Shown: piece after piece, positions 1 to 64,000 of the stretch | Numbering within the stretch: the stretch's first letter is position 1 | How the letters are laid out: each line of letters starts with the position of its first letter | NCBI RefSeq assembly: GCF_003675855.1 | Contig: NZ_RCIH01000001.1 | Coordinates: 558,001 to 622,000, forward strand | Length of the DNA stretch: 64,000 nt | Direction: 5' to 3' | DNA from: Halostella salina | GTDB lineage: Archaea; Halobacteriota; Halobacteria; Halobacteriales; Natronoarchaeaceae | Position numbers and translations under genes: made by a program | Notes under the pieces: generated by a model | What the model saw: only the letters and a program-made list of their open reading frames with translations | Database searches by the model: none | Told to the model about the DNA's origin: nothing

Positions 1-313
1 GCTCGTTCTCCTCGACCAGCGGCGGGACGCGCGTCCCGACCTGATACGTCCCGAACTCGACCCCATCGACGGCCTCGGCGACGCGTTCGGCCCACTCGTC
101 GAACTGCCCGGCGTACCCCTCGCACACCCAGCAGTCGGCCGGGTCCGGGGCGTCGTAGTCCTCGTCGTCCGCCAGCGCGGCGGCCACCCGCAGGCCCTTG
201 CCGCGCTCGGCGTTCGTCAGCCCGAAGCTCCGGTCCGCGAACGGCCGCCCCAGACAGGCGTCGCAGACCGGTCCCGCGTCGGCGACGGCGCGGGCGTCCT
301 CGATAACGCTCAT
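1..313 (-). CDS. pus10: tRNA pseudouridine synthase Pus10, N-terminal part (3' end outside window)
   Basis: The minus-strand frame opens at an ATG at 313 and runs off the left edge, so only about 104 residues are visible. They begin MSVIEDARAV and show two CxxC pairs, CDAC near residue 17 and CWVC near residue 67, the zinc-binding region of archaeal Pus10. Pus10 makes pseudouridine at positions 54 and 55 of tRNA. The gene is divergent from trmY, whose product methylates pseudouridine 54, so the two share one intergenic region of 90 bases and act in succession. The catalytic THUMP and pseudouridine synthase parts are not in the window. The call rests on the zinc region and the neighbour. Confidence 0.85.
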   Translation of the reverse strand, partial: MSVIEDARAVADAGPVCDACLGRPFADRSFGLTNAERGKGLRVAAALADDEDYDAPDPADCWVCEGYAGQFDEWAERVAEAVDGVEFGTYQVGTRVPPLVEENE

Positions 314-374
314 ACCCGTGTGCAGACGGGGCGGCGGTAACTGCCTTGCCATTCGGCGGGCGGGATAGCCGACG

Positions 375-381
375 CTATAAC
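375..381 (+). promoter_or_regulatory. TATA element of trmY
   Basis: A CTATAAC stretch lies 24-29 bases before the trmY ATG at 404, the spacing expected for a leaderless haloarchaeal transcript. No Shine-Dalgarno sequence precedes the ATG, which fits. Confidence 0.5.
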
Positions 382-403
382 CCCGGCCCGCCACGGCTCC
401 CGT

Positions 404-1000
404 ATGCGCCAGTTCATCGTGCTGGGCCACGACGCCCCGACCACGGCCGACTTCGCGCTCGACGACATCACCGGCGGCGCGGGCCGCCTCGACGTGCTCT
501 GTCGCTGTGTCAACAGCGCCTTCTTCCTCTCCCACGACATCCGCGAGGCCGTCCGCGTCCACCTCGTCCTCGCCGACGAGTTCACCGTCACCTTCGACGG
601 CGCGGACCTCCGCCGGCTCAACCCCGACGAACGCTCCACCGCGGCGCTGGTCCGCGGCGCGCTGGAGCAACGCGAGGAGGCGATCGGCCACATGCCGGTC
701 GAGACGAGTCCCGGCGTCTCGCTGACCCGCCGCGGCTTCGAGCCGGTGCTTTCCGAGGTCGCGAGCGAGAGCGCGGTCGTCCAGCTCCACGAGAACGGCG
801 ACCCGGTCGTCGACGTCGAACCGCCCGCAGACGCCGCGTTCGTCCTCTCGGACCACCACGACTTCGCCGACGACGAGGCCGACCTGCTGGCCGACGCCGC
901 CGACCATCGCGTCCGGCTCGGTCCCGAGCGCCTGCACGCCGACCACGCGATCACCGTCGCACACAACTACCTCGACACCGGCGGCTTCGCCGAGTACTGA
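404..1000 (+). CDS. trmY: tRNA (pseudouridine(54)-N1)-methyltransferase TrmY
   Basis: This 198-residue protein matches the archaeal TrmY family in length and sequence. It begins [14 protein letters not shown] and has the conserved FFLSHDIRE stretch and a C-terminal SDHHDF region followed by the SPOUT knot. TrmY uses S-adenosylmethionine to convert pseudouridine 54 of tRNA to N1-methylpseudouridine, the archaeal stand-in for ribothymidine. The ATG at 404 is preceded by a TATA element at leaderless spacing. The substrate is made by Pus10, encoded divergently next door. The next feature downstream is tRNA-Pro(CGG), so the gene marks the intact host side of the integrated element. Confidence 0.93.
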
Positions 1001-1089
1001 ACGCCGGCGGCGAGGCCTCTCCACCGAGAACCGCCGGCCGTCGTCCGTTTCGCAACCGTTAAAAACGACCCCGCCATTGACTCATACGC

Positions 1090-1162
1090 GGGCCGGTGGG
1101 GTAGCTTGGTATCCTTCGGCCTTCGGGTGGCCGTAACCGCGATTCGAATTCGCGCCGGCCCA
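1090..1162 (+). tRNA. tRNA-Pro (anticodon CGG)
   Basis: A full cloverleaf can be drawn. The 7-bp acceptor stem is GGGCCGG at 1090-1096 with CCGGCCC at 1155-1161, followed by discriminator A at 1162. The anticodon stem is CGGCC/GGCCG with loop TTCGGGT and anticodon CGG at 1124-1126; the G after the anticodon is typical of proline tRNAs. The T-arm has a 5-bp stem and loop TTCGAAT. No CCA is encoded. The gene has no intron in this copy. Its last bases form the left attachment site of the integrative element, and integration leaves the tRNA sequence intact. Confidence 0.95.
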
Positions 1163-1165
1163 CTT
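1140..1165 (+). other. attL: tRNA-Pro 3' end, left boundary of integrated element
   Basis: Bases 1140-1165 cover the T-loop, the 3' T-stem, the 3' acceptor strand and three bases beyond. They are repeated without mismatch at 20772-20797, just beyond the integrase gene. Target duplication of a tRNA 3' end next to a tyrosine integrase is the usual footprint of an archaeal integrative element. Confidence 0.85.
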
Positions 1166-1344
1166 CTGCCCGTGTTTTCTGAAAGTCGAGGATAATCCCC
1201 GTATAGCTTGGGGTTCAGGTGTTCGTTCACCGGTTTGGGCTGGGAGAGTCGAACATGACTCATGTTGGCGGTGGCGCTTGCTGGCGGTTTTCAGAGAGTC
1301 GGCGTAGTGAAAGTGGGGGTTCGGTGGTTGTTGAGAAGTGGGTA

Positions 1345-1571
1345 ACACTGAACCTGACCGCGGGCATGGGGTGCAGGGCTGCTACTCTGCGTTAACGGTG
1401 GTATGGTCGTACTGGCAGTCCGTGGTTTGTTCTGTTAGTGTCCTGTGTTCGCGCTCATTCACCGTGTTGACTCGGGGCGATAACATCACGCGGTCACTGT
1501 GGGCGGTAACATTTCTTGGTCACTGTGAGTGATCGCAGTGGGTGGCTGGGGAGGACACGGTTCCTGACCGC
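1345..1571 (+). repeat. Iteron-like repeat block, copy A
   Basis: This block of about 230 bp aligns with 2238-2440 and 2423-2640. It starts and ends with the motif ACACnGnTCCTGACCG. In between are a TATGGTCnTnCTG stretch, a GGCGATAACAT stretch and two imperfect 25-28-bp units of the form TAACATn(6-8)GGTCACTGTG. The interval 1163-1601 holds nothing else that looks like a gene. Repeated units of this kind resemble replication iterons or operator arrays, but the role is unknown. Confidence 0.7.
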
Positions 1572-1601
1572 GCGGCGTTGACAAGAAAAGAGTCTCCGAC
1601 G

Positions 1602-2174
1602 TCAGGGTTGAACGTCGCTACCAGCTGCGAATCCGAGTGTCATCTGGAACTCTTCGCGCGAGCTTATGTCCACGACTTCACCGTCGCTGTCGTCGCCGTC
1701 GTCAGCTTCGGCTTCGGCTTCGGCTTCGGCTTCGGCTTCGGCGTCCATGATATCCTGGATCGCCTTGTTCGTCGTCTCGCACGTCAGTGTCACCCATGGT
1801 TCATCGATCTTAGTCATTGAAGCGACGTCGCTCGCGTCCGCGCCGAGCGCGGAGCGAAGTATCGTCGCGTACACATCGCTGACCGGGAGTCCGTCCTGTT
1901 CTGCGAGGTTTTCAGCAGTCTTGGCGGCGTCGAAGGGCTTCACAGCGGTTTCGAGTGTGTCGGTGTCGTGTGCGGTCGTCTCGATCGTGTCGCCTCTGCT
2001 GATGTCCCGTAACAGCGCGCACGCGTCTACAGCGGCGGGGGCGAATGGTGTGTCGCGGGTGTGCTGGTCGGTGTGGTATATGCGGGCGTAGCGGTGTCCG
2101 TCGTGTCGGTCTGTGGTGACTATGTCGCCGATTTCGATGCGTACGAGTTGGTCGTGGTCGATATCGCTTGTCAT
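1602..2174 (-). CDS. Acidic protein of unknown function with (Ala-Glu)n tract
   Basis: The minus-strand protein is 190 residues from the ATG at 2174 (MTSDIDHDQLVR). A longer reading from 2219 is unlikely because a strong TATA element at 2203-2213 lies in that extension. The N-terminal half (IGDIVTTDRHDGHRYARIY) could be a small beta domain. The C-terminal third holds an Ala-Glu tract encoded by six exact GCTTCG hexamers on the plus strand at 1705-1740, a microsatellite that can change length by slippage. I do not recognise the family. The gene lies between iteron-like blocks A and B, and an eroded copy of its last codons follows block C, so it may belong to the repeat system. No catalytic motif is visible. 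Confidence 0.6.
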   Translation of the reverse strand: MTSDIDHDQLVRIEIGDIVTTDRHDGHRYARIYHTDQHTRDTPFAPAAVDACALLRDISRGDTIETTAHDTDTLETAVKPFDAAKTAENLAEQDGLPVSDVYATILRSALGADASDVASMTKIDEPWVTLTCETTNKAIQDIMDAEAEAEAEAEAEADDGDDSDGEVVDISSREEFQMTLGFAAGSDVQP

Positions 2175-2202
2175 CGTACGCGATACTAACCTGTGGTTGC
2201 GT

Positions 2203-2213
2203 TTAAAATATAT
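2203..2213 (-). promoter_or_regulatory. TATA element of the 1602-2174 gene
   Basis: On the minus strand the sequence reads TATATTTTAA, centred about 33 bases before the ATG at 2174. This fits a leaderless or nearly leaderless transcript and supports the shorter start. Confidence 0.55.
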
Positions 2214-2237
2214 CCACAAACGCGCGCTATAGCACTT

Positions 2238-2440
2238 CTACTGCACGTTATCGGCGGTATGGTCATGCTGACAGTCCACGGTTCGTACTGTTAGTGTCCT
2301 GTGTTCGTGCTCGCTTCCCGTGTTCGGTGGGGGCGATAACATTGCTCGGCCACTATGGACGATAACACTACGCGGCCACTGTGAGTGGGAACAGTGGGTG
2401 CTCACCGTGGGTGGTTGGGAAGAACACTGTTCCTGACCGC
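2238..2440 (+). repeat. Iteron-like repeat block, copy B
   Basis: This block is aligned with copy A from its GCGGTATGGTC stretch on. It has two units, GATAACATTGCTCGGCCACTAT and GATAACACTACGCGGCCACTGT (each shown only in part here), 26 bp apart, and ends with ACACTGTTCCTGACCGC at 2424-2440. That end motif is also the first motif of copy C, so B and C are head-to-tail. Confidence 0.7.
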
Positions 2441-2640
2441 AGTTGTTGGGGGTACAGGGTTCCCACTCGTCGTTAACGAGTAGTATGGTCGTGCTGGCAG
2501 TGCGCGGTTCGTTCTGCCAGCGCCCTATGTTCGCGGTCGCTCCTCGTGTGGACTCGGGGCGATAACATTGCGTGGTCACTGTGGACGGGAACATTGCTTA
2601 GTCGCAGTGGGTGGCTGGGGAGAACACTGATCCTGACCGT
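2423..2640 (+). repeat. Iteron-like repeat block, copy C, followed by an eroded gene end
   Basis: The third copy starts at the shared motif and ends with ACACTGATCCTGACCG at 2624-2639. It is followed at 2643-2675 by a stretch that matches the 3' end of the 1602-2174 gene (shared CCAGCTGCGAATC). The layout therefore looks like a duplicated block-plus-gene unit whose second gene is lost. The rest of 2215-2802 has no gene that I can support. Confidence 0.65.
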
Positions 2641-2802
2641 CGGTGCCAGCTGCGAATCTGATTAGATCATCCAGTGCAAGGTTTGCTAAGGGGATAAATT
2701 AACGTCAATCAGGAATCGTGATGGATGACAGGAAAGATTAAGGGTCTAATCTGAGAACTGGCACTCCACGTGTGTCAAGAATAATGGTTGGGTGTTGTGG
2801 CT

Positions 2803-3849
2803 ATGACGAATGACGTTTTTCTATCAGGGACCGGAACAACGACACTGGAAAAGCTGAACGCAATTCTTGAGGGTTCTGAAACGCTATTTTTCGCATCAGC
2901 CTACGTGACTCGGAAGGGTGTTGATGAAATCAGCAACTCACTCGAAGAGTATGAAGTTGACACATGCGGTGCAGTCTTCGGGTTAGATGGTTACGTGACA
3001 GAACCGAAAGCAATTGAAACTGCTCAGGAATTAGGGTGGGAAGTTCGTTTAGCCACTCGATCGGGTTACACGTTCCACCCAAAGATAGCACTTACAGGCG
3101 GTGATCCTCCAGATCCATTTTCAGATGGTGCTAACGCAGGCTATATTGGTTCTGCGAATTTCACAGGAGGTGGTTTAGACGGAAATATTGAAGCGGGGAT
3201 GACCACTCAGGAGAAAGACGTACTATCGGGCTTGGAAGATATCGCCGACGAAATTTGTCGATTCGCGGATCCAGTTGGAGAGGTGGATTTGGAAAGTTAT
3301 GCCAGTCGGTATGCGGAGGTTGCACGTGAGCGACCATCGAAATCTGAAACACCTGGTGTTGGGGAACTTTCTGCGACAGAAACAGGAACAGAGCCTGATG
3401 ACTTTGAGGAGACGGAACCACCTAATGAAGCTACCTACGAGTCGATGCACGCTACGGCAGCGTGGGCCGGATTACAATCGTTTACTGGTGAATATACGTT
3501 CCAGCTAGAATTCCCACGGACGGCAGGGTTAGTCATACAACGGCTAACAGAGGATGCAGGTGAAGATGTGAACGTTCTGTGTTCTGATGGTGAAATCCGA
3601 GCAATGACGTACGCGTTCTATCCAGATAACGAGATGTTCCGGTTAAATATCCCCAATGAGGTTCCAGGTATTGAGACTGCGCGTGAAGACAAAAGCGGTA
3701 TCGGTCTCGTCAGGACAAATGACTCACCAGACACGCCAATTCAATTAGAGATAATCAATGACGAAGCTGAAGCTACCGAAATAATCCGACGGTCAGTCAG
3801 AGAGGGTGCATGGGATCAAACCTCAACGCGTCTGTATGGTTGGTTTTAA
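2803..3849 (+). CDS. Phospholipase D-family nuclease (restriction endonuclease-like PLD domain)
   Basis: The protein is 348 residues from the ATG at 2803; an upstream TTG at 2788 is possible. The N-terminal domain carries a PLD catalytic motif: H92 and K94 in FHPKIAL, followed by GSANFTGGG from residue 116. This HxK...GSxN pattern is that of PLD-type nucleases such as NgoFVII- or BfiI-like restriction enzymes. Only one HKD motif is present, so the enzyme should dimerise. The C-terminal 150 residues are unassigned and could bind DNA. No signal peptide is visible, so a DNA nuclease is likelier than a lipase. It converges with the restriction-methylase gene 26 bp away. Its base composition is clearly more AT-rich than the host genes, a sign of transfer. 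Confidence 0.75.
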   Translation: MTNDVFLSGTGTTTLEKLNAILEGSETLFFASAYVTRKGVDEISNSLEEYEVDTCGAVFGLDGYVTEPKAIETAQELGWEVRLATRSGYTFHPKIALTGGDPPDPFSDGANAGYIGSANFTGGGLDGNIEAGMTTQEKDVLSGLEDIADEICRFADPVGEVDLESYASRYAEVARERPSKSETPGVGELSATETGTEPDDFEETEPPNEATYESMHATAAWAGLQSFTGEYTFQLEFPRTAGLVIQRLTEDAGEDVNVLCSDGEIRAMTYAFYPDNEMFRLNIPNEVPGIETAREDKSGIGLVRTNDSPDTPIQLEIINDEAEATEIIRRSVREGAWDQTSTRLYGWF

Positions 3850-3875
3850 TCTACTAAACAGAGTCACCGTATTGG

Positions 3876-6818
3876 TCAGAAGGAATTCAGAGTCGTCTGA
3901 TTCTCCCCGCCGTCTCCTAAACGCGTCGCACCAGGCAACTCAATGTCCCGTTCCTCCTCCTCACCAGTATCGACAAGCACCGCCGTCTCGTCACCGGCCC
4001 CGCGCTCACGCACTTCGACCAGTTGCTGCACTGCCTCTTGGATTTCGTCAACACGGTCATCGAGTCCCATCGGCTCCAACACAGCCTGATCCAACTCGTC
4101 ACGGAACTCTTGCTCATCCTCCTCAGTCGCCGTTCGTTCATCGTCCAACCAGTCCGTCATCACGCGCTTAATCTCCGCCCGCTCCTCCTCACTGAACGCT
4201 CGCGGGTCCGGGACGTGCATCCGCTTCGCCTCACCGACAGTGAGTTCGTTCCGATTCATTCCCTGTCCCTGCTCAACCCGTCCCTCAATCTCACGGAACA
4301 AGGGGAATATCGAGGAGTTCATGATGCCAAGAACCACGTACGGGTCAACGTCCACGTCGTCGTGAACGTTAACCTCGTAGTTCCGCTGGTCTAACGGCAT
4401 TTCAGCGGCGTTGTACAGCGTTCGCGCGTCGCGCCAGTACTCTTTCGGCAGGATAAGCTGCGGGCGTGGAAGTTCCCCGGCGTCGAACCATACCCGACCG
4501 GAGTTACTGACGCTCGCGCCGTCATGGACATCCTGCTCTTCTCCGTACTCGATGTACTGGATAAGGTCATCCCACCCGCGGTCTTCGAACTCGTCAAGAA
4601 CGATTTCCTCGTCCGTCCGTTGCTGCATCAGGGACTTATCTGCGTTATCGAGGATTTCATCGACTTCCTCGCGTAAATCGAGGACATACCAGTGCGGGTC
4701 CTCCTCGTGTAGTTCGATGTAGTCTGTCGGGGAGATGTGCTTCAGGATCGGTGTTACGAACTGGTCATCAATCCCGAGTTCTTCGTACTCGTCCTCCTCC
4801 TCGAAGTAGAAATACGTGTTATTCCCTGTTTTCGTGCCGAATTTCACGTCTGCGAGGTCTCCGAGCGTGGTCATCCCGGGCTCCTTGAGGAGTTCCCAAT
4901 AAATCGCGGGCGCGTACATGTACCGGTCCCACCGGTCGATGTTGTGTAGATTCCCTTGGCGGAACGTGGCGCGGCGATACTCGTTGTCGTCGTGTAGCGT
5001 CCCGGGTTCGTGGTCCTCTTCGATGATGTTGACAATTTCGTCCGGGTCGAACCGTTCCTTGATTAGAACCAGATCCGTCAGGTTCTGATTCCGTTCTTCT
5101 TCGTCGTCACACCGCTCCAGAACGGTGATGCACGTCCCGATGAGCGGGACATCGAACTGCTGAGTCTGAAAGTCGATGACCGCCTTAATCTTCGTGTTCT
5201 CCAGCATGAAGTCCTGCAGATCCTCGCCGTACCCGACGGTGAGCCACCGGGACGACGTGAGATAACCGAGTCGCCCCGGGTCACCGTCCGCCCCGTCGCT
5301 CAGGAACTGATACCCGTGGGTGAAGAAATAACAGTAAATGTCCGACCGGTCGTCAAGATCGATGCCTAACTCGTCCAAGTGCCCCCGTGCGTGAACGTCT
5401 TCAGCGATGTTCTCATGCCGGATATACGGCGGGTTCGCCACGACCGCGTCGATGTTCTGCGGAACGGTCCCGTCGTAACTGGCTGTTCCCCCGTTCGTCC
5501 CGACAGTCGCGCGTTCAGGGTCTTCAAACGGTGTTTGATCGGCGTGTACTCGGAAGAAGTCCTCAACTAAGACGTTCACATTGTGCGTCTCATGACCCAT
5601 ATCGCGGATTGCGAGGTTAATCGCGCACAAGTGAGCGGGGAACCGGTTGATGTCCACACCGAACACTTGGTCGAGGACCTCCTCGTGAACGTCTCCGCCC
5701 CCTTTCAGTTCCTCCAAACGGTTGTATGCCCCGACAAGGAACCCTCCCGTCCCCGCCCCAGGGTCAAGCACCGTGTCGTCCGGGTCGGTCACGGTGAGCT
5801 CGGTGACTAACGCAACGATCTCGTCCGGTGTGTAGTACTGCCCGAGTTCGTGTCGTTCCTCCGCCGGAATGATCTCCTCGTAAATCTTCCCGATGACGTC
5901 CGAATCGAACTTATCGAGATTGTACTCCTCAAGGTTCCCAAGTAGGTCTTCGACCTGTCGCTGCGCAGTGTCGGTGAGCGGCAGCGCATCGAAAATCGGG
6001 TCCTGCTCGTAGACAGCTTCGAAGTCCACGGCTTCAATCAGTTCATCGAACGTGTCACGGCGACGATCGCCGACTGCGAGGTCGTCAACGGACACGTCTG
6101 GGACGTCCACGTACGCGTCAGCGTTCTCAATCAGTTTGTAGAACACTAACTTATTCATCAACAGGTACGCGGCCTGTGAGCTGAACGTGGATCGGACACT
6201 GCCGGGTTCTTCGTCGTAACGGTCACTCCATCCTTGGTCGTCAACCCACGTTTCGAACTGGGATTCGAACTCAGTGTTATTGAGTTCCTCCAGTAACGCA
6301 TCCGCGAATTCACCCTTAATGACATCGTGGAACGTCTTGAGACGGGTAACGAACGCATCGCGGTGCGGGTCCCATTCGATGACGTCCTGGTCAAGCGCGG
6401 CGAGTTGCTCTAAGAAGTGTGGGGCGAACGCGCCGATGTCAGTGATTTCGTACGCTCGGGTGCGTCGGTCCAACAGGTTCGTGCCCTGCTCGAACGTGCG
6501 GAAGAGAACTAAGTGGTCGCCGTTGTACGTGGCGAAGTACTCGGTTCCAAGGTGGAGGGCGTACCGTGCGGCTTGTTCGATGACCGGTTTGGCGTACGGG
6601 TCGATGTCACGGCTCGGTGTTCCCTCGGGTTCGCGTTTGGCTTCGATGACGCAGAAGGGTTGGCCGTCGGCTTCTACGACAAGGTCTGCGAACCCGTTGC
6701 TGACATGTTTCTCGGGCGTTACACCGGTGAATTCGATGCCGTGGTGGAGGGCGTCGTTTTCGACCGAGTTCGCCAAGTGTCTGTAGAGTTCTTGGACGAT
6801 CTTGGCTTCCGAAGACAT
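3876..6818 (-). CDS. Fused restriction-modification protein, Eco57I/type IIG-like (nuclease + adenine methylase)
   Basis: The protein is 980 residues from the ATG at 6818; a GTG at 6839 would add seven residues. A TATA-like stretch near 6850 favours the ATG. An N-terminal nuclease domain shows D45 and E59-A-K61 in FADLVVE...CVIEAKRE, a PD-(D/E)xK pattern as in HsdR N-terminal domains. The methylase core has LGQYYTP (325-331), motif I DPGAGTGGF (352-360) and motif IV NPPY (462-465), typical of N6-adenine methylases. The C-terminal half would hold target recognition. A single chain with all three functions is the type IIG layout, which cuts and protects without a separate partner. The protein is acidic throughout, so it is adapted to high salt. 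Confidence 0.87.
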   Translation of the reverse strand: MSSEAKIVQELYRHLANSVENDALHHGIEFTGVTPEKHVSNGFADLVVEADGQPFCVIEAKREPEGTPSRDIDPYAKPVIEQAARYALHLGTEYFATYNGDHLVLFRTFEQGTNLLDRRTRAYEITDIGAFAPHFLEQLAALDQDVIEWDPHRDAFVTRLKTFHDVIKGEFADALLEELNNTEFESQFETWVDDQGWSDRYDEEPGSVRSTFSSQAAYLLMNKLVFYKLIENADAYVDVPDVSVDDLAVGDRRRDTFDELIEAVDFEAVYEQDPIFDALPLTDTAQRQVEDLLGNLEEYNLDKFDSDVIGKIYEEIIPAEERHELGQYYTPDEIVALVTELTVTDPDDTVLDPGAGTGGFLVGAYNRLEELKGGGDVHEEVLDQVFGVDINRFPAHLCAINLAIRDMGHETHNVNVLVEDFFRVHADQTPFEDPERATVGTNGGTASYDGTVPQNIDAVVANPPYIRHENIAEDVHARGHLDELGIDLDDRSDIYCYFFTHGYQFLSDGADGDPGRLGYLTSSRWLTVGYGEDLQDFMLENTKIKAVIDFQTQQFDVPLIGTCITVLERCDDEEERNQNLTDLVLIKERFDPDEIVNIIEEDHEPGTLHDDNEYRRATFRQGNLHNIDRWDRYMYAPAIYWELLKEPGMTTLGDLADVKFGTKTGNNTYFYFEEEDEYEELGIDDQFVTPILKHISPTDYIELHEEDPHWYVLDLREEVDEILDNADKSLMQQRTDEEIVLDEFEDRGWDDLIQYIEYGEEQDVHDGASVSNSGRVWFDAGELPRPQLILPKEYWRDARTLYNAAEMPLDQRNYEVNVHDDVDVDPYVVLGIMNSSIFPLFREIEGRVEQGQGMNRNELTVGEAKRMHVPDPRAFSEEERAEIKRVMTDWLDDERTATEEDEQEFRDELDQAVLEPMGLDDRVDEIQEAVQQLVEVRERGAGDETAVLVDTGEEEERDIELPGATRLGDGGENQTTLNSF

Positions 6819-6954
6819 TTGATATGAGACACGACTCACTGTGTTGACTTAATACCACTTACCTTCGGTCACGGTCGTGGTTAGCGCGGTCGTTGACAGG
6901 AACGACGGTGTCGTTAGTACTGTACGTTCTGCAGCGCCTCCACAAACGGTTGGC

Positions 6955-8178
6955 CTATTGTGAATCCAATATCTCCGGATCCATGTTCTCCACTATCCGA
7001 AACGCGAAATCCGGAGACTGCAAAAACCGGAATTCGAGAACTTGCTCTGTTTGATGAAACGCCAACGCAATCCCAGTCAACAGGTCCCGCATCTTCTTCT
7101 GCTTATCCACCAAGTCTCCAAAACCAATCTCATTCTTCACACTCCGACTCCGACCGCGGGAATTATAGATTCGAACCACTCCGTCTTCATCATCAATATC
7201 ATGGCTCATATGAGCTGGACCGCGGCGCAAATCCAACTCAACTGTTCCTACGAGATTCGAATATCCTTGCCGTTTCAAGAACCGAATCACATCAACAGTG
7301 TCACTCAGCTCTACAGACCCTGCTCCGTCCGCGTGTTGAATCGTTGCCGCGAGATCCCGTAACGGATCCCGTAGTAACTCAAAACACTGGTGGTACTCTT
7401 CAAGTATGCGTGGGAACGCTAACTCACTGTCAATAGTACCGCCACCGCCTGAAAACGCCCGCCACTCCTCACTGGTTTTCATCATAACATCACGCATCCG
7501 GGATACGATGAACTCGATATCTGAAATCGTCACATCGCGGTAATCCCGATAATCTGAGAACGCATCACCGCGCAAATACCCGTCTGAAAGTATCTCTTCC
7601 GTCAATTCGGAGAAGTTCTCGAACCGGGCCTGATTCTGTGGTAACTCCGTTTTGATTTCGTCAAACTGCTCCTTCGAATCCCGTAACTCCAAGTATTGGA
7701 GGGCGAGAACCTTGTGGTAGTTCTGAACGATTTTGATTAGGTTATCGTTCTCCAGATCAAGTTCGACTGCCGCATCAAGACCGTCAATGATGCTTAGTTT
7801 CGGAACATCTTCTTCTTCCTCCTGTAGCTGTTCCATGCCGATCTCGATGTTCGATCTGTCGGGGTCACCTCCACGAGGGACGAAATGTTCGATGTTATCG
7901 TAGTACCCTTCTGTGTCTCCGACTGGTGTTTCTGCTAAATCTATGAGTTTCTCCTCCCCTTGCCGGACGGTGCTTTTTATTGAGAATAATGCGATGACGA
8001 AATCGTGTTCTGTCCCGGCGATTTTGGTTTCCTCCCCATCTTCATCTTCGAACACAACTTCCCCGTATTCTTCGGGTTCTTGTCCACTCTGATCGATTTC
8101 TATGTTTAATTCGGTGACGTTGAGGTCGCCCTCGTGGTACAGTGTTTTCAACTGTTTATATGCTTCAGATCCCGTCAT
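6955..8178 (-). CDS. Hypothetical protein with HEPN-like C-terminal domain
   Basis: The protein is 407 residues, starting MTGSEAYKQL. The middle part is rich in predicted helices. The C-terminal region holds R318-x4-H323 (LRRGPAHM), then an acidic segment with VVRIYNSRGR and a helical end. This matches the R-x4-6-H signature and layout of HEPN ribonuclease domains, in which many members read LRNxxAH. The N-terminal 130 residues are not recognised. It sits between the restriction-methylase and the serine recombinase, and its AT-richer composition is like that of the other cargo genes. No nucleotidyltransferase partner is adjacent, so it is not an ordinary HEPN/MNT toxin pair. A defence role is inferred from the motif and neighbours only. 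Confidence 0.55.
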   Translation of the reverse strand: MTGSEAYKQLKTLYHEGDLNVTELNIEIDQSGQEPEEYGEVVFEDEDGEETKIAGTEHDFVIALFSIKSTVRQGEEKLIDLAETPVGDTEGYYDNIEHFVPRGGDPDRSNIEIGMEQLQEEEEDVPKLSIIDGLDAAVELDLENDNLIKIVQNYHKVLALQYLELRDSKEQFDEIKTELPQNQARFENFSELTEEILSDGYLRGDAFSDYRDYRDVTISDIEFIVSRMRDVMMKTSEEWRAFSGGGGTIDSELAFPRILEEYHQCFELLRDPLRDLAATIQHADGAGSVELSDTVDVIRFLKRQGYSNLVGTVELDLRRGPAHMSHDIDDEDGVVRIYNSRGRSRSVKNEIGFGDLVDKQKKMRDLLTGIALAFHQTEQVLEFRFLQSPDFAFRIVENMDPEILDSQ

Positions 8179-8281
8179 TCAGACTTGTTGAGATACTTGT
8201 CGCCACCGGTTAAGAAATCTCCCCTCGGATCGTTAAGACGGCTGTATAGGGACTTAGCAGAACACCGTTGACAAGATCGCG

Positions 8282-9013
8282 TCAGTCGTCGCCCGAACTG
8301 AGCGGTTCTAAGTTCTTCTCTCCGGCTTCGACCTTCGCCCGTTCGACCTTCCACACCGAGTTATCGAACTCAATCTCGTAGTTCTTCTCCGCGCGCTTCA
8401 GGATCGACTGGATGGATGACTGCTTCACACCGTAATACTCGGCTGTCGCCGTCTTCGGACGGCCTTTCTTGAGTTCGCGGATGAAGTTCTGCACCTTCGC
8501 GTACTCCTGCGGGTCCTGGTACAGGAACCCATCTTCATCGACGTCGTACCCGGCTGGCGGACGGCCTACGCGCTTCCCGTCGCGCCGGGCCTTGTCGATA
8601 CCCTGCTGCACGCGATCGGCGATCATCCGTCGCTCCGCGTCTGCGAACACTATCATGAGGTTGAGTAGGAGGTCACCCATCCAGTCGTCGTTATCGACTG
8701 TGCTGATGGGTTGTTCTGTGCAGTGTAGGTCGATGTCCTTCTCGCGGAGTTCCTCAACGAAACTGGCGAGCTCACTGAACGAACGTCCTAACCGGTCGAT
8801 CTCTGTGGTGACGACGACGTCGTACTGGTCGATGGTCTCCCGGAGCTGGTTGTACTGCTCGCGGGACATGCTCGCACCGGACTCGATGTCCACGTGCCAC
8901 GCGACTTCACTGGTGTTGTAGTGTTGGAGGATCGATTCGCGCTGCCGGTCGTCGTCTTGGTCGTCTGTGCTGACACGGACATAACCGGCGACATTCTGGG
9001 GTGATTCCTGCAT
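8282..9013 (-). CDS. Serine recombinase (resolvase/invertase family)
   Basis: The protein is 243 residues. The catalytic domain is complete: GYVRVSTDDQ with nucleophile S15, TTEIDRLGRSFSEL, and DAERRMIADRVQQGI before the long E helix. A hinge (GKRVGRPPAGYDVDEDG) is followed by a C-terminal segment with ATAEYYGVKQSSIQSIL, a helix-turn-helix. Such enzymes cut and rejoin DNA at a short crossover site. A TATA-like TTTTTTGATAAGG stretch (about 9030-9042, minus strand) lies some 25 bases upstream, so the message is probably leaderless. The GTAC-rich segment just upstream (9155-9244) is a candidate recombination or operator site. It may resolve multimers of the element or invert a cargo segment. Confidence 0.88.
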   Translation of the reverse strand: MQESPQNVAGYVRVSTDDQDDDRQRESILQHYNTSEVAWHVDIESGASMSREQYNQLRETIDQYDVVVTTEIDRLGRSFSELASFVEELREKDIDLHCTEQPISTVDNDDWMGDLLLNLMIVFADAERRMIADRVQQGIDKARRDGKRVGRPPAGYDVDEDGFLYQDPQEYAKVQNFIRELKKGRPKTATAEYYGVKQSSIQSILKRAEKNYEIEFDNSVWKVERAKVEAGEKNLEPLSSGDD

Positions 9014-9154
9014 ACCTACCTTAGTCGGTGTGTCCTTATCAAAAAAGTAGGATTCCTTGACGGTGCGGGAAACATTAGTTTCTCGTAACTCTCACCGTCG
9101 TAGTAGGAGTTCGGGACTAAAGGATGGGGAGGTGGGTTCGGACGGTCGGATCGG

Positions 9155-9244
9155 CGTACGTGCGTACGCACCTGAGTACGTACGCGACCACGTACATCGC
9201 TACGGACACAGCGACGTACGTTCGTACTCCCGTCCTCACGTACG
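9155..9244. repeat. GTAC/ACGTAC-rich palindromic cluster upstream of the serine recombinase
   Basis: Eight GTAC tetramers, mostly as CGTAC or ACGTACG, fall within about 90 bases. Several pair as inverted halves around short spacers. The rest of 9014-9509 has no credible gene: one plus-strand frame of 103 codons covers it but is full of the same repeats. A res-like crossover site or operator for the adjacent recombinase is an inference from position. Confidence 0.5.
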
Positions 9245-9509
9245 GGTATGCGTCCATCTGCTCAAACCGACTGACGGGCGGGCGAGCAGATCATCTATTA
9301 TGAATTGTACGGACACCCGGGATATCGGCGTGCTGCGTCGTGTCGCCCACCATGTTCCGCGACATTAGAGAAACGGCTACCCCAATGGGTTGTCCATTAG
9401 AACAGGTTAGTATCGAACACCGGAGTTTCGATGACAATTGGTGACGGAGATGAATACGGATAGGTACTCCTGCCCGTCATTTGCTTCGTACATGTGACTA
9501 CTGATGTAT

Positions 9510-10958
9510 TTAGTCGTCTAACATATCCTCCGGAATCTGGCTCTCCGGGATGTTCAGGGCATACTCCTCATCATCGCGCACCTTCTTAAGAAGGGGAACG
9601 ACTTCTTCTGAGTACCGGCGTGGATCGACCTTACCCTGGCCGATGAACGCGATGTGGTATCTGTTGTTGAATTCACGGATGTTTATACCCGTCTCCTCTT
9701 CGATGTCTCTGATAAGTTCGTTGACTGCGTAGGTGTTCGTGCTCTCAAACCCAAGCCGAACTGCCACATCACTTGGACGTAGGTCATGGTCAAATTGAAT
9801 TGCCGACTCCGAGTCAGGGGCGATCCCGAGCACGGTTGCTAATTCACTCTCGTCTTCAGCGAGATCTTCGACTTTTCTAACGTCAACCACCTCGCGGTTG
9901 GGAGCCTTCTTGCTCACCACCTCAAATGTGCTGGCAAGAATTCTGCGAAGAGCGCCGATGGGGATATTCAGCCCACTATGCTGCGTGAATGCTTCAAAGA
10001 CCCACGAGAAGTCTTTGGCGACAATTCTGTTTACTGTAATATTGTCTCCCTCCCCGATCTGAATCTGTTTTTGACGTGGGAGGTTGTCCCGGTCTTCAAT
10101 GTCGTCATCAAATTCGAGGAAGTAGATGTCGTTAGCAATGTCCTCGTTGTCCGATAACATCTGATTCACCCATGAGAACACTCGTTGTATGTTTGAGTCG
10201 CCCGCCCCGTATCCAACGATGAGTAACGGGTGTTCAACAAAGTATGTGAGCATTTTCGAACTAAGATATCGTCGCCGAGAATTGAAGTCCTCGTAGTCCT
10301 CGGATGTCAGTATAAGACTCTCAGGTTCGGTGATACTACCATGAATCTTGAGAATTTCACCGATAGTCTGGTGCTGACGCCGTAGAACCTGCTCGCCGAC
10401 AACTACGTCGTAATCTGGCTCATCTTCGTCATAGTCTTCATTGAAAATACGCTCTAAGAACGGGTCATAATTCGTGGTGATGATCGCGTGCGGTTGAATC
10501 TCTTTTAGAAGTTCGATCTCTTCTCGTGCCTCATCGGCGGTGAGGTCACCATTGACGACGTCATCAGTCAAATCGTCTGACGAGGCTGGCGTCAGATCAT
10601 CAAAATATTCCGAAATTCGATTTTTGATGTAGATGTCTTCTGGATGCTGGGGGTCAAGAGAATCATCTGGAAAAGTGGGGGTCCCTCTGTTCCAAGCCCA
10701 CACAGCATATTGTTCAGCGAGAAACTGACCCATCTCTTGTGGACTTCGAGTTTGGCGGTAGTATCCGTAATCGTGGCCGAGTGTAGGAAGATCATCGGCC
10801 ATTGATTCTAGTAGTTCATCCCATCCCGGACCACTGAAGTAGCGAATAGAGAGACCAGAACCAACGAGTAGTGCGGGTTGGAAGTCTTCACTTTCTAGTG
10901 TCTTCCCGATGTCCTGTATGATCTCTTCACGATATTCTTCAAGATCTGGCATATTCAT
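9510..10958 (-). CDS. SIR2-like domain protein (defence-associated sirtuin type)
   Basis: The protein is 482 residues from the ATG at 10958, with a GGAGG sequence about 10 bases before it. The SIR2-like fold is shown by LVGSGLS (32-38), ITTNYDPFLE (161-170), KIHGS (205-209) and VGYGAGDSNI (249-258), the usual NAD-binding and catalytic landmarks of the SIR2_2 group. Residues 340-482 form an extra domain that I do not recognise. SIR2 proteins of this build in bacteria deplete NAD when a virus is sensed. In this element the protein stands next to nuclease and HEPN-like genes, so a similar role is likely but not shown. There is no adjacent Argonaute or HerA gene. Confidence 0.82.
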   Translation of the reverse strand: MNMPDLEEYREEIIQDIGKTLESEDFQPALLVGSGLSIRYFSGPGWDELLESMADDLPTLGHDYGYYRQTRSPQEMGQFLAEQYAVWAWNRGTPTFPDDSLDPQHPEDIYIKNRISEYFDDLTPASSDDLTDDVVNGDLTADEAREEIELLKEIQPHAIITTNYDPFLERIFNEDYDEDEPDYDVVVGEQVLRRQHQTIGEILKIHGSITEPESLILTSEDYEDFNSRRRYLSSKMLTYFVEHPLLIVGYGAGDSNIQRVFSWVNQMLSDNEDIANDIYFLEFDDDIEDRDNLPRQKQIQIGEGDNITVNRIVAKDFSWVFEAFTQHSGLNIPIGALRRILASTFEVVSKKAPNREVVDVRKVEDLAEDESELATVLGIAPDSESAIQFDHDLRPSDVAVRLGFESTNTYAVNELIRDIEEETGINIREFNNRYHIAFIGQGKVDPRRYSEEVVPLLKKVRDDEEYALNIPESQIPEDMLDD

Positions 10959-11333
10959 CACCTTTCCTCCCGCAAGGAAAAGTGTTGACAGTTTAGTGAG
11001 CGAATGACTAGTCCCGACTTCCTACCCAGGTATGGTATGAGTTGAGTAGGTGAGGTGGCTTGGGTTCCCGGTTCAGTCGTGGATTTCCGCGATGATGTGG
11101 TTCCGTTACTGGAGTATCTATAGTACAGCTCGTCTTGGCGGAGGAGGTTCGACCTGTCCTGCTCGGGAAAGTATCAATCAGAAACTGTTAACAAGAACGA
11201 CGGTGCCGCGGTCAGGAATCGTGTTACGGGCGAGCAAGAAAGTATGAAAACGCTGTAATCCCACGCACCAAACCCCCGTAACACCTTTTGTGAACCCTTA
11301 AAACACAGCGCGGTCAGGAACCGTGTTACCCTC
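10959..11333. other. Intergenic region with two inverted copies of the element's short motif
   Basis: No gene is supported here. Two minus-strand copies of ACACnGnTCCTGACCG occur near 11207-11229 and 11311-11330. The second abuts the stop codon region of the 11334-11975 gene. A GTTAACAAGAACGACGG stretch near 11187 resembles GTTGACAGGAACGACGG near 6891, a second short shared sequence. Confidence 0.5.
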
Positions 11334-11975
11334 TCAGTACACGTCGCCCGCCGGAACGCGCACTGCATTCTCGCGGAACCATGGCGTCGTCATATCCCAC
11401 GACCCGAGGTCGTAGTCCTCGAACGTGGACAGGCGCGACTGCCCCGGGTACCGAGCGGCTTCCGACCGACCGTCGTCGTCACCGTGAATGCCCTTCCGAG
11501 CATTGACAACCGTCCAATCCGGCTCATGCTGTGACCGCACCACTTGCCGATCGACTGTCTCGCCCGCGAGCGTCGCCTGACGCGCCCGCCCGCGTCGCGT
11601 GGGCGTTTGGTCGCGCAAGTACCGCGTCGTCCCTGCGGACCCGACAGTATCCTCCAAGAGGAGCTGCTGTCCCGTCGATTCCACGCCAACGTGCTCATTG
11701 TCACCCGCCTTCTCAATCACGTAGCACCAGAGGTCCATCGATGTCATCCACTTCGACCCGTCCGGACTCCGCTTGATGAGCCCCTTATGTCGCAGGTAAC
11801 ACTTCATCTCCTGCGACAGTTGCGATTCTTCCCACCGCCAGGTGACTACTGGCGGGGCGAGGTGCTGGATGATCTCTCCCCAGTGAGCCGCAAGCTTGCC
11901 TTCCGTTCTCTTCTTGAAGTCTCTCGCGCGGTTCGACTGCCACGTCACCGTCGTCGTTGAGTTTTGAGTTAACAA
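11334..11975 (-). CDS. Hypothetical protein, last gene of the helicase-primase operon
   Basis: The minus-strand frame gives 213 residues from a TTG at 11975, six bases after the primase stop codon. The segment around residues 20-90 (WGEIIQHLAPP...QEMKCYLRHKGLIKRSPDGSKW) reads like a winged helix. The C-terminal half is basic and unrecognised. An overlapping GTG-initiated frame from 11985 is open for only 66 codons and looks less protein-like. Orientation and spacing place it in the operon with 11982-16956. The start codon is uncertain. Confidence 0.55.
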   Translation of the reverse strand: MLTQNSTTTVTWQSNRARDFKKRTEGKLAAHWGEIIQHLAPPVVTWRWEESQLSQEMKCYLRHKGLIKRSPDGSKWMTSMDLWCYVIEKAGDNEHVGVESTGQQLLLEDTVGSAGTTRYLRDQTPTRRGRARQATLAGETVDRQVVRSQHEPDWTVVNARKGIHGDDDGRSEAARYPGQSRLSTFEDYDLGSWDMTTPWFRENAVRVPAGDVY

Positions 11976-11981
11976 TCTTAG

Positions 11982-13334
11982 TCACCCCGTGTATTCCATC
12001 TCCTCGAACAGCCCGATCGCCAGCGCGTAGTTCGCTTTCGACAACTGTCCGTCTTCTTTGTAGTCAACACCCTGTACACCCAAAACGCCCTTGAGAGCCA
12101 TCGTTGGCGGTTTTTCGTCTTCAAGCGCAGTCGCGTGCTTGTCCCGCGCAGCGAGACACACCCGAAGCGCATCGACAGGGTCCTGCATGACATCGCTCGC
12201 GTTCCCGCACGACCTGATGCCCTCAATGACTGCAATCAACTGCAGCGCACCGCCACCGTCCTCGTGAGCCCAGCACTTCCACCCGTCATTAGTGTCCACG
12301 CCGAAGTTCGTAGACTTCGCGTCTGGGGTGCTGGTGCCACCGTGAACCGGGTGTGGGCCCTCCCCGTTCACCGCGTGAGCGCGGAACGGACCGGTCTGCG
12401 CGATCGGCTCAGGGTTCAGGGAGTAGTACGCTGACTTCGACTTGGACGAGTCGATATCACTACCCTCAGCCCGGTCATCGAACGCTGCCTGTGCCTGTTC
12501 AGCTGGCGTCAAAGTATCGTCGTCATCCAGGTGCTCGTCAACGATGTCGTCGATCGTTGCCTGCCGTTCAGGGACGTCGTGCCGCGGCGTGGCGTCGATG
12601 TGCATCCACGTCGTCCCCATCACGCGTCCGTTCGCGGGAGCACCGTACACCTCAACGTGCCCGACTTCACCGCTCGGGAGTGACTGGGTCAGATCTTCCT
12701 GAACCTTCTTCCCGTCAACGAACCCGGGGAGTTCCGCCCGTACGAACACGTGAACGCCGGTCATGCTGGTGCTGACTTCAGTGTAGGCGTCCAGTTCTTG
12801 GATGAGGTCCCACGCTTCCCGCGTCATCAGCGCGGTCCCATCGTCTTGAGGTTCGATGACGTCATCGAGGTCCACCAGCATGAGCGGATCTTCGTCAGGC
12901 TGGAAGTCCAAGTGCGGAACGATCGCCATCGGGTACAGCGGCCGGGGATCCTCACGGTGCTCGTTCCCGTCATCGTCTTCAACAGTCCCCCACCGCCAAC
13001 TGTCATTGATGTGCCCGTTGACAGTTCCATCGAGGGCGTCAATCACGTCCTCGAACGTCCCGCCTGCCCGTGAATCCCAACTGACGTTCTCACGTCCCCA
13101 CTGCGCTGCACCAGCGTACCCGGGGTTGGTGTACGGGGCGCGCGGCTGCTTCTCTTCCAAGTCCCACGCGAACCAGTTCCGGGCGTCTTGCCCGATTTCA
13201 ACCAGGTCTGCGGGGATGACACGCTCCGCGTCGTGGACTGATTCCGGAACGTCCAGCGTGACGTACTCTTCGCCGACTTCGATGACTTTCACCGGGCTTT
13301 CAGCGTCGTCTAACCGTTGGATTGCTTCTCGCAT
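11982..13334 (-). CDS. Primase-like protein with PrimPol-type core and zinc-finger region
   Basis: The protein is 450 residues from the ATG at 13334, which shares its A with the stop codon TGA of the helicase gene (TGATG), so translation is coupled. A TTG six bases upstream is less likely. The core has VDLDD at 154-158 and STSMTGVHVF at 188-197, then VEVY and a GRVMG stretch, the order of metal-binding and triphosphate-binding motifs in plasmid and phage primase-polymerases. Further on, HPVH and CWAH flank an NFGVDTNDGW segment before a GGGALQLIAV helix, which resembles a CHC2-type zinc finger. It would prime replication of the element together with the helicase. The family assignment is by motif order only. 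Confidence 0.62.
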   Translation of the reverse strand: MREAIQRLDDAESPVKVIEVGEEYVTLDVPESVHDAERVIPADLVEIGQDARNWFAWDLEEKQPRAPYTNPGYAGAAQWGRENVSWDSRAGGTFEDVIDALDGTVNGHINDSWRWGTVEDDDGNEHREDPRPLYPMAIVPHLDFQPDEDPLMLVDLDDVIEPQDDGTALMTREAWDLIQELDAYTEVSTSMTGVHVFVRAELPGFVDGKKVQEDLTQSLPSGEVGHVEVYGAPANGRVMGTTWMHIDATPRHDVPERQATIDDIVDEHLDDDDTLTPAEQAQAAFDDRAEGSDIDSSKSKSAYYSLNPEPIAQTGPFRAHAVNGEGPHPVHGGTSTPDAKSTNFGVDTNDGWKCWAHEDGGGALQLIAVIEGIRSCGNASDVMQDPVDALRVCLAARDKHATALEDEKPPTMALKGVLGVQGVDYKEDGQLSKANYALAIGLFEEMEYTG

Positions 13335-15775
13335 CAACAATCACCCCATGTGAGACCGACGAATCCACCGTCTTTCTCTGCGACCTTGCCTGCGTTAATG
13401 AGCGCATCCAGTACCACCTCAACATTTTCACGTCGGAATCCACGGGACTCGCACGCATCGATGACCTCAGTCGCCGTCGATATCCCACCGTGGTAGATTT
13501 CGCTGCGCACTTCACGCGTTAACTCTCGCGTGTACTCCATGCGTTCCTGGTACGCTTCGATCCTGTCCTGAATCACGTCCAGGTCTGCGCGGGTTCGCTT
13601 AGCGACACGACCCGTCGCTGCGTCGGTGTCAAACCCGCCTTTAGTGTCAACCCCACCGTCAGTGCATGCCTGCCTGACAGCGTTATCCACCCGTTCACGT
13701 TCCCCCAGAACACTTGACGTTCCTGTGGTCGGGGCGGGGTCGGGACCGGTGTTCTCCATAGCATCCGGGGCGGGTTCCTCTTCGACGTCGGGAGTATCGA
13801 TGACAGGCAACTCGTCACCGTCATCTTCGGCGGATTCCGCGTTCGCTGCAGCGCGTTCAGCGGCCTGCTCCGACTTCCTGACGATCTCCCCGTCCAGATA
13901 CGGCGTCATCCAACGGAACCCGCCACGCATGATGTGCAACCGCTCGCTCGCACGTGTGAGCGCGACGTACCAGGTCCGAGCTTCATTCTCTGACTTACGC
14001 TTCAACCGGTCGGTTTCACTCGCAATCGTGCTCGTGATGCCGTCGTACACGACAACGTCGCTTGCCTCCGAGCCCTTCGATGCGTGAATCGTGAGGACAC
14101 GCACCCGCTTCACCGCGCCCTCTGCAACCGTCTCGTCACGTTCAGAAACTGCAGCCTGTAACGCATCGATTTCACCGTCATCGAGTTCACCGGATTTCGT
14201 TAACTCACTAACAGACGCCGTTCCTGAGGTGTAACGCCCCCAGAACGCGTCTTTGACAACTTCACCGAGGTCGTCAGCAGTGACTGTCTGTTCACCGTCA
14301 CGGAGACCACTAATGAACGTCTCCCGTTCGTCGTTCGTGACCGACAGCACACGACCGTTCGTGTGCTCTAACAGCGTCGCGGCTTCGTCGCCGGTGAGAC
14401 GGAGTTGCGACGCGTCCGTGTCGTACGTCTGCAGCCCGTACTGACCGTCATCTGACGCGTAGGTTGCCGGGACACCGCGGAGTTTCACTAACGCGTTTAG
14501 CAGGTCCACGCGGCGCTGTGTCCACCCGCCCAGATCGCTGTCATGCGTCGAATGGATGATGCCGGCTTTCTCCAGTGCGGCACTGATACCCGACACTTGC
14601 GTGCGACTGCGTGCAAGGAGCATCATCGACCGGTCGTCATGCCCGTCGATGTGGTCCTGGACGAGCGCGCCGGGGCTTGCCGGGGTATCCGCGCCCGGGA
14701 CGCGCCAACCGTCACTGTCCCCCTTCTCGAACCATGGGGACTTGTACTCATGCAGTTCACCGCGAGAGTCACGCGTCACCGGCGGTTCGTCGAACTCCTT
14801 CGACAGCATCAACGTCGCAGCCTGCCAGTGCGACCGCGGGACACGCCAGGTCTTCGTCAACAGGACCTCCGGAATGTGATCGAGTCGGTCACTGAAGAAC
14901 CGCGGGTCCGCGCCCGTATACTCGTTCACGACTTGCAACGGGTCGCCGGCAACGATTGCGGTGTCTGCAGCTGCAACCCAACGCTCACACACCTGCGCCA
15001 TGAGCGGTGTCACGTCGTGGTACTCGTCCACGACAACCGCCTTCGTCGGCGGTAGCGGACCGTTCACGGCTGCTTCTAACAGTTCGCCGAACTCCGTCAG
15101 ACCGGCTTCCTGCTTGAACGCCTCCCACCGCTCATAGATCTGGGGGACGTCGACGCCCGGCCATTCTTCCTTGAGGTCGGTGTACTTCGGCACTTCGTAC
15201 AGATCGCTCTTGTCCGCCGGGTCAAGCAGGTTATCACGAGCGTATTCGATGACTTTGAACAACAGCTCACCGCGCGACGTGCTCCACGGCGCTGAACTGT
15301 ACTTGATGTCCAGTACTTCACTGCAGAAGTACCATTTCTCGTATCCCGTCACGGCTGGACCGAGCCCGGAATCCGTGTTCTCATCGTGACGACCGCTGAG
15401 AAGCCCTGTAACGCGGTTCGCCGCGGCATGTGCGGTCGTCCACATTTCTAACTCGTCTTCTTCATCGAGGATTCCCCATGACTTGAGACGCGCTTCGATT
15501 TCACCGGCAAGTGAACGACGGTACGTCATGATCGTGATATCACGGGGGTCGATGTTGTGTTCCTCTATAAGCACAGCAACGCGGAGGCACATCTGCGTCG
15601 TCTTACCCGTGCCGGGCGGCCCGTTCAGGCGGATTGTCGCGTCTGCAGGGTGCGTCTCCCCGCCTTTGATTTTCGCGTCCTTCAGGTCCGCCGGGAGGCC
15701 CTTGCGGACGGATTCAGGCGGACGGGCGTCTTCGTAGTCGGTGACTTCGTCGTAGTCAGTAGGTGCTCGTGGCAT
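13334..15775 (-). CDS. UvrD/Rep-family (SF1) DNA helicase with C-terminal winged helix
   Basis: The protein is 813 residues. It shows Walker A GPPGTGKT (52-59), motif II VVVDEYHD with the DExx core, the third-domain TIHASKGSEASDVVVYD (motif V) and WYVALTRASERLHIM (motif VI). This is the full set for a UvrD-type 3'-5' helicase. A low-complexity acidic linker then leads to a final 70-residue segment (STATEVIDACESRGFRRENVEVVLDALINAG, shown in part) that resembles the winged helix at the end of archaeal MCM. Its ATG overlaps the stop of the upstream gene at 15775 by one base. It most likely unwinds DNA during element replication. A tail of this kind on a UvrD-like helicase is unusual. Confidence 0.85.
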   Translation of the reverse strand: MPRAPTDYDEVTDYEDARPPESVRKGLPADLKDAKIKGGETHPADATIRLNGPPGTGKTTQMCLRVAVLIEEHNIDPRDITIMTYRRSLAGEIEARLKSWGILDEEDELEMWTTAHAAANRVTGLLSGRHDENTDSGLGPAVTGYEKWYFCSEVLDIKYSSAPWSTSRGELLFKVIEYARDNLLDPADKSDLYEVPKYTDLKEEWPGVDVPQIYERWEAFKQEAGLTEFGELLEAAVNGPLPPTKAVVVDEYHDVTPLMAQVCERWVAAADTAIVAGDPLQVVNEYTGADPRFFSDRLDHIPEVLLTKTWRVPRSHWQAATLMLSKEFDEPPVTRDSRGELHEYKSPWFEKGDSDGWRVPGADTPASPGALVQDHIDGHDDRSMMLLARSRTQVSGISAALEKAGIIHSTHDSDLGGWTQRRVDLLNALVKLRGVPATYASDDGQYGLQTYDTDASQLRLTGDEAATLLEHTNGRVLSVTNDERETFISGLRDGEQTVTADDLGEVVKDAFWGRYTSGTASVSELTKSGELDDGEIDALQAAVSERDETVAEGAVKRVRVLTIHASKGSEASDVVVYDGITSTIASETDRLKRKSENEARTWYVALTRASERLHIMRGGFRWMTPYLDGEIVRKSEQAAERAAANAESAEDDGDELPVIDTPDVEEEPAPDAMENTGPDPAPTTGTSSVLGERERVDNAVRQACTDGGVDTKGGFDTDAATGRVAKRTRADLDVIQDRIEAYQERMEYTRELTREVRSEIYHGGISTATEVIDACESRGFRRENVEVVLDALINAGKVAEKDGGFVGLTWGDC

Positions 15776-16956
15776 TACTCGTCACCCCCGTCTTCGGGCG
15801 TGTATGACCGGATTTTCCCGGGTTCATGGTCGTCGCTGTCTTCGTCACTTCCAGGCAGTGAACCGCCCGAGTCACCGTTTACAACCTCGTCGGTGTCGCC
15901 GGTCTCGTCCGGTTCACTGGCGCTGTCACCATCCTCCTCGTTACCGTGGTTATCCATGCGGTCCATCGTGGACCCTGACGCCTCCTGCTGGTAGGCATCC
16001 TCGCTAACTTCGAATGCGTCACCGGACAGATACCAGAACGTCTGCCAATTCCCGTGAACGGTCGTTGACTTCGACACCTTGTCACCAGCTGTTGACGTGC
16101 CTGTAAGTTCACGCGCGGAGATTTCAGCCTGCAGCGCCCGGTCGGTGATTTCGTGGGTCGATGTGATGGACGCAATCGCCTCCCTCGGCACGACAACCTC
16201 AGAGTTCGCCGGGGGTTCATCGTCCACGTACACACCGCCGTTCTCAACAGCATCCTTGCGGTCTCCGTACGCGACAGTGTTACTCACGTAGTTCTTCAAC
16301 GCCTGCATCGCTGCCGTCCGTGCACCCGTCTCTTCTTCAACGACTTCACCAACGCTCTCGATAACATCGCCGATGAAGTTGTCCCACTCAACTTCTTCAC
16401 TCTCCGCTCGGTCAGGGTATTCGCCTTCCTGAGCGGCTGTGTAGGCCTTCCACAGAACCCGTCCTTCGAAGAATGTCGATTGAGTGACCGTGAGACGCGT
16501 CCCGTTCGCATCGTTGAATTTCAGGACGTATTCGGTCTCTTCGGTGGATGACTTGTCTGTCGTAACCTTCTTCGTCACACCGACAAGCGTCTCCTCAATG
16601 AGGTCTGAGAAGATGATCACTTCACCGTCATCGATCTTCTTCTCAGTTTCGAGGTCATCAATCTCATCTAACCAGATTTGGCGGACGTTCTTCCGCGACA
16701 CGCCGCTTTTCGTGTCACTTAGCTGGTTGAGGTACGCTTTCGCCATCGAGTGCAGACCCGTGGCTTCGTCGCCGGCTTCGACTTCGATCGCTGCGAAGGT
16801 CTGAGCTGCATCCATGCAGACTTGCATCGCGTCGCCAGCGTTGTCTGCGTCCTTCACAGCTTCCTCGTACTGCGAGAACTGCGCGCCCAGCTTCGCAGTG
16901 GGTGTGTCCTCTGATGGGCCCGAGATGTCGTCGGGCATGTCTCCTCCCGCTGCCAT
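15775..16956 (-). CDS. Hypothetical protein, first gene of the helicase-primase operon
   Basis: The protein is 393 residues. The first half is helical (KLGAQFSQYEEAVKDADNAGDAM) and the middle has a compact mixed segment (EEVEWDNFIGDVIESVGE; SRKNVRQIWLDEI). The last 80 residues are a disordered acidic tail. No known motif is visible. Its stop overlaps the helicase start by one base, so the two are translationally coupled, and its product probably works with the helicase, for example as a loader or origin-binding protein. A longer form from 16966 in another frame is not credible. Confidence 0.65.
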   Translation of the reverse strand: MAAGGDMPDDISGPSEDTPTAKLGAQFSQYEEAVKDADNAGDAMQVCMDAAQTFAAIEVEAGDEATGLHSMAKAYLNQLSDTKSGVSRKNVRQIWLDEIDDLETEKKIDDGEVIIFSDLIEETLVGVTKKVTTDKSSTEETEYVLKFNDANGTRLTVTQSTFFEGRVLWKAYTAAQEGEYPDRAESEEVEWDNFIGDVIESVGEVVEEETGARTAAMQALKNYVSNTVAYGDRKDAVENGGVYVDDEPPANSEVVVPREAIASITSTHEITDRALQAEISARELTGTSTAGDKVSKSTTVHGNWQTFWYLSGDAFEVSEDAYQQEASGSTMDRMDNHGNEEDGDSASEPDETGDTDEVVNGDSGGSLPGSDEDSDDHEPGKIRSYTPEDGGDE

Positions 16957-17024
16957 CAGGCCCCACCGCCGTTGATACCGTCGTTTACTCCGTGCTGTTC
17001 GTCGCTGCGTCCGTCCGTTGTAGG

Positions 17025-17040
17025 ACGATTTTTAAGTTTT
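17025..17040 (-). promoter_or_regulatory. Probable TATA element of the helicase-primase operon
   Basis: On the minus strand the sequence reads AAAACTTAAAAATCG, about 75 bases before the ATG at 16956, so the message would have a leader. The interval 16957-17293 has no gene; it is the control region between this operon and the divergent repressor gene. Confidence 0.4.
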
Positions 17041-17257
17041 CGTGTCGTACGTTGCATTGGTACTCGCGGACCGCATGGATTGGTTGATTGGCGGAAACGA
17101 TCCGTCTCGCAGACGCACATCCATCGAGGTCAGGTGAACCCGCGGTACCAGGGCGGGAGGGTGGTTCCCTCCCTGCCTGTCCTTTCATACGAACGCTGGT
17201 TAGGCGCTCGTCCAGGCCCGCGTTTTCACTGCTTATCCTCTGTTAAGGACCTGGTGC

Positions 17258-17268
17258 TTATAAGTATT
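17258..17268 (+). promoter_or_regulatory. TATA element of the PhiH1-like repressor gene
   Basis: The sequence CTTATAAGTAT lies about 30 bases before the ATG at 17294. Since the repressor gene and the replication operon diverge from this region, the repressor could act here on both. Confidence 0.5.
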
Positions 17269-17293
17269 TGGGGGGCAAATATACAAATAAGGA

Positions 17294-17581
17294 ATGACCA
17301 TGACCGCTCAACACCCCTCGCTGCTTGATACCGATCAAGAAATCCTCGAACTCCTCAACGAGGAAAGCAGACAAACACCGAGCATGCTCCTCAAATCCGT
17401 AGCCTCCACGGACTCGAAACAGTACGTCCAAAACAGACTCAAACACCTCCGCGACAACGATCTGGTACAAAGAGCTGACCGGGGGATCTACGAACTCACC
17501 ACGCTCGGTGAACGCGCGGCTGGTAACCTCGATATGTATCGAGAGGATCGAGGGGGGTTCTGGCGCTTGCTGCAGGGTTGA
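17294..17581 (+). CDS. PhiH1 repressor-like winged-helix protein
   Basis: The protein is 95 residues. DTDQEILELLNEESRQTPSML and QYVQNRLKHLRDNDLVQRADRGIYELTTLGERA (in part) give a helix-turn-helix followed by a beta wing, the build of the haloarchaeal PhiH1 repressor family, which controls lysogeny genes of virus PhiH. A second ATG six bases on is equally possible. Placed divergent from the replication operon of the element, it is the best candidate for the element's copy-control or maintenance repressor. Confidence 0.8.
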   Translation: MTMTAQHPSLLDTDQEILELLNEESRQTPSMLLKSVASTDSKQYVQNRLKHLRDNDLVQRADRGIYELTTLGERAAGNLDMYREDRGGFWRLLQG

Positions 17582-17741
17582 GGACTGCATCGATTGATGG
17601 CACAGGATTACAACCAACTGGCGCACTTAAAGGCTCGCAGCATGCCGACGCCTCCCGACCGTTAACAACACTCTATTCTCCGTGGTGAAGTTCTGATATT
17701 CGCTGGCCGTGAGGTATCACCTTTCGCGCGTATAGTGTAGT

Positions 17742-17869
17742 GGGTGCTGTCGCCAGAGTACCCTCCCCAAATTATCAGAATACTAACCACCAATTCACAT
17801 CAATTACACTACAACAATTGGTACTCACATTTCTTATAATTTGGGCGCGCTCTCCCAGCGACAGCACCC
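17742..17869. repeat. Inverted repeat with 12-bp perfect ends and AT-rich core (MITE or origin candidate)
   Basis: GGGTGCTGTCGC at 17742-17753 is exactly inverted as GCGACAGCACCC at 17858-17869. Inside, CCCAAATTAT and ATAATTTGGG are a second inverted pair, giving imperfect arms of about 37 bp around a 60-bp AT-rich core. TATAGT occurs at 17731-17736 and 17874-17879, near but not directly at the ends. This fits either a non-autonomous transposon or an origin with an unwinding core. Confidence 0.6.
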
Positions 17870-18650
17870 CCAATATAGTAGGGGAAGAAGTTGGAGGTAT
17901 CGATGGGAAGGGCGCGGCGGCTGCCGCGCTCGTTGTGGACGGATGAACGTCAGCGTCTGGATCGGTGGTCACGGTGCTCCTGCACGCGTGCGCGCGTGGC
18001 GGGGTGTGCTGGCTCGATGAGGGGCGTGACACGTGTCCTGACTGCAGCGTGTTGCGCGGCGTGTGAGCGCCTATGTGGGGTCGCGTGGGACCGGAGAGAG
18101 AGTGTGTGACCTGCGTGTCGTGGCAGCGGTGGTACGCTACCGCTCTGTCATCACGCGCTTCTCGTTATAGGTTTTCTCCCCTCCAGCTGGTGAGCGCTGG
18201 CGATATGTGAGCGTTGACAGGTTCGTGTCGATCGTGTCTGCGCTGACGTCGTCTGCACCCCAGGCGGGTGTGCGTGACACTGATCGTGACCGCGGGTATG
18301 TTCTCGAAGCCCAGTGGCGCGTGAGCGTCGCTCACTCCGTGCGCCCATAACACTTCGCCCTGACCCATCTCAGATATCTAACACAGGAGGTAAATCCTCT
18401 CCTATACACCAAACACCATCTTCGGACGTAAGAACCCTGTCAGAAAGTCCCTGAGAGGTGTCATTATACCCGGTATCCCGACAAAAAAGCTTTTTCAAGC
18501 AATTCTAAGCCCTGGCACGGAAAACACCCTCTCAGAACACTCAGTTAACTGAGATGGAGGGGGTGAATCGGGGGTTCAGAAACCCACCAATTGATACAGT
18601 AAATGAAGTCTGCCATGAGAGGGGTGAAAATCACTCTATTGAAAATCGTA

Positions 18651-18698
18651 CCCTGTCAAGAAGAAATATACCATGTCAAGAACCACTGTCATTTATAC
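18651..18698 (+). promoter_or_regulatory. Direct-repeat operator and TATA element of the 18725 gene
   Basis: CCCTGTCAAGAA at 18651-18662 recurs as CCATGTCAAGAA at 18671-18682, exactly two helical turns apart. A TTTATACTT TATA element follows at about 18691-18698, 27 bases before the ATG. This layout, repeats on one DNA face just upstream of the TATA box, suits a regulator site. Confidence 0.5.
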
Positions 18699-18724
18699 TT
18701 CTATGGGTGTTATAACCAAACACA

Positions 18725-19480
18725 ATGGCCCCGGACAAAGATTACAAAACAATCACCACGATCATCTACGTGACCGGTGATTCCCCCACAGAACGCAAAG
18801 ACGATCTGCGCGCGTGTCTCTCTCACGCCACTAACCATACTGGTGAAACATGGCTCACTGAGCCCTCCCTCACGAAAAATACAGATAACGCAGCGCAAGC
18901 AATCGAGAACGAAACACCAGGGAACTCAGTGACAATCGAAGAAGTAGACTGGCACGCCCCCATTAACCAGCTCCTCATCTGCCACGACAAAACCACGACG
19001 AAAAACGGACTGAACGGTATGATGCAGGGCGCAACGAAAAGCAATCAACCATACTCCCTCATCGTCGTCCACCCCGACGAACTCATTGACCGCGCACATG
19101 GAGCCGACCGCATTCAACAGCTCGTGGGCAGCGCGGTGGACGTACACCTGGCTGAGGCAGGTATGATAATCACATCCGATACTGCTATCGAGGGTGCGAC
19201 GAAACGCGCGCTCACCACACTCAGCGATGCCATGCATCCCTCGCATGACCACGATAGTGACGCCACGTACGCATGGAGTGGCGGCCGTCCGCCGTTGGGG
19301 TTCGATGTGAAGGATGGGAGGTTGGTAGAGACTGATGAGTACGATCGTATCTGTACTGTGCTCCAGCAGGTTCGTGATTCAGAAACCAGTAAGCGTCGTG
19401 CTGCAAAGCGTCTCGGGTGTTCGCGTGGGACGATCATTAACGCGCTGGAGGATCGTCCGTCGATGTACGGGCTGGCGTGA
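18725..19480 (+). CDS. Divergent recombinase-like protein (serine recombinase C-terminus, unclear catalytic domain)
   Basis: The protein is 251 residues from the ATG at 18725, 27 bases after a TATA element. Residues from about 185 on (GGRPPLGFDVKDGRLVETD, then a KRRAAKRLGCSRGTIINAL helix-turn-helix) match the hinge and DNA-binding end of haloarchaeal serine recombinases, including the one at 8282-9013. The first 170 residues only faintly follow the resolvase fold: IIYVTGDSPTERKDDL stands where YxRVSTDDQ is expected, so the usual catalytic serine and arginine are missing or shifted. It may bind the same DNA as the active enzyme without cutting it, acting as a regulator. That role is inferred. 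Confidence 0.6.
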   Translation: MAPDKDYKTITTIIYVTGDSPTERKDDLRACLSHATNHTGETWLTEPSLTKNTDNAAQAIENETPGNSVTIEEVDWHAPINQLLICHDKTTTKNGLNGMMQGATKSNQPYSLIVVHPDELIDRAHGADRIQQLVGSAVDVHLAEAGMIITSDTAIEGATKRALTTLSDAMHPSHDHDSDATYAWSGGRPPLGFDVKDGRLVETDEYDRICTVLQQVRDSETSKRRAAKRLGCSRGTIINALEDRPSMYGLA

Positions 19481-19509
19481 GGGGGTCTGGGGTGCCTGCC
19501 CGCATGCGG

Positions 19510-20535
19510 TCACAGCCAGTTGATCCGTTCCCTCCGTTGTCGCATTTTGGATTTCGAATCCCTGTGATCGTATCTTTCCTCAATGATGTCTGTACCGACG
19601 TTCATCCGATCGCTGACGACGTCTGCAGGGACATCTGACGAGAGATAATCGGTGATCGCCCCGTGACGGATCGAGTGCGGAGCAGTGCTGGACGGGCACT
19701 TACTCGCGGTCATATTGTTCATCGCCTCGCACTCGTCTGGGTCCCGATCGTGCGGGCAGTCACCGCCGTTAAACGTACACGGGCGGGTGACTCGGTACAC
19801 GTTGAGTCGGATCGTGTTCTTCGTGATTCTCCCGAATTCCGTCGTTAGAAGCGGGTCTCTGCGGTGGTCGTCCTGCACGTCGTGACGGTGATGCTCGATG
19901 TGGTCATCGATAATCCTGCAGGTACGCGTGCTGACAGCGACCGCGCGCTCCCCTTTTCGCTTGTTCTTTAGTGGGGTGTCGGTGTCTGGGTTGTGTCGGA
20001 GTTCGATGTATTCGTCTCGCGGGTGGTAGTGTTGCAGGTCGATTGCTCGTGCTGCGCCCATCCGCATCCCGGTCTCCCAGAGGATACGGAAGATGACGTG
20101 TTGTAGGCTCGCGTACTGGTATTTATCGAGGTGCTGTAGGATTTGCTCGGCCTTCTGCCGGGAGACTGTGTCGGTGCCTCTCGCGCCCGGGTCTGCGAGG
20201 GATGGGGAGTTGACCGTTTCATCGAGGCCGTCGATGCATCCGTTGATGCTGACGCAGAACCGCAAGAAGACACGGAGCGTATCTAGGTTCGATTTGAGTG
20301 TTACGTCACTCACCGTCTGTTTCCGGTGGATTTTGAAGCGTTGAACATCGCGGCCGGTGACGTCGTTCAAGTTGTCAATATCTTCTTGGTCGCACCATTC
20401 CACGAAGCGTTGTAGCCTGTATCCGTGGCTTTGGAGCGTTGCGTCTGAGAGTTCGCGTTCTCGATCTTGTTTGTACAGTTCAACTGCGTCGCGCGGTGTG
20501 AGGGGTTCAAGCCCGTCGTCGTGTGGTTGTGCCAT
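19510..20535 (-). CDS. Tyrosine integrase of the element
   Basis: The protein is 341 residues from the ATG at 20535. The N-terminal SAM-like domain (ELSDATLQSHGYRLQRFVEWC) is followed by the catalytic domain: R158 in ETGMRMG, lysines in TPLKNKRKG near 190, H287 and R290 in PHSIRH, and nucleophile Y322 in ERYDHRD. A cysteine-rich insert (C253, C260, C269, C280) before the HxxR box could bind zinc, as in other haloarchaeal integrases. The frame extends 150 codons upstream through the attachment scar, but that part is not protein-like. Its start codon faces attR 240 bases away, the usual position for an enzyme that acts on tRNA-Pro. Confidence 0.9.
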   Translation of the reverse strand: MAQPHDDGLEPLTPRDAVELYKQDRERELSDATLQSHGYRLQRFVEWCDQEDIDNLNDVTGRDVQRFKIHRKQTVSDVTLKSNLDTLRVFLRFCVSINGCIDGLDETVNSPSLADPGARGTDTVSRQKAEQILQHLDKYQYASLQHVIFRILWETGMRMGAARAIDLQHYHPRDEYIELRHNPDTDTPLKNKRKGERAVAVSTRTCRIIDDHIEHHRHDVQDDHRRDPLLTTEFGRITKNTIRLNVYRVTRPCTFNGGDCPHDRDPDECEAMNNMTASKCPSSTAPHSIRHGAITDYLSSDVPADVVSDRMNVGTDIIEERYDHRDSKSKMRQRRERINWL

Positions 20536-20700
20536 TGTGTTCTCGGCACGGGCGGGTTTGCGGGCCGGGATTAGCTTGAGCGCGCCCTGCCGGTGAAGTC
20601 CGGGTGAGGCCCGTCGGCCTTGGACGGTGGAAGCCCGCCCGGAACGGCCCGGAGGGCCGCATGCCCGGCAGGACCCGCGAAATCGTTTGGAACGCTCGAT

Positions 20701-20797
20701 CCGTAACCGCGTTCTCGTGAGCGACGTAGGAGCGAACGAGAGTACGCGAGACGAGCGTAGCGAGTCTCGCTCGATTCGAATTCGCGCCGGCCCACTT
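20701..20797 (+). other. attR inside an interrupted tRNA-Pro 3' remnant
   Basis: Bases 20772-20797 equal 1140-1165 (attR). Just upstream, CCGTAACCGCG at 20701-20711 equals tRNA bases 1131-1141, which directly precede that segment in the real tRNA. The two halves are therefore separated by about 60 bp of foreign sequence made of two hairpins (GCGAGAC/GTCTCGC is one arm pair). This is a broken tRNA 3' half rather than a bare attachment core. Confidence 0.7.
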
Positions 20798-20800
20798 TTC

Positions 20801-20975
20801 CCGCACCGCAACGCGAGGAGCGACAGCGACGAGCGTCCGTTGCGGGAAAGTGTCCCGCGAATTCGAGCAGGGAAGGCGAGCGGAGCGAGTCTTCCCGTGT
20901 TCGACATTCGCGCCGGCCCACTTCTCCCGCATTTCGACGCCTGCCGAGCGACAGCGAGGCAGTCGGAAAGCGGTG
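20801..20975. repeat. Series of stem-loops with shared GAGCGnAGCGA-like loops and a second tRNA-Pro remnant
   Basis: Stem arms CCGCAACG/CGTTGCGG, GGGAAG/CTTCCC and CTGCC/GGCAG follow one another; stems differ but loops share GAGCGACAGCGAC, GAGCGGAGCGAG or GAGCGACAGCGAG. Between them, 20906-20925 repeats 20 bases of the tRNA-Pro 3' end and flank (equal to 1148-1167). The interval 20536-21009 has no gene apart from these elements. Confidence 0.65.
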
Positions 20976-21009
20976 TCGCGAAAGTCACCAACGTGATACC
21001 GACAGGAAC

Positions 21010-22140
21010 TCAGTAGTCTCCCGTATCGGCGAACTCCAGTTCGTCGGCCGCGTACTCGTAGGTCGAGAGGTCCTCGGAGTTACAGTGTGCAGTCAGGTTC
21101 GCTGGAGTAACCTCGTCCCCCCGAGGGCCTTCGTAGACGACGCTGACCCTGTTATTTTCGTCGTCAGTGTCCACGACGACCGCGTAATTGGGGTCGTCGT
21201 GGGAGGATTTGATCACGTAATCGCCGACGGTGAACGGGTTTTCAGCGAACTGTAAGTTCTCGTGCTTGTAGGTGTACAGGCTCACGCCCTGGTCGTCACA
21301 GTAGGAGGACAGCAGCGCGGACGGGATGTCCCGCCAGTCACCCGGCCCCTCGTCCAGCGAACTCGGAAACGCGACCCTGACGGCTTCGCCGTCGAGTTCC
21401 TGTCCGTAGAGTTCGACCTGCGTCTCGGGTGGCAGCACCTCGATGACGACGCCGACGGAGGAATCCGGGTCCTCGCGCTTGCAGACCCGGTCGCCGGGCT
21501 CGAACGGGTTTTCGGGTGTCTGATTCATGTTCGCCGTGTTCGGGCCGAGGTCCTGCAGGTCGTTCATCGGGCGCGTCGCGAGGTGCTCCAGTTTCGCCGG
21601 CGAATCACCGGAGAACTGTTCCTCGGTCGCGACTTTGGACTCCAGCGTTTCGACGTGCTCCCAGCCGAGCAGGATCAGGCTGTCCTCGTTGTCGCGATGC
21701 CAGACCATCACGACGATGTCGTCCTCCGAGTCGGTCTCGACGAGCGTTTCCGGGAGAAACGCCGACACGTCCCGGGAGGTTTTCACGTCGACTTCGTACC
21801 CGAAGACCTCGAAATCGTGTCCGGAGAAGCTCTCGGGGTTACACCGACGGATCGCGTCCTCGTTTTCCCATTCCCACATCTCCGTGGGCAGGTATTCCCG
21901 ACAGAACTGTTCGAACGCTATCTCCCCGAGGTTCCCGATTCGCTTCCCGTCCACGTCGTCAGCCCCCTGTTTCACCGCCTGGTGGTGTGCGCGCTTCTGG
22001 TCGATGTCATCGGGAGTGAACTGGTACACGGGAGACAGGTCCAGTTCTACCGAGGTGAATATTGCTATCGCTTCGAGCAACTCCCCGTCCGTGGATTCGA
22101 TCCGGGCGCCGTCGAACTCAACTCCCTTCGGCGACCGCAA
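21010..22140 (-). CDS. Protein with PD-(D/E)xK-like domain and two small beta-domain repeats
   Basis: The real start is uncertain. The frame runs 126 codons further upstream, but only as a shifted reading of the histidine kinase gene, so I place it at a TTG at 22140 (376 residues). GNLGEIAFEQF and FEVFGYEVDVKTSRD resemble the helix and D-E-V-D-V-K core of restriction-like nucleases, as found in DUF3883-type domains. After residue 215 come two related acidic units, each starting NPFxxGDxV and ending in a YEY- or YTY-like segment, that look like small beta barrels. The gene overlaps the last 23 bases of the kinase gene and lies directly beside the attachment scar, so it may be cargo of an older integration. 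Confidence 0.55.
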   Translation of the reverse strand: MRSPKGVEFDGARIESTDGELLEAIAIFTSVELDLSPVYQFTPDDIDQKRAHHQAVKQGADDVDGKRIGNLGEIAFEQFCREYLPTEMWEWENEDAIRRCNPESFSGHDFEVFGYEVDVKTSRDVSAFLPETLVETDSEDDIVVMVWHRDNEDSLILLGWEHVETLESKVATEEQFSGDSPAKLEHLATRPMNDLQDLGPNTANMNQTPENPFEPGDRVCKREDPDSSVGVVIEVLPPETQVELYGQELDGEAVRVAFPSSLDEGPGDWRDIPSALLSSYCDDQGVSLYTYKHENLQFAENPFTVGDYVIKSSHDDPNYAVVVDTDDENNRVSVVYEGPRGDEVTPANLTAHCNSEDLSTYEYAADELEFADTGDY

Positions 22141-24766
22141 CGCCCGTGACCTCGATCCGTGCGCCGCCGTCCGCGCTCGTCGCCAGGTCGATCGCCCAGC
22201 CGTGTGCGTCGGCGACTTGCTTTGCGATGCTGAGGCCGAAGCCGGTGCCGTCGGTCGTCGTCGAGTAGCCGAGGTCGAACACCTCCTCGCGCTCGTCCTC
22301 GGGGATCCCGGGGCCGTCGTCGGCGACGTAGAAACCGTCGGCCAGGTCGCCGACCGTGATCGTGACCTCGTCGCCGCCGTGTTCGACCGCGTTTCGGACG
22401 AGGTTTTCGAGGAGCTGTTTGAGGCGGCTGCGGTCGGCGCGGACCCGGGCGTCGGTCTCCGTCCGGAGGGTCGCCTCGGCCGTCTCGACGGTTTGCCAGC
22501 AGCTTTCCACGAGCGCACCGAGGTCGATCGCCTCTATCTCCCCCACCGTGTCCTCGTCACGTGCCAGCGTGAGGATGTCCTCGATCAGGACGCGCATCCG
22601 GGCGTGGGCGCGCTCGACCTCCGCGAGATGGTCGCTGTCACACTCTTCCCGTGCGAGTTTCAGGTTCCCCTCCGCCACGTTCAGCGGGTTCCGCAGGTCG
22701 TGGCTGACGACCGAGGCGAACTGTTCTAGCTGCTCGTTCTGCTCGCTGAGGCGTTCGTTCGCCTGCTGGCGCTGGAGTTCGTAGCTCACCCAGCGGCTCA
22801 TCAGGTCGACGAGCGTCTCCTCCCACTCGGAGAACTGCCCGTTGCGCGGCTCCGTCCCGTAGAAGCAGAACGTTCCGTAGACGCCGTCGTCAGCGTACAC
22901 GGGGGCACCGATGTAACACGACACGCCCCACTCGCTGAAGCCGGCCCGGTGGGTTTCCTCCGGCGCGTCGCGCTCGATGTCACCCAGCACGAGCGTCTCC
23001 TCGGTGCTGGCGACGATCTCACAGTTCGTCGCCGACACGGGGACCACGTCCCCGGCCCGGACGCTGTCGTCGTCGGCAGCAACGATCTCGAAGATGTACT
23101 CGTCGTCCCGGATCCGCGAGAGCGTGCCGAACTGCGTGTCGAGTTCCGTCCGTCCGAGTTCGAGCAGCGCCCGGACCTGCTCCTCGAACGACCGGTCGCG
23201 GTTCGAGATGATGTCGTGCATCTCGCGGAGCACGCGCTCGCGCTGTCGGCGGTCGGAGATATCCTGAACCGCCCCGCGGATCGTCACGACTTCCCCGTCC
23301 TCGACGACCGGCTCTCCCTGGATCCGGAACCAGCGGTCCCCGCTGTCAGACCGTCGGTATCGTGCTTCCACGTCGAACGACTCCTCCGCGTCCAGCGCCG
23401 CCTCGACCGCCGCGGCGACGCGTTGCCGGTCCTCCTCGACGTAGAAGTCGAGAGCCTCCTCGAGCGGCGGCTCCTCGTCGTACTCGGCCCCGAGCATGTC
23501 GAAGAGGTGGTCGGTCCAGTACACCTCCTCGGTGGCCGTGTCGATCTCCCAGCCTCCCACGTCGGCGATGCGCTCGGTCCTGGCCAGCAGGTCCCGGATG
23601 AACTCCAGTTCCGCCTGCCGTTCCTTCCGATCGGACAGGTCCCGGCCGACGCCGACGAGGCCGAGGAAATCGCCGTGGGGGTCGGTCAGTCGCTTTCCGA
23701 CGAGTTCGTGTGGGACCCGGCCGCCGGACGCCGTCAGCAGGTCCGCCTCGACCATGGCGCTCCCGGTGTTCATCGTTCGGTCGATCGCCTCGGCGACGCG
23801 GGACCGTTCGTCCTCCGGGAAGAGTTCGAGCGCGTCCAGCCCGGCCAGCTCCGTGTCGGTGTAGCCGGTGATCTCGGCCAGGCGCTGGTTCCATCGGCTG
23901 AGCGTCCCGTCGGCGTCGATAACGTAGAACAGGTCGTCGAGCGTATCGAGCGCCTGTTCGGTGAAGGCCCGCTCCCGTGCGAGCTTCTCCTGGCGCTGGA
24001 CGCGTTCGGTGACGTCCTGGAACTTGGAGAACATCGTCACCACGTCCCCGAGTTCGTTTCTGACGACGCGGTGGTGCCACTCGCAGATGATGCGCTCGCC
24101 GTCCCCGGTCAGGGTCTCCTGTTCGGTGTCGTAGGCGGTCGCGTCCCCGAGCAGGTCGGTAAACACCGTCGCGATGTCGTCGTGCCCGGACTCCGGAACG
24201 AGCCGTTCCCACGAACTCCCGACGAGTTCGTCCTCGTCGTAGCCGAGGATCGACTCCGCCGTCCCGTTGATCCGGGACACTTCCAACTCGTCGGTCCACT
24301 CGATCGCCCCGAGCGGCGACTGGTCGAAAAACAGCGAGAGCCGCTCCTGACTGGCCTCGATCTCCCGCTGTGACTGGTACTGTGCGACCGCGTTCGGTAT
24401 CCGGTGTGCCAGCAGTGTGTACTGGCCGGTTCCGCCCTCCTTCTGGAGATAGTCGGTGACGCCGGCGGAGATCGCATCGCTCGCGATCTCCTCGCTCCCC
24501 TTCCCGGTGAAGAGGATAAACGGCAGGTCGGGATGGGAGTCGCGGACCTCGTTGAGCAACTCGATGCCGTTCCGGTCCGGCATGTCGTAATCCGAGACGA
24601 CGCAGTCGATGTCGCGCCGGTCCAGCCGTTCCAGCCCCTCCGCCGCGGTCGTCGCCGTGTGGACGGTGAGCTGTTCGTCCTCGCGTTCGAGGAACTTCGC
24701 GACCATGTCCGTGAAACCGCGGTCGTCGTCGACGTGGAGCACGTGAATTGGGGTGTTCGTGGACAT
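22118..24766 (-). CDS. Hybrid sensor histidine kinase: REC-PAS-PAS-PAS-GAF-HisKA-HATPase
   Basis: The protein is 882 residues from the ATG at 24766; longer readings cross the promoter. An N-terminal receiver domain has D59 (VVSDYDMPD) as phosphate acceptor and K109. Three PAS domains follow up to about residue 520, then a GAF domain (about 535-680). The kinase core has the H box VVSHDLRNPLN and the ATP-binding motifs NLVRNAVEHGG, DDGPGIP and GTGFGLSIAK. There is no membrane segment, so it senses a cytoplasmic signal, perhaps redox or ligand state. It has no adjacent output response regulator, which is common in haloarchaea. Confidence 0.9.
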   Translation of the reverse strand: MSTNTPIHVLHVDDDRGFTDMVAKFLEREDEQLTVHTATTAAEGLERLDRRDIDCVVSDYDMPDRNGIELLNEVRDSHPDLPFILFTGKGSEEIASDAISAGVTDYLQKEGGTGQYTLLAHRIPNAVAQYQSQREIEASQERLSLFFDQSPLGAIEWTDELEVSRINGTAESILGYDEDELVGSSWERLVPESGHDDIATVFTDLLGDATAYDTEQETLTGDGERIICEWHHRVVRNELGDVVTMFSKFQDVTERVQRQEKLARERAFTEQALDTLDDLFYVIDADGTLSRWNQRLAEITGYTDTELAGLDALELFPEDERSRVAEAIDRTMNTGSAMVEADLLTASGGRVPHELVGKRLTDPHGDFLGLVGVGRDLSDRKERQAELEFIRDLLARTERIADVGGWEIDTATEEVYWTDHLFDMLGAEYDEEPPLEEALDFYVEEDRQRVAAAVEAALDAEESFDVEARYRRSDSGDRWFRIQGEPVVEDGEVVTIRGAVQDISDRRQRERVLREMHDIISNRDRSFEEQVRALLELGRTELDTQFGTLSRIRDDEYIFEIVAADDDSVRAGDVVPVSATNCEIVASTEETLVLGDIERDAPEETHRAGFSEWGVSCYIGAPVYADDGVYGTFCFYGTEPRNGQFSEWEETLVDLMSRWVSYELQRQQANERLSEQNEQLEQFASVVSHDLRNPLNVAEGNLKLAREECDSDHLAEVERAHARMRVLIEDILTLARDEDTVGEIEAIDLGALVESCWQTVETAEATLRTETDARVRADRSRLKQLLENLVRNAVEHGGDEVTITVGDLADGFYVADDGPGIPEDEREEVFDLGYSTTTDGTGFGLSIAKQVADAHGWAIDLATSADGGARIEVTGVAVAEGS

Positions 24767-25005
24767 GAGCGATGGCGATCGAATCAGCCGTTCGACCGGT
24801 TCTTGCCGGTACGAGTAATCTCTCGGATAAAAGCATGCCGGCGGACCGATTCCGCCGGCTTCCCGGCGGCGGAACCGGAGATGTACACGAACGCGGATCG
24901 GACTGGCGTCACGTTCGCTCCGATACCCCCAATAATATGTACCGTCTCTCTGAATACCCGTCCGAATGACGCACCGACGCGTGACAGGCGTGGTGGGTGG
25001 TGTCG

Positions 25006-25539
25006 ATGGCTGATTCCGGGGCGACAGTCGAGCGGAGCGCGACGGGAGTGCCGACGCTGGTGGTCGTCTGCGGGCCGCCGGGCGTGGGCAAGACGACCGT
25101 GTCGGAGGGTATCGTGGAGCGCCTCGACGGCGAACTGCTGCGGACCGACGTGGTGCGAAACGACGTGGCTCCGGACCCCGAGTACACGCCCGAGGAGCGC
25201 AGGCGCGTGTACGACGAACTGTTCGACCGCGGCCGGAACCTCGTCGAGCGCGGCGAGAACGTCGTGCTCGACGGCACGTTCCAGTACAGCGACCAGCGGG
25301 ACAGGGCGCGGGCGCTGGCGGCGGAGCTCGGCGCGACGTTTCGCTCGGTGAAGGTCGAATGTGCGGAGCCGGTGGTTCGCGACCGGATCCGTGCACGGGA
25401 GAACGACGAGAGCGACGCCGACGTCGAGGTTCACGAACTGATCCGCGAGCAGTTCGACCCGCTCGACGGCGACCACGTGACCGTCGACAACTCCGAGACG
25501 CTGGTCCACACGCAGCGGCAGATCGACCGCCACTTCTGA
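25006..25539 (+). CDS. P-loop nucleotide kinase-like ATPase (AAA_33 type)
   Basis: The protein is 177 residues from the ATG at 25006. Walker A is GPPGVGKTT near residue 24, followed by TDVVRNDVAPD and a LDGTFQYSDQRDRA stretch, the layout of small kinases related to gluconate kinase, zeta toxin and polynucleotide kinase. The C-terminal part has CAEPVVRDRIRAREND, a lid-like region with arginines. Substrate unknown. A GTG start nine bases earlier is possible. It is divergent from the histidine kinase and convergent with the zinc-ribbon gene. Confidence 0.78.
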   Translation: MADSGATVERSATGVPTLVVVCGPPGVGKTTVSEGIVERLDGELLRTDVVRNDVAPDPEYTPEERRRVYDELFDRGRNLVERGENVVLDGTFQYSDQRDRARALAAELGATFRSVKVECAEPVVRDRIRARENDESDADVEVHELIREQFDPLDGDHVTVDNSETLVHTQRQIDRHF

Positions 25540-25603
25540 CCGCCCGCCCCCGACAGTCGTCCCTGCCGGCCGCGAACAGCCGTCACCGGCCCCGTCCCCC
25601 CAG

Positions 25604-25720
25604 TCAGGCGTCGCCCTCCAACCGCTTCGAGTGGCAGGTCGCACACCGATAGCGGAACGGGCTGGCGGACTTCGCCTGCAGGCGCATGAGCGCGCCGCAG
25701 TTGTCGCACTCCGGGAGCAT
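25604..25720 (-). CDS. 38-residue zinc-ribbon protein
   Basis: This small gene reads MLPECDNCGALMRLQAKSAS at its start and has two CxxC pairs (CDNC and CATC) spaced for one zinc ion. An ATTATATTGATT TATA element lies about 25 bases before the ATG (25740-25752, minus strand), so it is a real leaderless gene and not chance. Haloarchaea encode many such one-domain zinc micro-proteins; their roles are mostly unknown. It is too short for ordinary gene callers. Confidence 0.75.
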   Translation of the reverse strand: MLPECDNCGALMRLQAKSASPFRYRCATCHSKRLEGDA

Positions 25721-25807
25721 ACACGAAGTTGTACGCCAATCAATATAATGGTTGTTGGCGTCGTCGGTGACGGCGGACTTTTGCGGCCCGTCGCCCTACC
25801 GGCGGGC

Positions 25808-26353
25808 ATGGTCGACGAGGACCTGCGGTGGGAGACGCTCGACAGCCGCGTCGCGTACGAGTGTCCGGGGTTCGAGATCGTGCGACAGGACGCGCGGCTG
25901 CCGGACGGCACCGTCACCGACTTCGACTACCTCTCGGAGGGCGAGAGCGTCGTCGTCCTCCCATTCACGTCCGACGGCGAGGTGGTGGTCGTCGAGGAGT
26001 GGCGGCAGGCCGTCGACCGGATCAACACCGCGCTCCCCGCCGGGGGCCTTGAACCGGGCGACGACGACCGCGCCGCCGCGGCACGCCGCGAACTGACCGA
26101 GGAGACGGGGTACGAGGCCGACGCCGTCGAACCGCTCACGAGCGTCGAGCCGGCCAACGGGTTCTCGGACGCGGTCTTCCACTACTACGTCGCCCGGGGG
26201 TGTACGTCGACCGGCGAGCAGTCGCTGGACGACGACGAGACGATCCGGGTCGACACCGCCGCGTTCGACGACCTCCGCGAGGCGGTCCGGACGGGCGACC
26301 TTCGGGACGGTCGGAGTGCGCTCGGCGTCATGTACTACGCGCTGTTCGAGTGA
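25808..26353 (+). CDS. Nudix hydrolase (ADP-ribose pyrophosphatase-like)
   Basis: The protein is 181 residues from the ATG at 25808. The Nudix box is GGLEPGDDDRAAAARRELTE, then ETGY; it keeps the REL-x-EE core, while the first glutamate of the consensus is aspartate here. A V-L-P-F and VEEWRQ strand pattern before the box is that of ADP-ribose or NDP-sugar hydrolases, which clear toxic nucleotide derivatives. A longer reading from 25631 crosses the promoter of the zinc-ribbon gene and is rejected. Confidence 0.87.
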   Translation: MVDEDLRWETLDSRVAYECPGFEIVRQDARLPDGTVTDFDYLSEGESVVVLPFTSDGEVVVVEEWRQAVDRINTALPAGGLEPGDDDRAAAARRELTEETGYEADAVEPLTSVEPANGFSDAVFHYYVARGCTSTGEQSLDDDETIRVDTAAFDDLREAVRTGDLRDGRSALGVMYYALFE

Positions 26354-26388
26354 GGGCCGGTCGCGGGAAACCGCCGCGGCCCGGGCGG

Positions 26389-27225
26389 TCAGGCGACGAG
26401 CGGGACCAGCGCCAGGGCGAACGTCAGCACCAGCGCCGCGGCGACGGCTGTCGCCACGAGCGTCACGACCCGGCTCGGCCGACGGACGTATCCACGCTCG
26501 GCACCGACGGCGGCCAGGAACCCGGCCAGCGGGACCGTCTGCAGCGCGTGGAGGCCGACGAAGTGGGCCATCCGGAAGTCCCCGATCAGGTGCCACCCGA
26601 CGACGGGAAGCGTCGGGGCGGCTCCGACTGCGCTGCCGCCGAGCGCGACCATCGCACCGCCCTCGTAGGAACCGACCACGAACAGCGCGACGCCGAGGCG
26701 GATCCCCTTCGCGAACGCCGGGTGGGTGTCGAACTCGGCGCGACGCGCTCTAACGAGCAACAGCGCGACCAGTCCCACGGTGACCGCGATCGTCGCACCC
26801 ATGACGGCGAACACGGCTGTGTCGAGCGCTGTGGACTGGTTGAAGTGGGACTCGACGCCGCGTGCGGCCTGACCGCCGATGAGCAGGATCTCGATGACGC
26901 CCCCGGCAGCGATGCCGATCGAGGCCCGTCGGAGCGTCGCGTCCTTGACCGGCAGATGGCGCGAGAGCCACCCAAGCGTCGCGGTGAACAGCGCTATCGA
27001 CCCCGCGAACTTCGCGGGCTTGAGCCAGACCGGTTCGCCGCCGACGGTCCGCGGGTCGGCGGCGATCCCGGCGACGAACCCGACGAACAGCACGGCGTTG
27101 AGGGCGGCGACGGCGAACAGCGGGAAGTTTCGGCCCCGGAGCTCCGCGACCAGCGCACGCGGGCCGCCCCGGCGGCCGAACCGCTCCGCGTCGGCGACCC
27201 CCGTCGGGCGAGTCTGTCGGTCCAT
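26389..27225 (-). CDS. Integral membrane protein of unknown function
   Basis: The protein is 278 residues with about seven or eight hydrophobic segments (for example FPLFAVAALNAVLFVGFVAG, TAVFAVMGATIAVTVGLVAL and VVTLVATAVAAALVLTFALA). Conserved-looking charged or polar spots inside the membrane part include KPAKFAGS, ESHFNQST and GWHLIGDFRMAHFVGLHALQ, with histidines that could bind a cofactor. No family is recognised. It is divergent from an HTH_10 regulator, with a perfect palindrome between them, so that regulator may control it. Confidence 0.75.
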   Translation of the reverse strand: MDRQTRPTGVADAERFGRRGGPRALVAELRGRNFPLFAVAALNAVLFVGFVAGIAADPRTVGGEPVWLKPAKFAGSIALFTATLGWLSRHLPVKDATLRRASIGIAAGGVIEILLIGGQAARGVESHFNQSTALDTAVFAVMGATIAVTVGLVALLLVRARRAEFDTHPAFAKGIRLGVALFVVGSYEGGAMVALGGSAVGAAPTLPVVGWHLIGDFRMAHFVGLHALQTVPLAGFLAAVGAERGYVRRPSRVVTLVATAVAAALVLTFALALVPLVA

Positions 27226-27261
27226 ACACCGAAACAGGAACGGGCGTGGGGAACGTGTTAT

Positions 27262-27275
27262 CCCAACATGTTGGG
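27262..27275. promoter_or_regulatory. 14-bp perfect palindrome, probable operator
   Basis: CCCAACATGTTGGG lies between the divergent starts at 27225 (minus) and 27306 (plus). Perfect symmetry and central position suggest a dimeric regulator site controlling one or both genes. Confidence 0.55.
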
Positions 27276-27305
27276 ACCACTGCTCCGGCGCGGAGGGACC
27301 GGCCG

Positions 27306-27953
27306 ATGATCAGGGCGGAGTTCCGGATCGAACTCCCCGCGGGGACCTGGGTGTCCGAAGTGTCGCAGTCGTTCCCCGACGCGACGTTCCGACTGCTCAC
27401 CGGCCTGCGCGCGGACGACACGGCGGTCGAACTCGGCGAGGTCGGCACCGATAGCCCCGCGGCGGTCAGCGCCGCGATCCGGGACCACCCGGCGACCGTC
27501 TCGTACGAGGAGCTCGACGCCGCAGACGGGACGGTGCTGGCGCGGTACAAGACCACGGACACCGCACTCTACGAGTTCGCCCAGGCCCCGTCGCTGGCCC
27601 CGGAGTACCCGGTCGTCGTCCGGAACGGCTGGTTCGAGTTCGACGTGACGGGCACGCGCGAGGAGTTCGACCAGCTCCGGGCCGGCCTCGACGGCTCCGG
27701 CTTGCGGTTCGAACTGCTCTCGCTCGTCGAGGACGACCGCGGGGACGACGCCGGGACGCTGGTGACGGACCGACAGCGCGAAGTGCTCGACGCCGCGCTC
27801 CGCGCGGGGTACTTCGAGGTGCCGCGGGAGTGTACGCTCGCCGACGTGGCGGCGTCGCTGGACGTGGACACGTCGACCGCGAGCGGCGTGCTCCGGCGCG
27901 GGCAGGCCCGGATCGTCAAGTCGTTTCTGACGGGTGCGGACGGGGGTACCTGA
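27306..27953 (+). CDS. HTH_10 (bacterio-opsin activator-like) transcription regulator
   Basis: The protein is 215 residues from the ATG at 27306. The N-terminal 150 residues form the usual sensor part of small Bat-like regulators. The C-terminal DNA-binding domain is clear: [20 protein letters not shown], then [29 protein letters not shown], a classic HTH_10. Such proteins are single-domain haloarchaeal activators or repressors. An earlier start at 27246 would run through the palindrome and is unlikely. Confidence 0.88.
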
Positions 27954-28012
27954 CCCGGCTCCGGTGCCCGAGAACGGAATCCTTACCCCCGCCCCGCGGA
28001 TACGGGCGGGCA

Positions 28013-29485
28013 ATGCGCGACAACTTCGAACTCCGCGACGCCGACGTCGCGGGCCGCATCGGGGAGCTGACGGTGCCCCGGGCGGGGGTGACCGTCGAGA
28101 CGCCCGCCCTCCTGCCGGTCATCAACCCCAATCTGGAGACGATCGCCCCCTCGCGGCTCGCCGACGAGTTCGGCGCGGAGATGCTGATCACCAACTCCTA
28201 CATCATCCACGGGAACGACGAACTCCGGGAGCGCGCGCTGGAGGAAGGCCTCCACGACATGCTCGACTTCGACGGCGCGATCATGACCGACTCGGGGTCG
28301 TTCCAGCTCTCCGTGTACGGCGAGATCGACGTGACGACCGAGGAGATCCTGACGTTCCAGCGCGAAATCGGCTCGGACGTGGGAACGCCGGTCGACATCC
28401 CGACGCCGCCCGACGCCGCCCGCGAGACCGCCGAGAGCGACCTCGCCACGACCGAGGAGCGCATCGCCGAGGCCGAGACGGTCGACACGGATGAGATGCT
28501 CGTCTCCGCGCCGGTCCAGGGGTCGACGTACACCGACCTCCGGGAGGAAGCGGCCCGGACCGCCGACGCCTCGTCGCTGGACGTGTTCCCGGTCGGCGCG
28601 GTCGTGCCGCTGATGAACGACTACCGCTACGCCGACATGGTCGACGTGGTCGCGGCCTGTAAGCGCGGCCTCTCGCCGGACGCGCCGGTCCACCTGTTCG
28701 GCGCGGGCCACCCCATGATGTTCGCGCTGGCGACCGCGCTCGGCTGCGACCTGTTCGACTCGGCCGCGTACGCCATCTACGCCCGCGACGACCGCTACCT
28801 GACGGTGCGGAACACCCGGCATCTGGAGGATCTGGAGTACTTCCCCTGCTCCTGTCCGGTCTGTGCAACTAACACGCCCGACGAGATCCGTGCGCTGGAC
28901 CACGAGGAACGCGAGGAACAGCTCGCCGCGCACAACCTCCACGTCTCCTTCGCGGAGATCCGCCGGATCAAGCAGGCGATCCGCGCGGGGAACCTGCTCG
29001 AACTCGTCGAGACCCGCGCCCGCGGCCACCCGGCGATGCTCGACGGCTACCGGGCGCTGCTCGACCACGCGGACCAGCTCGAACGGTCGGACCCCGTCTC
29101 GAAGGGCACCTTCTTCCACCTCTCGGCCGAGAGCGCGCGCCGCCCCGAAGTCCTCCGGTACCGCGACCGCCTCGACCGGCTCGACGCGCCGGCCGAACTC
29201 CTGCTCACCGAGGGGGCCGAGATCGAGGGGTACGACGCGTCGTGGAGCCTCGCCCCGCCGTTCGGCCCGGTGCCGCCGGCGCTGTCGCAGACGTACCCGC
29301 TGACGGCTGAGACGCCGGACCGGCTCGACGACGCCGCCCGCGCCGCCGCGGCCGACGCCGTCGCCCGCCTCGCGGAGCACAACCCCGGTACCGACCTCAC
29401 GGTCGCCCACTACGGCTGGCCGGACCACGTCCTCCGGCGGCTCCCTGAGGGTATCGACCGGATCGACCTGTCGGCGCGGCGCTGA
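28013..29485 (+). CDS. tgtA: tRNA-guanine(15) transglycosylase TgtA
   Basis: The protein is 490 residues. TDSGSFQ (about 92-98) carries the catalytic aspartate, [16 protein letters not shown] is the base-binding stretch, and CSCPVCAT near 280 starts the zinc site. The enzyme swaps guanine 15 in the D-loop of tRNA for preQ0, the first committed step to archaeosine. The ATG at 28013 is chosen because the upstream extension overlaps the HTH_10 gene. The later enzymes ArcS and RaSEA are encoded 2 and 9.6 kb downstream on the same strand. Confidence 0.95.
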
Positions 29486-29503
29486 GGCCCCACCGCCGAC
29501 CGG

Positions 29504-31387
29504 TTACGTCTCGGCCCGCATCCGCTCGTGGGCGCGGTCGAGGAACGAGTCGGGCAGCTCCTCCACGTCGCCGACCTGCACGCGCCAGAGGTTCGCGTAG
29601 AGGCCGTCGGCCGCCAGCAGTTCCTCGTGGCCGCCGCGCTCGACGATCTCCCCGTCGTCGAACACGAGGATGGTGTCGGCGTCCCTGACCGTCGAGAGGC
29701 GGTGCGCGATGGCGAACGTCGTCCGCTCGGCGGTGAGGTCGTCCAGCCGCTCCTGGATGACGGCCTCCGTCTCGTTGTCGACGTGGCTGGTCGCCTCGTC
29801 GAGCACGAGTATCTCGGGGTCTTTCAGGAGCGCCCGGGCCAGCGCGATCCGCTGTCGCTGGCCGCCGGAGAGCTTGACGCCGCGCTCGCCGACCTCCGTG
29901 TCGTAACCGTCGTCGAGTTCCGTGACGAACTCGTGTGCGCCGGCGCTTTTCGCGGCCGCCACCACGTCCTCGTGGTCGGCCTCGGTCCCGTAGGCGACGT
30001 TCTCCGCGACGGTGCCGGTGAAGAGGTACGGCTCCTGGGAGACGTAGCCGACGCGCTCGCGGAGGCTCCGGAGCGTCACGTCGCGCACGTCCTGCCCGTC
30101 GACGCGGACCGCGCCGTCGTCCACGTCGTACAGGCGCGGCAGCAGCTTCATCGTCGTCGACTTCCCCGCACCAGTCGGGCCGACGAGGCCGACGAACGAC
30201 CCCGGTTCGGCCTCGAACGTCACGTCCGAGAGCGCGTTGTCCTCGGCGTCCTCGTAGCTGAAGGTGACGCCGTCGTACGTCACCCGTCCCTCGTCGACGG
30301 TCAGTTCGTCGGCGTCGGGAGCGTCCTGCACGGCCGCCTCGCCCTCCAGCAGCGTCATCACGCGGGCCGCCGCGGCCCGGGCCTTCTGGTAGCCGTCCAG
30401 CACGCCCGCGAACTGGTACATCGGGAACTGGAACCGGTTGCTGTACAGCAGGAAGGTGACCAGCGTCCCGACGGACAGCTCCCAGGTGAAAAACAGGGGC
30501 GGGCCGAACAGCACCCAGTAGCCCCCGACGAGGAAGGTCAGCGCGTAGCCGACGGAGGTCAGCCCGGAGATGGAGCCGATGAGGCCGACGCGTTCGAGGA
30601 AGGCCGACCACGCGATGTCGCGGTACCCCGCCGAGGAGTCCTGCACGCGGTCGACCTCCTCGTCCTCGGTGCCGTAGGACTTGATCGTCTGGATGCCGCC
30701 CACGTTGTTCTCCAGCCGCCCGTTCAGCTTGCCGACCCGGGAGCGCTTCTCCTCGTACTTCGGGGAGACGCGGCGCTCGAACAGTCGCGTCGCGGCGAAG
30801 AGGACGGGCAGAATGACGAGCGCGACGACCGCCAGCTGGGCGTGGATCCACAGCATGAACGCCGCGATCCCGAGGGTCATCACGATCACCCGGATCCCCA
30901 TCGAGACGATCTGGGTGAAGAAGTTCTCCAGCTTGTTCACGTCGTTGTTGAGCACGCTCATCACCTCGCCGGTCTGTGTATCGTCGTAGAACGACAGGTC
31001 ACGCTCCTGTGCGGCCTCGTAGGCGTCGACCCGCACCTCGTGCTGGAGGTGCTGGGCGAAGTAGCCCCAGAGGTAGTCCGCGGTCGTGCCGAACACGAGC
31101 GAGCCGAACGACATGACGACGATGAACCCGAGCGTGAACCAGAACTGGCCCGTCTCGGTCGCCGGGATCCACGCGCCCGGCAGGAAGGCGATCTCGTAGG
31201 GCCGTGCGTCGGTGAACAGCGCGTCGATGGCGACGCCGAGGACGTACGGCAGCACCTGCCCGACCGCGACTGTCAGCACGGTCAACAGCACCCCGGCCGC
31301 GATGTGGACGCGGTAGCCGTCGCCGTACCGCCCCATCAGGGCGAGGAGGGCGCGACGGCCGTCCCTGTCCGTGTCGAGTTGGTCCAT
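29504..31387 (-). CDS. ABC exporter, fused membrane and ATPase domains
   Basis: The protein is 627 residues. Six membrane segments cover residues 25-345. The ATPase domain has Walker A GPTGAGKST (about 410), signature LSGGQRQ, Walker B ILVLDEATS and the H-loop IAHRLST. It is a half-transporter that works as a dimer, of the MsbA/multidrug or lipid type; the substrate cannot be told. It faces the archaeosine genes but is not part of that pathway. Confidence 0.93.
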   Translation of the reverse strand: MDQLDTDRDGRRALLALMGRYGDGYRVHIAAGVLLTVLTVAVGQVLPYVLGVAIDALFTDARPYEIAFLPGAWIPATETGQFWFTLGFIVVMSFGSLVFGTTADYLWGYFAQHLQHEVRVDAYEAAQERDLSFYDDTQTGEVMSVLNNDVNKLENFFTQIVSMGIRVIVMTLGIAAFMLWIHAQLAVVALVILPVLFAATRLFERRVSPKYEEKRSRVGKLNGRLENNVGGIQTIKSYGTEDEEVDRVQDSSAGYRDIAWSAFLERVGLIGSISGLTSVGYALTFLVGGYWVLFGPPLFFTWELSVGTLVTFLLYSNRFQFPMYQFAGVLDGYQKARAAAARVMTLLEGEAAVQDAPDADELTVDEGRVTYDGVTFSYEDAEDNALSDVTFEAEPGSFVGLVGPTGAGKSTTMKLLPRLYDVDDGAVRVDGQDVRDVTLRSLRERVGYVSQEPYLFTGTVAENVAYGTEADHEDVVAAAKSAGAHEFVTELDDGYDTEVGERGVKLSGGQRQRIALARALLKDPEILVLDEATSHVDNETEAVIQERLDDLTAERTTFAIAHRLSTVRDADTILVFDDGEIVERGGHEELLAADGLYANLWRVQVGDVEELPDSFLDRAHERMRAET

Positions 31388-31500
31388 ACGCCGAAACGCG
31401 CCGGCCGTTCAAAAAGCGTTGTGTGGGTGTGTGGTACGTTCTCATCCACCGTTCGCCCCGGATCGACGCGCTCATTCCCGCGGCCCCACAGGATGGGGGT

Positions 31501-33300
31501 ATGACCGACTACTTCGAGATCCACGAGCGCGACGGGCCCGCCCGGCTCGCCGAGCTCCGGCTGGACGAGCCGGTGCGGACGCCGGCGCTCGTGAGCGAAG
31601 CGGAGCAGGACGGGGGTGACCTCGCGCCCGGGGCCGCCGTCAACCGCGTCCTCTCGGACGCCGGGAACCTCTGGCCCGAGGAGCGCGAACTGCCCGAGGG
31701 CGACGAGTCGCGGCTGACCGTACTCCCACACCGGGCGTTCCCGTCGGGCACCGCCGACGAGGTGCAGGACTCCTTCGCCGTCGACCACCCCGAAGTCGAC
31801 TACCCGAACGCAGTCGTCGTCTCGCCGGACACCGCCACGGACCACGGCGCGGACGCCTACGTCGTCTCCGGCGCGCAGGGCTTCGTCGGCCACGGCGCGG
31901 CGTTCCGCGAGGCCATCGTGGACCTCCGCGAGGGGATCCCCGCCGACGCCGCGCTGTACCTGCCCGGCGTGGCGACGCCGGGCAACGCCGCCGTCCTCGC
32001 CTACGCCGGCGTCGACCTCGTCGACCCGCACCGCGCCGTCGTGAAGGGAACGCAGGGCAAGTACCTCACCACGGACGGCGAAGCGTTCCTCGAAGACCTC
32101 GACGAACTCCCCTGCGCCTGCCCGGCCTGTCGGACGCCGGTCGACGAGTTCGACCGCGAGGACTGCGCCGCGCACAACGTGAACGCGCTGGCGGCCGAAC
32201 TCGCCCGCGTCCGCGAGCGGATCCGGGCGGGCCGCCTCCGCGACTACGTGGAGGGGCAGGCTCGCCACGAGCAGTGGCTCACCGCCGCGTTCCGCGAGTT
32301 CGACCAGCAGTGGAGCTACGTCGAGGAGCGCACGCCCGTGTTCCGGAACGCGGAGATCGCAGCGACGACCGAGGACACGCTCCGCCGCGTCGAGATCCAG
32401 CGCTTCGCCGACCGCGTGACGACGCGGTACCGCAACCGCTTCGACAACCCCCTCGTCCTCGTCCCCTGCTCGGCGCGCAAGCCCTACAGCGAGTCCCAGA
32501 GCCACGGCCAGTTCCAGGACGCGATCCAGTTCCGCGCCCACACCGTCTCGATGACCTCGCCCATCGGCGTCGTCCCGCAGGAACTCGAACTCACGTACCC
32601 GGCCCAGCAGTACGACGCCGCCGTCACCGGTCGCTGGTCGGCCGACGAGACGGAGTTCGTCGCGTCGGTGCTGCGACGGTACCTGCAGCGCAACGAGTAC
32701 CCGCGGGTGATCGCCCACGTCCCCGACGAGGGGTACCGCGAGGTGTGCGAGCGCGTCGAGAGCGACCTCGGGGTCGAGTTCGAGTACACCGTCGAGGACC
32801 ACCCGACGACGACCGAGTCGCTGGGCAACCTCTCGGCGACGCTGTCCGGCGAACTGAAGTTCTCGAAGCGGGAGCGCGAGCACAACACCGTCCGGGCCAT
32901 CGCGGACTACCAGTTCGGGCCGGGCGCGGGCGACGCCCTGTTCGACGAGGTGTCGACGCAGAGCCGCTACCCGAAGCTCCGGGTCCACGACGCTGACGGC
33001 GAGCAACTGGCCGCGATGGTCCCCCAGTACGGCCTGCTTGCGTTCACGCTTGCCGGCGCGCGCCGGTGGGTCGAGAGCGATGCGCCGACGAAGCGCGTTG
33101 CGATCGACGGGTTCGTCCCGCACGGGAGCGCCCTCGCCCCCGGCGTCGTCGAGGCGGACGCCGACGTGCGCGTCGGCGACGAGGTCGTTATCGAAGGGCC
33201 GAAGGCCTTCGCCGTCGGCCGCGCCGAGATGAGCGGCCCGGAGATGCGCGAGAGCACCCGTGGCGTCGCCTGCTCGGTCCGCCACGTCGAAGAAAAGTAA
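31501..33300 (+). CDS. arcS: Archaeosine synthase subunit alpha ArcS
   Basis: The protein is 599 residues from the ATG at 31501. It keeps a degenerate TGT-like first half (AVVVSPDTA in place of the catalytic site; CACPAC zinc residues near 208), and then the ArcS-specific PCSARKPYSESQSH motif near residue 322. A PUA domain closes the protein (KRVAIDGFVPHGSALAPGV). ArcS attaches lysine to preQ0-modified tRNA; RaSEA then completes archaeosine. The upstream reading from 31423 is ignored because it enters the ABC promoter. The stop codon abuts that of the convergent 33301 gene. Confidence 0.93.
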   Translation: MTDYFEIHERDGPARLAELRLDEPVRTPALVSEAEQDGGDLAPGAAVNRVLSDAGNLWPEERELPEGDESRLTVLPHRAFPSGTADEVQDSFAVDHPEVDYPNAVVVSPDTATDHGADAYVVSGAQGFVGHGAAFREAIVDLREGIPADAALYLPGVATPGNAAVLAYAGVDLVDPHRAVVKGTQGKYLTTDGEAFLEDLDELPCACPACRTPVDEFDREDCAAHNVNALAAELARVRERIRAGRLRDYVEGQARHEQWLTAAFREFDQQWSYVEERTPVFRNAEIAATTEDTLRRVEIQRFADRVTTRYRNRFDNPLVLVPCSARKPYSESQSHGQFQDAIQFRAHTVSMTSPIGVVPQELELTYPAQQYDAAVTGRWSADETEFVASVLRRYLQRNEYPRVIAHVPDEGYREVCERVESDLGVEFEYTVEDHPTTTESLGNLSATLSGELKFSKREREHNTVRAIADYQFGPGAGDALFDEVSTQSRYPKLRVHDADGEQLAAMVPQYGLLAFTLAGARRWVESDAPTKRVAIDGFVPHGSALAPGVVEADADVRVGDEVVIEGPKAFAVGRAEMSGPEMRESTRGVACSVRHVEEK

Positions 33301-33768
33301 CTACTGGACGAGGTGGTCGATCGCGCTGGCGTCGTGCTCGCAGACGCCGTCGACCGCGTCCGTGAGACAGATCCGACCGTCCCAGTCAGCCGTCGCCAGC
33401 GTGTCGTTGATCCGTTCCATGGCGTCGACCAGACAGCGGAGCGCCTCCTCCCGGGTCGACACGCCACCGACTGCGGTGACGTGCTCGGCCTCGCCGGAGC
33501 GCTGGCGGCCGTAGATCCGCCAGGCGTTGCCCTCGGGTCGTGCGGACACCCGTAGCTGTCCGCCCTCGCGGACGAACACGACCTCGTCCTCGGACCCTTC
33601 CCGCCGGCACCACCCCGACGGCAGGTCCGGGGCGTCCGGGACGCCGACGAGAGCGCCCGGGCCGGCCGGCCTGTCGCGGCGCGTCATCGCCCGCCGCCAG
33701 CGTTCGGGGTCGCGGTCGGCGACCCGAGCGTTCTGCCGTTCGATCGTCGCGTCTTCTGTGGGTTTCAC
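33301..33768 (-). CDS. Conserved-type small protein of unknown function
   Basis: The protein is 155 residues if it starts at the GTG at 33768, about 27 bases after a TTTATACCC TATA element (around 33793-33801); an ATG at 33789 would lie too close to that element. An internal ATG at 33684 (127 residues) is also possible. The later part (GNAWRIYGRQ; VTAVGGVSTREEALRCLVDAMERIN) suggests an alpha-beta fold with a final helical pair. No motif is recognised. Confidence 0.55.
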   Translation of the reverse strand: MKPTEDATIERQNARVADRDPERWRRAMTRRDRPAGPGALVGVPDAPDLPSGWCRREGSEDEVVFVREGGQLRVSARPEGNAWRIYGRQRSGEAEHVTAVGGVSTREEALRCLVDAMERINDTLATADWDGRICLTDAVDGVCEHDASAIDHLVQ

Positions 33769-34004
33769 GCTACCCGTCCCTACTCCCATTTCGGGTATAA
33801 ACCTCGGATACCGTTCCGAACCGTTCCGCCCGCCGGCGGGAGCCACGCTGTGAGTATATTCCGGGTTACACCTCCGTCCGCAGCAGTCCACTCGCCGTCT
33901 CGGTGGAGATAAGCCGCCCTTACGCGTGGCCGAACGCGGAAAGCCGGGCTTAGGCGACGAAACAGACGGAGGATCCGAATGCGGCGGAGCCATGACGGCG
34001 ATCG

Positions 34005-34022
34005 TTACAACAGGTGTTGTAA
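34005..34022. promoter_or_regulatory. Operator-like palindrome upstream of the GH32 gene
   Basis: TTACAACA-GG-TGTTGTAA has 8-bp perfect arms. It lies about 15 bases upstream of a CTTTAG TATA-like stretch (about 34036-34042), which is 27 bases before the ATG at 34068. A sugar-responsive regulator bound here would block or assist transcription of the fructan hydrolase. Confidence 0.55.
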
Positions 34023-34067
34023 ACAGCGAGTAAACGCTTTAGTGGTCCCCGCGGTAACCGTGGGGCG

Positions 34068-36218
34068 ATGAACGGAGCCGCGGTCGACGTCTGCTGTCTG
34101 TACGCCGGAGCGCTGAGCCACGAGCAGGAGGCCGCGTACGACTGGTGTCGGTCGGCCGCCGCGAGCGCCGACGCGGTGCCGGTCGGCGACGTGCGCCGCG
34201 GCGACGCCGACCTGACGGCGTACGACGCGCTCTGGTGGCACGACGACGCACGCGTGGCCGACGAGCGGAGCGTCGCCGAGGTCGCACCCGCCGTCCGGGA
34301 GTTCGTCGCCGGCGGCGGCGGCCTGTTTCTCAGCGGGCGCGCGCTGTCGCTGGTCGCGACGTTCGGCTTCGACGACGTGCCGCCGGACGCGACCGGGCGC
34401 GAGTCGCTGACGCGGGACGACGGCTTCCTCTGGGCGGCCCGCCACGCCGACCACCCCGCCGTCGACGGCGACCTGCGGATCACGACACTCCCCGCCGGGA
34501 ACGACCACTCGTACGCCCGCTACGAGTCGGTCGTCCCGGCCCGCGGCGAACTGCTCGCGTCGATGACCCGAGGGCGCGACGACTCGCCCTACGAGATGTC
34601 GACGTTCGCGTGGTCCCACGGCGACGGCACGGTGATCGGGTGCGGCGCGGGGCTGCTGTTCGACGCCGACGGGTATGCCGCCGAGCGGTCGCAGGTCGCC
34701 GGCGGGATCCTCGCGTCGCTCGCTGACGACGGCGGCTGGTCGACGACGGGCCGACCGAAGAGCGCCGACGAACTCGCGGCGACGCGGCGCGAACTGGACG
34801 CCGCCGACCGCCACCGGCCGCGGTACCACCTGACACCGCCGGCCAACTGGCTCAACGACCCGAACGGGGTCGTCCAGTACGACGGGCGATACCACGTGTT
34901 CTACCAGTACAACCCCGTCGGCCCGTTCCACCACGCGATCCACTGGGGGCACGCGGTCAGCGACGACCTGGTCCACTGGGCGGACGAGCCGGTCGCGCTG
35001 ACGCCGTCCCCGGACGGTCCCGACCGCGACGGCTGCTGGTCGGGCTGTACCGTGGTCGACGAGGACGGCACGCCGACGATCCTCTACACCGGCGGACGGG
35101 GGAGCGAGCAACTGCCCTGCCTCGCCCGGGCGGGCGACCCCGACCTCCGGACGTGGGTGAAGGCCGACGACAACCCGGTGATCGACGAGCCGCCGTCGTC
35201 CCCGGCGCTCCGCGGCACCGACCACTGGGACGCGGAGTTCCGGGACCACTGCGTCTGGCGCGCGGACGGCGAGTGGCACCACCTGATCGGCGCAGGCGTC
35301 GAGGGCGTCGGCGGCACCGCGCTGCTGTACCGCGGCGACACCCTCCGCGACTGGGAGTACGTCGGCCCGGTGCTCACCGGCGACTGGGACGGCGCGGGCG
35401 ACGTGTGGGAGTGTCCCGAACTGCTCGACTTCGGCGACACGCAGCTACTCCACGTGTCGAACTACGAGGACGTGCTCTACTTCCTCGGCGAGTTCGACGG
35501 CGAGACGTTCGAGCGCGAGTCGACGGGGCTGCTCGACCACGGCGACTTCTACGCGCCCCAGTCCACGACCGACGACGACGGCCGCGTCCTCACCTGGGGG
35601 TGGGTGATGGAGGCCCGCGAGGGTCCCGCGCAGTGGAACGCGGGCTGGTCGGGCGCGCTCTCGCTCCCCCGGGTACTCACCGTCGAGGACGGCGAACTCC
35701 GGCAGCGTCCGGCGGCCGAACTCCGCGACCTCCGGACCGAGCGGCTCCGGAGCGGAACGACGACGGTCGACTCGCCGGACCCGACGCCGCTGGACGCGAG
35801 CGGGACCGCCGTCGAGATCGAGGCGACGGTCGACCTCGCCGACGCCGACGAGTTCGGCCTGCAGGTGCTCGCCTCGCCCGACGGCGAGGAGGCGACGACG
35901 ATACGCGCCGCGGAGGGCGAGGTGGCCGTCGAGCGCGACGCCGCCAGCCTCCACCCCGCCGCCGACGGGAGCACACAGACGATGCCGGTCGGCGACGGTG
36001 AGATCGACCTCCGCGTGTTCGTCGACGGCTCGGTCGTCGAGGTGTTCGCCAACGAGCGCCGCTGTCTCACCAGCCGCGTGTACCCGACGCGGGCGGACAG
36101 CGACCGGATCGCCGCCTTCGCCGAGGGCGGGACAGTCGAGACCGACATCGATGTCTGGCGGCTCGCGGGGGCGTGGTCCGAAAGGGGCGAGCGCGCCGAG
36201 TCCGCCGTCCGTCAGTAG
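34068..36218 (+). CDS. GH32 fructan hydrolase (levanase/beta-fructofuranosidase) with extra N-terminal domain
   Basis: The protein is 716 residues. The GH32 catalytic core starts near residue 250: nucleophile D264 in NWLNDPNG, transition-state stabiliser in FRDH (391-394) and acid/base E448 in WECPEL. A C-terminal beta-sandwich with VDGSVVEVFAN follows. Residues 1-240 form a separate alpha-beta domain resembling a ThuA or glutamine amidotransferase-like fold (VREFVAGGGGLFLSGR), not usual in bacterial GH32. No signal peptide is visible, so the enzyme may be cytoplasmic. The gene is tail-to-tail with the GH68 gene. Confidence 0.9.
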   Translation: MNGAAVDVCCLYAGALSHEQEAAYDWCRSAAASADAVPVGDVRRGDADLTAYDALWWHDDARVADERSVAEVAPAVREFVAGGGGLFLSGRALSLVATFGFDDVPPDATGRESLTRDDGFLWAARHADHPAVDGDLRITTLPAGNDHSYARYESVVPARGELLASMTRGRDDSPYEMSTFAWSHGDGTVIGCGAGLLFDADGYAAERSQVAGGILASLADDGGWSTTGRPKSADELAATRRELDAADRHRPRYHLTPPANWLNDPNGVVQYDGRYHVFYQYNPVGPFHHAIHWGHAVSDDLVHWADEPVALTPSPDGPDRDGCWSGCTVVDEDGTPTILYTGGRGSEQLPCLARAGDPDLRTWVKADDNPVIDEPPSSPALRGTDHWDAEFRDHCVWRADGEWHHLIGAGVEGVGGTALLYRGDTLRDWEYVGPVLTGDWDGAGDVWECPELLDFGDTQLLHVSNYEDVLYFLGEFDGETFERESTGLLDHGDFYAPQSTTDDDGRVLTWGWVMEAREGPAQWNAGWSGALSLPRVLTVEDGELRQRPAAELRDLRTERLRSGTTTVDSPDPTPLDASGTAVEIEATVDLADADEFGLQVLASPDGEEATTIRAAEGEVAVERDAASLHPAADGSTQTMPVGDGEIDLRVFVDGSVVEVFANERRCLTSRVYPTRADSDRIAAFAEGGTVETDIDVWRLAGAWSERGERAESAVRQ

Positions 36219-37523
36219 CTACCGGCCGTACCCGCGGGTCGACTCGCGGTCGCCGACGGGTGACAGCGGCGGCAGTTCCTCGCTCCCCAGCGGGATCCGC
36301 CCGTGCGCGAGCGTCCCCCGGACCCACGTCCGGTCGCCGTCGTAGCCCAGCCGGGCCGTCGGCGCGAGCGTGCCGCCGAACTTCCGGAGCTGTTCCTCGG
36401 GCGCGAGGTGGCCCACGTCGTCCAAGGAGAGCCCGCCCAGGTCGTAGTAGTTGAAGAAGCTCTGGACGAGGATCTCGTCGCCGTGCGGGAACGCCATCCA
36501 CGAGTACGCCTGGTAGGGGGCGTTTCCGGGGTTGGTCAGGACCAGCCCGGTGTCGTTCAGCGGCCGGTAGTCGCCCCGTAGCGAGTCCGCCACGAAGCCG
36601 TACAGCCCGTCGAACCCGTCGATCCCGGGCGCGAACGTGTGGTCGTGGCTGGAGAAGAAGAGGTAGTACCGGCCGTCGCGAACGACGACGTGCGGTCGCT
36701 CCAGTTCCTGATTGACGCCGACGGCGTCGACCAGCGGCGGCCGGAGCTCCCAGTCGGTCGGGTCGCCGGTCGGCGACGCCGCGACGCCGATGCTCCCGTT
36801 GAACGCCTGTCGCTCGGCGTCGCCGCCGCAGGCGTCGCTCCCCTCCGGCACGGGCGTGTTCCCCTCGAACAGCAGGTACGTCCGCCCCGTCTCCGGGTCC
36901 TCGAAGAACCACGGGTCCCGGAACGTGTAGATCATGCCGCGGGACTGCGCCTCGCGCTCGTAGCGCTCGCCGTCCGGTTCGAGGATCACCTCGTGGTCGA
37001 ACGGGCCCGCGATCCGGAGACCGTCGGCGTCCGTCTCGACGCGACCGCCCCCGGCGACGGCGATGCGCTGCTCGTAGGTGAGTTCCTCGGCGTCGCGGTG
37101 ACCGGCGGCGGTGTAGTAGACGTAGACCGTCCCGTCGTCGTCCAGCAGCGCGGAGCCGGCCCACTGGCGCGCGCCGAACGCCGCGCCGTCCTCGAACACC
37201 GGGCCGCCGTCGTGCCACTGCGTTCCGTCGGCGGAGTAGAAGTAGCGGATCGTCGCCACGTCGTGGCGCTTGCCCGGCAGCATGTCGGCGGGGGCGGTCA
37301 GCGAGAGGATCACGCGGTAGCCGTCGACTGTCGCGACTGACCCGTCGCGGTTCCGCAGCAGCCAGGTGTCCCAGACGTGGACGTCGTCGGACACCGGTTC
37401 GCTCTCGGGCGGGTAGACGACCGGCGCGACGACGTCGTCCGACCGCGCGAGACCCTCGGCCTGTGCTCGGGTCCACGCGGCGGCCGCCTCCCCGCCGTCC
37501 GGTGCGGGCTCGTAGATCGGCAT
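36219..37523 (-). CDS. GH68 fructosyltransferase (levansucrase or inulosucrase)
   Basis: The protein is 434 residues from the ATG at 37523. The catalytic triad is visible: nucleophile D52 in VWDTW, stabiliser D203 in FRDPW and acid/base E275 in QELERPH. GH68 enzymes split sucrose and add fructose to a growing fructan. There is no signal peptide or twin-arginine motif, although levansucrases usually act outside the cell, so export is unexplained. Its stop codon directly abuts that of the GH32 gene. A TATA element at 37547-37555 supports this start. Confidence 0.92.
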   Translation of the reverse strand: MPIYEPAPDGGEAAAAWTRAQAEGLARSDDVVAPVVYPPESEPVSDDVHVWDTWLLRNRDGSVATVDGYRVILSLTAPADMLPGKRHDVATIRYFYSADGTQWHDGGPVFEDGAAFGARQWAGSALLDDDGTVYVYYTAAGHRDAEELTYEQRIAVAGGGRVETDADGLRIAGPFDHEVILEPDGERYEREAQSRGMIYTFRDPWFFEDPETGRTYLLFEGNTPVPEGSDACGGDAERQAFNGSIGVAASPTGDPTDWELRPPLVDAVGVNQELERPHVVVRDGRYYLFFSSHDHTFAPGIDGFDGLYGFVADSLRGDYRPLNDTGLVLTNPGNAPYQAYSWMAFPHGDEILVQSFFNYYDLGGLSLDDVGHLAPEEQLRKFGGTLAPTARLGYDGDRTWVRGTLAHGRIPLGSEELPPLSPVGDRESTRGYGR

Positions 37524-37546
37524 AGGACAGTATCGCCACCTGGCGC

Positions 37547-37555
37547 GGATAAATC
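37547..37555 (-). promoter_or_regulatory. TATA element of the GH68 gene
   Basis: On the minus strand it reads GGATTTATC, about 28 bases before the ATG. Just upstream, CGAACGGCG and CGAATGGCG form a short direct repeat (about 37556-37588) that could be a regulator site. Confidence 0.45.
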
Positions 37556-37639
37556 CCGCCATTCGGACGGAAATTCTCGCCGTTCGGTCCTCCGTCCGCG
37601 ACCGATGGGATTACGGGCCGCCGATCCGACGCTCCGGAC

Positions 37640-38059
37640 GTGACCGACATCGGCACGGAGCTAAACCGGTCGACGGTTCGCCGCCTCCCGGCGCGGCGGG
37701 TCCGGGTCGCCGCCGCCGTCGCCGTCGCCCTCGCGGTGGCCGTCGCTTCGCTGGTCCCGACCACCGGAGGGCTGTCAGTGTCTGGACCGCTCGGCGTCCT
37801 CGGCGTCGACAAGTGGCTCCACGGGCTCGCCTACGCGGGGCTGGCCGGAACGACGGCGTTCGCGCTGGTCGACGACGTGCGCGTCGACGCGCGACTCGCC
37901 GCCCGGACGACGCTCGGGGCGGTCCTCTACGGCGTCGGCGTCGAACTGCTTCAGGCGGCGGTCCCCTACCGGACGTTCTCGCTCGCGGACGCGGCGGCAA
38001 ACGGCGTCGGCGCGGTCGTCGGCGTCGCCGTCGCGATACTCGTCCTCCGGGCGCTGTAG
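37640..38059 (+). CDS. VanZ-family membrane protein
   Basis: The protein is 139 residues from a GTG at 37640. Four membrane segments are visible, with the DKWLHGLAYAGLAG stretch and an E-L-L-Q-A motif before the last helices (GVELLQAAVPYRTFSLADAAANGVGA, in part). These are the marks of the VanZ-like family. Its role outside teicoplanin resistance is not known; in archaea no cell-wall role is expected. Confidence 0.78.
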   Translation: MTDIGTELNRSTVRRLPARRVRVAAAVAVALAVAVASLVPTTGGLSVSGPLGVLGVDKWLHGLAYAGLAGTTAFALVDDVRVDARLAARTTLGAVLYGVGVELLQAAVPYRTFSLADAAANGVGAVVGVAVAILVLRAL

Positions 38060-38112
38060 CGCGGGGCGGGCCAGCTCGCCGGCGCTGTCGACGAGACGGC
38101 GACGACGGCCGT

Positions 38113-38976
38113 TCACGCCCGGCAGACCGCCAGCATGTGGGGCGACACGTCCGCCAGCGTCCCGTCTGTCCGGAGCAGGTCGTTCAGCGTCCGGACCGTC
38201 TCGCGGGCGTCCTCGTCGAGTTCCTCGAAGTGCGAGCGTCGGAGCGCGGCGACGCCCTCCAGCGCGGCCACGGTTTCGACGGCGAGTCCGGCCCCCGAGA
38301 GCAGGTCCGCGAACTCGTCCCGCCGGAAGAAGTGGCAGTCGAAGATGACCGGCTCCATCCCGTTGCGCTCGGCGAGGTCGGCAGTGTAGTCGCGCTCCCG
38401 GACGAGGTCGGGCATCAGCGCGAGGTCGTCGACCTCGTCGTCGACGCGTCCGGCGTACTGGACGGTGATCATCACCGCGCCGAGCAGCCCCATCACCGAG
38501 ACGAAGACCGGGCCATCGGGGGCCGTCACGCGCCGGAGTTCGGCCGCGCCCTGCCGCCGCTCGTCGGCGTCGAGGACGTGTGACAGCGGGCCGCCGAGAC
38601 ACAGCGTCGCGTCGAAGGCGTCGTCGGCCGCGCCGAGGTCGCGCACGTCGCCGTCCCGGACCGTCACGCGGTCGGCGACGCCGTGTTCCCGGAGCTTCTC
38701 GTGGGCGATGTCGCGCTGGCCCTCGCTCGGTTCGATCAGCGTCACGTCGTAGCCGCGCTCGGCGAGCCACACGCTGTACCGGCCGGCCGCACCGCCCACG
38801 TCCGCGATCCGGGGCGGGTCCGCGGGGTCGTCGACCGGCGGGAGGTGGTCGTCCAGCTGTTCGACGGTCCCCTCCCACTCCAGCCGGTGGAAGAAGTCGC
38901 GGTCGAGCCGCTCCCACTCCCGTTCGCCGTAGTCGTCGTAGTACGTCTCGGGGTCGGTTCTGTCCGGGTCGACCAT
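38113..38976 (-). CDS. Class I SAM-dependent methyltransferase
   Basis: The protein is 287 residues from the ATG at 38976. Motif I is IADVGGAAGRYS (about residues 57-68), followed by LIEPSEGQ and GDVRDL, the standard cofactor-binding order. The second half (DCHFFRRDEFADLLSGAGL) has the UbiE-like pattern. The substrate is unknown. The far longer reading through raSEA is rejected. It is divergent from raSEA, sharing a 105-base promoter region. Confidence 0.85.
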   Translation of the reverse strand: MVDPDRTDPETYYDDYGEREWERLDRDFFHRLEWEGTVEQLDDHLPPVDDPADPPRIADVGGAAGRYSVWLAERGYDVTLIEPSEGQRDIAHEKLREHGVADRVTVRDGDVRDLGAADDAFDATLCLGGPLSHVLDADERRQGAAELRRVTAPDGPVFVSVMGLLGAVMITVQYAGRVDDEVDDLALMPDLVRERDYTADLAERNGMEPVIFDCHFFRRDEFADLLSGAGLAVETVAALEGVAALRRSHFEELDEDARETVRTLNDLLRTDGTLADVSPHMLAVCRA

Positions 38977-39081
38977 GCGAGTACGCGGGACCACGAGGGT
39001 CAAAGCCGCTGTGGTCCAGCAGTTCGGCCGGCGTCGGCCGAGACGAAGTCGCTTTACCCCTCGGCCCGCTACGGACCGCCA

Positions 39082-40152
39082 ATGAGCAAGCCGAGCCCCG
39101 ACGTGTACGAGCAGGGGAAGGGGATGGACGCCCACAACAAGGTGATGCGCGGGATCCGCGCCGAGAAGGACGCGTCCTACGACCCCCACGAGCCGACCAG
39201 GGTCTGGATCGACGAGGACAACACGCCCGACGGCGTCTACCAGAGCCTCACGATCATCCTGAACACCGGCGGCTGCCGCTGGGCGCGGGCCGGCGGCTGC
39301 ACGATGTGTGGCTACGTCGCCGAGTCCGTCGACGGCGGGAGCGTCGCCCACGACGCCCTGATGGACCAGATCGACGCCTGTCTCGAACACGAGGAAGCGA
39401 ACGCCGACGAGGAGAGCGGCCTCATCAAGATCTACACCAGCGGCTCCTTCCTGGACGAGCGCGAGGTCGCCGCCGAGAGCCGACAGGCGATCGCCGAGGC
39501 GTTCGCCGACCGCGACCGCATCGTCGTCGAGAGCCTGCCCGACTTCGTCGACCGCGAGAAGCTGACCGACTTCACCGAGGTCGGCCTGGAGACGGACGTT
39601 GCGGTCGGTCTGGAGACCGGCACCGACCGCGTGCGCCACGACTGCGTCAACAAGTACTTCGACTTCGACGAGTTCGTGGCAGCGAGCGAGGAGGCCGACG
39701 CCGCCGGCGCGGGCATCAAGGCGTACCTGCTCATGAAACCGCCGTTCCTCAGCGAGCGCGAGGCCGTCGAGGACATGAAGCGCTCGGTCCGGAAGTGCGC
39801 CGAGTACGCCCACACCGTCTCGATGAACCCCTGCAACGTCCAGCGGTACACGATGGTCGACGAACTCTACTTCAACGACGGCTACCGGCCGCCGTGGCTC
39901 TGGAGCGTCGCCGAAGTGCTGGAGTCGACCGCCGACGCCGACGCCATCGTCGTCTCCGACCCCGTCGGCCACGGCAGCGACCGCGGCCCGCACAACTGCG
40001 GGGAGTGCGACGACCGCGTCCAGCGCGCCATCAAGGACTTCGACCTCCGGCAGGACCCGTCGGTGTTCGAGCAGGTGTCCTGTGACTGCGAGCGCACCTG
40101 GTCCGAGGTGCTCGCCCGCGAGCGGAGCTACGCGATGCCGCTGGCGCGCTAA
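39082..40152 (+). CDS. Archaeosine biosynthesis radical SAM protein RaSEA
   Basis: The protein is 356 residues. The iron-sulfur ligand segment is CRWARAGGCTMCGYV near residue 71, an unusual Cx7CxxC spacing typical of this family. KIYTSGSFLDERE and VGLETGTDRVRHDCVNK follow, and the C-terminal end has further cysteines (NCGECDD; CDCERTW) that may hold metal. RaSEA turns the lysine adduct made by ArcS into archaeosine by radical chemistry. Together with tgtA and arcS it completes the position-15 pathway within 12 kb. Its stop overlaps the convergent kinase gene. Confidence 0.9.
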   Translation: MSKPSPDVYEQGKGMDAHNKVMRGIRAEKDASYDPHEPTRVWIDEDNTPDGVYQSLTIILNTGGCRWARAGGCTMCGYVAESVDGGSVAHDALMDQIDACLEHEEANADEESGLIKIYTSGSFLDEREVAAESRQAIAEAFADRDRIVVESLPDFVDREKLTDFTEVGLETDVAVGLETGTDRVRHDCVNKYFDFDEFVAASEEADAAGAGIKAYLLMKPPFLSEREAVEDMKRSVRKCAEYAHTVSMNPCNVQRYTMVDELYFNDGYRPPWLWSVAEVLESTADADAIVVSDPVGHGSDRGPHNCGECDDRVQRAIKDFDLRQDPSVFEQVSCDCERTWSEVLARERSYAMPLAR

Positions 40153-43100
40153 TCCCCCGCCGCCTCCTCGTCGGCCGGTTCCGCCTCGGCGGCCGCCCGG
40201 GGAACCCGCAGGGTGACGACCGTCCCGCGCGGGTCGTTCTCGGCGAAGGACAGGTCCCCGTCGGCGCGTTCGGCGACCCAGTTCACCAGCCACAGGCCCA
40301 GGCCGCTGGCGTGCCGTAACTGCGTTATCTCGCGGTCCTCGACGAGTAGCTCCCGCTCCATGGTGGGGATCCCCGGCCCGTCGTCCCGCACCGTGACGAC
40401 GACCGTCTCCCCGTCATCGTCGACCTCGACCCGGACCGACGGCGGCGAGCGGTCGTTGTGGACGACCGCGTTCTCGACGAGCTGTCTCACGGCGGTTCCG
40501 AACAGGTCGTCGGCCTGCACCGGAGCGCTGTCGGGGACCGACCACGTCACGTCGGCGTCGGGATGCTCGCGTCCGACGCCGTCGACGGCGTCCCTGACGG
40601 CCTCGGCGGCGTCGACCGGTCCCGCCTCCCGGTCGTCGGCGAGGGTTCGCTGGACAGTTCTGGTCTTCTCGGCCAGTTCGCTCAGCTCGGTCGCCCGCTC
40701 CTCTATCGCCTCGACGGCCCGCTCACGGGCCGGCGGCACGGCGTCGCGGAGCGTCTCGGCGTACCCCTTGACGACGTTCATCCCGTTGCGGAGGTCGTGG
40801 CGGAGGACGCGGTTCAGCACCTCGACGCGCTTGCGCCGCCGCTTGCGCTCCGTGATGTCCGTGTAGATGGCGTACATGTCGGTGTTCTCCGCGTCCGGGT
40901 CGACCGGGACGACCGTGAGCAGGAACTCCCGCTTCCCGGTCGCCGTCAGCCGCGTGACCTCCCGCTCGACGGTCTCGCCGGCCGTGGCACGCGCCACTAT
41001 CTCGTCGGTTTCGAAGCGACGGTCCGGCGGGACGACGACCTCCGTGACCGGCTCCCCGACGACCCGGTCCGCCTCGTAGCCGAACTCCCGCTCGAACGCC
41101 TCGTTGGCCGCCACGAACTCCGGGACCTCCCCCTCGTACTCGACGCTGATGACGGGGTTGGGGACGTTCTCGAACAGGGCGGCAAAGCGGTCGCGCTGCT
41201 CCCGGAGGTCGCGCTCGAACCGGACGCGCTCTATCGCCTCGACGACGTGGGCGACCAGCAGTTCTGCGAGCTCCTGGTCGTCGTCGTCGAACGCGTCGGC
41301 GGTCGACGAAAGGGCCTGCAGGACGCCGTCGGCCCCGACCGGCACCGTCAGCGCCGACCGATACTCGCCCGGCAGGCGAGCGTCCGTTCGTTCGGCGTCG
41401 CCGACGCGGCTCGCGGTCCCCGTCTCCCACACCTCGGCCGCGAGTTCGCCGTGTGGCCGCTCGCCCTCGTCCCCGCTTCGCTCCAGCCCGCCGGCCGCCG
41501 CCGTCAGGTCGCCGTCAGCCGCCCGGTAGGCGACACAGGCGTCGAAATCGAGTACGCGTTCGGCGGCTTCGATAGCCGCGTGGTACACCTCCGTCGTCGT
41601 GTCACAGCGTTCGAGGCGCGACGTGACCTGGTGAAGGTTCCGGACCTTCCGTTGCTGTTGACGGAGCGCGGCCTCCATCCGCTTGTGTTCGGTGATGTCC
41701 CTGACGGTCCCGACGACGCCGGGGCCGCCCTCGCCGTCCGCGGGCAGCAGCGAGAGGTTGATCTCGCAGGGGATCCGTTCGCCGTCCTTCGCGTACACCG
41801 TCGCCTCGTAGGTCCGAACCGACCCCTCGCCGGCGACGAGTTCCGCGACCAGTTCCCGCCCCCGCTCGACGGCGGCGGGCGAGAGTAGCTTCGTCGGCGG
41901 CTCGCCGACCAGCTCGTCCCGCTCGTACCCGGTCATCGACAGCAGCGTGTCGTTGACGGCCGTGTAGCGGTTCTCGGGGCTGAGCGCGTACACGCCGTCG
42001 CCGGCGGCCTCCACGATGGCGTCGCGATACGCAAGCTCCCGCTGGCGCTCGGCGCTGTCGAGCGCCGCTTCGGTCGTCGCCGCGACGACGTTGGCCAGAT
42101 GGAGGTCGGTCTCGTCGAACGCCTCCGTCTCGTCGACGGCGAGGACCAGCACCCCGTGGTCGCCCAGCGGGAACAGCGAGAGGCCGTCGACCGGCTCGGG
42201 GAGCTGGTCGCCGTACACCGTCTCCGACACGGGAACTGCGTCGTAGACCGTGTGCTCGTTCCCCTCGAACGCGTCCCAGATGACCCCGTCGCCCGGCCCG
42301 ACGACCGGCAGCTCGTCGACCAGTTCGTCGACGCGGTCGGTCGTCGCGACCGGGTCGAGCGTCCCCTCGTCCTCGTCGTACAGCCGGACGCTCGCCATCC
42401 GTCGGTCGAGCAGTGCCGGGACTGCGTCGACGAGCGTCCCGGCCACCTCCCGCTTCGTCCCGGCCCGCATCATCTCGCGGGCCGTCCGCTGGACCGCCTC
42501 CAGCGCCTCGGTCCGTCGCACCTGGTCGCTCACGTCCCGGACGAACGAGATGACCCCGACCACCTCGCCCGCGTCGGTTATCAGGGGGGCGTTGTTCCAC
42601 TCGCAGACGATCCGGCTGCCGTCGGCGCAGACGTTCTCGTTGACCAGCCGGCGGCCGCCCTCGCCTGAGAGGAGGTCCTCCCACACCGACTCGACGGCCT
42701 CGCGCGCCGTCGCCGGGACCATCAGGTCCACCGCCGTTCGCCCCATCGCGTCCTCGCGGTCGTAGCCGAACCGCTCCTCGGCGGCGGGGTTCCAGCCGGC
42801 GACGCGGAACTCCCGGTCCCACTCGATGATGGCAAGCGGCGACTGCTCGACCAGCAGCGAGCGCCGCCGGTCGGCGTCGGTCGGCCGCGACGCCCGGTCC
42901 CCGACGACGGCGTCCACCCGCTCGACGAGCGTCTCGACGCCGTCGCCCTTGGGGACGAACCCGGCGGCCCCGGCGGCGACCGCCTCGCCGGCGAACGACG
43001 CGTCGGCGTCGGCGAAGTGGACGACCGGCGGCTCGGCGAGGTCGTGCAGGGAGAACGGCTCGTCGAAGTCGCCGGCGACGACGCAGTCGAACGACGACTC

Positions 43101-43235
43101 AGCGAGCGCCGCCGCCGCGCTCGCCGCGTCGGTGCAGGATACCACCGTCGCGCCGACCGCGGCGAACGCGGTTTCGACTGCCTCCCGGTCGGCGGCGGCG
43201 CGGTCGACGTGCAGGACGGTATATTTACTTGACAT
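40149..43235 (-). CDS. Sensor histidine kinase with degenerate receiver domain, three PAS and two GAF domains
   Basis: The protein is 1028 residues. The first 115 residues are receiver-like, but the acceptor position reads CVVAGDF where the sister kinase at 22118-24766 has CVVSDYD, so the aspartate is replaced by glycine at 55 (D56 follows), and the acid pocket HVDDD reads HVDRA. Then come PAS (125-245), GAF (255-405), PAS (410-525), GAF (540-680), PAS (690-800), the H box VLRHDLRNGMNVVKGY and ATP motifs NAVVHND, DDGPGIP and GLGLWLV. It is cytoplasmic. The receiver probably serves as a binding domain rather than a phosphate acceptor. Confidence 0.9.
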   Translation of the reverse strand: MSSKYTVLHVDRAAADREAVETAFAAVGATVVSCTDAASAAAALAESSFDCVVAGDFDEPFSLHDLAEPPVVHFADADASFAGEAVAAGAAGFVPKGDGVETLVERVDAVVGDRASRPTDADRRRSLLVEQSPLAIIEWDREFRVAGWNPAAEERFGYDREDAMGRTAVDLMVPATAREAVESVWEDLLSGEGGRRLVNENVCADGSRIVCEWNNAPLITDAGEVVGVISFVRDVSDQVRRTEALEAVQRTAREMMRAGTKREVAGTLVDAVPALLDRRMASVRLYDEDEGTLDPVATTDRVDELVDELPVVGPGDGVIWDAFEGNEHTVYDAVPVSETVYGDQLPEPVDGLSLFPLGDHGVLVLAVDETEAFDETDLHLANVVAATTEAALDSAERQRELAYRDAIVEAAGDGVYALSPENRYTAVNDTLLSMTGYERDELVGEPPTKLLSPAAVERGRELVAELVAGEGSVRTYEATVYAKDGERIPCEINLSLLPADGEGGPGVVGTVRDITEHKRMEAALRQQQRKVRNLHQVTSRLERCDTTTEVYHAAIEAAERVLDFDACVAYRAADGDLTAAAGGLERSGDEGERPHGELAAEVWETGTASRVGDAERTDARLPGEYRSALTVPVGADGVLQALSSTADAFDDDDQELAELLVAHVVEAIERVRFERDLREQRDRFAALFENVPNPVISVEYEGEVPEFVAANEAFEREFGYEADRVVGEPVTEVVVPPDRRFETDEIVARATAGETVEREVTRLTATGKREFLLTVVPVDPDAENTDMYAIYTDITERKRRRKRVEVLNRVLRHDLRNGMNVVKGYAETLRDAVPPARERAVEAIEERATELSELAEKTRTVQRTLADDREAGPVDAAEAVRDAVDGVGREHPDADVTWSVPDSAPVQADDLFGTAVRQLVENAVVHNDRSPPSVRVEVDDDGETVVVTVRDDGPGIPTMERELLVEDREITQLRHASGLGLWLVNWVAERADGDLSFAENDPRGTVVTLRVPRAAAEAEPADEEAAGD

Positions 43236-43309
43236 CTATACGACTGATAATTACCGTTGGCCCGACAGAAACGGGGCGGACAGTTGAACCTTCCGGCAAA
43301 CGACGGGGA

Positions 43310-43999
43310 TTACGATTCGACCGCCCGCTCGAACCCGCGGAGGATACCCCGGCCGTCCGTGCCGCCCACGTCGGGGAGCGTCGCTCGCTCGGGGTGGGGC
43401 ATCATCACGGCGACGGTGTCGCGCTCGCCGAGGACGCCGGCGACCGCGTGCTTGGAGCCGTTGGGGTTTGCGGCCTCGGTCACCTCGCCGTCGGCGTCGC
43501 AGTACCGGAAGAGGACGCGTCCCTCGATCTCGAGCTCCGTCAGGCGCACGTCGTTGGCCTCGTAGCGCCCCTCGCCGTGGGCGATGGGGACCTCGATCAC
43601 CTCGCCCTGCTCGTAGGCGGCGGTCCAGGGCGTGTCGGCGTTCTCGACGCGCAGGTGGACGTGCTCGCACTGGAACCGCGCGCTCCGGTTCGTGGTGAAC
43701 GCCCCCTCGGTCAGCCCGGACTCGCAGCCGACCTGCGCGCCGTTGCAGACGCCGAGCACGGGGACGCCGTCGGCGGCGGCCTCGCGGACCTCCTCGACGA
43801 CCGGGGACTGCGCGGCCATCGCGCCGGCCCGCAGGTAGTCGCCGTAGGAGAAGCCGCCCGGGAGGACGACGCCCGTCGTGTCCTCGGGGAGGCCGTCCTC
43901 GTGCCACACGATCTCCGCGTCGATGTCGAGATGGGCGAGCGCGCGCTCGGCGTCGCGGTCGCAGTTGGAGCCGCCGAATCTGACGATAGCCACGGTCAC
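43310..43999 (-). CDS. purQ: Phosphoribosylformylglycinamidine synthase subunit PurQ
   Basis: The protein is 229 residues from a GTG at 43999 (reads MTVAIVRFGGSNCD); a GTG nine bases upstream is in frame. The glutaminase triad is visible: C in GVCNGAQVG near residue 83, and H and E in MPHPER near the end. PurQ frees ammonia from glutamine for PurL in the fourth step of purine synthesis. PurS is encoded just upstream; PurL is not in the window. The start of the gene forms one arm of the 53-bp tandem repeat. Confidence 0.93.
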   Translation of the reverse strand: MTVAIVRFGGSNCDRDAERALAHLDIDAEIVWHEDGLPEDTTGVVLPGGFSYGDYLRAGAMAAQSPVVEEVREAAADGVPVLGVCNGAQVGCESGLTEGAFTTNRSARFQCEHVHLRVENADTPWTAAYEQGEVIEVPIAHGEGRYEANDVRLTELEIEGRVLFRYCDADGEVTEAANPNGSKHAVAGVLGERDTVAVMMPHPERATLPDVGGTDGRGILRGFERAVES

Positions 44000-44095
44000 A
44001 GCGACCACCTCGTGTGGGAACCGAGCGTGGCTATCGTCGTGGCCACGGTCACAGCGACCACCTCGTGTGGGAATCGAGCGTGGCTATCGTCGTGG
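43990..44095. repeat. 53-bp tandem duplication with inverted arms at the 5' end of purQ
   Basis: Bases 43990-44042 and 44043-44095 are identical except for one C/T. Each unit starts with CCACGGTCACAGCGACCACC and ends with GAGCGTGGCTATCGTCGTGG. GACGATAGCCACG at 43982-43994, inside the purQ start, is inverted as CGTGGCTATCGTC near 44026-44038 and 44079-44091, so the message can fold in two alternative hairpins over its start codon. Confidence 0.8.
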
Positions 44096-44108
44096 TTGTG
44101 CCGGTCAT

Positions 44109-44360
44109 CTATCGCTCCTCGACCGCCACGTCGTAGTCGTGGATGGTCGGGTTCGCCAGCAGGCGTTCGGCCATCTCGTCGACGCGGTCCGCGGCCGCCT
44201 CCGCCGACTCGGCGTCGAGGTCGATCTCGAACCGGTCGGCCGACCGGAGGTCCGCCAGCTCGAACCCGAGGCGTTCCAGCGCCTGCTGGGTGGTCTCTGC
44301 CTCGGGGTCCAGCACGCCGTGCTTGAGTCGCACGGTGACGGTCGCGGTGTAGGCTGTCAT
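44109..44360 (-). CDS. purS: Phosphoribosylformylglycinamidine synthase subunit PurS
   Basis: The protein is 83 residues, starting MTAYTATVTVRLKHGVLDPE and ending in a NPTIHDYDV segment, the normal PurS layout. PurS is a small dimeric bridge between PurQ and PurL. It is followed by purQ after about 110 bases that consist mostly of the tandem repeat, which is a long gap for a pur operon. Confidence 0.92.
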   Translation of the reverse strand: MTAYTATVTVRLKHGVLDPEAETTQQALERLGFELADLRSADRFEIDLDAESAEAAADRVDEMAERLLANPTIHDYDVAVEER

Positions 44361-44484
44361 CACCTGACTCTGCGCGTTCGTGTTCAAAAACTCTTGTGAC
44401 TTCCCGACGGTGTACACGTTCGTGGACAGGCAGGTACGGCACGGAAACGAAGGCTTTTGCCGCCGCATGGCCGAGTCGTGGCCG

Positions 44485-44511
44485 ATGACTCCGAGCGACA
44501 GCGAGCGGAGG
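44485..44511. repeat. Stem-loop with GAGCGACAGCGAG-type loop over the purU ribosome site
   Basis: ACTCCG and CGGAGGT flank AGCGACAGCGAG just before the ATG at 44520. The loop is the one seen in the stem-loops at 20.7-21.0 kb. The right arm contains the GGAGG that would serve as the purU ribosome binding site, so the hairpin could hide it. Confidence 0.5.
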
Positions 44512-44519
44512 TGGTGGCG

Positions 44520-45485
44520 ATGACGACCGACCTGACCGAGATCACGGTGATCGGAGACGACGACACCGGACTGATCGCGCAGGTCACCTCCCTCCTGTTC
44601 GAGCGCGGAATCAACATCGAGGACCTGGACCAGGCCGTCCGGGACGGCCTGTTCCGCATGACGATGTCGGTCGACACGACCGACATGGTGTGTACCGAGT
44701 CGACGCTCCGCCGGGACCTGCACGACCTCGGGGAGGACCTGGGTGTCGACGTGCAGGTGCGGTTCCCGACCGAGCGCGAGACCCAGCAGATCGCCGTGCT
44801 CGTCACGAAGGAGTCCCACTGTCTGGAGGCGCTGTTCGAGGCGTGGGCCAACGACGACCTCGGCGCGGAGATCGGCGTCGTCATCGGCAACCACGACGAC
44901 CTCGAACCGCTCGCCGAGCAGTACGGCGTCCCGTTCCACGACGTGGGCGACGCCAACGGCCAGCCCGACGAGGACGAACTGCTGGACCTGCTCGCCGAGT
45001 ACGACGCCGACCTGGTCGTGCTGGCGCGGTACATGCGCATTCTCAGCCCGAACGTCGTGTTCCGGTACGAGGACCGCATCATCAACATCCACCCGAGCCT
45101 GCTACCGGCGTTCCCGGGTGCGAAGGCGTACCGGCAGGCCAAGGAGGAGGGCGTCCGCATCGCCGGCGTCACCGCCCACTACGTGACGACGGACCTGGAC
45201 CAGGGACCGATCATCACCCAGCGCGCGTTCGACGTGCCCGACGACGCCACGGTCGACGAGCTGCGCCGGCGCGGCCAGCCGCTCGAAGCCGACGCCTTGC
45301 TGGAGGCCGTCAAGCTCCACCTCAACGACGACGTGGCGTCCCATCGCGGCCGCACCAGCCTCCGCGACGGCGCGGAGCCGAGCGACTACCAGCTCGGCCT
45401 CTCACAGGCCGCCTCGGAGGCAAATCCCGACCGGCCGCTCGACGGTATCGGGGAGGCGATCGCAGAAGGGGAAGCGGACGACTAG
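44520..45485 (+). CDS. purU: Formyltetrahydrofolate deformylase PurU
   Basis: The protein is 321 residues from the ATG at 44520. An ACT domain (ITVIGDDDTGLIAQVTSLLF) comes first, then the formyltransferase fold with INIHPSLLPAFPGAKAYRQA and HYVTTDLDQGPII. PurU splits 10-formyl-tetrahydrofolate to formate and tetrahydrofolate, feeding formate-dependent purine steps. About 35 extra C-terminal residues are a haloarchaeal acidic tail. It is divergent from purS, so the two pathways share a promoter region. Confidence 0.88.
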   Translation: MTTDLTEITVIGDDDTGLIAQVTSLLFERGINIEDLDQAVRDGLFRMTMSVDTTDMVCTESTLRRDLHDLGEDLGVDVQVRFPTERETQQIAVLVTKESHCLEALFEAWANDDLGAEIGVVIGNHDDLEPLAEQYGVPFHDVGDANGQPDEDELLDLLAEYDADLVVLARYMRILSPNVVFRYEDRIINIHPSLLPAFPGAKAYRQAKEEGVRIAGVTAHYVTTDLDQGPIITQRAFDVPDDATVDELRRRGQPLEADALLEAVKLHLNDDVASHRGRTSLRDGAEPSDYQLGLSQAASEANPDRPLDGIGEAIAEGEADD

Positions 45486-45517
45486 GCTACCGGTATCGGG
45501 GGCTCGGGCGGCCCCTC

Positions 45518-45599
45518 ATAGTGGTTATTCCTCACTGTTTATCGGTGCTCGCCCGTATGGTACCGGCGAGCATCGGTAATTGGCGAGAATAACCACTAT
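45518..45599. terminator. 82-bp near-perfect inverted repeat between convergent genes
   Basis: ATAGTGGTTATTC at 45518-45530 is inverted as GAATAACCACTAT at 45587-45599, and GCTCGCC/GGCGAGC forms an inner pair, giving imperfect arms of about 35 bp. It lies between the stops of purU (45485) and the 45599-45781 gene, touching the latter. A two-way terminator is the simplest reading; a small MITE that landed between the genes fits as well. Confidence 0.55.
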
Positions 45600-45781
45600 C
45601 AGTCCCGCCACTCGTCGAGACAGGCGTCGTCGCAGAAATGCCGGTGTTCGACGGTGTCGTCCTCGACCGTCGTGTGGACGCGGTGGTCCGGCGTCCCGAC
45701 GACCGGGTCGCCGCAGTGCTCGCAGTTCGGCGCGTCCGCCTCGTCGACGTCCTCGCCGAGGTCCGACGTTGGATCGACCAT
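45599..45781 (-). CDS. 60-residue zinc-binding protein
   Basis: The protein shows CEHC near residue 20 and CDDAC near residue 50 with histidines between (VEHRHF), like a TRASH or treble-clef zinc finger. Many haloarchaea encode such small proteins; the role is unknown. Its stop codon overlaps the 82-bp inverted repeat by one base. It lies upstream of and convergent to no recognised partner except purU. Confidence 0.7.
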   Translation of the reverse strand: MVDPTSDLGEDVDEADAPNCEHCGDPVVGTPDHRVHTTVEDDTVEHRHFCDDACLDEWRD

Positions 45782-45857
45782 TTGATCCTACGGAGGCAAG
45801 CGCCACACTTCAATGGCACCTTTCGCGCAGTATCCCGAACGCCCGGCCCCGTCGGCC

Positions 45858-46928
45858 TCAGAGCCGCCGCACCGCGCCGATCGCCGAATCCAGCGGCGGC
45901 GCGTCGAACAGGTCGCGGCCGACGTAGGCGTTCGCGCCGGCGGCGTAGAGGTCCCGCGCGACCGCGACCACGTCGTCGTCGAGCGGTTCGGGGCGGGCGT
46001 CACAGAGGCGTTTCCAGTCCGCCACGTCCCGCCGCTCGGCTTCCGCCTTCGCCGTCTTGACGGCGTCGACCCACTCTGGCTGGGTGCGCTTGTGGTACTG
46101 GCGGAGCACCTCCTTCGAGATCTGGGTGCCCTCGTAGCTGAAGCGGTTCTCGTCGAACGTGCCGACCACGTCCGCGACCCGGATCTCGCCGTTCGCGGAC
46201 CCGGTGGTCCGCTCACCGTCGGCGGCAGCGGCCGCCCCGTAGTACAGACACTCGATCTTCCCGTCCTCGTGGGTCAGCCCCGCCTCGTCGGCACGCTCCG
46301 TGACGACGCGGTTGACCTCGAGTGCGACCGCTTCGAGGTCGTCTATCGACGCCGCGCCGGCGATCCGGTCGGCCTCGGCGCGGTCGAGGTAGCGGTCGCC
46401 CTCCTCGTACTTCGTCGAGAACTCGACGATCGGCTCGTCCAGGTCGACGACCTCGTCGGGCCATTCGTCGAAATCGAGTCCGTGGTCGGCCGGGTCGGTC
46501 CGGCGGCGCAGGCTGGAGCCGACGGGGACGCGGTTCCGGAACACGATCTCCAGGGGAACGAGGTAGTTCCCGCCGGCGGCGTCGTGGTACGCGTCGTAGT
46601 CGTAGTCCCGGCCTTCGTGTGGCAGGTCGGGGACCTGCGTCAGGTCGATGGCCATCTCGCGGGGCGGTTCGGCCGCTTCGGCGAGCGGGACGGGGTCGTC
46701 GCCACCCGCGGGTACGACGCCGCGGTAGTGCGTCGGGATCCCCGCGTCCTCCAGCAGTTCGAAGTTGTACGCGCCCATCGCACAGAGGCTCGCCCCCTTG
46801 TCCGGGATCTCGTCGGGCATCTTCCCCCAGTCGAAGACGGAGTAGTCGTCCGTGAAGACGAACGACCCCCGGCCGAGTTCGTCCTCCGTCGCCGCCGCCT
46901 CGATGCGGAACTCCTTGACGCTGGTCAC
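45858..46928 (-). CDS. purC: Phosphoribosylaminoimidazole-succinocarboxamide synthase PurC
   Basis: The protein is 356 residues, longer than the bacterial form of about 240, as is usual in haloarchaea. [23 protein letters not shown] is the nucleotide-binding start (given in part), [16 protein letters not shown] binds the substrate phosphate and [10 protein letters not shown] is the active-site stretch. PurC joins aspartate to CAIR in step eight of purine synthesis. The first ATG at 46928 gives a normal N-terminus. It is divergent from cofH. Confidence 0.92.
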
Positions 46929-47048
46929 GCGTCGACCACCTGCTCCATGGGTTGACTCCCGGGGGCGTGGTTAAAAAGGGTTAGCAGTCCGCCCGCACGC
47001 CCGCCGGGACCCGCACCCTTTTCACGAACCGGTCTAAGAGAGTGGACA

Positions 47049-48425
47049 ATGACCGACGCGGCCACGACCGGACCGGGGAGCGGCGAGGAGATCCGGTTCG
47101 AGCACCGCCCCGAAACCGACCAGTCGTTCGAGAACGCGCTGGCGAAGGCCCGCGACGGGGAGCGCCTGACCGTCGCCGACGGCGTCGAACTCATGACGAC
47201 CGGCACCGACGCCGACGGGATCGACCCCCGGCGCAAGGAGCGCGTGCTGGAACTGGCCGACCGCCGCCGGGCCGAGGCAGTGGGCGACGAGGTGACGTTC
47301 GTCGCCAACCTGAACAACAACGTGACGACGGCGTGCAACACGGGCTGTCTGTTCTGCAACTTCAAGGACACCGCCGAGCACTTCGAGGCCGACAACGACG
47401 CGAGCCACGCCGGGTTCACCAAGACGCCCGCCGAGTCCCGGGAGATCGTCCGTGACGCCGTCGAGATGGGCGTGTACGAGGTCACCTCGGTCTCGGGCCT
47501 GCATCCGGCGTTCGCGCTGGACGACGAACACCTCGAACTCCTCGAGGCGAGCGACCGCGGCGACCTGAACTACAAGCCGCCCGAACGCTACGAGGTCGAC
47601 CCGGGCACCTACTGCGAGCAGATGGACGCGATGGCCGTCGACGGCGTCCACCTCCACTCGATGACGCCGGAGGAGGCGTACCATGGCCGTCGAGGCACCG
47701 ACTGGTCGTACGAGGAGGTGTACGGCCGGCTCAAGGACGCCGGACTCGACTCGGTGCCGGGGACCGCCGCCGAGATCCTCGTCGACGAGGTGCGGGACGC
47801 CATCTGTCCGGGCAAGATCGGCACCGACGAGTGGCTCGAAGCGATGGAGGCCGCCGCAAACGTCGGGTTAGACACCACCGCGACGATCATGTACGGCCAC
47901 GTCGAGAACGCGATGCACCGCGTCATGCATCTCGACCGGATCCGCGACCTGCAGGACCGGACCGACGCGATCACGGAGTTCGTCCCCCTCTCCTTCGTCC
48001 ACGAGAACACGCCGCTGTTCGAGTACGACATGGTCACCGGCGGCGCGAGCGACGCCGAGGACGAACTGATGATCGCCGTCTCCCGGCTCTTTCTGGACAA
48101 CGTCGACCATATCCAGTCCTCGTGGGTGAAGTTCGGCGACGCGAAGGGGCTGAAACTGCTCAACTGTGGCGCGGACGACTTCATGGGCACCATCCTCTCC
48201 GAGGAGATCACCAAACGCGCCGGCGGCGACTACGGCGAGTACCGGTCGTTCGACGAGTACGCCGACATGATCGCCGCCATCGGCCGCACGCCGGTCGAGC
48301 GCTCGACGGACTACCGACAGCGCCGCGTCCTCGACCCGGCCGACCGCCCCCACGGTCCTGAACTCGGTCCCAAGGCCGACGGGACGCCGATGCTTCGCCG
48401 GGAGACGCCCGCCACGGACGACTGA
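47049..48425 (+). CDS. cofH: FO synthase subunit 2 CofH
   Basis: The protein is 458 residues. The radical SAM cysteines are in CNTGCLFCNF near residue 95, and HSMTPEEAYHG and FVPLSFVHENTPL match the CofH family. CofH and CofG together make the deazaflavin FO from tyrosine and a ribityl uracil precursor. cofG and cofC are on the opposite strand 2-3 kb away, separated by an HTH_10 gene and nuoH, so the F420 genes are split. Confidence 0.92.
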   Translation: MTDAATTGPGSGEEIRFEHRPETDQSFENALAKARDGERLTVADGVELMTTGTDADGIDPRRKERVLELADRRRAEAVGDEVTFVANLNNNVTTACNTGCLFCNFKDTAEHFEADNDASHAGFTKTPAESREIVRDAVEMGVYEVTSVSGLHPAFALDDEHLELLEASDRGDLNYKPPERYEVDPGTYCEQMDAMAVDGVHLHSMTPEEAYHGRRGTDWSYEEVYGRLKDAGLDSVPGTAAEILVDEVRDAICPGKIGTDEWLEAMEAAANVGLDTTATIMYGHVENAMHRVMHLDRIRDLQDRTDAITEFVPLSFVHENTPLFEYDMVTGGASDAEDELMIAVSRLFLDNVDHIQSSWVKFGDAKGLKLLNCGADDFMGTILSEEITKRAGGDYGEYRSFDEYADMIAAIGRTPVERSTDYRQRRVLDPADRPHGPELGPKADGTPMLRRETPATDD

Positions 48426-48550
48426 GAGCGTTCGTCCTCGCGGATTCCCGGTGGGTGCTGCCCCCGGCGCTCGCCCCCACCGGGAACGGGTGAGACCAGC
48501 CGGTCCGAGTTCCCCGTAGCTATTTGACACCGCGTGGGGATCCCTCGGCC

Positions 48551-49237
48551 ATGCGCTACGTGCGGATCCGGATCACGCCGACCGAGGGGCAGGGGTTCCA
48601 CCCGCTCGGAGAGGCGCTGAGCGAGGAGCCGTCGGTGACTCGCGGGGCGATCCACCGGGACGAACTGCTGGACGACGGCACCGCGGTCATGCTCGCCGAG
48701 GCCAGGGGGGATCGTGACCGGTACGAGGCGATCCTGCAGTCGTCGCCCCACGTCCTCGACTACGCGGTCACGGGTGCCGACGGCTGGTGGTACTCGTACA
48801 CGCACTTCGAGCCGACCGACCTCACGCGTCGGATGCTCCAGCACCAGCGCGAGTCGGAACTGGTGCTGGAGATGCCCATCGAGGTCGCCGAGGACGGGTC
48901 CTACGACATGACGCTGGTCGGCGACGAGGGTGCGTTCGCCGACGCCGTGACGATCGACACCGACGAGTTCTCGGTGACGGTGCTGGAGACGGGCAGCCAC
49001 GCCCCGCAGGTCGACGAGCTGTTCGGGACGCTCACAGCCCGCCAGCAGGAGGTGCTGGAGGCGGCCGTCCGCCTCGGCTACTACGAGAACCCGCGGGAGG
49101 CGACCCACGAGGCGATCGCCGACCGCGTCGACGCCTCGCCGAGCACCGTCGGGGAGCACCTGCGGAAGATCGAGTCCCGGATCTTCTCGCGGTTCGTCCG
49201 GACCGGCGCGAGCGACGAGCCGCGTCCGACGCCGTAG
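48551..49237 (+). CDS. HTH_10 (Bat-like) transcription regulator
   Basis: The protein is 228 residues from the ATG at 48551. It starts MRYVRIRITPTEGQGFHPLG and has the common ligand or dimer domain of small Bat-like regulators. The DNA-binding part is LTARQQEVLEAAVRLGYYEN with a second helix-turn-helix near SPSTVGEHLRKIESRI. No target can be named; nearby cofH and nuoH are possible. Confidence 0.87.
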   Translation: MRYVRIRITPTEGQGFHPLGEALSEEPSVTRGAIHRDELLDDGTAVMLAEARGDRDRYEAILQSSPHVLDYAVTGADGWWYSYTHFEPTDLTRRMLQHQRESELVLEMPIEVAEDGSYDMTLVGDEGAFADAVTIDTDEFSVTVLETGSHAPQVDELFGTLTARQQEVLEAAVRLGYYENPREATHEAIADRVDASPSTVGEHLRKIESRIFSRFVRTGASDEPRPTP

Positions 49238-49265
49238 CCGCGCCGACGACGCGACGCCGGGGCAG

Positions 49266-50318
49266 CTACGCCACGACGAACGGCAGGATCAGCGCCGTCA
49301 GGACGAGGTTGACGAAGGAGAGCACCAGCATCCCCTTCCAGCCGACGCCGATGAGCTGGTCGATCCGGAGCCGGGGCATCGCCGACCGCGCCCACTGCGT
49401 GAACAGGAAGACGGCCCACATCTTGAGCAGGAACCAGACGATCCCCGGCAGCACGGGCCCGGCGGGCCCGCCGAGAAACAGCGTGGCGATCAGCGCGCCG
49501 CCGAGGAAGATGTGGAGGAACTCGCCGAGGTACAGCAACACGAAGTACACCGACGAGTACTCCGTCTGGAACCCCGCGACGATCTCGGTCGGCGCTTCGG
49601 GCGTGTCGAACGGGTTGCGCCCGACCTCCGCGAGGTTCGCCACCACGAACAGCGCGAACGCGAACGGGTTGACGAGGGCGTACCACGACGGGACCGTGAC
49701 GCCGGCGAGCGTCACCAGCGGCTCGGCCTGGGCGGCGACGATCTCGCTGGTCTGCATCGTCCCGGCGAGCAGGACGACGGAGGCGGCCGTCACGACCAGC
49801 GGGATCTCGTAGGCGATGTTCTGGGCGACCGCCCGCAGCGCCCCCAAAAGCGAGAACTTGTTGTTCGAGGCGTAGCCGGCCATCGTCATGCCGAGCGTCG
49901 CCAGCGACGCCGCCGCGAAGGCGAAGACGATCCCCGTCGCGGGGTCGGCCAGCTGGATCCCGCTGCCCATCGGAATCACCGCGAAACCGAAGAGCGCGGA
50001 GAAGGTGACCAGCAGCGGCGCGATGTCGTACGCCGGTCGGTCGGCGTTCTCGGGGACGATGAGCTCCTTCGACAGCAGCCGCACCACGTCGGCGACGATG
50101 ATGAGCAGGCCCCCAGGCCCCATCCGGTTCGGGCCCTGCTTCCCCCAGATCCCCGCGAGTACCTTCCGTTTCGCCCAGGGACCGGCGACCGCGGCGTTCG
50201 TCAGCAGTATCAGCGAGACGACGACCGCACCGAGCACGCCCGCGACGAACCCGCCGACCGGGCCCGACCCGAGTCCGAGTTCCCCCGCGAGCGTCTCCGG
50301 GAGCGTCGTGACTGTCAT
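49266..50318 (-). CDS. nuoH: NADH dehydrogenase-like complex I subunit NuoH
   Basis: The protein is 350 residues with about eight membrane segments. GIWGKQGPNRMGPGGLL, AGYASNNKFSLLGALRAVAQNIAYEIP (in part) and GRNPFDTPEAPTEIVAGFQTEYSS (in part) are the conserved NuoH loops that form the quinone path. In haloarchaea the complex takes electrons from a donor other than NADH. The other nuo genes are not adjacent, so this is a lone copy or one end of a broken cluster. Confidence 0.92.
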   Translation of the reverse strand: MTVTTLPETLAGELGLGSGPVGGFVAGVLGAVVVSLILLTNAAVAGPWAKRKVLAGIWGKQGPNRMGPGGLLIIVADVVRLLSKELIVPENADRPAYDIAPLLVTFSALFGFAVIPMGSGIQLADPATGIVFAFAAASLATLGMTMAGYASNNKFSLLGALRAVAQNIAYEIPLVVTAASVVLLAGTMQTSEIVAAQAEPLVTLAGVTVPSWYALVNPFAFALFVVANLAEVGRNPFDTPEAPTEIVAGFQTEYSSVYFVLLYLGEFLHIFLGGALIATLFLGGPAGPVLPGIVWFLLKMWAVFLFTQWARSAMPRLRIDQLIGVGWKGMLVLSFVNLVLTALILPFVVA

Positions 50319-50389
50319 CGTCCGGACGTTCGGTCCGGGGGGCAGTAGCCCCGTCGCCGGTGATGCGGGGCGGGTTTAAGTCGGCGGCC

Positions 50390-51535
50390 TCAGTCCGCCG
50401 CGAGCGACTCGCCGCCCAGCACCGCGCGGTACCGCTCGCCGGCGGCGTCGTCGGCGGTGAGCGCCGCCCGAACGCGCTCGCTGATCCAGTCGCCCGTCGC
50501 GGGGTCGCCGTCGAACCCCGGCGAGCGCAGGTCCGGCGGCAGATAGCGCTCGTACACCGGCAGGCGCTCGCGGAGCGGGACGCCGGCGTCGTCGGCGATG
50601 TTCCGCAGCGCGTCGAGCGCCGGCCACGCGTAGTCAGGGTTGATGTGGTCGTCGGTCACCGGGGAGACGCCGCCCAGGTCGTCGATACCGCAGTCGACCA
50701 CCTCGCCGGCCGGCGCGAGGTTCGGCGGCACCTGCACGGACACCGTCTCGGGCAGGCAGTGCCGCGCCATCGCCACCGCGCGGCGCAGGTCGTCGACCGA
50801 CGGCGTCGGTCCCCGCCAGCGCTCGTTCTCAGCGACCGGCTGGACGATCACCTCCTGAACGTGCCCGTAGCGCTCGTGTAGCTCCCGGATCGCGAGCAGG
50901 CTCTCCGCGCGGTCGGCCCAGTCGTCGCCGATGCCCACGAGGATGCCCGTCGTGAACGGGACGCCCAACTCGCCCGCGTTGCGGATGGTGTTGAGCCGCT
51001 GGCCGGGGTTTTTCGCCCGCGGGCCGCCGTGGGCCTGCACGTCGGCGGTCGTCTCCAGCATCACGCCCATGCTGGCGTTCAGGTCGGCGACGCGGGCCAT
51101 CTCCTCGCGGGTCTGGTCGCCGGGGTTCGCGTGGGGGAGCAGTCCCTCATCCAGCGCTATCTCGCAGACCCGCCGGAGGTAGTCGTGGATCGAGTCGTGG
51201 CCCCACTCGGCCAGTTGCTCGTGGACCGCCTCGTACCGGTCGTCCGGGTCGTCGCCGAACGTGAACAGCGCCTCGGTACAGCCCGCGTCCGCGCCGGTTC
51301 GGAGGACGTCCCGGACCTCGTCGGGGCTCATCAGCGTGGCCTCGCCGGGCGGGTCGAAGTAGGTGCAGTACGTGCAGGTGTACCGGCAGGCGGTCGTCAG
51401 CGGCACGAAGACGTTCCGCGCGAAGGAGAGCTCGTCGGCCGGGGACACGTCGCCGGGGGTCACGTCCAGTAGCTCCGCGACCGCCGCGTCCTCGATGGCG
51501 AGGTCGATGCCGTACTCGTCGGCCCCCGGGATCAT
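50390..51535 (-). CDS. cofG: FO synthase subunit 1 CofG
   Basis: The protein is 381 residues. The radical SAM cysteines are CRYTCTYCTYF near residue 50. FTFGDDPDDRYEAV, HANPGDQTREEM and GILVGIGDDWADRAESL are CofG landmarks. It works with CofH to make FO. cofC follows upstream of it in transcription order, 45 bases away. Confidence 0.92.
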   Translation of the reverse strand: MIPGADEYGIDLAIEDAAVAELLDVTPGDVSPADELSFARNVFVPLTTACRYTCTYCTYFDPPGEATLMSPDEVRDVLRTGADAGCTEALFTFGDDPDDRYEAVHEQLAEWGHDSIHDYLRRVCEIALDEGLLPHANPGDQTREEMARVADLNASMGVMLETTADVQAHGGPRAKNPGQRLNTIRNAGELGVPFTTGILVGIGDDWADRAESLLAIRELHERYGHVQEVIVQPVAENERWRGPTPSVDDLRRAVAMARHCLPETVSVQVPPNLAPAGEVVDCGIDDLGGVSPVTDDHINPDYAWPALDALRNIADDAGVPLRERLPVYERYLPPDLRSPGFDGDPATGDWISERVRAALTADDAAGERYRAVLGGESLAAD

Positions 51536-51580
51536 CGCCTCGTCCTCGTCGCCGGCGGGCCAAAAGGCTTGACGTTGCGG

Positions 51581-52195
51581 TCACTCGCGGCGGACGACTT
51601 CGACCCGGCCGTCGCCGGCGTCGAGTTCGAACCCGGCGTCGGCGAGCCAGTCCCGCGCCGCGCCGTCGCCGTGGAGCAACACCTCCGCCAGGTCCGCGCG
51701 CTCGTCCACGTCGGTCGCCAGCCGGAAGGAGTCGACGACGGCCAGGCTCGCGCCCACCGCCTCGGCGCGCTCGCGGTGGTCGCGGAAGGACGCCCCGTGG
51801 TAGTCGACCCGGAAGCCGTCGTGGCGGACGGCCAGCGCGTTCGTCCCGCCGCCGAGTCCGGGGGCGATCGCGACGTCACCGCCGGTGCCGTACAGCCGGC
51901 CGACGGCATCCCCGGTGGCGAGCGCCAAGTCGGCCATGACGACCGCGACCGGGCCGCGACGGCCGTCGATGGCGGCGTTCACCGCGGTCGAGAGCGCCCG
52001 GTCGTCCAATGTCACGGGCGCGTCGATCTCGACGGGGCGGGTCGCGAGCACCGTCGGCTCACCGCCCGCGTCGCGGACGGCGGCGAGCACGTCGGCGAGC
52101 ATCGCCCGGGCGAACGCCCGGCGCTCGTCCGGGTCGAGGACGCCGCTCAGGCGGGTCTTCGGGTTCTCGGCGGCGTACGGAACGACGGTGTGCAT
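51581..52195 (-). CDS. cofC: 2-phospho-L-lactate guanylyltransferase CofC
   Basis: The protein is 204 residues. It begins MHTVVPYAAENPKTRLSGVL, the nucleotide-binding start of the family, and shows VAVVMADLALATGDAV and GLGGGTNALAVR. CofC makes the activated three-carbon unit that CofD attaches to FO. It is likely cotranscribed with cofG. Confidence 0.9.
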   Translation of the reverse strand: MHTVVPYAAENPKTRLSGVLDPDERRAFARAMLADVLAAVRDAGGEPTVLATRPVEIDAPVTLDDRALSTAVNAAIDGRRGPVAVVMADLALATGDAVGRLYGTGGDVAIAPGLGGGTNALAVRHDGFRVDYHGASFRDHRERAEAVGASLAVVDSFRLATDVDERADLAEVLLHGDGAARDWLADAGFELDAGDGRVEVVRRE

Positions 52196-52234
52196 CGCTC
52201 GGACCTACGTCGTGGTGGCGGGAAAAAGGGGTCG

Positions 52235-53050
52235 CTAGCCCAGTTTGTCGTAGTCGTCGCCCTGCTGGCGGTACCAGTAGGCCGCACCGCCGATCAGCAC
52301 GAGGACGACCAGCCCGATGCCGCCGTACAGGAGCATCGTGTTGCGCTGCTCGGTCTGCTCGGTGGACTCCTGGGCCTCGGTTGCCTGGCTCTCGGCCTCC
52401 TCGGCAAGAGATATGGCGAGGTCGAAGTCCTCGGCGGACTCGTAGGCCTGCCGGGCGTTCCGGAAGGTGCTCTCGGCCTCGCTCACGTCCGCGCCGCTCT
52501 CCTCGGCCTCGTCGATGGCCTCCTGCGCGCTGTCGAGCGCCTCGCGGGCGTCGCCGCTCTCGGACGTGTAGTGGTTGGTCTCCCAGCTATCGATCTCCGT
52601 CGTCCCGCCGCCCTCACGGACCTCCGTGAACTCGGCCAGCCGGAACGACTGCTGGGGGTCGTACGTGTAGTTCTCGACTTCCGGGGTAGTGCCGGTGAGG
52701 GTCACTTCGATCTCCGTGACGGCCTCGTCGGCCACCACGTCGTACTCGAAGGAGCTACCGCCCATGCTCTGGGTCTCCCCGATCTGGTTGCCCGCGTTGT
52801 CGTACGCGGTGACGCTCCAGGTGGCGTTCGTCAGGTTCGTCTCACCACGGAGCGTCCACTCCTGGGGCGTGTCGCCGGAGAACAGTTCGGTAAACGTGTA
52901 CGTGGTCGATACCTCCTCGCCGACTTCCGCTTCGGCGGGTGCGCCGTCGGCCTCGACGGTCGCCAGGGCCGCGGCTGGTGGGACCGCGGCGAGCGCGACG
53001 AGGGCGACGACGAGCAGTGTCGTGAGCTTAGAACAGCGGTTCGAGTTCAT
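52235..53050 (-). CDS. Membrane-anchored surface protein with coiled-coil stalk, next to cetZ
   Basis: The protein is 271 residues from the ATG at 53050; an ATG nine bases earlier is possible. A signal peptide (LTTLLVVALVALAAVPPAAA) is followed by an extracellular beta-rich domain of about 120 residues, a helical segment rich in Ala, Glu and Gln (residues about 170-235), one membrane helix (MLLYGGIGLVVLVLIGGAAY) and a short basic-acidic tail. The start overlaps the end of cetZ by 23 bases, so the two are coupled. Its partner may be the cell-shape machinery. Confidence 0.75.
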   Translation of the reverse strand: MNSNRCSKLTTLLVVALVALAAVPPAAALATVEADGAPAEAEVGEEVSTTYTFTELFSGDTPQEWTLRGETNLTNATWSVTAYDNAGNQIGETQSMGGSSFEYDVVADEAVTEIEVTLTGTTPEVENYTYDPQQSFRLAEFTEVREGGGTTEIDSWETNHYTSESGDAREALDSAQEAIDEAEESGADVSEAESTFRNARQAYESAEDFDLAISLAEEAESQATEAQESTEQTEQRNTMLLYGGIGLVVLVLIGGAAYWYRQQGDDYDKLG

Positions 53051-54203
53051 CTTCGTCATCTTCGACCAAGCTCTCTAAGTTATCTTCGCTTTCCTCGCGT
53101 ATCTCCTCGATGTTGTCCTGTGCCTCGATCGCGACCTGCTGGAGCTCCTTGATCCGGGGCACGTCGTTGACGCCGGACAGCAGGATGACGCTCGCGACGT
53201 AGTTCGAGGCGGGGACCGGGTAGTCGCCGCCGCGGACCTCCATCGAGCCGGTCTGCTCTTCGAGCCACTTCCGCCCGCGCTCGATGCCTTTCCGGTTGAG
53301 ATGCTGGGGCGGGCCGCTCATCACGAGGAGCGCACGCTCGCTTCCCTCGATCTCGCAGGGCAGAGTCAGTCGACCCAGCGCGGCCTTGCGGACGAGGCTC
53401 GTGATCCGGTTCGTCGTGTGTGCGGTGTCGATGCCGTCGTCTTCGCCGCCGGTAAAGCGCGAGAGGAGGCCGCTGTCCTCCTGCGTCTCGACCTCCTCGC
53501 GGGCGTAGCCGACGGTGGAGACGCCGCCGCCCGAGAGGGTGTTGATGATCTCGCTGGAGTCGACGACGCTCTCGGCGACCTCGTCGCCCTCGCCGACCTC
53601 GCCGGCACCGAAGAGGATGCCGAACCGCTTGACGATCTCGTCGTTGATCTCCTCGTAGCCGCCCTCGACGGACTCGCCGGCCTTCCGCCAGGCGTCGTTG
53701 TCGAACACGAGGAGGTTGTCGACCTCGCGGACGAACGTCTGGAACGACCGGGCGGCGTTCAGCGTGTAGATGCCACCCTCGTCGCTGCCGGGGAGCACGC
53801 CGAGGCCGTACACCGGTTCGGTGTAGATGCGCTTGAGATGCTTCGCCAGCACCGGCGCGCCGCCGCTGCCGGTCCCCCCACCCATCCCGGCGATGATGAG
53901 GAAGGCATCGACCTCGTGAACCGGAATGTTGTCTATCGCGCCCTGTACCTCGTCGATGTCCTCCTCGGCCACCTCGGCACCGAGCTCGTTGTCGGCACCG
54001 ACGCCGTGGCCCTTGACTCGCGACTGTCCGATGAGCACGCGCTGATCCTCGGGGATCCGCTCCAGTCCCATGAGGTCAGCCTTCGCGGTGTTGACCGCGA
54101 CGGCCGAGCGGACGATCCCACTGCCCGACCGCTCGTCGTACTCCAGGAACTTGTCGACGATTTTCCCACCAGCCTGTCCGAATCCGATCATCGCCAGTTT
54201 CAT
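53028..54203 (-). CDS. cetZ: CetZ tubulin-like cell-shape protein
   Basis: The protein is 391 residues from the ATG at 54203. MKLAMIGFGQAGGKIVDKF starts the Rossmann-like GTP-binding domain. The tubulin signature is GMGGGTGSGGAPV near residue 108, and the T7 region includes NDEIVKRFGILFGAG. The lack of FtsZ-specific sequence and the acidic tail ending DELEPLF point to the CetZ group, whose members control rod shape and motility of haloarchaea. A longer reading to 54359 would cross the TATA element at 54249-54258. Confidence 0.9.
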   Translation of the reverse strand: MKLAMIGFGQAGGKIVDKFLEYDERSGSGIVRSAVAVNTAKADLMGLERIPEDQRVLIGQSRVKGHGVGADNELGAEVAEEDIDEVQGAIDNIPVHEVDAFLIIAGMGGGTGSGGAPVLAKHLKRIYTEPVYGLGVLPGSDEGGIYTLNAARSFQTFVREVDNLLVFDNDAWRKAGESVEGGYEEINDEIVKRFGILFGAGEVGEGDEVAESVVDSSEIINTLSGGGVSTVGYAREEVETQEDSGLLSRFTGGEDDGIDTAHTTNRITSLVRKAALGRLTLPCEIEGSERALLVMSGPPQHLNRKGIERGRKWLEEQTGSMEVRGGDYPVPASNYVASVILLSGVNDVPRIKELQQVAIEAQDNIEEIREESEDNLESLVEDDEDELEPLF

Positions 54204-54248
54204 ACTTTGTACACGGGGCTCCGTTGGCCTGAAAACAGAGCGATGACG

Positions 54249-54258
54249 GATATAAGTT
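54249..54258 (-). promoter_or_regulatory. TATA element of cetZ
   Basis: The minus-strand sequence is ACTTATATCC, some 48 bases before the cetZ ATG, which would leave a short leader of about 20 bases. Confidence 0.5.
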
Positions 54259-54398
54259 TTGTGATGGTGCACACCACCGGATCCGCGGTAGAAATCGACT
54301 AAACCGGACGACGGCGGCCGGGGGTAAGCCGATATTACCGGTTCTGATAACGGCTTCACATCAACCAGCCGAACAACTTTAAGTTCCGTATAACGCGC

Positions 54399-55286
54399 TT
54401 ACATGTCCACGCCGAGGTAGTCCGACAGCGTCGTCAGGTCGCCTTCGGACCGGCCGAACGCGCCGATGTCGTTCGACGCGGTCGTGTTGTCGAACTTCAG
54501 CGACCGGTACTGGTCGGCCCCCATCGGGAAGCCGGGGATCGACCCCGCGACTTTCAGGCCGACGCCGGCGAGCGCCATCGGCACCGGCACGACGGTCACG
54601 GGGTGGCCCGCGGCGCGGCGCGCCCGCTTCGCCACCTGTGCGAGGGTCAGCACCTCCGGGCCGCCGATCTCGTAGGTCTCGCCGACGTGGTCGTCGTCCT
54701 CGACGCAGTCGGCAAGCATGGGCACGATGTCGCCGACCCAGATGGGCTGGAACCGGGTCTTGCCGCCGCCGGGCAGCGGCGCGAGCACTGGCGGCGTGAG
54801 CTTCTTCGTGAAGGAGACGAACTCGCCGCCCTCGCCGAACACCACCGACGGGCGGACGATCGTCCAGTCGAGGTCGGAGTCCGTCACGACGTGCTCCGCC
54901 TGCCCCTTCGTGCGGATGTACGCCGTCGGCCCGTCCGGGTCCGCGCCGAGCGCGCTCATCTGGACGATCCGGGTGAGGCCGTGTTCCTCGGCGGCGCGGA
55001 CGACGTTCTCGGTCCCGTGGAGGTGGACGCTCTCGTGGGTCGCGCCGCCCTTCGGCTTGAACAGGGGGGAGAGCGCGACGAGATTGACGACCGCCTCCTG
55101 ATCCTCGAACGCCGACTCGATGGAGTCGTAGGCGGACACGTCGCCGGTTGCGCGGGCGACGCCGTCCGGCAGGGCGGCGTCGTCGGGGTTCCGGGCGAGC
55201 GCGGTCACGTCGTGGCCGCGGTCGTCCAGTTCCCGACACAGTCGCTCGCCGATGAAGCCCGTCCCGCCGGTGACCAGAACCCTCAT
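54399..55286 (-). CDS. NAD(P)-binding Rossmann protein, NDUFA9/atypical SDR family
   Basis: The protein is 295 residues. VTGGTGFIGERL is the dinucleotide-binding glycine motif, VVNLVALSP and RIVQMSALGAD follow, and YIRTKGQAEHVV is the catalytic-like YxxxK-type region in which YIRTK has tyrosine and lysine three apart. WTIVRPSVVFGEG is typical of the NDUFA9-like group. It may be a quinone-linked or flavin-linked reductase or an assembly factor of complex I. The substrate is unknown. Confidence 0.82.
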   Translation of the reverse strand: MRVLVTGGTGFIGERLCRELDDRGHDVTALARNPDDAALPDGVARATGDVSAYDSIESAFEDQEAVVNLVALSPLFKPKGGATHESVHLHGTENVVRAAEEHGLTRIVQMSALGADPDGPTAYIRTKGQAEHVVTDSDLDWTIVRPSVVFGEGGEFVSFTKKLTPPVLAPLPGGGKTRFQPIWVGDIVPMLADCVEDDDHVGETYEIGGPEVLTLAQVAKRARRAAGHPVTVVPVPMALAGVGLKVAGSIPGFPMGADQYRSLKFDNTTASNDIGAFGRSEGDLTTLSDYLGVDM

Positions 55287-55424
55287 ACTTCGAACTAGTC
55301 CCGAACCGGCCTAAAGCTACCGGGGCGCGGGGCCGTGCCGCACCCGATCGCTGGCTCCGGTCCCGGTACGGCCGCGGCGGCCGAAGCCGGACGACTGATA
55401 TGCGAGCGCCCGGAACGCCCGGCC

Positions 55425-56012
55425 ATGCTCGTGACCCTGGAGGGACTCGACGGGAGCGGCAAGACCACGGTGGCGGAGGCGCTCCGGGACGCCTACCCCG
55501 ACGCGACGTTCACGCGCGAACCGACCGATAGCTGGTACGGGGAGGCCGTCGACCGGTCGATCGCGGACGACGACGCCGACCCGCTGGCGGAGCTGTTCCT
55601 CTACACGGCCGACCACGCGGCCCACCTGTCGAACGTCGTCCGGCCGGCGCTCGCCGAGGGCGACCTCGTCATCTCCGACCGCTACTCTGACTCCCGGTAC
55701 GCCTACCAGGGGGCGACGCTCGAGGGCGAGATCAAGCGCCCGATGGAGTACATCCGCGGGGTCCACCAGCCGTTCACCGTCGCGCCCGACCTGACGATCT
55801 ACCTCGACCTCGACCCCCACACCGCCGCCGAGCGCAGCGCCGGGGCGAACAAGTTCGAGCGGACGGAGTACCTCGCCAGCGTGCAGGACAACTACGAGAC
55901 GCTGATCGACCTGGAGCCGGGCCGGTTCGTGCGGATCGACGCGACGCGGTCGCCGGAACACGTGATCAGCGCCGCCGAGGAGGCCGTCGAGACGGCGCTT
56001 GACAGGCGCTAG
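55425..56012 (+). CDS. tmk: Thymidylate kinase Tmk
   Basis: The protein is 195 residues from the ATG at 55425. The P-loop is [11 protein letters not shown], the DR(Y/H) motif appears as [13 protein letters not shown], and [10 protein letters not shown] is the phosphate-acceptor binding stretch. Tmk turns dTMP into dTDP. The longer frame upstream is not used. Confidence 0.92.
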
Positions 56013-56019
56013 GCGGGTT

Positions 56020-56349
56020 CTACTGGCGGTTCTCGCTGGTGTCGGGCAGGTCGATCTCCTCCGGAGCGGGCAGCCAGAACATGTCGATGGAGTAGCCAAG
56101 CACCAGCGGCAGGAGGATGACGGCGAACACCGCGGTGTTCCGGTCGCCCAGGTCGCCGCCGAGACCGAGCACGCCCGAGAGGACGAGCGTCGAGACGACG
56201 AGCAACAGCGGCGTCAGGAGGAGCGCGAACGCTGCCGACCCCCACTGCGTGTGCAACTGGACGCGGAAGTACCGCGTCGCCACCGCTGCGAGGAACGTGT
56301 GGATGCCGACGATCACGAGGAACCCGACGGCGGCGGAGACCGAGACCAT
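56020..56349 (-). CDS. Small membrane protein of unknown function
   Basis: The protein is 109 residues from the ATG at 56349. Three hydrophobic segments are visible (residues about 4-26, 37-60 and 70-90). The acidic end (PAPEEIDLPDTSENRQ) is on the cytoplasmic side. It converges with tmk and diverges from the E1-alpha gene. No family recognised. Confidence 0.65.
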   Translation of the reverse strand: MVSVSAAVGFLVIVGIHTFLAAVATRYFRVQLHTQWGSAAFALLLTPLLLVVSTLVLSGVLGLGGDLGDRNTAVFAVILLPLVLGYSIDMFWLPAPEEIDLPDTSENRQ

Positions 56350-56421
56350 ATCCGACCCTTGGGGCCGGACGGACTTTGGCGTATCGGAACGGCTTTGGGG
56401 AGCGGGTCCGAGTCGCCGTCC

Positions 56422-57456
56422 ATGCACCGAGTCATCGGCGAGCGACCCTTCGACGAGACGCCGTTCTCGGCCGACGCCGCGCGGTCGATCTACCGCGACA
56501 TGGTGCGGGCACGGCGGTTCGACGAGCGGGCGCTCGCCCTCCAGCGCCGCGGGTGGATGAGCGGCTACCCGCCGTTCGAGGGGCAGGAGGCCTCGCAGGT
56601 TGCGGCGGCCCACGCGATGGCCGACGACGACTGGCTGCTCCCGACGTACCGGTCGAACGCGATGCAGATCGCCCGCGGCGTCCCGATGAGCGACATCCTG
56701 CTGTTCCGCCGCGGCCACCCCGAGTTCCGCTCGGACCACGACGCACCGACGTTCCCGCAGGCGGTGCCGATCGCCACGCAGATCCCCCACGCCGCCGGCG
56801 TCGGGATGGCGGCGAACTACCGCGACGCCGACCACGGCGTCCTCTGCTACCTCGGCGACGGCGCGACCAGCGAGGGCGACTTCCACGAGGGGCTGAACTT
56901 CGCCGGCGTGTTCGACGCGCCGACCGTCTTCTTCTGCGAGAACAACGGCTGGGCGATCAGCCTCCCTCGCGAGCGTCAGACGGCCAGCGACACCATCGCG
57001 CAGAAGGCCGAAGCGTACGGCTTCGACGGCGTACAGGTCGACGGCAACGACCCGCTGGCGGTGTACGAGACGGTCGCCGCGGGGCTCGAACGGGCCCGGG
57101 ACGGCGAGCCGGTGCTCGTCGAGAGCCTCACGTACCGGCAGGGCGCACACACCACCAGCGACGACCCGAGCCGGTACCGCGAGGACGACCCCGACCTGCC
57201 CGAGTGGCGGACCCGCGACCCGGTCGAGCGCTTCGAGGAGTACCTCCGCGAGGCGGGCGTCGTCGACGACGCCTTCGTCGAGACGGTCCGCGAGGACGCC
57301 GACGCGGAACTCGACCGTGCTGTCGAGGAGGCGGAGGCGGCCGAGGACGAGGACCCCGCGGACGTGTTCGACCACGTGTACGCGGATCTGCCGGCGGAGC
57401 TCCGCAGACAGAAAGAGTCGGTGGTGTCCGCGGCCGACCCGGACGCGTCGGAGTAG
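56422..57456 (+). CDS. Thiamine diphosphate-dependent E1 alpha subunit (pyruvate/2-oxoacid dehydrogenase type)
   Basis: The protein is 344 residues. GYPPFEGQEASQVAAA and YLGDGATSEGDFHEGLNFAG with ENNGWAIS form the thiamine diphosphate site (GDG...NN spacing). The AHTTSDDPSRYR segment is the phosphorylation-loop equivalent. E1 alpha decarboxylates a 2-oxoacid with an E1 beta partner. No beta, E2 or E3 gene is adjacent, so it is a lone paralogue and its substrate is uncertain. Confidence 0.88.
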   Translation: MHRVIGERPFDETPFSADAARSIYRDMVRARRFDERALALQRRGWMSGYPPFEGQEASQVAAAHAMADDDWLLPTYRSNAMQIARGVPMSDILLFRRGHPEFRSDHDAPTFPQAVPIATQIPHAAGVGMAANYRDADHGVLCYLGDGATSEGDFHEGLNFAGVFDAPTVFFCENNGWAISLPRERQTASDTIAQKAEAYGFDGVQVDGNDPLAVYETVAAGLERARDGEPVLVESLTYRQGAHTTSDDPSRYREDDPDLPEWRTRDPVERFEEYLREAGVVDDAFVETVREDADAELDRAVEEAEAAEDEDPADVFDHVYADLPAELRRQKESVVSAADPDASE

Positions 57457-57471
57457 GTGACGCCGGACGGG

Positions 57472-57702
57472 CTATCCCATCGAGATGTACGTCTTCGTGT
57501 CGGCGACGCCGTCCAGCTTCTGGATCCCCGACGAGGCGGTGTGGAGCACGTCGTACACCTCCTCGACGTCGACCTCCGTGATGAGGTCGTAGTCCCCGGC
57601 GACGATGTGGGCCTCGTCGACCTGCCCGAGTTCCCGCACCGCGGCCAGCAGCTCCTCGGACTGTCCGGCCGCCGTCTTCACCATGATGAACGCGTGAACC
57701 AT
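57472..57702 (-). CDS. Stand-alone Lrp/AsnC ligand-binding (RAM) domain protein
   Basis: The protein is 76 residues from the ATG at 57702, beginning MVHAFIMVKT. It is a whole RAM domain with no DNA-binding part: VDEAHIVAGDYDLITEVDVE and the closing TKTYISMG strand are typical. Such proteins bind amino acids and may pair with full Lrp regulators or TrkA. A second one lies downstream of trkA. Confidence 0.87.
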   Translation of the reverse strand: MVHAFIMVKTAAGQSEELLAAVRELGQVDEAHIVAGDYDLITEVDVEEVYDVLHTASSGIQKLDGVADTKTYISMG

Positions 57703-57794
57703 GTGCCGTTTGGTACTCTGTGGCACGTCAAAAACCTTTTGTCGGCGACGGGATCGGGGTAAACTTATTCAGGGGGCCACGCGTAGGCCGTGGT

Positions 57795-58478
57795 ATGCGG
57801 TTCGTTATCATCGGAGCCGGGAGAGTCGGTCTGCGAACGGCACGCGTACTTCGGGAGGAGGGCCACGAGGTGACCCTCGTCGAGCGCGGTGCCGAGAAGG
57901 CCAAGCGCGCCCGCAACCAGGGCTACGAGGTCATCGAGGGCGACGGCTCCCGCGAGGACGTGCTGAACGAGGCGGAGATCGCCTCGGCCGACGCCGTCGG
58001 CGCGCTCACCGGCGACCTCAACGTCAACTTCGCGGCGTGTATGATCGGGAAACACCACGGCTGTCGGACGGTCCTCCGGATCGACGAGGACTACCGCGAG
58101 GAGATCTACCGGAAGTACGCCGAGGAGGTCGACGAGATCATCTACCCCGAACGGCTCGGGGCCATCGGCGCGAAGAACGCGCTGCTCGGCGGCGACATCC
58201 GCGCCATCGCGGACATCGCCCAGAACCTGCAGGTCGTCGAACTCACGGTGACCGAGAACGCGCCGACCCGGGGGTACACGATCAGCGAGCTACAGCTCCC
58301 GGCCGACGCGACGGTGCTCGCGTTCGGCAAGCGGGACGAACCGCTTTCGATCCCGAGCGCCGACGAGTCGCTGGAGGCGGGCGACCGGATCGTCGTCCTC
58401 GCGGACTTCGACGTGCTCTCGGACGTCCGCCAGATCCTCGTCGGCGAGGGCGGCCGCGCGGCCGCCGGAGGTGTGTAA
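57795..58478 (+). CDS. trkA: TrkA potassium-uptake regulator (RCK domains)
   Basis: The protein is 227 residues. MRFVIIGAGRVGLRTARVL is the NAD-binding RCK-N start with D/E in LVERG. VIEGDGSREDVL and VLRIDEDYREE follow, and the RCK-C domain covers the last 90 residues. TrkA gates a TrkH-type potassium channel; potassium is the main osmolyte in haloarchaea. The next gene starts two bases after the stop codon, so the two are coupled. Confidence 0.9.
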   Translation: MRFVIIGAGRVGLRTARVLREEGHEVTLVERGAEKAKRARNQGYEVIEGDGSREDVLNEAEIASADAVGALTGDLNVNFAACMIGKHHGCRTVLRIDEDYREEIYRKYAEEVDEIIYPERLGAIGAKNALLGGDIRAIADIAQNLQVVELTVTENAPTRGYTISELQLPADATVLAFGKRDEPLSIPSADESLEAGDRIVVLADFDVLSDVRQILVGEGGRAAAGGV

Positions 58479-58480
58479 CC

Positions 58481-58711
58481 ATGGTGACAGCGTACGTCAT
58501 GATCAAGGCGAACACGGGCGAGGCGGACCGGCTCAGAGACGACATCGAGGCCATCGACGGCGTCGAGTCGGCGTACATCGTCGCCGGGGACGTGGACATC
58601 ATCGCGAAAGTGAACGTCGACTCCCCGGCGGAAGTGAAGGGGATCGCCGCGACGGAGGTCCAGTCAACCGACGGCGTAGAGGACACCCAGACGTACATCG
58701 CGATGGATTAG
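58481..58711 (+). CDS. Stand-alone Lrp/AsnC ligand-binding (RAM) domain protein
   Basis: The protein is 76 residues: MVTAYVMIKANTGEADRL, then IDGVESAYIVAGDVDIIAKV and TQTYIAMD at the end. It is similar to the 57472-57702 protein. Its position two bases after trkA suggests that its product tunes potassium uptake by sensing a small molecule. Confidence 0.87.
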   Translation: MVTAYVMIKANTGEADRLRDDIEAIDGVESAYIVAGDVDIIAKVNVDSPAEVKGIAATEVQSTDGVEDTQTYIAMD

Positions 58712-58755
58712 CCGGCCCGGTCCGCTCCCCGCGTTTTCGTGGTTTCCGCCGACGG

Positions 58756-59286
58756 CTACAGCGGTGTCCCGTCGCGGTCGCCGCCCTCGGCGGCTCGCTC
58801 GCCGCGCTTCCGCGCCCGCCCCCGAAGCTCCGCGACCGGGTCGCGGTAGTCGTAGCCCGGGACGACCCCCTGCACGTACGTCCCCTCGACGAAGTCGACC
58901 AGCGCCTTGGCGTCGTCGGCCCCCTGGTCGGCGTCCCAGGCGGTGACCGACAGTTCGATCCGCACCTCGTCGCCGTCCCGCGACACCTCGACGGGACCGG
59001 TGTCGCTCGACCGGACCACGTCGTAAGCGTCTTCGAGCCGTCGCTCCAGCGTCTCGTACCAGCCGTTCTCGACGGCCTCGCCGACCGTCTCGCCCGCGAC
59101 GGCGGCGTCGAGCGTCGGCACCCGTTCGACCAGTCGGAACGTCCCGGCGCGGCCCTCGCCTGCCGGCTCGACCGTGACCGTCACGTCGAACGGGGTCGTC
59201 GTGCAAGCGAAGCCGTCGTCCCGCTCCTCGAACGCGCCGTGGGCCGCGAGCGCGTCCCGCGTGGCGGATCCGTCGTCCTCAGTCAT
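58756..59286 (-). CDS. Haloarchaeal protein of unknown function (DUF5813-like)
   Basis: The protein is 176 residues from the ATG at 59286. It has an N-terminal ATRDALAAHGAFEE helix, an alternating beta segment (FDVTVTVEPAGEGRAGTFRL, as one stretch) and a FVEGTYVQGVVPGYDYRDPV motif near the end. The layout agrees with a family known only from haloarchaea; the DUF name is from memory. Role unknown. Confidence 0.6.
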   Translation of the reverse strand: MTEDDGSATRDALAAHGAFEERDDGFACTTTPFDVTVTVEPAGEGRAGTFRLVERVPTLDAAVAGETVGEAVENGWYETLERRLEDAYDVVRSSDTGPVEVSRDGDEVRIELSVTAWDADQGADDAKALVDFVEGTYVQGVVPGYDYRDPVAELRGRARKRGERAAEGGDRDGTPL

Positions 59287-59344
59287 CGGCGCTCGGTACG
59301 CGCTCGCGCCGGAAGGCCGTTGCGTTCGGCTTCGCCGGCCGTCC

Positions 59345-60319
59345 TCACCGCACGGCCACGGACTTGACGCCGGCGGGCACCGTTCCAGCGACCGACCAGC
59401 CGTCCGCACCGTACACCAGGACGTCCGACTGGGCACGTTGCTCGAACCCGTCCTCGACGCCCATCGTTCCGGCGAAGAGCCGGTCGCCGTCGGTCGCCCA
59501 CGAGAGGACGAACGGCGAGTCCTCGCCCCGGAGCGGGAGGCGCTCCATGCTACCGTCCTCACGGAGAACAAACACCGCTCCGTGACCCTCTTCCGGCCCC
59601 CAGCCGTTCGCCGCGGTGTACACCGCTCCGTCGTGTGCCACCGCCTCCCGGTAGTAGTTGAACCAGAAGTCCCGGAAGTCCGTATCCTGGCGAGTCCACG
59701 TGCGGCCCGCGTCCTCGGTCCGGTACAGGCCGTTCCCGGTGGCGGCGATGTACTCGTCCGGTGACAGGGCCAGCACGTGGTGCACGTCGTCGTGGACGCC
59801 GTTCGCCCGCTCGGTCCACGACTCGCCGCGGTCGTCGCTCACGCACACGCCGCCGACCTCGACCCCGGCGATGAGGCGGTCCGGGGCGTCGTGATGTACG
59901 GCGAGCGTCCGCGCCTGGGATCCCCGATCGCGCGGCGAGCGGTCCGCCCACCGCTCCCGCGCCGGGACCGCGCGGAACCCGTTGCACTCCGTCCATCCCT
60001 CCGCGGTCGGGTCGTCCCAGTCGTCGACGGGCAGCCGGTAGACCCGCGCCGGATAGGTACCGGCGTAACAGTCGGTGCCGTCGGGACTGACGGCGACGGA
60101 GACGACGGGGTCGTCCGGGACGCCGAGGTCGCGCCAGCGGCGGCCCTCGCGGGAGCGGAACAGCCCCGCGTCGGTCGCGGCAAGGAAGCCAATACCGTCG
60201 ACCGCGTCGACGGCGTGGACCGTGCCGAGATCGCGCGCTCGCTCCGCCGCTTCGAACGGTGTCCCGCGGGCAGTGTACAGTCCCTCGTGCGTTCCCATTG
60301 CGATCACGGTCGGGGACAT
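59345..60319 (-). CDS. Beta-propeller protein with BNR/sialidase-like repeats
   Basis: The protein is 324 residues from the second of two adjacent ATGs. Repeats of the form S-x-D-x-G-x-x-W are seen (SDDRGESWT, TEDAGRTWT) with related blades starting AGTYPARVY and IAATGNGLYR. This is the BNR or YCF48-like propeller. No signal peptide is visible, so it is probably intracellular. Function unknown. Confidence 0.75.
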   Translation of the reverse strand: MSPTVIAMGTHEGLYTARGTPFEAAERARDLGTVHAVDAVDGIGFLAATDAGLFRSREGRRWRDLGVPDDPVVSVAVSPDGTDCYAGTYPARVYRLPVDDWDDPTAEGWTECNGFRAVPARERWADRSPRDRGSQARTLAVHHDAPDRLIAGVEVGGVCVSDDRGESWTERANGVHDDVHHVLALSPDEYIAATGNGLYRTEDAGRTWTRQDTDFRDFWFNYYREAVAHDGAVYTAANGWGPEEGHGAVFVLREDGSMERLPLRGEDSPFVLSWATDGDRLFAGTMGVEDGFEQRAQSDVLVYGADGWSVAGTVPAGVKSVAVR

Positions 60320-60700
60320 CATACGGCGGTTCCCACACCCCCGTTTGGAGCCGTGGACCCGGTCCGACCGAACTCCACACGAAGCGGGCCCGTCACAGGC
60401 GGCCCGCGCGCCGTTCGGGTGCTACCCATGGCTACCGATCCATGCTGCTCCCGGGTCGGAATAGGTATCGGTGGCGGGGAGGCCGCCGAGGGGGGAGACG
60501 CGGACCGAACGGATCGTCGGCCGTGGCCGGTCCTTTCCCCCAGCTGACTCACGGACGGTAAACCACCGTGGGTGTCGCGGGGCCCCTCCCGGGCGGTGCC
60601 GGCCGCGGAACGCGACCGATAGAACATCAATCTTTCCCCGTGTTTCTGGGGTCACAGGTCTCACCGGTGTTTTGTGTTCACAAACGACCCACCTCCCCCC
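60320..60700. other. Intergenic region without supported gene
   Basis: Short frames on both strands exist, but none has protein-like composition or a TATA element at the right distance. No repeat or tRNA was recognised. Confidence 0.5.
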
Positions 60701-61429
60701 ATGGACGCAGACGGTTCCCGCGTTCGGCTCACGACGATCGGCGAAGCGCTCGGCCTGACCGCCCTCGGAACGGTGATCGGTACCCTGACGATAATCGCGC
60801 TCAGGCTCTCTTTCGGGGCCGCCGGCCTGACCGACGTACGGGTCGTGGAGATCTTTCTCTCCCGGGGTATCCAGCTTGGGTTTCTGATAACGTCCGTCGC
60901 CTACCTCTATCGGACGGCCGGGTTCTCCCGGTACGTGCAGATCAGGAAGCCGTCACTCCACGACGCCGCCTGGGTCGTCGGTTCCATCGTTCTGCTCGCC
61001 GGTATCGGGGCAGCCACGAGCTCCCTGCTCGACGTTCTCGGGATCGCCGTGGAGAACGAGGCCGGCGGGGGTCACGAGAGTCCGTATGCCTCGACGCCGG
61101 TGCTCTGGCCGGTTATTTTCGTCGTCTGGTTCCTCTTCGCCGCACCCTCCGAGGAACTTCTGTTCCGCGGCATCATTCAGGGGCGGATCAGGGAGGCGTT
61201 CGACCCCGGGAAAACCGTCGTCCTCTCGGGGGTGATGTTCGGACTCATGCACGTCCCAGTCGCCGCTCTCTCCACGGGTCTGGAACCGGTCAGCAGCTTC
61301 GTCGAAACGTTCGTCGGCGGGATGGTGTTCGCGCTGGCCTACGAACGCACGGGCAATCTCGTGGTCCCGTCGGCCACACACGCGCTTCTCTGGTCGCAGA
61401 CCATTGTATTCGCGATTCTCGGGGCCTAA
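60701..61429 (+). CDS. CPBP-family intramembrane metalloprotease
   Basis: The protein is 242 residues from the ATG at 60701; a GTG at 60674 is a weaker choice. Six or so membrane segments are visible. The CPBP motifs are PSEELLFRGIIQGRI (EExxxR), VMFGLMHVP and a final VVPSATHALLW. The glutamates and two histidines form the zinc site of Abi/Rce1-like proteases. Roles range from prenyl-protein processing to bacteriocin immunity; the archaeal role is unknown. Confidence 0.85.
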   Translation: MDADGSRVRLTTIGEALGLTALGTVIGTLTIIALRLSFGAAGLTDVRVVEIFLSRGIQLGFLITSVAYLYRTAGFSRYVQIRKPSLHDAAWVVGSIVLLAGIGAATSSLLDVLGIAVENEAGGGHESPYASTPVLWPVIFVVWFLFAAPSEELLFRGIIQGRIREAFDPGKTVVLSGVMFGLMHVPVAALSTGLEPVSSFVETFVGGMVFALAYERTGNLVVPSATHALLWSQTIVFAILGA

Positions 61430-61450
61430 CCCGCGTTCGAGTCGGAGAAT

Positions 61451-61837
61451 GTGAGGGAAGGGATTCGAACCACGCGAAGACGGATCTGCTCGCTGCGCTC
61501 GCAGGTTGCGACTTCTCTGCTTCGAATCCCTACATACCGACTTCACGCTCCTCACGTCCGTTCGTAGCGAGAAGTGCGAGGGAAGGGATTCGAACCACGT
61601 CCGAGAACCCGCGCCTGCGGCGCGGAACCTCGGTCTAGTTCGAACCCCTCCGAAGATTGTTGCCGCTCACGGACGTGTTCGCGGCAGCAATGCGAGGGAA
61701 GGGATTCGAACCGCGTGAAGACGGACCTGCTTGCTCCGCTCGCAGGTTGCGACTTCTCTGCTTCGAATCCCTACATACCGACTTCACGCTCCTCACGTCC
61801 GTTCGTCGCGAGAAGTGCGAGGGAAGGGATTCGAACC
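61451..61837 (-). repeat. Tandem array of tRNA-Leu 3' fragments (units of 125, 116 and 125 bp)
   Basis: The 21-base 3' end of tRNA-Leu (its acceptor and T-arm strand) occurs at 61451-61471, 61576-61596, 61692-61712 and, as part of the real gene, at 61817-61837. Units one and three are nearly identical over their whole length; unit two differs. Each unit holds inverted halves (GGGATTCGAA with TTCGAATCCC) and small hairpins, one with a GAGCGCAGCGA loop on the minus strand. The interval 61430-61815 has no other feature; plus-strand frames through it are artefacts. Confidence 0.8.
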
Positions 61838-61900
61838 CTCGGACCCCTACGGGAGCGGGTCTTAAGCCCGCCGCCTTTGGCCTAGCTCAGCCACCCTCGC
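61816..61900 (-). tRNA. tRNA-Leu (anticodon TAA)
   Basis: On the minus strand the acceptor GCGAGGG (61900-61894) pairs with CCCTCGC (61823-61817), followed by discriminator A. The anticodon stem is GCGGG/CCCGC with loop CTTAAGA, anticodon TAA. A long variable arm (CCC-GTA-GGG) makes it class II, as expected for leucine. The T-loop is TTCGAAT. No CCA is encoded. The 3' end faces the tandem array. Confidence 0.95.
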
Positions 61901-61947
61901 GCAGTCGGTACCTGCCCGTCGGCAGTGAAGTTGTTTACGGTCGCTGG

Positions 61948-62283
61948 TCACCAGTCCACGGAGAGCGTGCCGTCGCCGTGGGGGTTGGGCGCTATCTCGT
62001 CGTCGGTTCGGCGGTCGACCACGTGGATGCACCCCTCGTCCTTCTTGGCCGGACACACCTCGGCGGCGCGGACGTTCTCGTCGAGTTCGTCCTCGCCGAT
62101 GAAGTACGACCGGGGCTTGGCCATCCCGCTTTTCAGGTCCATCTCCCAGTTGTCGGCGACCTCGGCGCACTTGCCAGCGCCGAAGCATTTGTTCGCCTCG
62201 AAGACGACCTTGTACGGTTTCTCCTCGACCGGCGGCGCGTCGGATTCGCCGATGTCGCTGGGGTCGACGACGGAGTCGCTCAT
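61948..62283 (-). CDS. Ferredoxin-like iron-sulfur protein
   Basis: The protein is 111 residues. CFGAGKC near residue 33, with EVCPAKKDEGCIHVVD further on, gives four cysteines placed for one 4Fe-4S or 3Fe-4S cluster. The fold resembles small P450-type ferredoxins rather than the plant-type 2Fe-2S ferredoxin that is common in haloarchaea. Acidic termini suit high salt. The redox partner is unknown. Confidence 0.8.
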   Translation of the reverse strand: MSDSVVDPSDIGESDAPPVEEKPYKVVFEANKCFGAGKCAEVADNWEMDLKSGMAKPRSYFIGEDELDENVRAAEVCPAKKDEGCIHVVDRRTDDEIAPNPHGDGTLSVDW

Positions 62284-62346
62284 TACGAACCGGTTGGAAG
62301 CGTACCGTCTTTCGGCTTACGGTTCGCCAGCTGTGAGCGGCCGGTC

Positions 62347-62634
62347 TCAGGCCGCGCGGAGCGTCCGGCCGAGAGCGAGCGCGGCGACGAGCGTGAGCGC
62401 CGTCCCGACTAGCCCCGCGGCGGCGGTGCCGGCCAGCGCGTCGACGCCCGGCAGCGCATAGCCCGGGAACAGCCCCCCGACCAGCGGATCCGCCGTGACG
62501 CCGGCCCGCGCCGCCGCGTTCTCCATCGGTTCGGCGTAGCCGACCGCCTCGGACGCCCACGCGAAGACGGGCGAGAGCGCGACGAGCGCGAGCAGTCCCG
62601 CCAGCGGTCGGCGGTCGACGGCGGCGGTCGTCAC
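62347..62634 (-). CDS. PDGLE/CbiN-like membrane component of cobalt or nickel uptake
   Basis: The protein is 95 residues with two membrane segments and an acidic loop between them (SEAVGYAEPMENAAARAG), the build of PDGLE or CbiN-like proteins of ECF transporters. It overlaps the stop of the CbiM gene by four bases, so the two are coupled. Confidence 0.75.
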   Translation of the reverse strand: MTTAAVDRRPLAGLLALVALSPVFAWASEAVGYAEPMENAAARAGVTADPLVGGLFPGYALPGVDALAGTAAAGLVGTALTLVAALALGRTLRAA

Positions 62635-63260
62635 GCCCGGACCACCTCCGGCGCGTCCGCGTCGTCGGCGAACACCGCCGGGAGCAGGCGCGCGCCGGCG
62701 AGCGTCAGCAGGCCCTCGCCGATGCCGAGGAGGACGTGGCCCCCGGCGATGACGGCGACGGTGGTCAGCAGGTCGAAGCCGGGCGACAGACCGAGCTGGA
62801 GACCGGCCGACAGCGCGGCGGCGGTGACGCCGACCCAGCCCGCGGCGACGAGCGCGAGCGTCTCCGAGCGGCCGGCGAGCGCGCGGTAGACGGCGTAGCC
62901 GACGTACACCTCGACGACGGCCATGTTCCAGACGTTCGCGCCGAGCGCGAGGACGCCGCCGTCGCCGAAGACGAGCGCCTGCACGGCGACGACGAGGCCG
63001 ACCGCGAGCGCGCCGAGATGCGGGCCGAGCGCGACGCCGGCCAGCGCGCCGCCGACGAAGTGCGCGCTGGTGCCGCCCGGTATCGGCCAGTCGAGCAGCT
63101 GTGCGGCGAAGATGCCCGCGGCGACCACGGCGAACAGGTCGACGCGGCGGTCGGTCAGGTCAGTGCGGCCGCGGACCGCGGCGGCGGTCAGCGCGGCCCC
63201 CGCCAGCGCGAGGAACGCGCCGGCCATCCACGGGTGCAGGTATCCGTCGGGCGTGTGCAT
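62631..63260 (-). CDS. cbiM: CbiM-like ECF transporter substrate-binding membrane protein
   Basis: The protein is 209 residues and begins MHTPDGYLHPWM. The N-terminal Met-His is the metal-binding end of CbiM and NikM proteins. GGTSAHFVGGALAGVALGP and about six membrane segments agree. It brings cobalt or nickel to the ECF ATPase, whose genes are outside this window. Cobalt would feed cobalamin synthesis. Confidence 0.88.
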   Translation of the reverse strand: MHTPDGYLHPWMAGAFLALAGAALTAAAVRGRTDLTDRRVDLFAVVAAGIFAAQLLDWPIPGGTSAHFVGGALAGVALGPHLGALAVGLVVAVQALVFGDGGVLALGANVWNMAVVEVYVGYAVYRALAGRSETLALVAAGWVGVTAAALSAGLQLGLSPGFDLLTTVAVIAGGHVLLGIGEGLLTLAGARLLPAVFADDADAPEVVRA

Positions 63261-63342
63261 AGCGCCGCTTTCGTCCGGGGTGGCATAGACGTACTGGAAC
63301 CGTCAGGCATCGCGGGGACCGGTCTGACGACTGCGAACCCCG

Positions 63343-64000
63343 TCACAGCAGCGTCCAGCGGTCGCCGGGCCGCTTCCGGACCGCGTACAGCCGGTCGCCG
63401 TCGACGGCGACGATCCGGTCGTCGAGGACGGTAACGTACGTCAGGTCGCAGCCGTACCCCTCGTCGTCCGGCGTCGGGACGCTCCACCACTCCTCGCCCC
63501 CGTCGGTCAGCGCCTGGAACCGACAGCCCGACACCGCGCCGTACACGCCGTCGTCGTCGACGACTGGCGGATTGAGCAACGGCAGTTCGTGCTGCCAGCG
63601 GCGCTCGCCGCCCGCCGAGTCGACGGCGATGACCGACGCGTCGGCGACGACGTACAGCCGGTCGCCGGCGACGAGCGAGTAGTCCGGCGCGCGCACGTCG
63701 GCAGCCCAGCGGACCGCCCCGTCGGGGCCGACCGCCCGAAGCCCGTCGTCGACTGTCGCCACGACGACGCCGTCGTCGAGCGCCGCGAGGTCCGGCGGTG
63801 AGTCCGGGAGCGTCAGCTCGACCGGGTCGCCGCCGTCGACTGCCGCGCCGTACAGCGTCGCGTCCCCCCGAGAACTCGCCCACACGCGGCCGCCGCCGAC
63901 GGCGACGCTTCCCACGTCGGTTCCGGTGACCGGTATCGACTCCCCGGCTCCCGTCGCCTCGCCGTCGGCGGCGTCGAGGCAGGCGAAGCCGGCGTCGCCC
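63343..64000 (-). CDS. PQQ-like beta-propeller protein, C-terminal part (5' end outside window)
   Basis: The frame is open to the right edge, so the GTG at 63915 is not the start. About 218 residues are visible. Repeats of the type VAGDRLYVVADASVIAVDSAGG and LDDRIVAVDGDRLYAV (in part) are blades of a PQQ or WD40-like propeller, as in BamB-type proteins. It ends after GDRWTLL. Whether it has a lipobox or twin-arginine signal cannot be seen. Confidence 0.75.
   Translation of the reverse strand, partial: GDAGFACLDAADGEATGAGESIPVTGTDVGSVAVGGGRVWASSRGDATLYGAAVDGGDPVELTLPDSPPDLAALDDGVVVATVDDGLRAVGPDGAVRWAADVRAPDYSLVAGDRLYVVADASVIAVDSAGGERRWQHELPLLNPPVVDDDGVYGAVSGCRFQALTDGGEEWWSVPTPDDEGYGCDLTYVTVLDDRIVAVDGDRLYAVRKRPGDRWTLL

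Follow-up and report, generated by a model that had tools for sequence, protein, structure and literature searches.

Non-coding cassettes closed by tRNA 3' ends form a family across the Halobacteria

The nearest known case to the repeats described here is found at tyrT/tyrV of Escherichia coli, the 178-bp repeats associated with RttR RNA and Tpr. In E. coli K-12 (NC_000913, 1285200-1288200), each 178-bp unit is closed by AATCCTTCCCCCACCACCA and holds an inverted GGGGAAGGAT, and a further copy of the tRNA 3' end is present between tyrT and tyrV. As in Halobacteria, tandem units stand directly behind the tRNA and each ends in the tRNA 3' end (19 nt in E. coli), and between successive direct copies there are GC-rich hairpins and the tRNA end in inverted form. 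Unlike the haloarchaeal units, which in Halostella salina occur behind about half of all tRNAs, the E. coli repeats are confined to one locus; they also encode CCA, which the haloarchaeal units do not, and their tRNA copy begins later in the T-loop. The genes tpr and rttR are annotated in E. coli. We found no homology to either, as an Rfam scan of 20 haloarchaeal loci returned only tRNA and one ribosomal (L4) leader, and no Tpr-like ORF was identified in the array of the window, by which we mean the whole 64-kb stretch of Halostella salina DNA under analysis.

Within the haloarchaea, elements integrated by XerC/D-type integrases likewise generate direct repeats of a tRNA 3' end with a left edge of the T-loop type (PMC7921747, PMC3119063, PMC8371274). 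Our units share with them a tRNA 3' end duplicated from the T-loop onward, variable occupancy and empty sites, and differ in having no integrase and no genes, in being only ~120 bp long and stacked, and in carrying an inverted tRNA segment and two hairpins. The main text of a report on Haloferax gibbonsii places partial tRNAs directly adjacent to full copies, without describing a unit organisation, hairpins, an inverted copy or a spread through the class (PMC7921747). The SMR/PATE repeats of Haloquadratum are also gene-free, palindromic and ~110 bp long, and SMR-A insert into palindromes, but SMRs target IS605-type/PATE ends rather than tRNAs and have terminal inverted repeats and no target duplication (PMC3119063). 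In the open-access literature we found no account of the present units as a family, only partial tRNAs mentioned in passing, and since our search covered open-access papers only, their novelty is provisional. In integrons, tandem cassettes are each closed by attC, a folded imperfect palindrome with strand asymmetry. Tandem arrangement and folded, strand-biased sites make this a likeness by analogy only, as the haloarchaeal units mostly contain no genes and their repeated sites are tRNA ends. A CRISPR array was also considered and rejected, the interiors of the units being structured modules that are shared between loci.

The array in the window lies on the minus strand, between a tRNA-Leu(UAA) gene (61815..61900, called by ARAGORN and RF00005) and a convergent ORF, whose translation we take to resemble a CPBP/CAAX protease. 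We use T for tRNA positions 53-73, T' for an inverted copy of the T-loop/T-stem, and HP1 and HP2 for two hairpins. The T of tRNA-Leu(UAA) itself (61816-61836) is the last 21 nt of the tRNA, GTTCGAATCCCTTCCCTCGCA, and the same sequence closes each of three units that follow on this strand, the final copy with a single change (CTCACA for CTCGCA). Unit 1 (61691..61815; type A, 125 bp) is composed of HP1 (61773-61815), T' (61762-61772), HP2 (61712-61761) and a T copy (61691-61711). Unit 2 (61575..61690; type B, 116 bp) has the same parts at 61652-61690, 61638-61651, 61596-61637 and 61575-61595, and unit 3 (61450..61574; type A', 125 bp) at 61532-61574, 61521-61531, 61471-61520 and 61450-61470. The units were delimited from the sequence by repeats and inverted repeats, with a fold z-score as further evidence for T'-HP2-T of unit 2.

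An earlier note on this DNA had reported four tandem copies of the tRNA-Leu 3' end, and these are real. The sequence GGTTCGAATCCCTTCCCTCGCA is exact at 61816-61837 (inside the tRNA), 61691-61712 and 61575-61596 and has one mismatch at 61450-61471; with up to three mismatches allowed it gives four matches in the window and none in 100 dinucleotide shuffles. The alternation and A-B-A order claimed for the array are borne out by start-to-start distances of 125, 116 and 125 and by units 1 and 3, which are 95% identical across 149 nt at a distance of 241, while unit 2 is different. Inverted tRNA halves are present as described, in the form of an 11-nt T', AGGGATTCGAA, in both units 1 and 3 and a 14-nt version with one indel in unit 2. 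So are the hairpins, clearest for T'-HP2-T of unit 2 (fold z = -5.2, against about -2.2 for units 1 and 3). We identified no gene within the interval, in agreement with its description as gene-free, and the ORFs that cross it are only mechanical overlaps. The parallel unit proposed at the tRNA-Pro of the window (1090-1163) was not confirmed: the first 4 kb contain no second copy of that 3' end at up to six mismatches.

As derived from 165 units of 61 genomes, the units follow one constant plan: T, HP1, inverted T', HP2, T. The cassette HP1-T'-HP2-T starts exactly after tRNA position 73; across positions 53 to 73, the tRNA and the first unit behind it have an identity of 0.96-1.00 throughout. 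The left edge of T is sharp, with identity at 0.76 for the preceding base and mostly at background farther out; to the right, identity first drops to 0.67, then declines gradually to background. T' was detected in 140 of the 165 units (2 after shuffling); its sequence is complementary to positions 54-63 of T and matches the unit's own tRNA more closely than it does others. Directly behind position 73 comes HP1, which has a median length of 43 nt and often opens on T-rich sequence; the median for HP2 is 42 nt. Decay is greater in the copy most distant from the tRNA than in the proximal copies, which fits the entry of new units beside the tRNA but may also reflect an edge effect of unequal exchange.

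The array is not peculiar to tRNA-Leu(UAA) but comprises three members of a Halobacteria-wide family of non-coding tRNA-end cassettes. In the H. salina genome, 20-22 of ~45 tRNAs, the range being set by the number of mismatches permitted, carry one to three units, each with the 3' end of that very tRNA, and the same search in nine family members placed units behind further tRNAs as well. Units closed by other tRNAs, which the earlier note had suggested looking for, are found at many tRNAs, with lengths of ~100-165 bp. Among 391 genomes from the class, 188 match a pattern of three T-loops at unit spacing and none matches the reversed pattern; the few matches elsewhere in the phylum, judged from the matched letters, resemble mostly tandem tRNAs or a CRISPR array. 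Where a unit follows tRNA-Leu(UAA) in a named genome record (16 records), the organism is always one of the Halobacteria; Haloarcula vallismortis and Halosimplex carlsbadense are examples. A covariance model built from the HP2 alignment has matches in 75 of 79 Halobacteria and in 0 of ~307 other genomes of the phylum, both denominators being counts from a genome listing. Nearly all strong matches of this model in H. salina lie directly behind tRNAs; the exceptions include a tRNA-Tyr copy 1.7 kb away and a match behind an aspS-like gene, described below.

Unit number changes readily between relatives. Fixation in all relatives, which the earlier note had named as contrary to its proposal, is not what is seen at tRNA-Leu(UAA), where nine family members have from zero to three units (3, 1, 2, 1, 2, 1, 0, 0 and 0). 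The variable number and empty sites that it had anticipated are seen within one genus at the orthologous tRNA-Asp locus, where flanks are ~94-98% identical and there are no units (L121, L123, L127 and L137, the last without the downstream landmark), one unit (L113-L120) or more (L122, L124, L126 and L128). In the closest pair, flanks of 98.4 and 96.8% identity enclose 519 bp in one genome and 178 bp in the other. At empty sites the trailer after the tRNA resembles the one otherwise found after the last T.

The modules within units are also exchanged. At tRNA-Asp one HP2 occurs with different HP1s, and the reverse. Among unit pairs at 85% identity or above, 20 share both hairpins, 106 share HP1 only and 169 share HP2 only, and in 112 pairs at this threshold HP2 is common to different tRNAs. 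In one such pair all 42 nt of HP2 are identical, and the T' and T of each unit correspond to its own tRNA. In 35 cross-tRNA pairs of equal length, both ends of the identical stretch fall within the T-loop core. The HP2 of L025 is inverted, and identical neighbouring units occur at L083 and L110. HP2 might have been an insertion into a T'-T palindrome, an idea for which we found no support: T' and T adjoin directly in 16 of 381 genomes, in two cases near tRNAs. As a separate observation, tRNA-Tyr remnants in another genome (G006:C1 near 2234000) have hairpins inserted just before the T-loop and include part of the tRNA 5' side.

Several properties of the hairpins depend on the strand. HP1 folds better in sense than in antisense (101 vs 37), as does T'-HP2-T (108 vs 29), and the GARC..GYGAG loop favours the sense strand, in 87 units against 3 and 81 against 1. 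RNAalifold finds double, compensatory changes in 7 of 16 pairs of the HP2 alignment. Strand bias and compensatory change together argue for a role of the hairpins as RNA or sense single strand. The loop motif was tried as a marker of tRNAs only and abandoned, with 215 genome matches, many far from tRNAs, compared to 133 when the motif is reversed. In sense orientation 3' of an aspS-like (aspartyl-tRNA synthetase) gene there is also an HP2-like hairpin that has no T copies (G000:C5:232982-233048), and here the same hairpin is possibly employed behind an mRNA.

We propose a model, to which we assign a probability of about 0.5, where non-coding tRNA-end cassettes are gained, lost and shuffled by T-loop recombination and their hairpins are kept as RNA or sense single-stranded DNA. 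Crossovers would occur within the T-loop core (TTCRAAT) of T and T', and the agent may be a site-specific recombinase of the tRNA T-loop attachment-site type or recombination at short repeats; this step draws on comparisons between species, not strains. The T-loop is a known attachment-site class of tyrosine recombinases (PMC8371274). The left edge of T would be the crossover mark, and the right edge a limit imposed through selection by tRNA function; that T starts at the T-loop and ends where tRNA function ends fits such an origin. What keeps the hairpins in place may be transcription of the units as the trailer of the tRNA: HP1 would then serve as a trailer or terminator hairpin, and T' would pair with the T that follows, enclosing HP2. 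In a fold test of T' as a lock that would prevent pairing between the tRNA and the extra 3' end, the model strongly favoured the far strand both with and without T', possibly an artefact of multiloop energy.

Unequal recombination between direct copies can explain the changes in number, the A-B-A order and the shuffling within a locus, with no special enzyme. For HP2 to move among tRNAs with different T, exchange has to take place in a short core, and this is our chief argument that something more specific is involved. Against a dedicated enzyme, no recombinase could be tied to the arrays, and viral contigs gave no strong match. It is tempting to speculate that haloarchaeal tRNA T-loops serve a dedicated cassette system, in which folded T/T' sites are the substrate of a recombinase that takes up, inverts, swaps and deletes gene-free hairpin cassettes, rarely with genes, at up to half of the tRNA genes, a similar process having made the E. 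coli tyrT repeats; we regard this extension as quite unlikely.

The units could instead owe their existence to RNA function first, as structured tRNA trailers (terminators, processing or stability elements) under selection, with ordinary repeat turnover by homologous recombination and no mobility. Such an origin would account for the sense bias of folding and loops, the compensatory changes in HP2 and the hairpin behind the aspS-like gene, and HP1 mostly opens with a T-rich stretch, T stretches and hairpins being known to end transcription in Haloferax volcanii (PMC7237163). Roughly half of the tRNAs have no units, however, and at one and the same tRNA sister species can be without them; no individual unit can therefore be indispensable, and selection on trailers leaves both the repetition of exactly positions 53-73 and the transfer of HP2 between tRNAs unexplained; we consider it unlikely. 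Simple tandem duplication of a tRNA end with its trailer, also without mobility, would yield near copies such as units 1 and 3 and the identical neighbours seen at two other loci. The sharing of HP2 across tRNAs speaks against this as a complete explanation, as does a T' that is inverted and matched to each host tRNA, and we judge it very improbable.

Two further explanations invoke integration. The earlier note had likened the array to stacked non-coding satellites that use tRNA attachment sites; read in this way, tiny non-autonomous units would circularise and, with the help of an integrase provided in trans, integrate at a tRNA 3' end. What stands of this is that gene-free units are stacked on tRNA 3' ends, vary in number and leave empty sites, with direct repeats that begin at the T-loop, a recognized attachment site as noted above, and with distal copies more decayed, as expected from entry next to the tRNA. 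What finds no support is an indivisible element with a helper. HP1 and HP2 reassort, and the same HP2 is found at tRNAs with differing T, which is not expected from integration at an identical core. No integrase gene was seen near the array (the genome has 10 integrase-domain ORFs, the nearest on the contig ~42 kb away). Viral contigs gave no strict pattern match, and the 46 with a loose match reach at most 27 bits when scored by the HP2 model, a value exceeded by nearly all of the matches listed for two Halobacteria genomes, which go up to 81. Phage and plasmid collections returned tRNA-like matches and tRNA arrays on haloarchaeal megaplasmids. DNA circles of ~120 bp are, moreover, hard to bend, and altogether satellites of this kind seem improbable. 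The units might also be scars of decayed integrated elements, each T copy being the distal end of an element that once carried genes and has since lost its interior. Haloarchaeal integrated elements do duplicate tRNA 3' ends (PMC7921747, PMC3119063), and H. salina has two gene-bearing stretches between T copies, at tRNA-Tyr (1.7 kb) and tRNA-Leu(UAG) (1.4 kb). Apart from these two, no T copy marking the end of a large element was seen up to ~15 kb behind the tRNAs examined. T copies in this range of the H. salina genome occur almost only at unit spacing, and the anatomy is constant with a conserved structure model; we think scars very improbable.

Returning to recombination at the T-loop, a structured, fast-changing repeat family lies 3' of about half of the H. 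salina tRNA genes and throughout most of the Halobacteria sampled. If its units move by T-loop recombination, tRNA genes would host a gene-free cassette system. If the units act as RNA, haloarchaeal tRNA trailers would carry a conserved structured RNA that had no Rfam match in the loci scanned. The E. coli tyrT repeats have the plan in common with these units, so processes of a similar kind may be at work in two domains of life.

Some additional features were recorded in passing. The gene-bearing stretch at tRNA-Tyr (G000:C4:325365-327158) contains a gene for a 349-aa protein, resembling an F420-dependent luciferase-like oxidoreductase, between two copies of the tRNA-Tyr 3' end and flanked by unit parts. 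At G000:C3 near 335574-337029, ~1.37 kb with a possible nuclease-like gene separates tRNA-Leu(UAG) from a copy of its 3' end, which is preceded by an HP2-like right arm. On the 5' side of tRNA-Leu(UAA) in the window is a 111-aa ferredoxin-like gene; in three congeners (G001, G003 and G004) this gene is ~7 kb from the tRNA, and no units are present there. Elsewhere in the window, a 53-bp tandem duplication (43989-44095, 98% matching) falls in possible coding sequence, and 1705-1742 contains six perfect tandem copies of GCTTCG.
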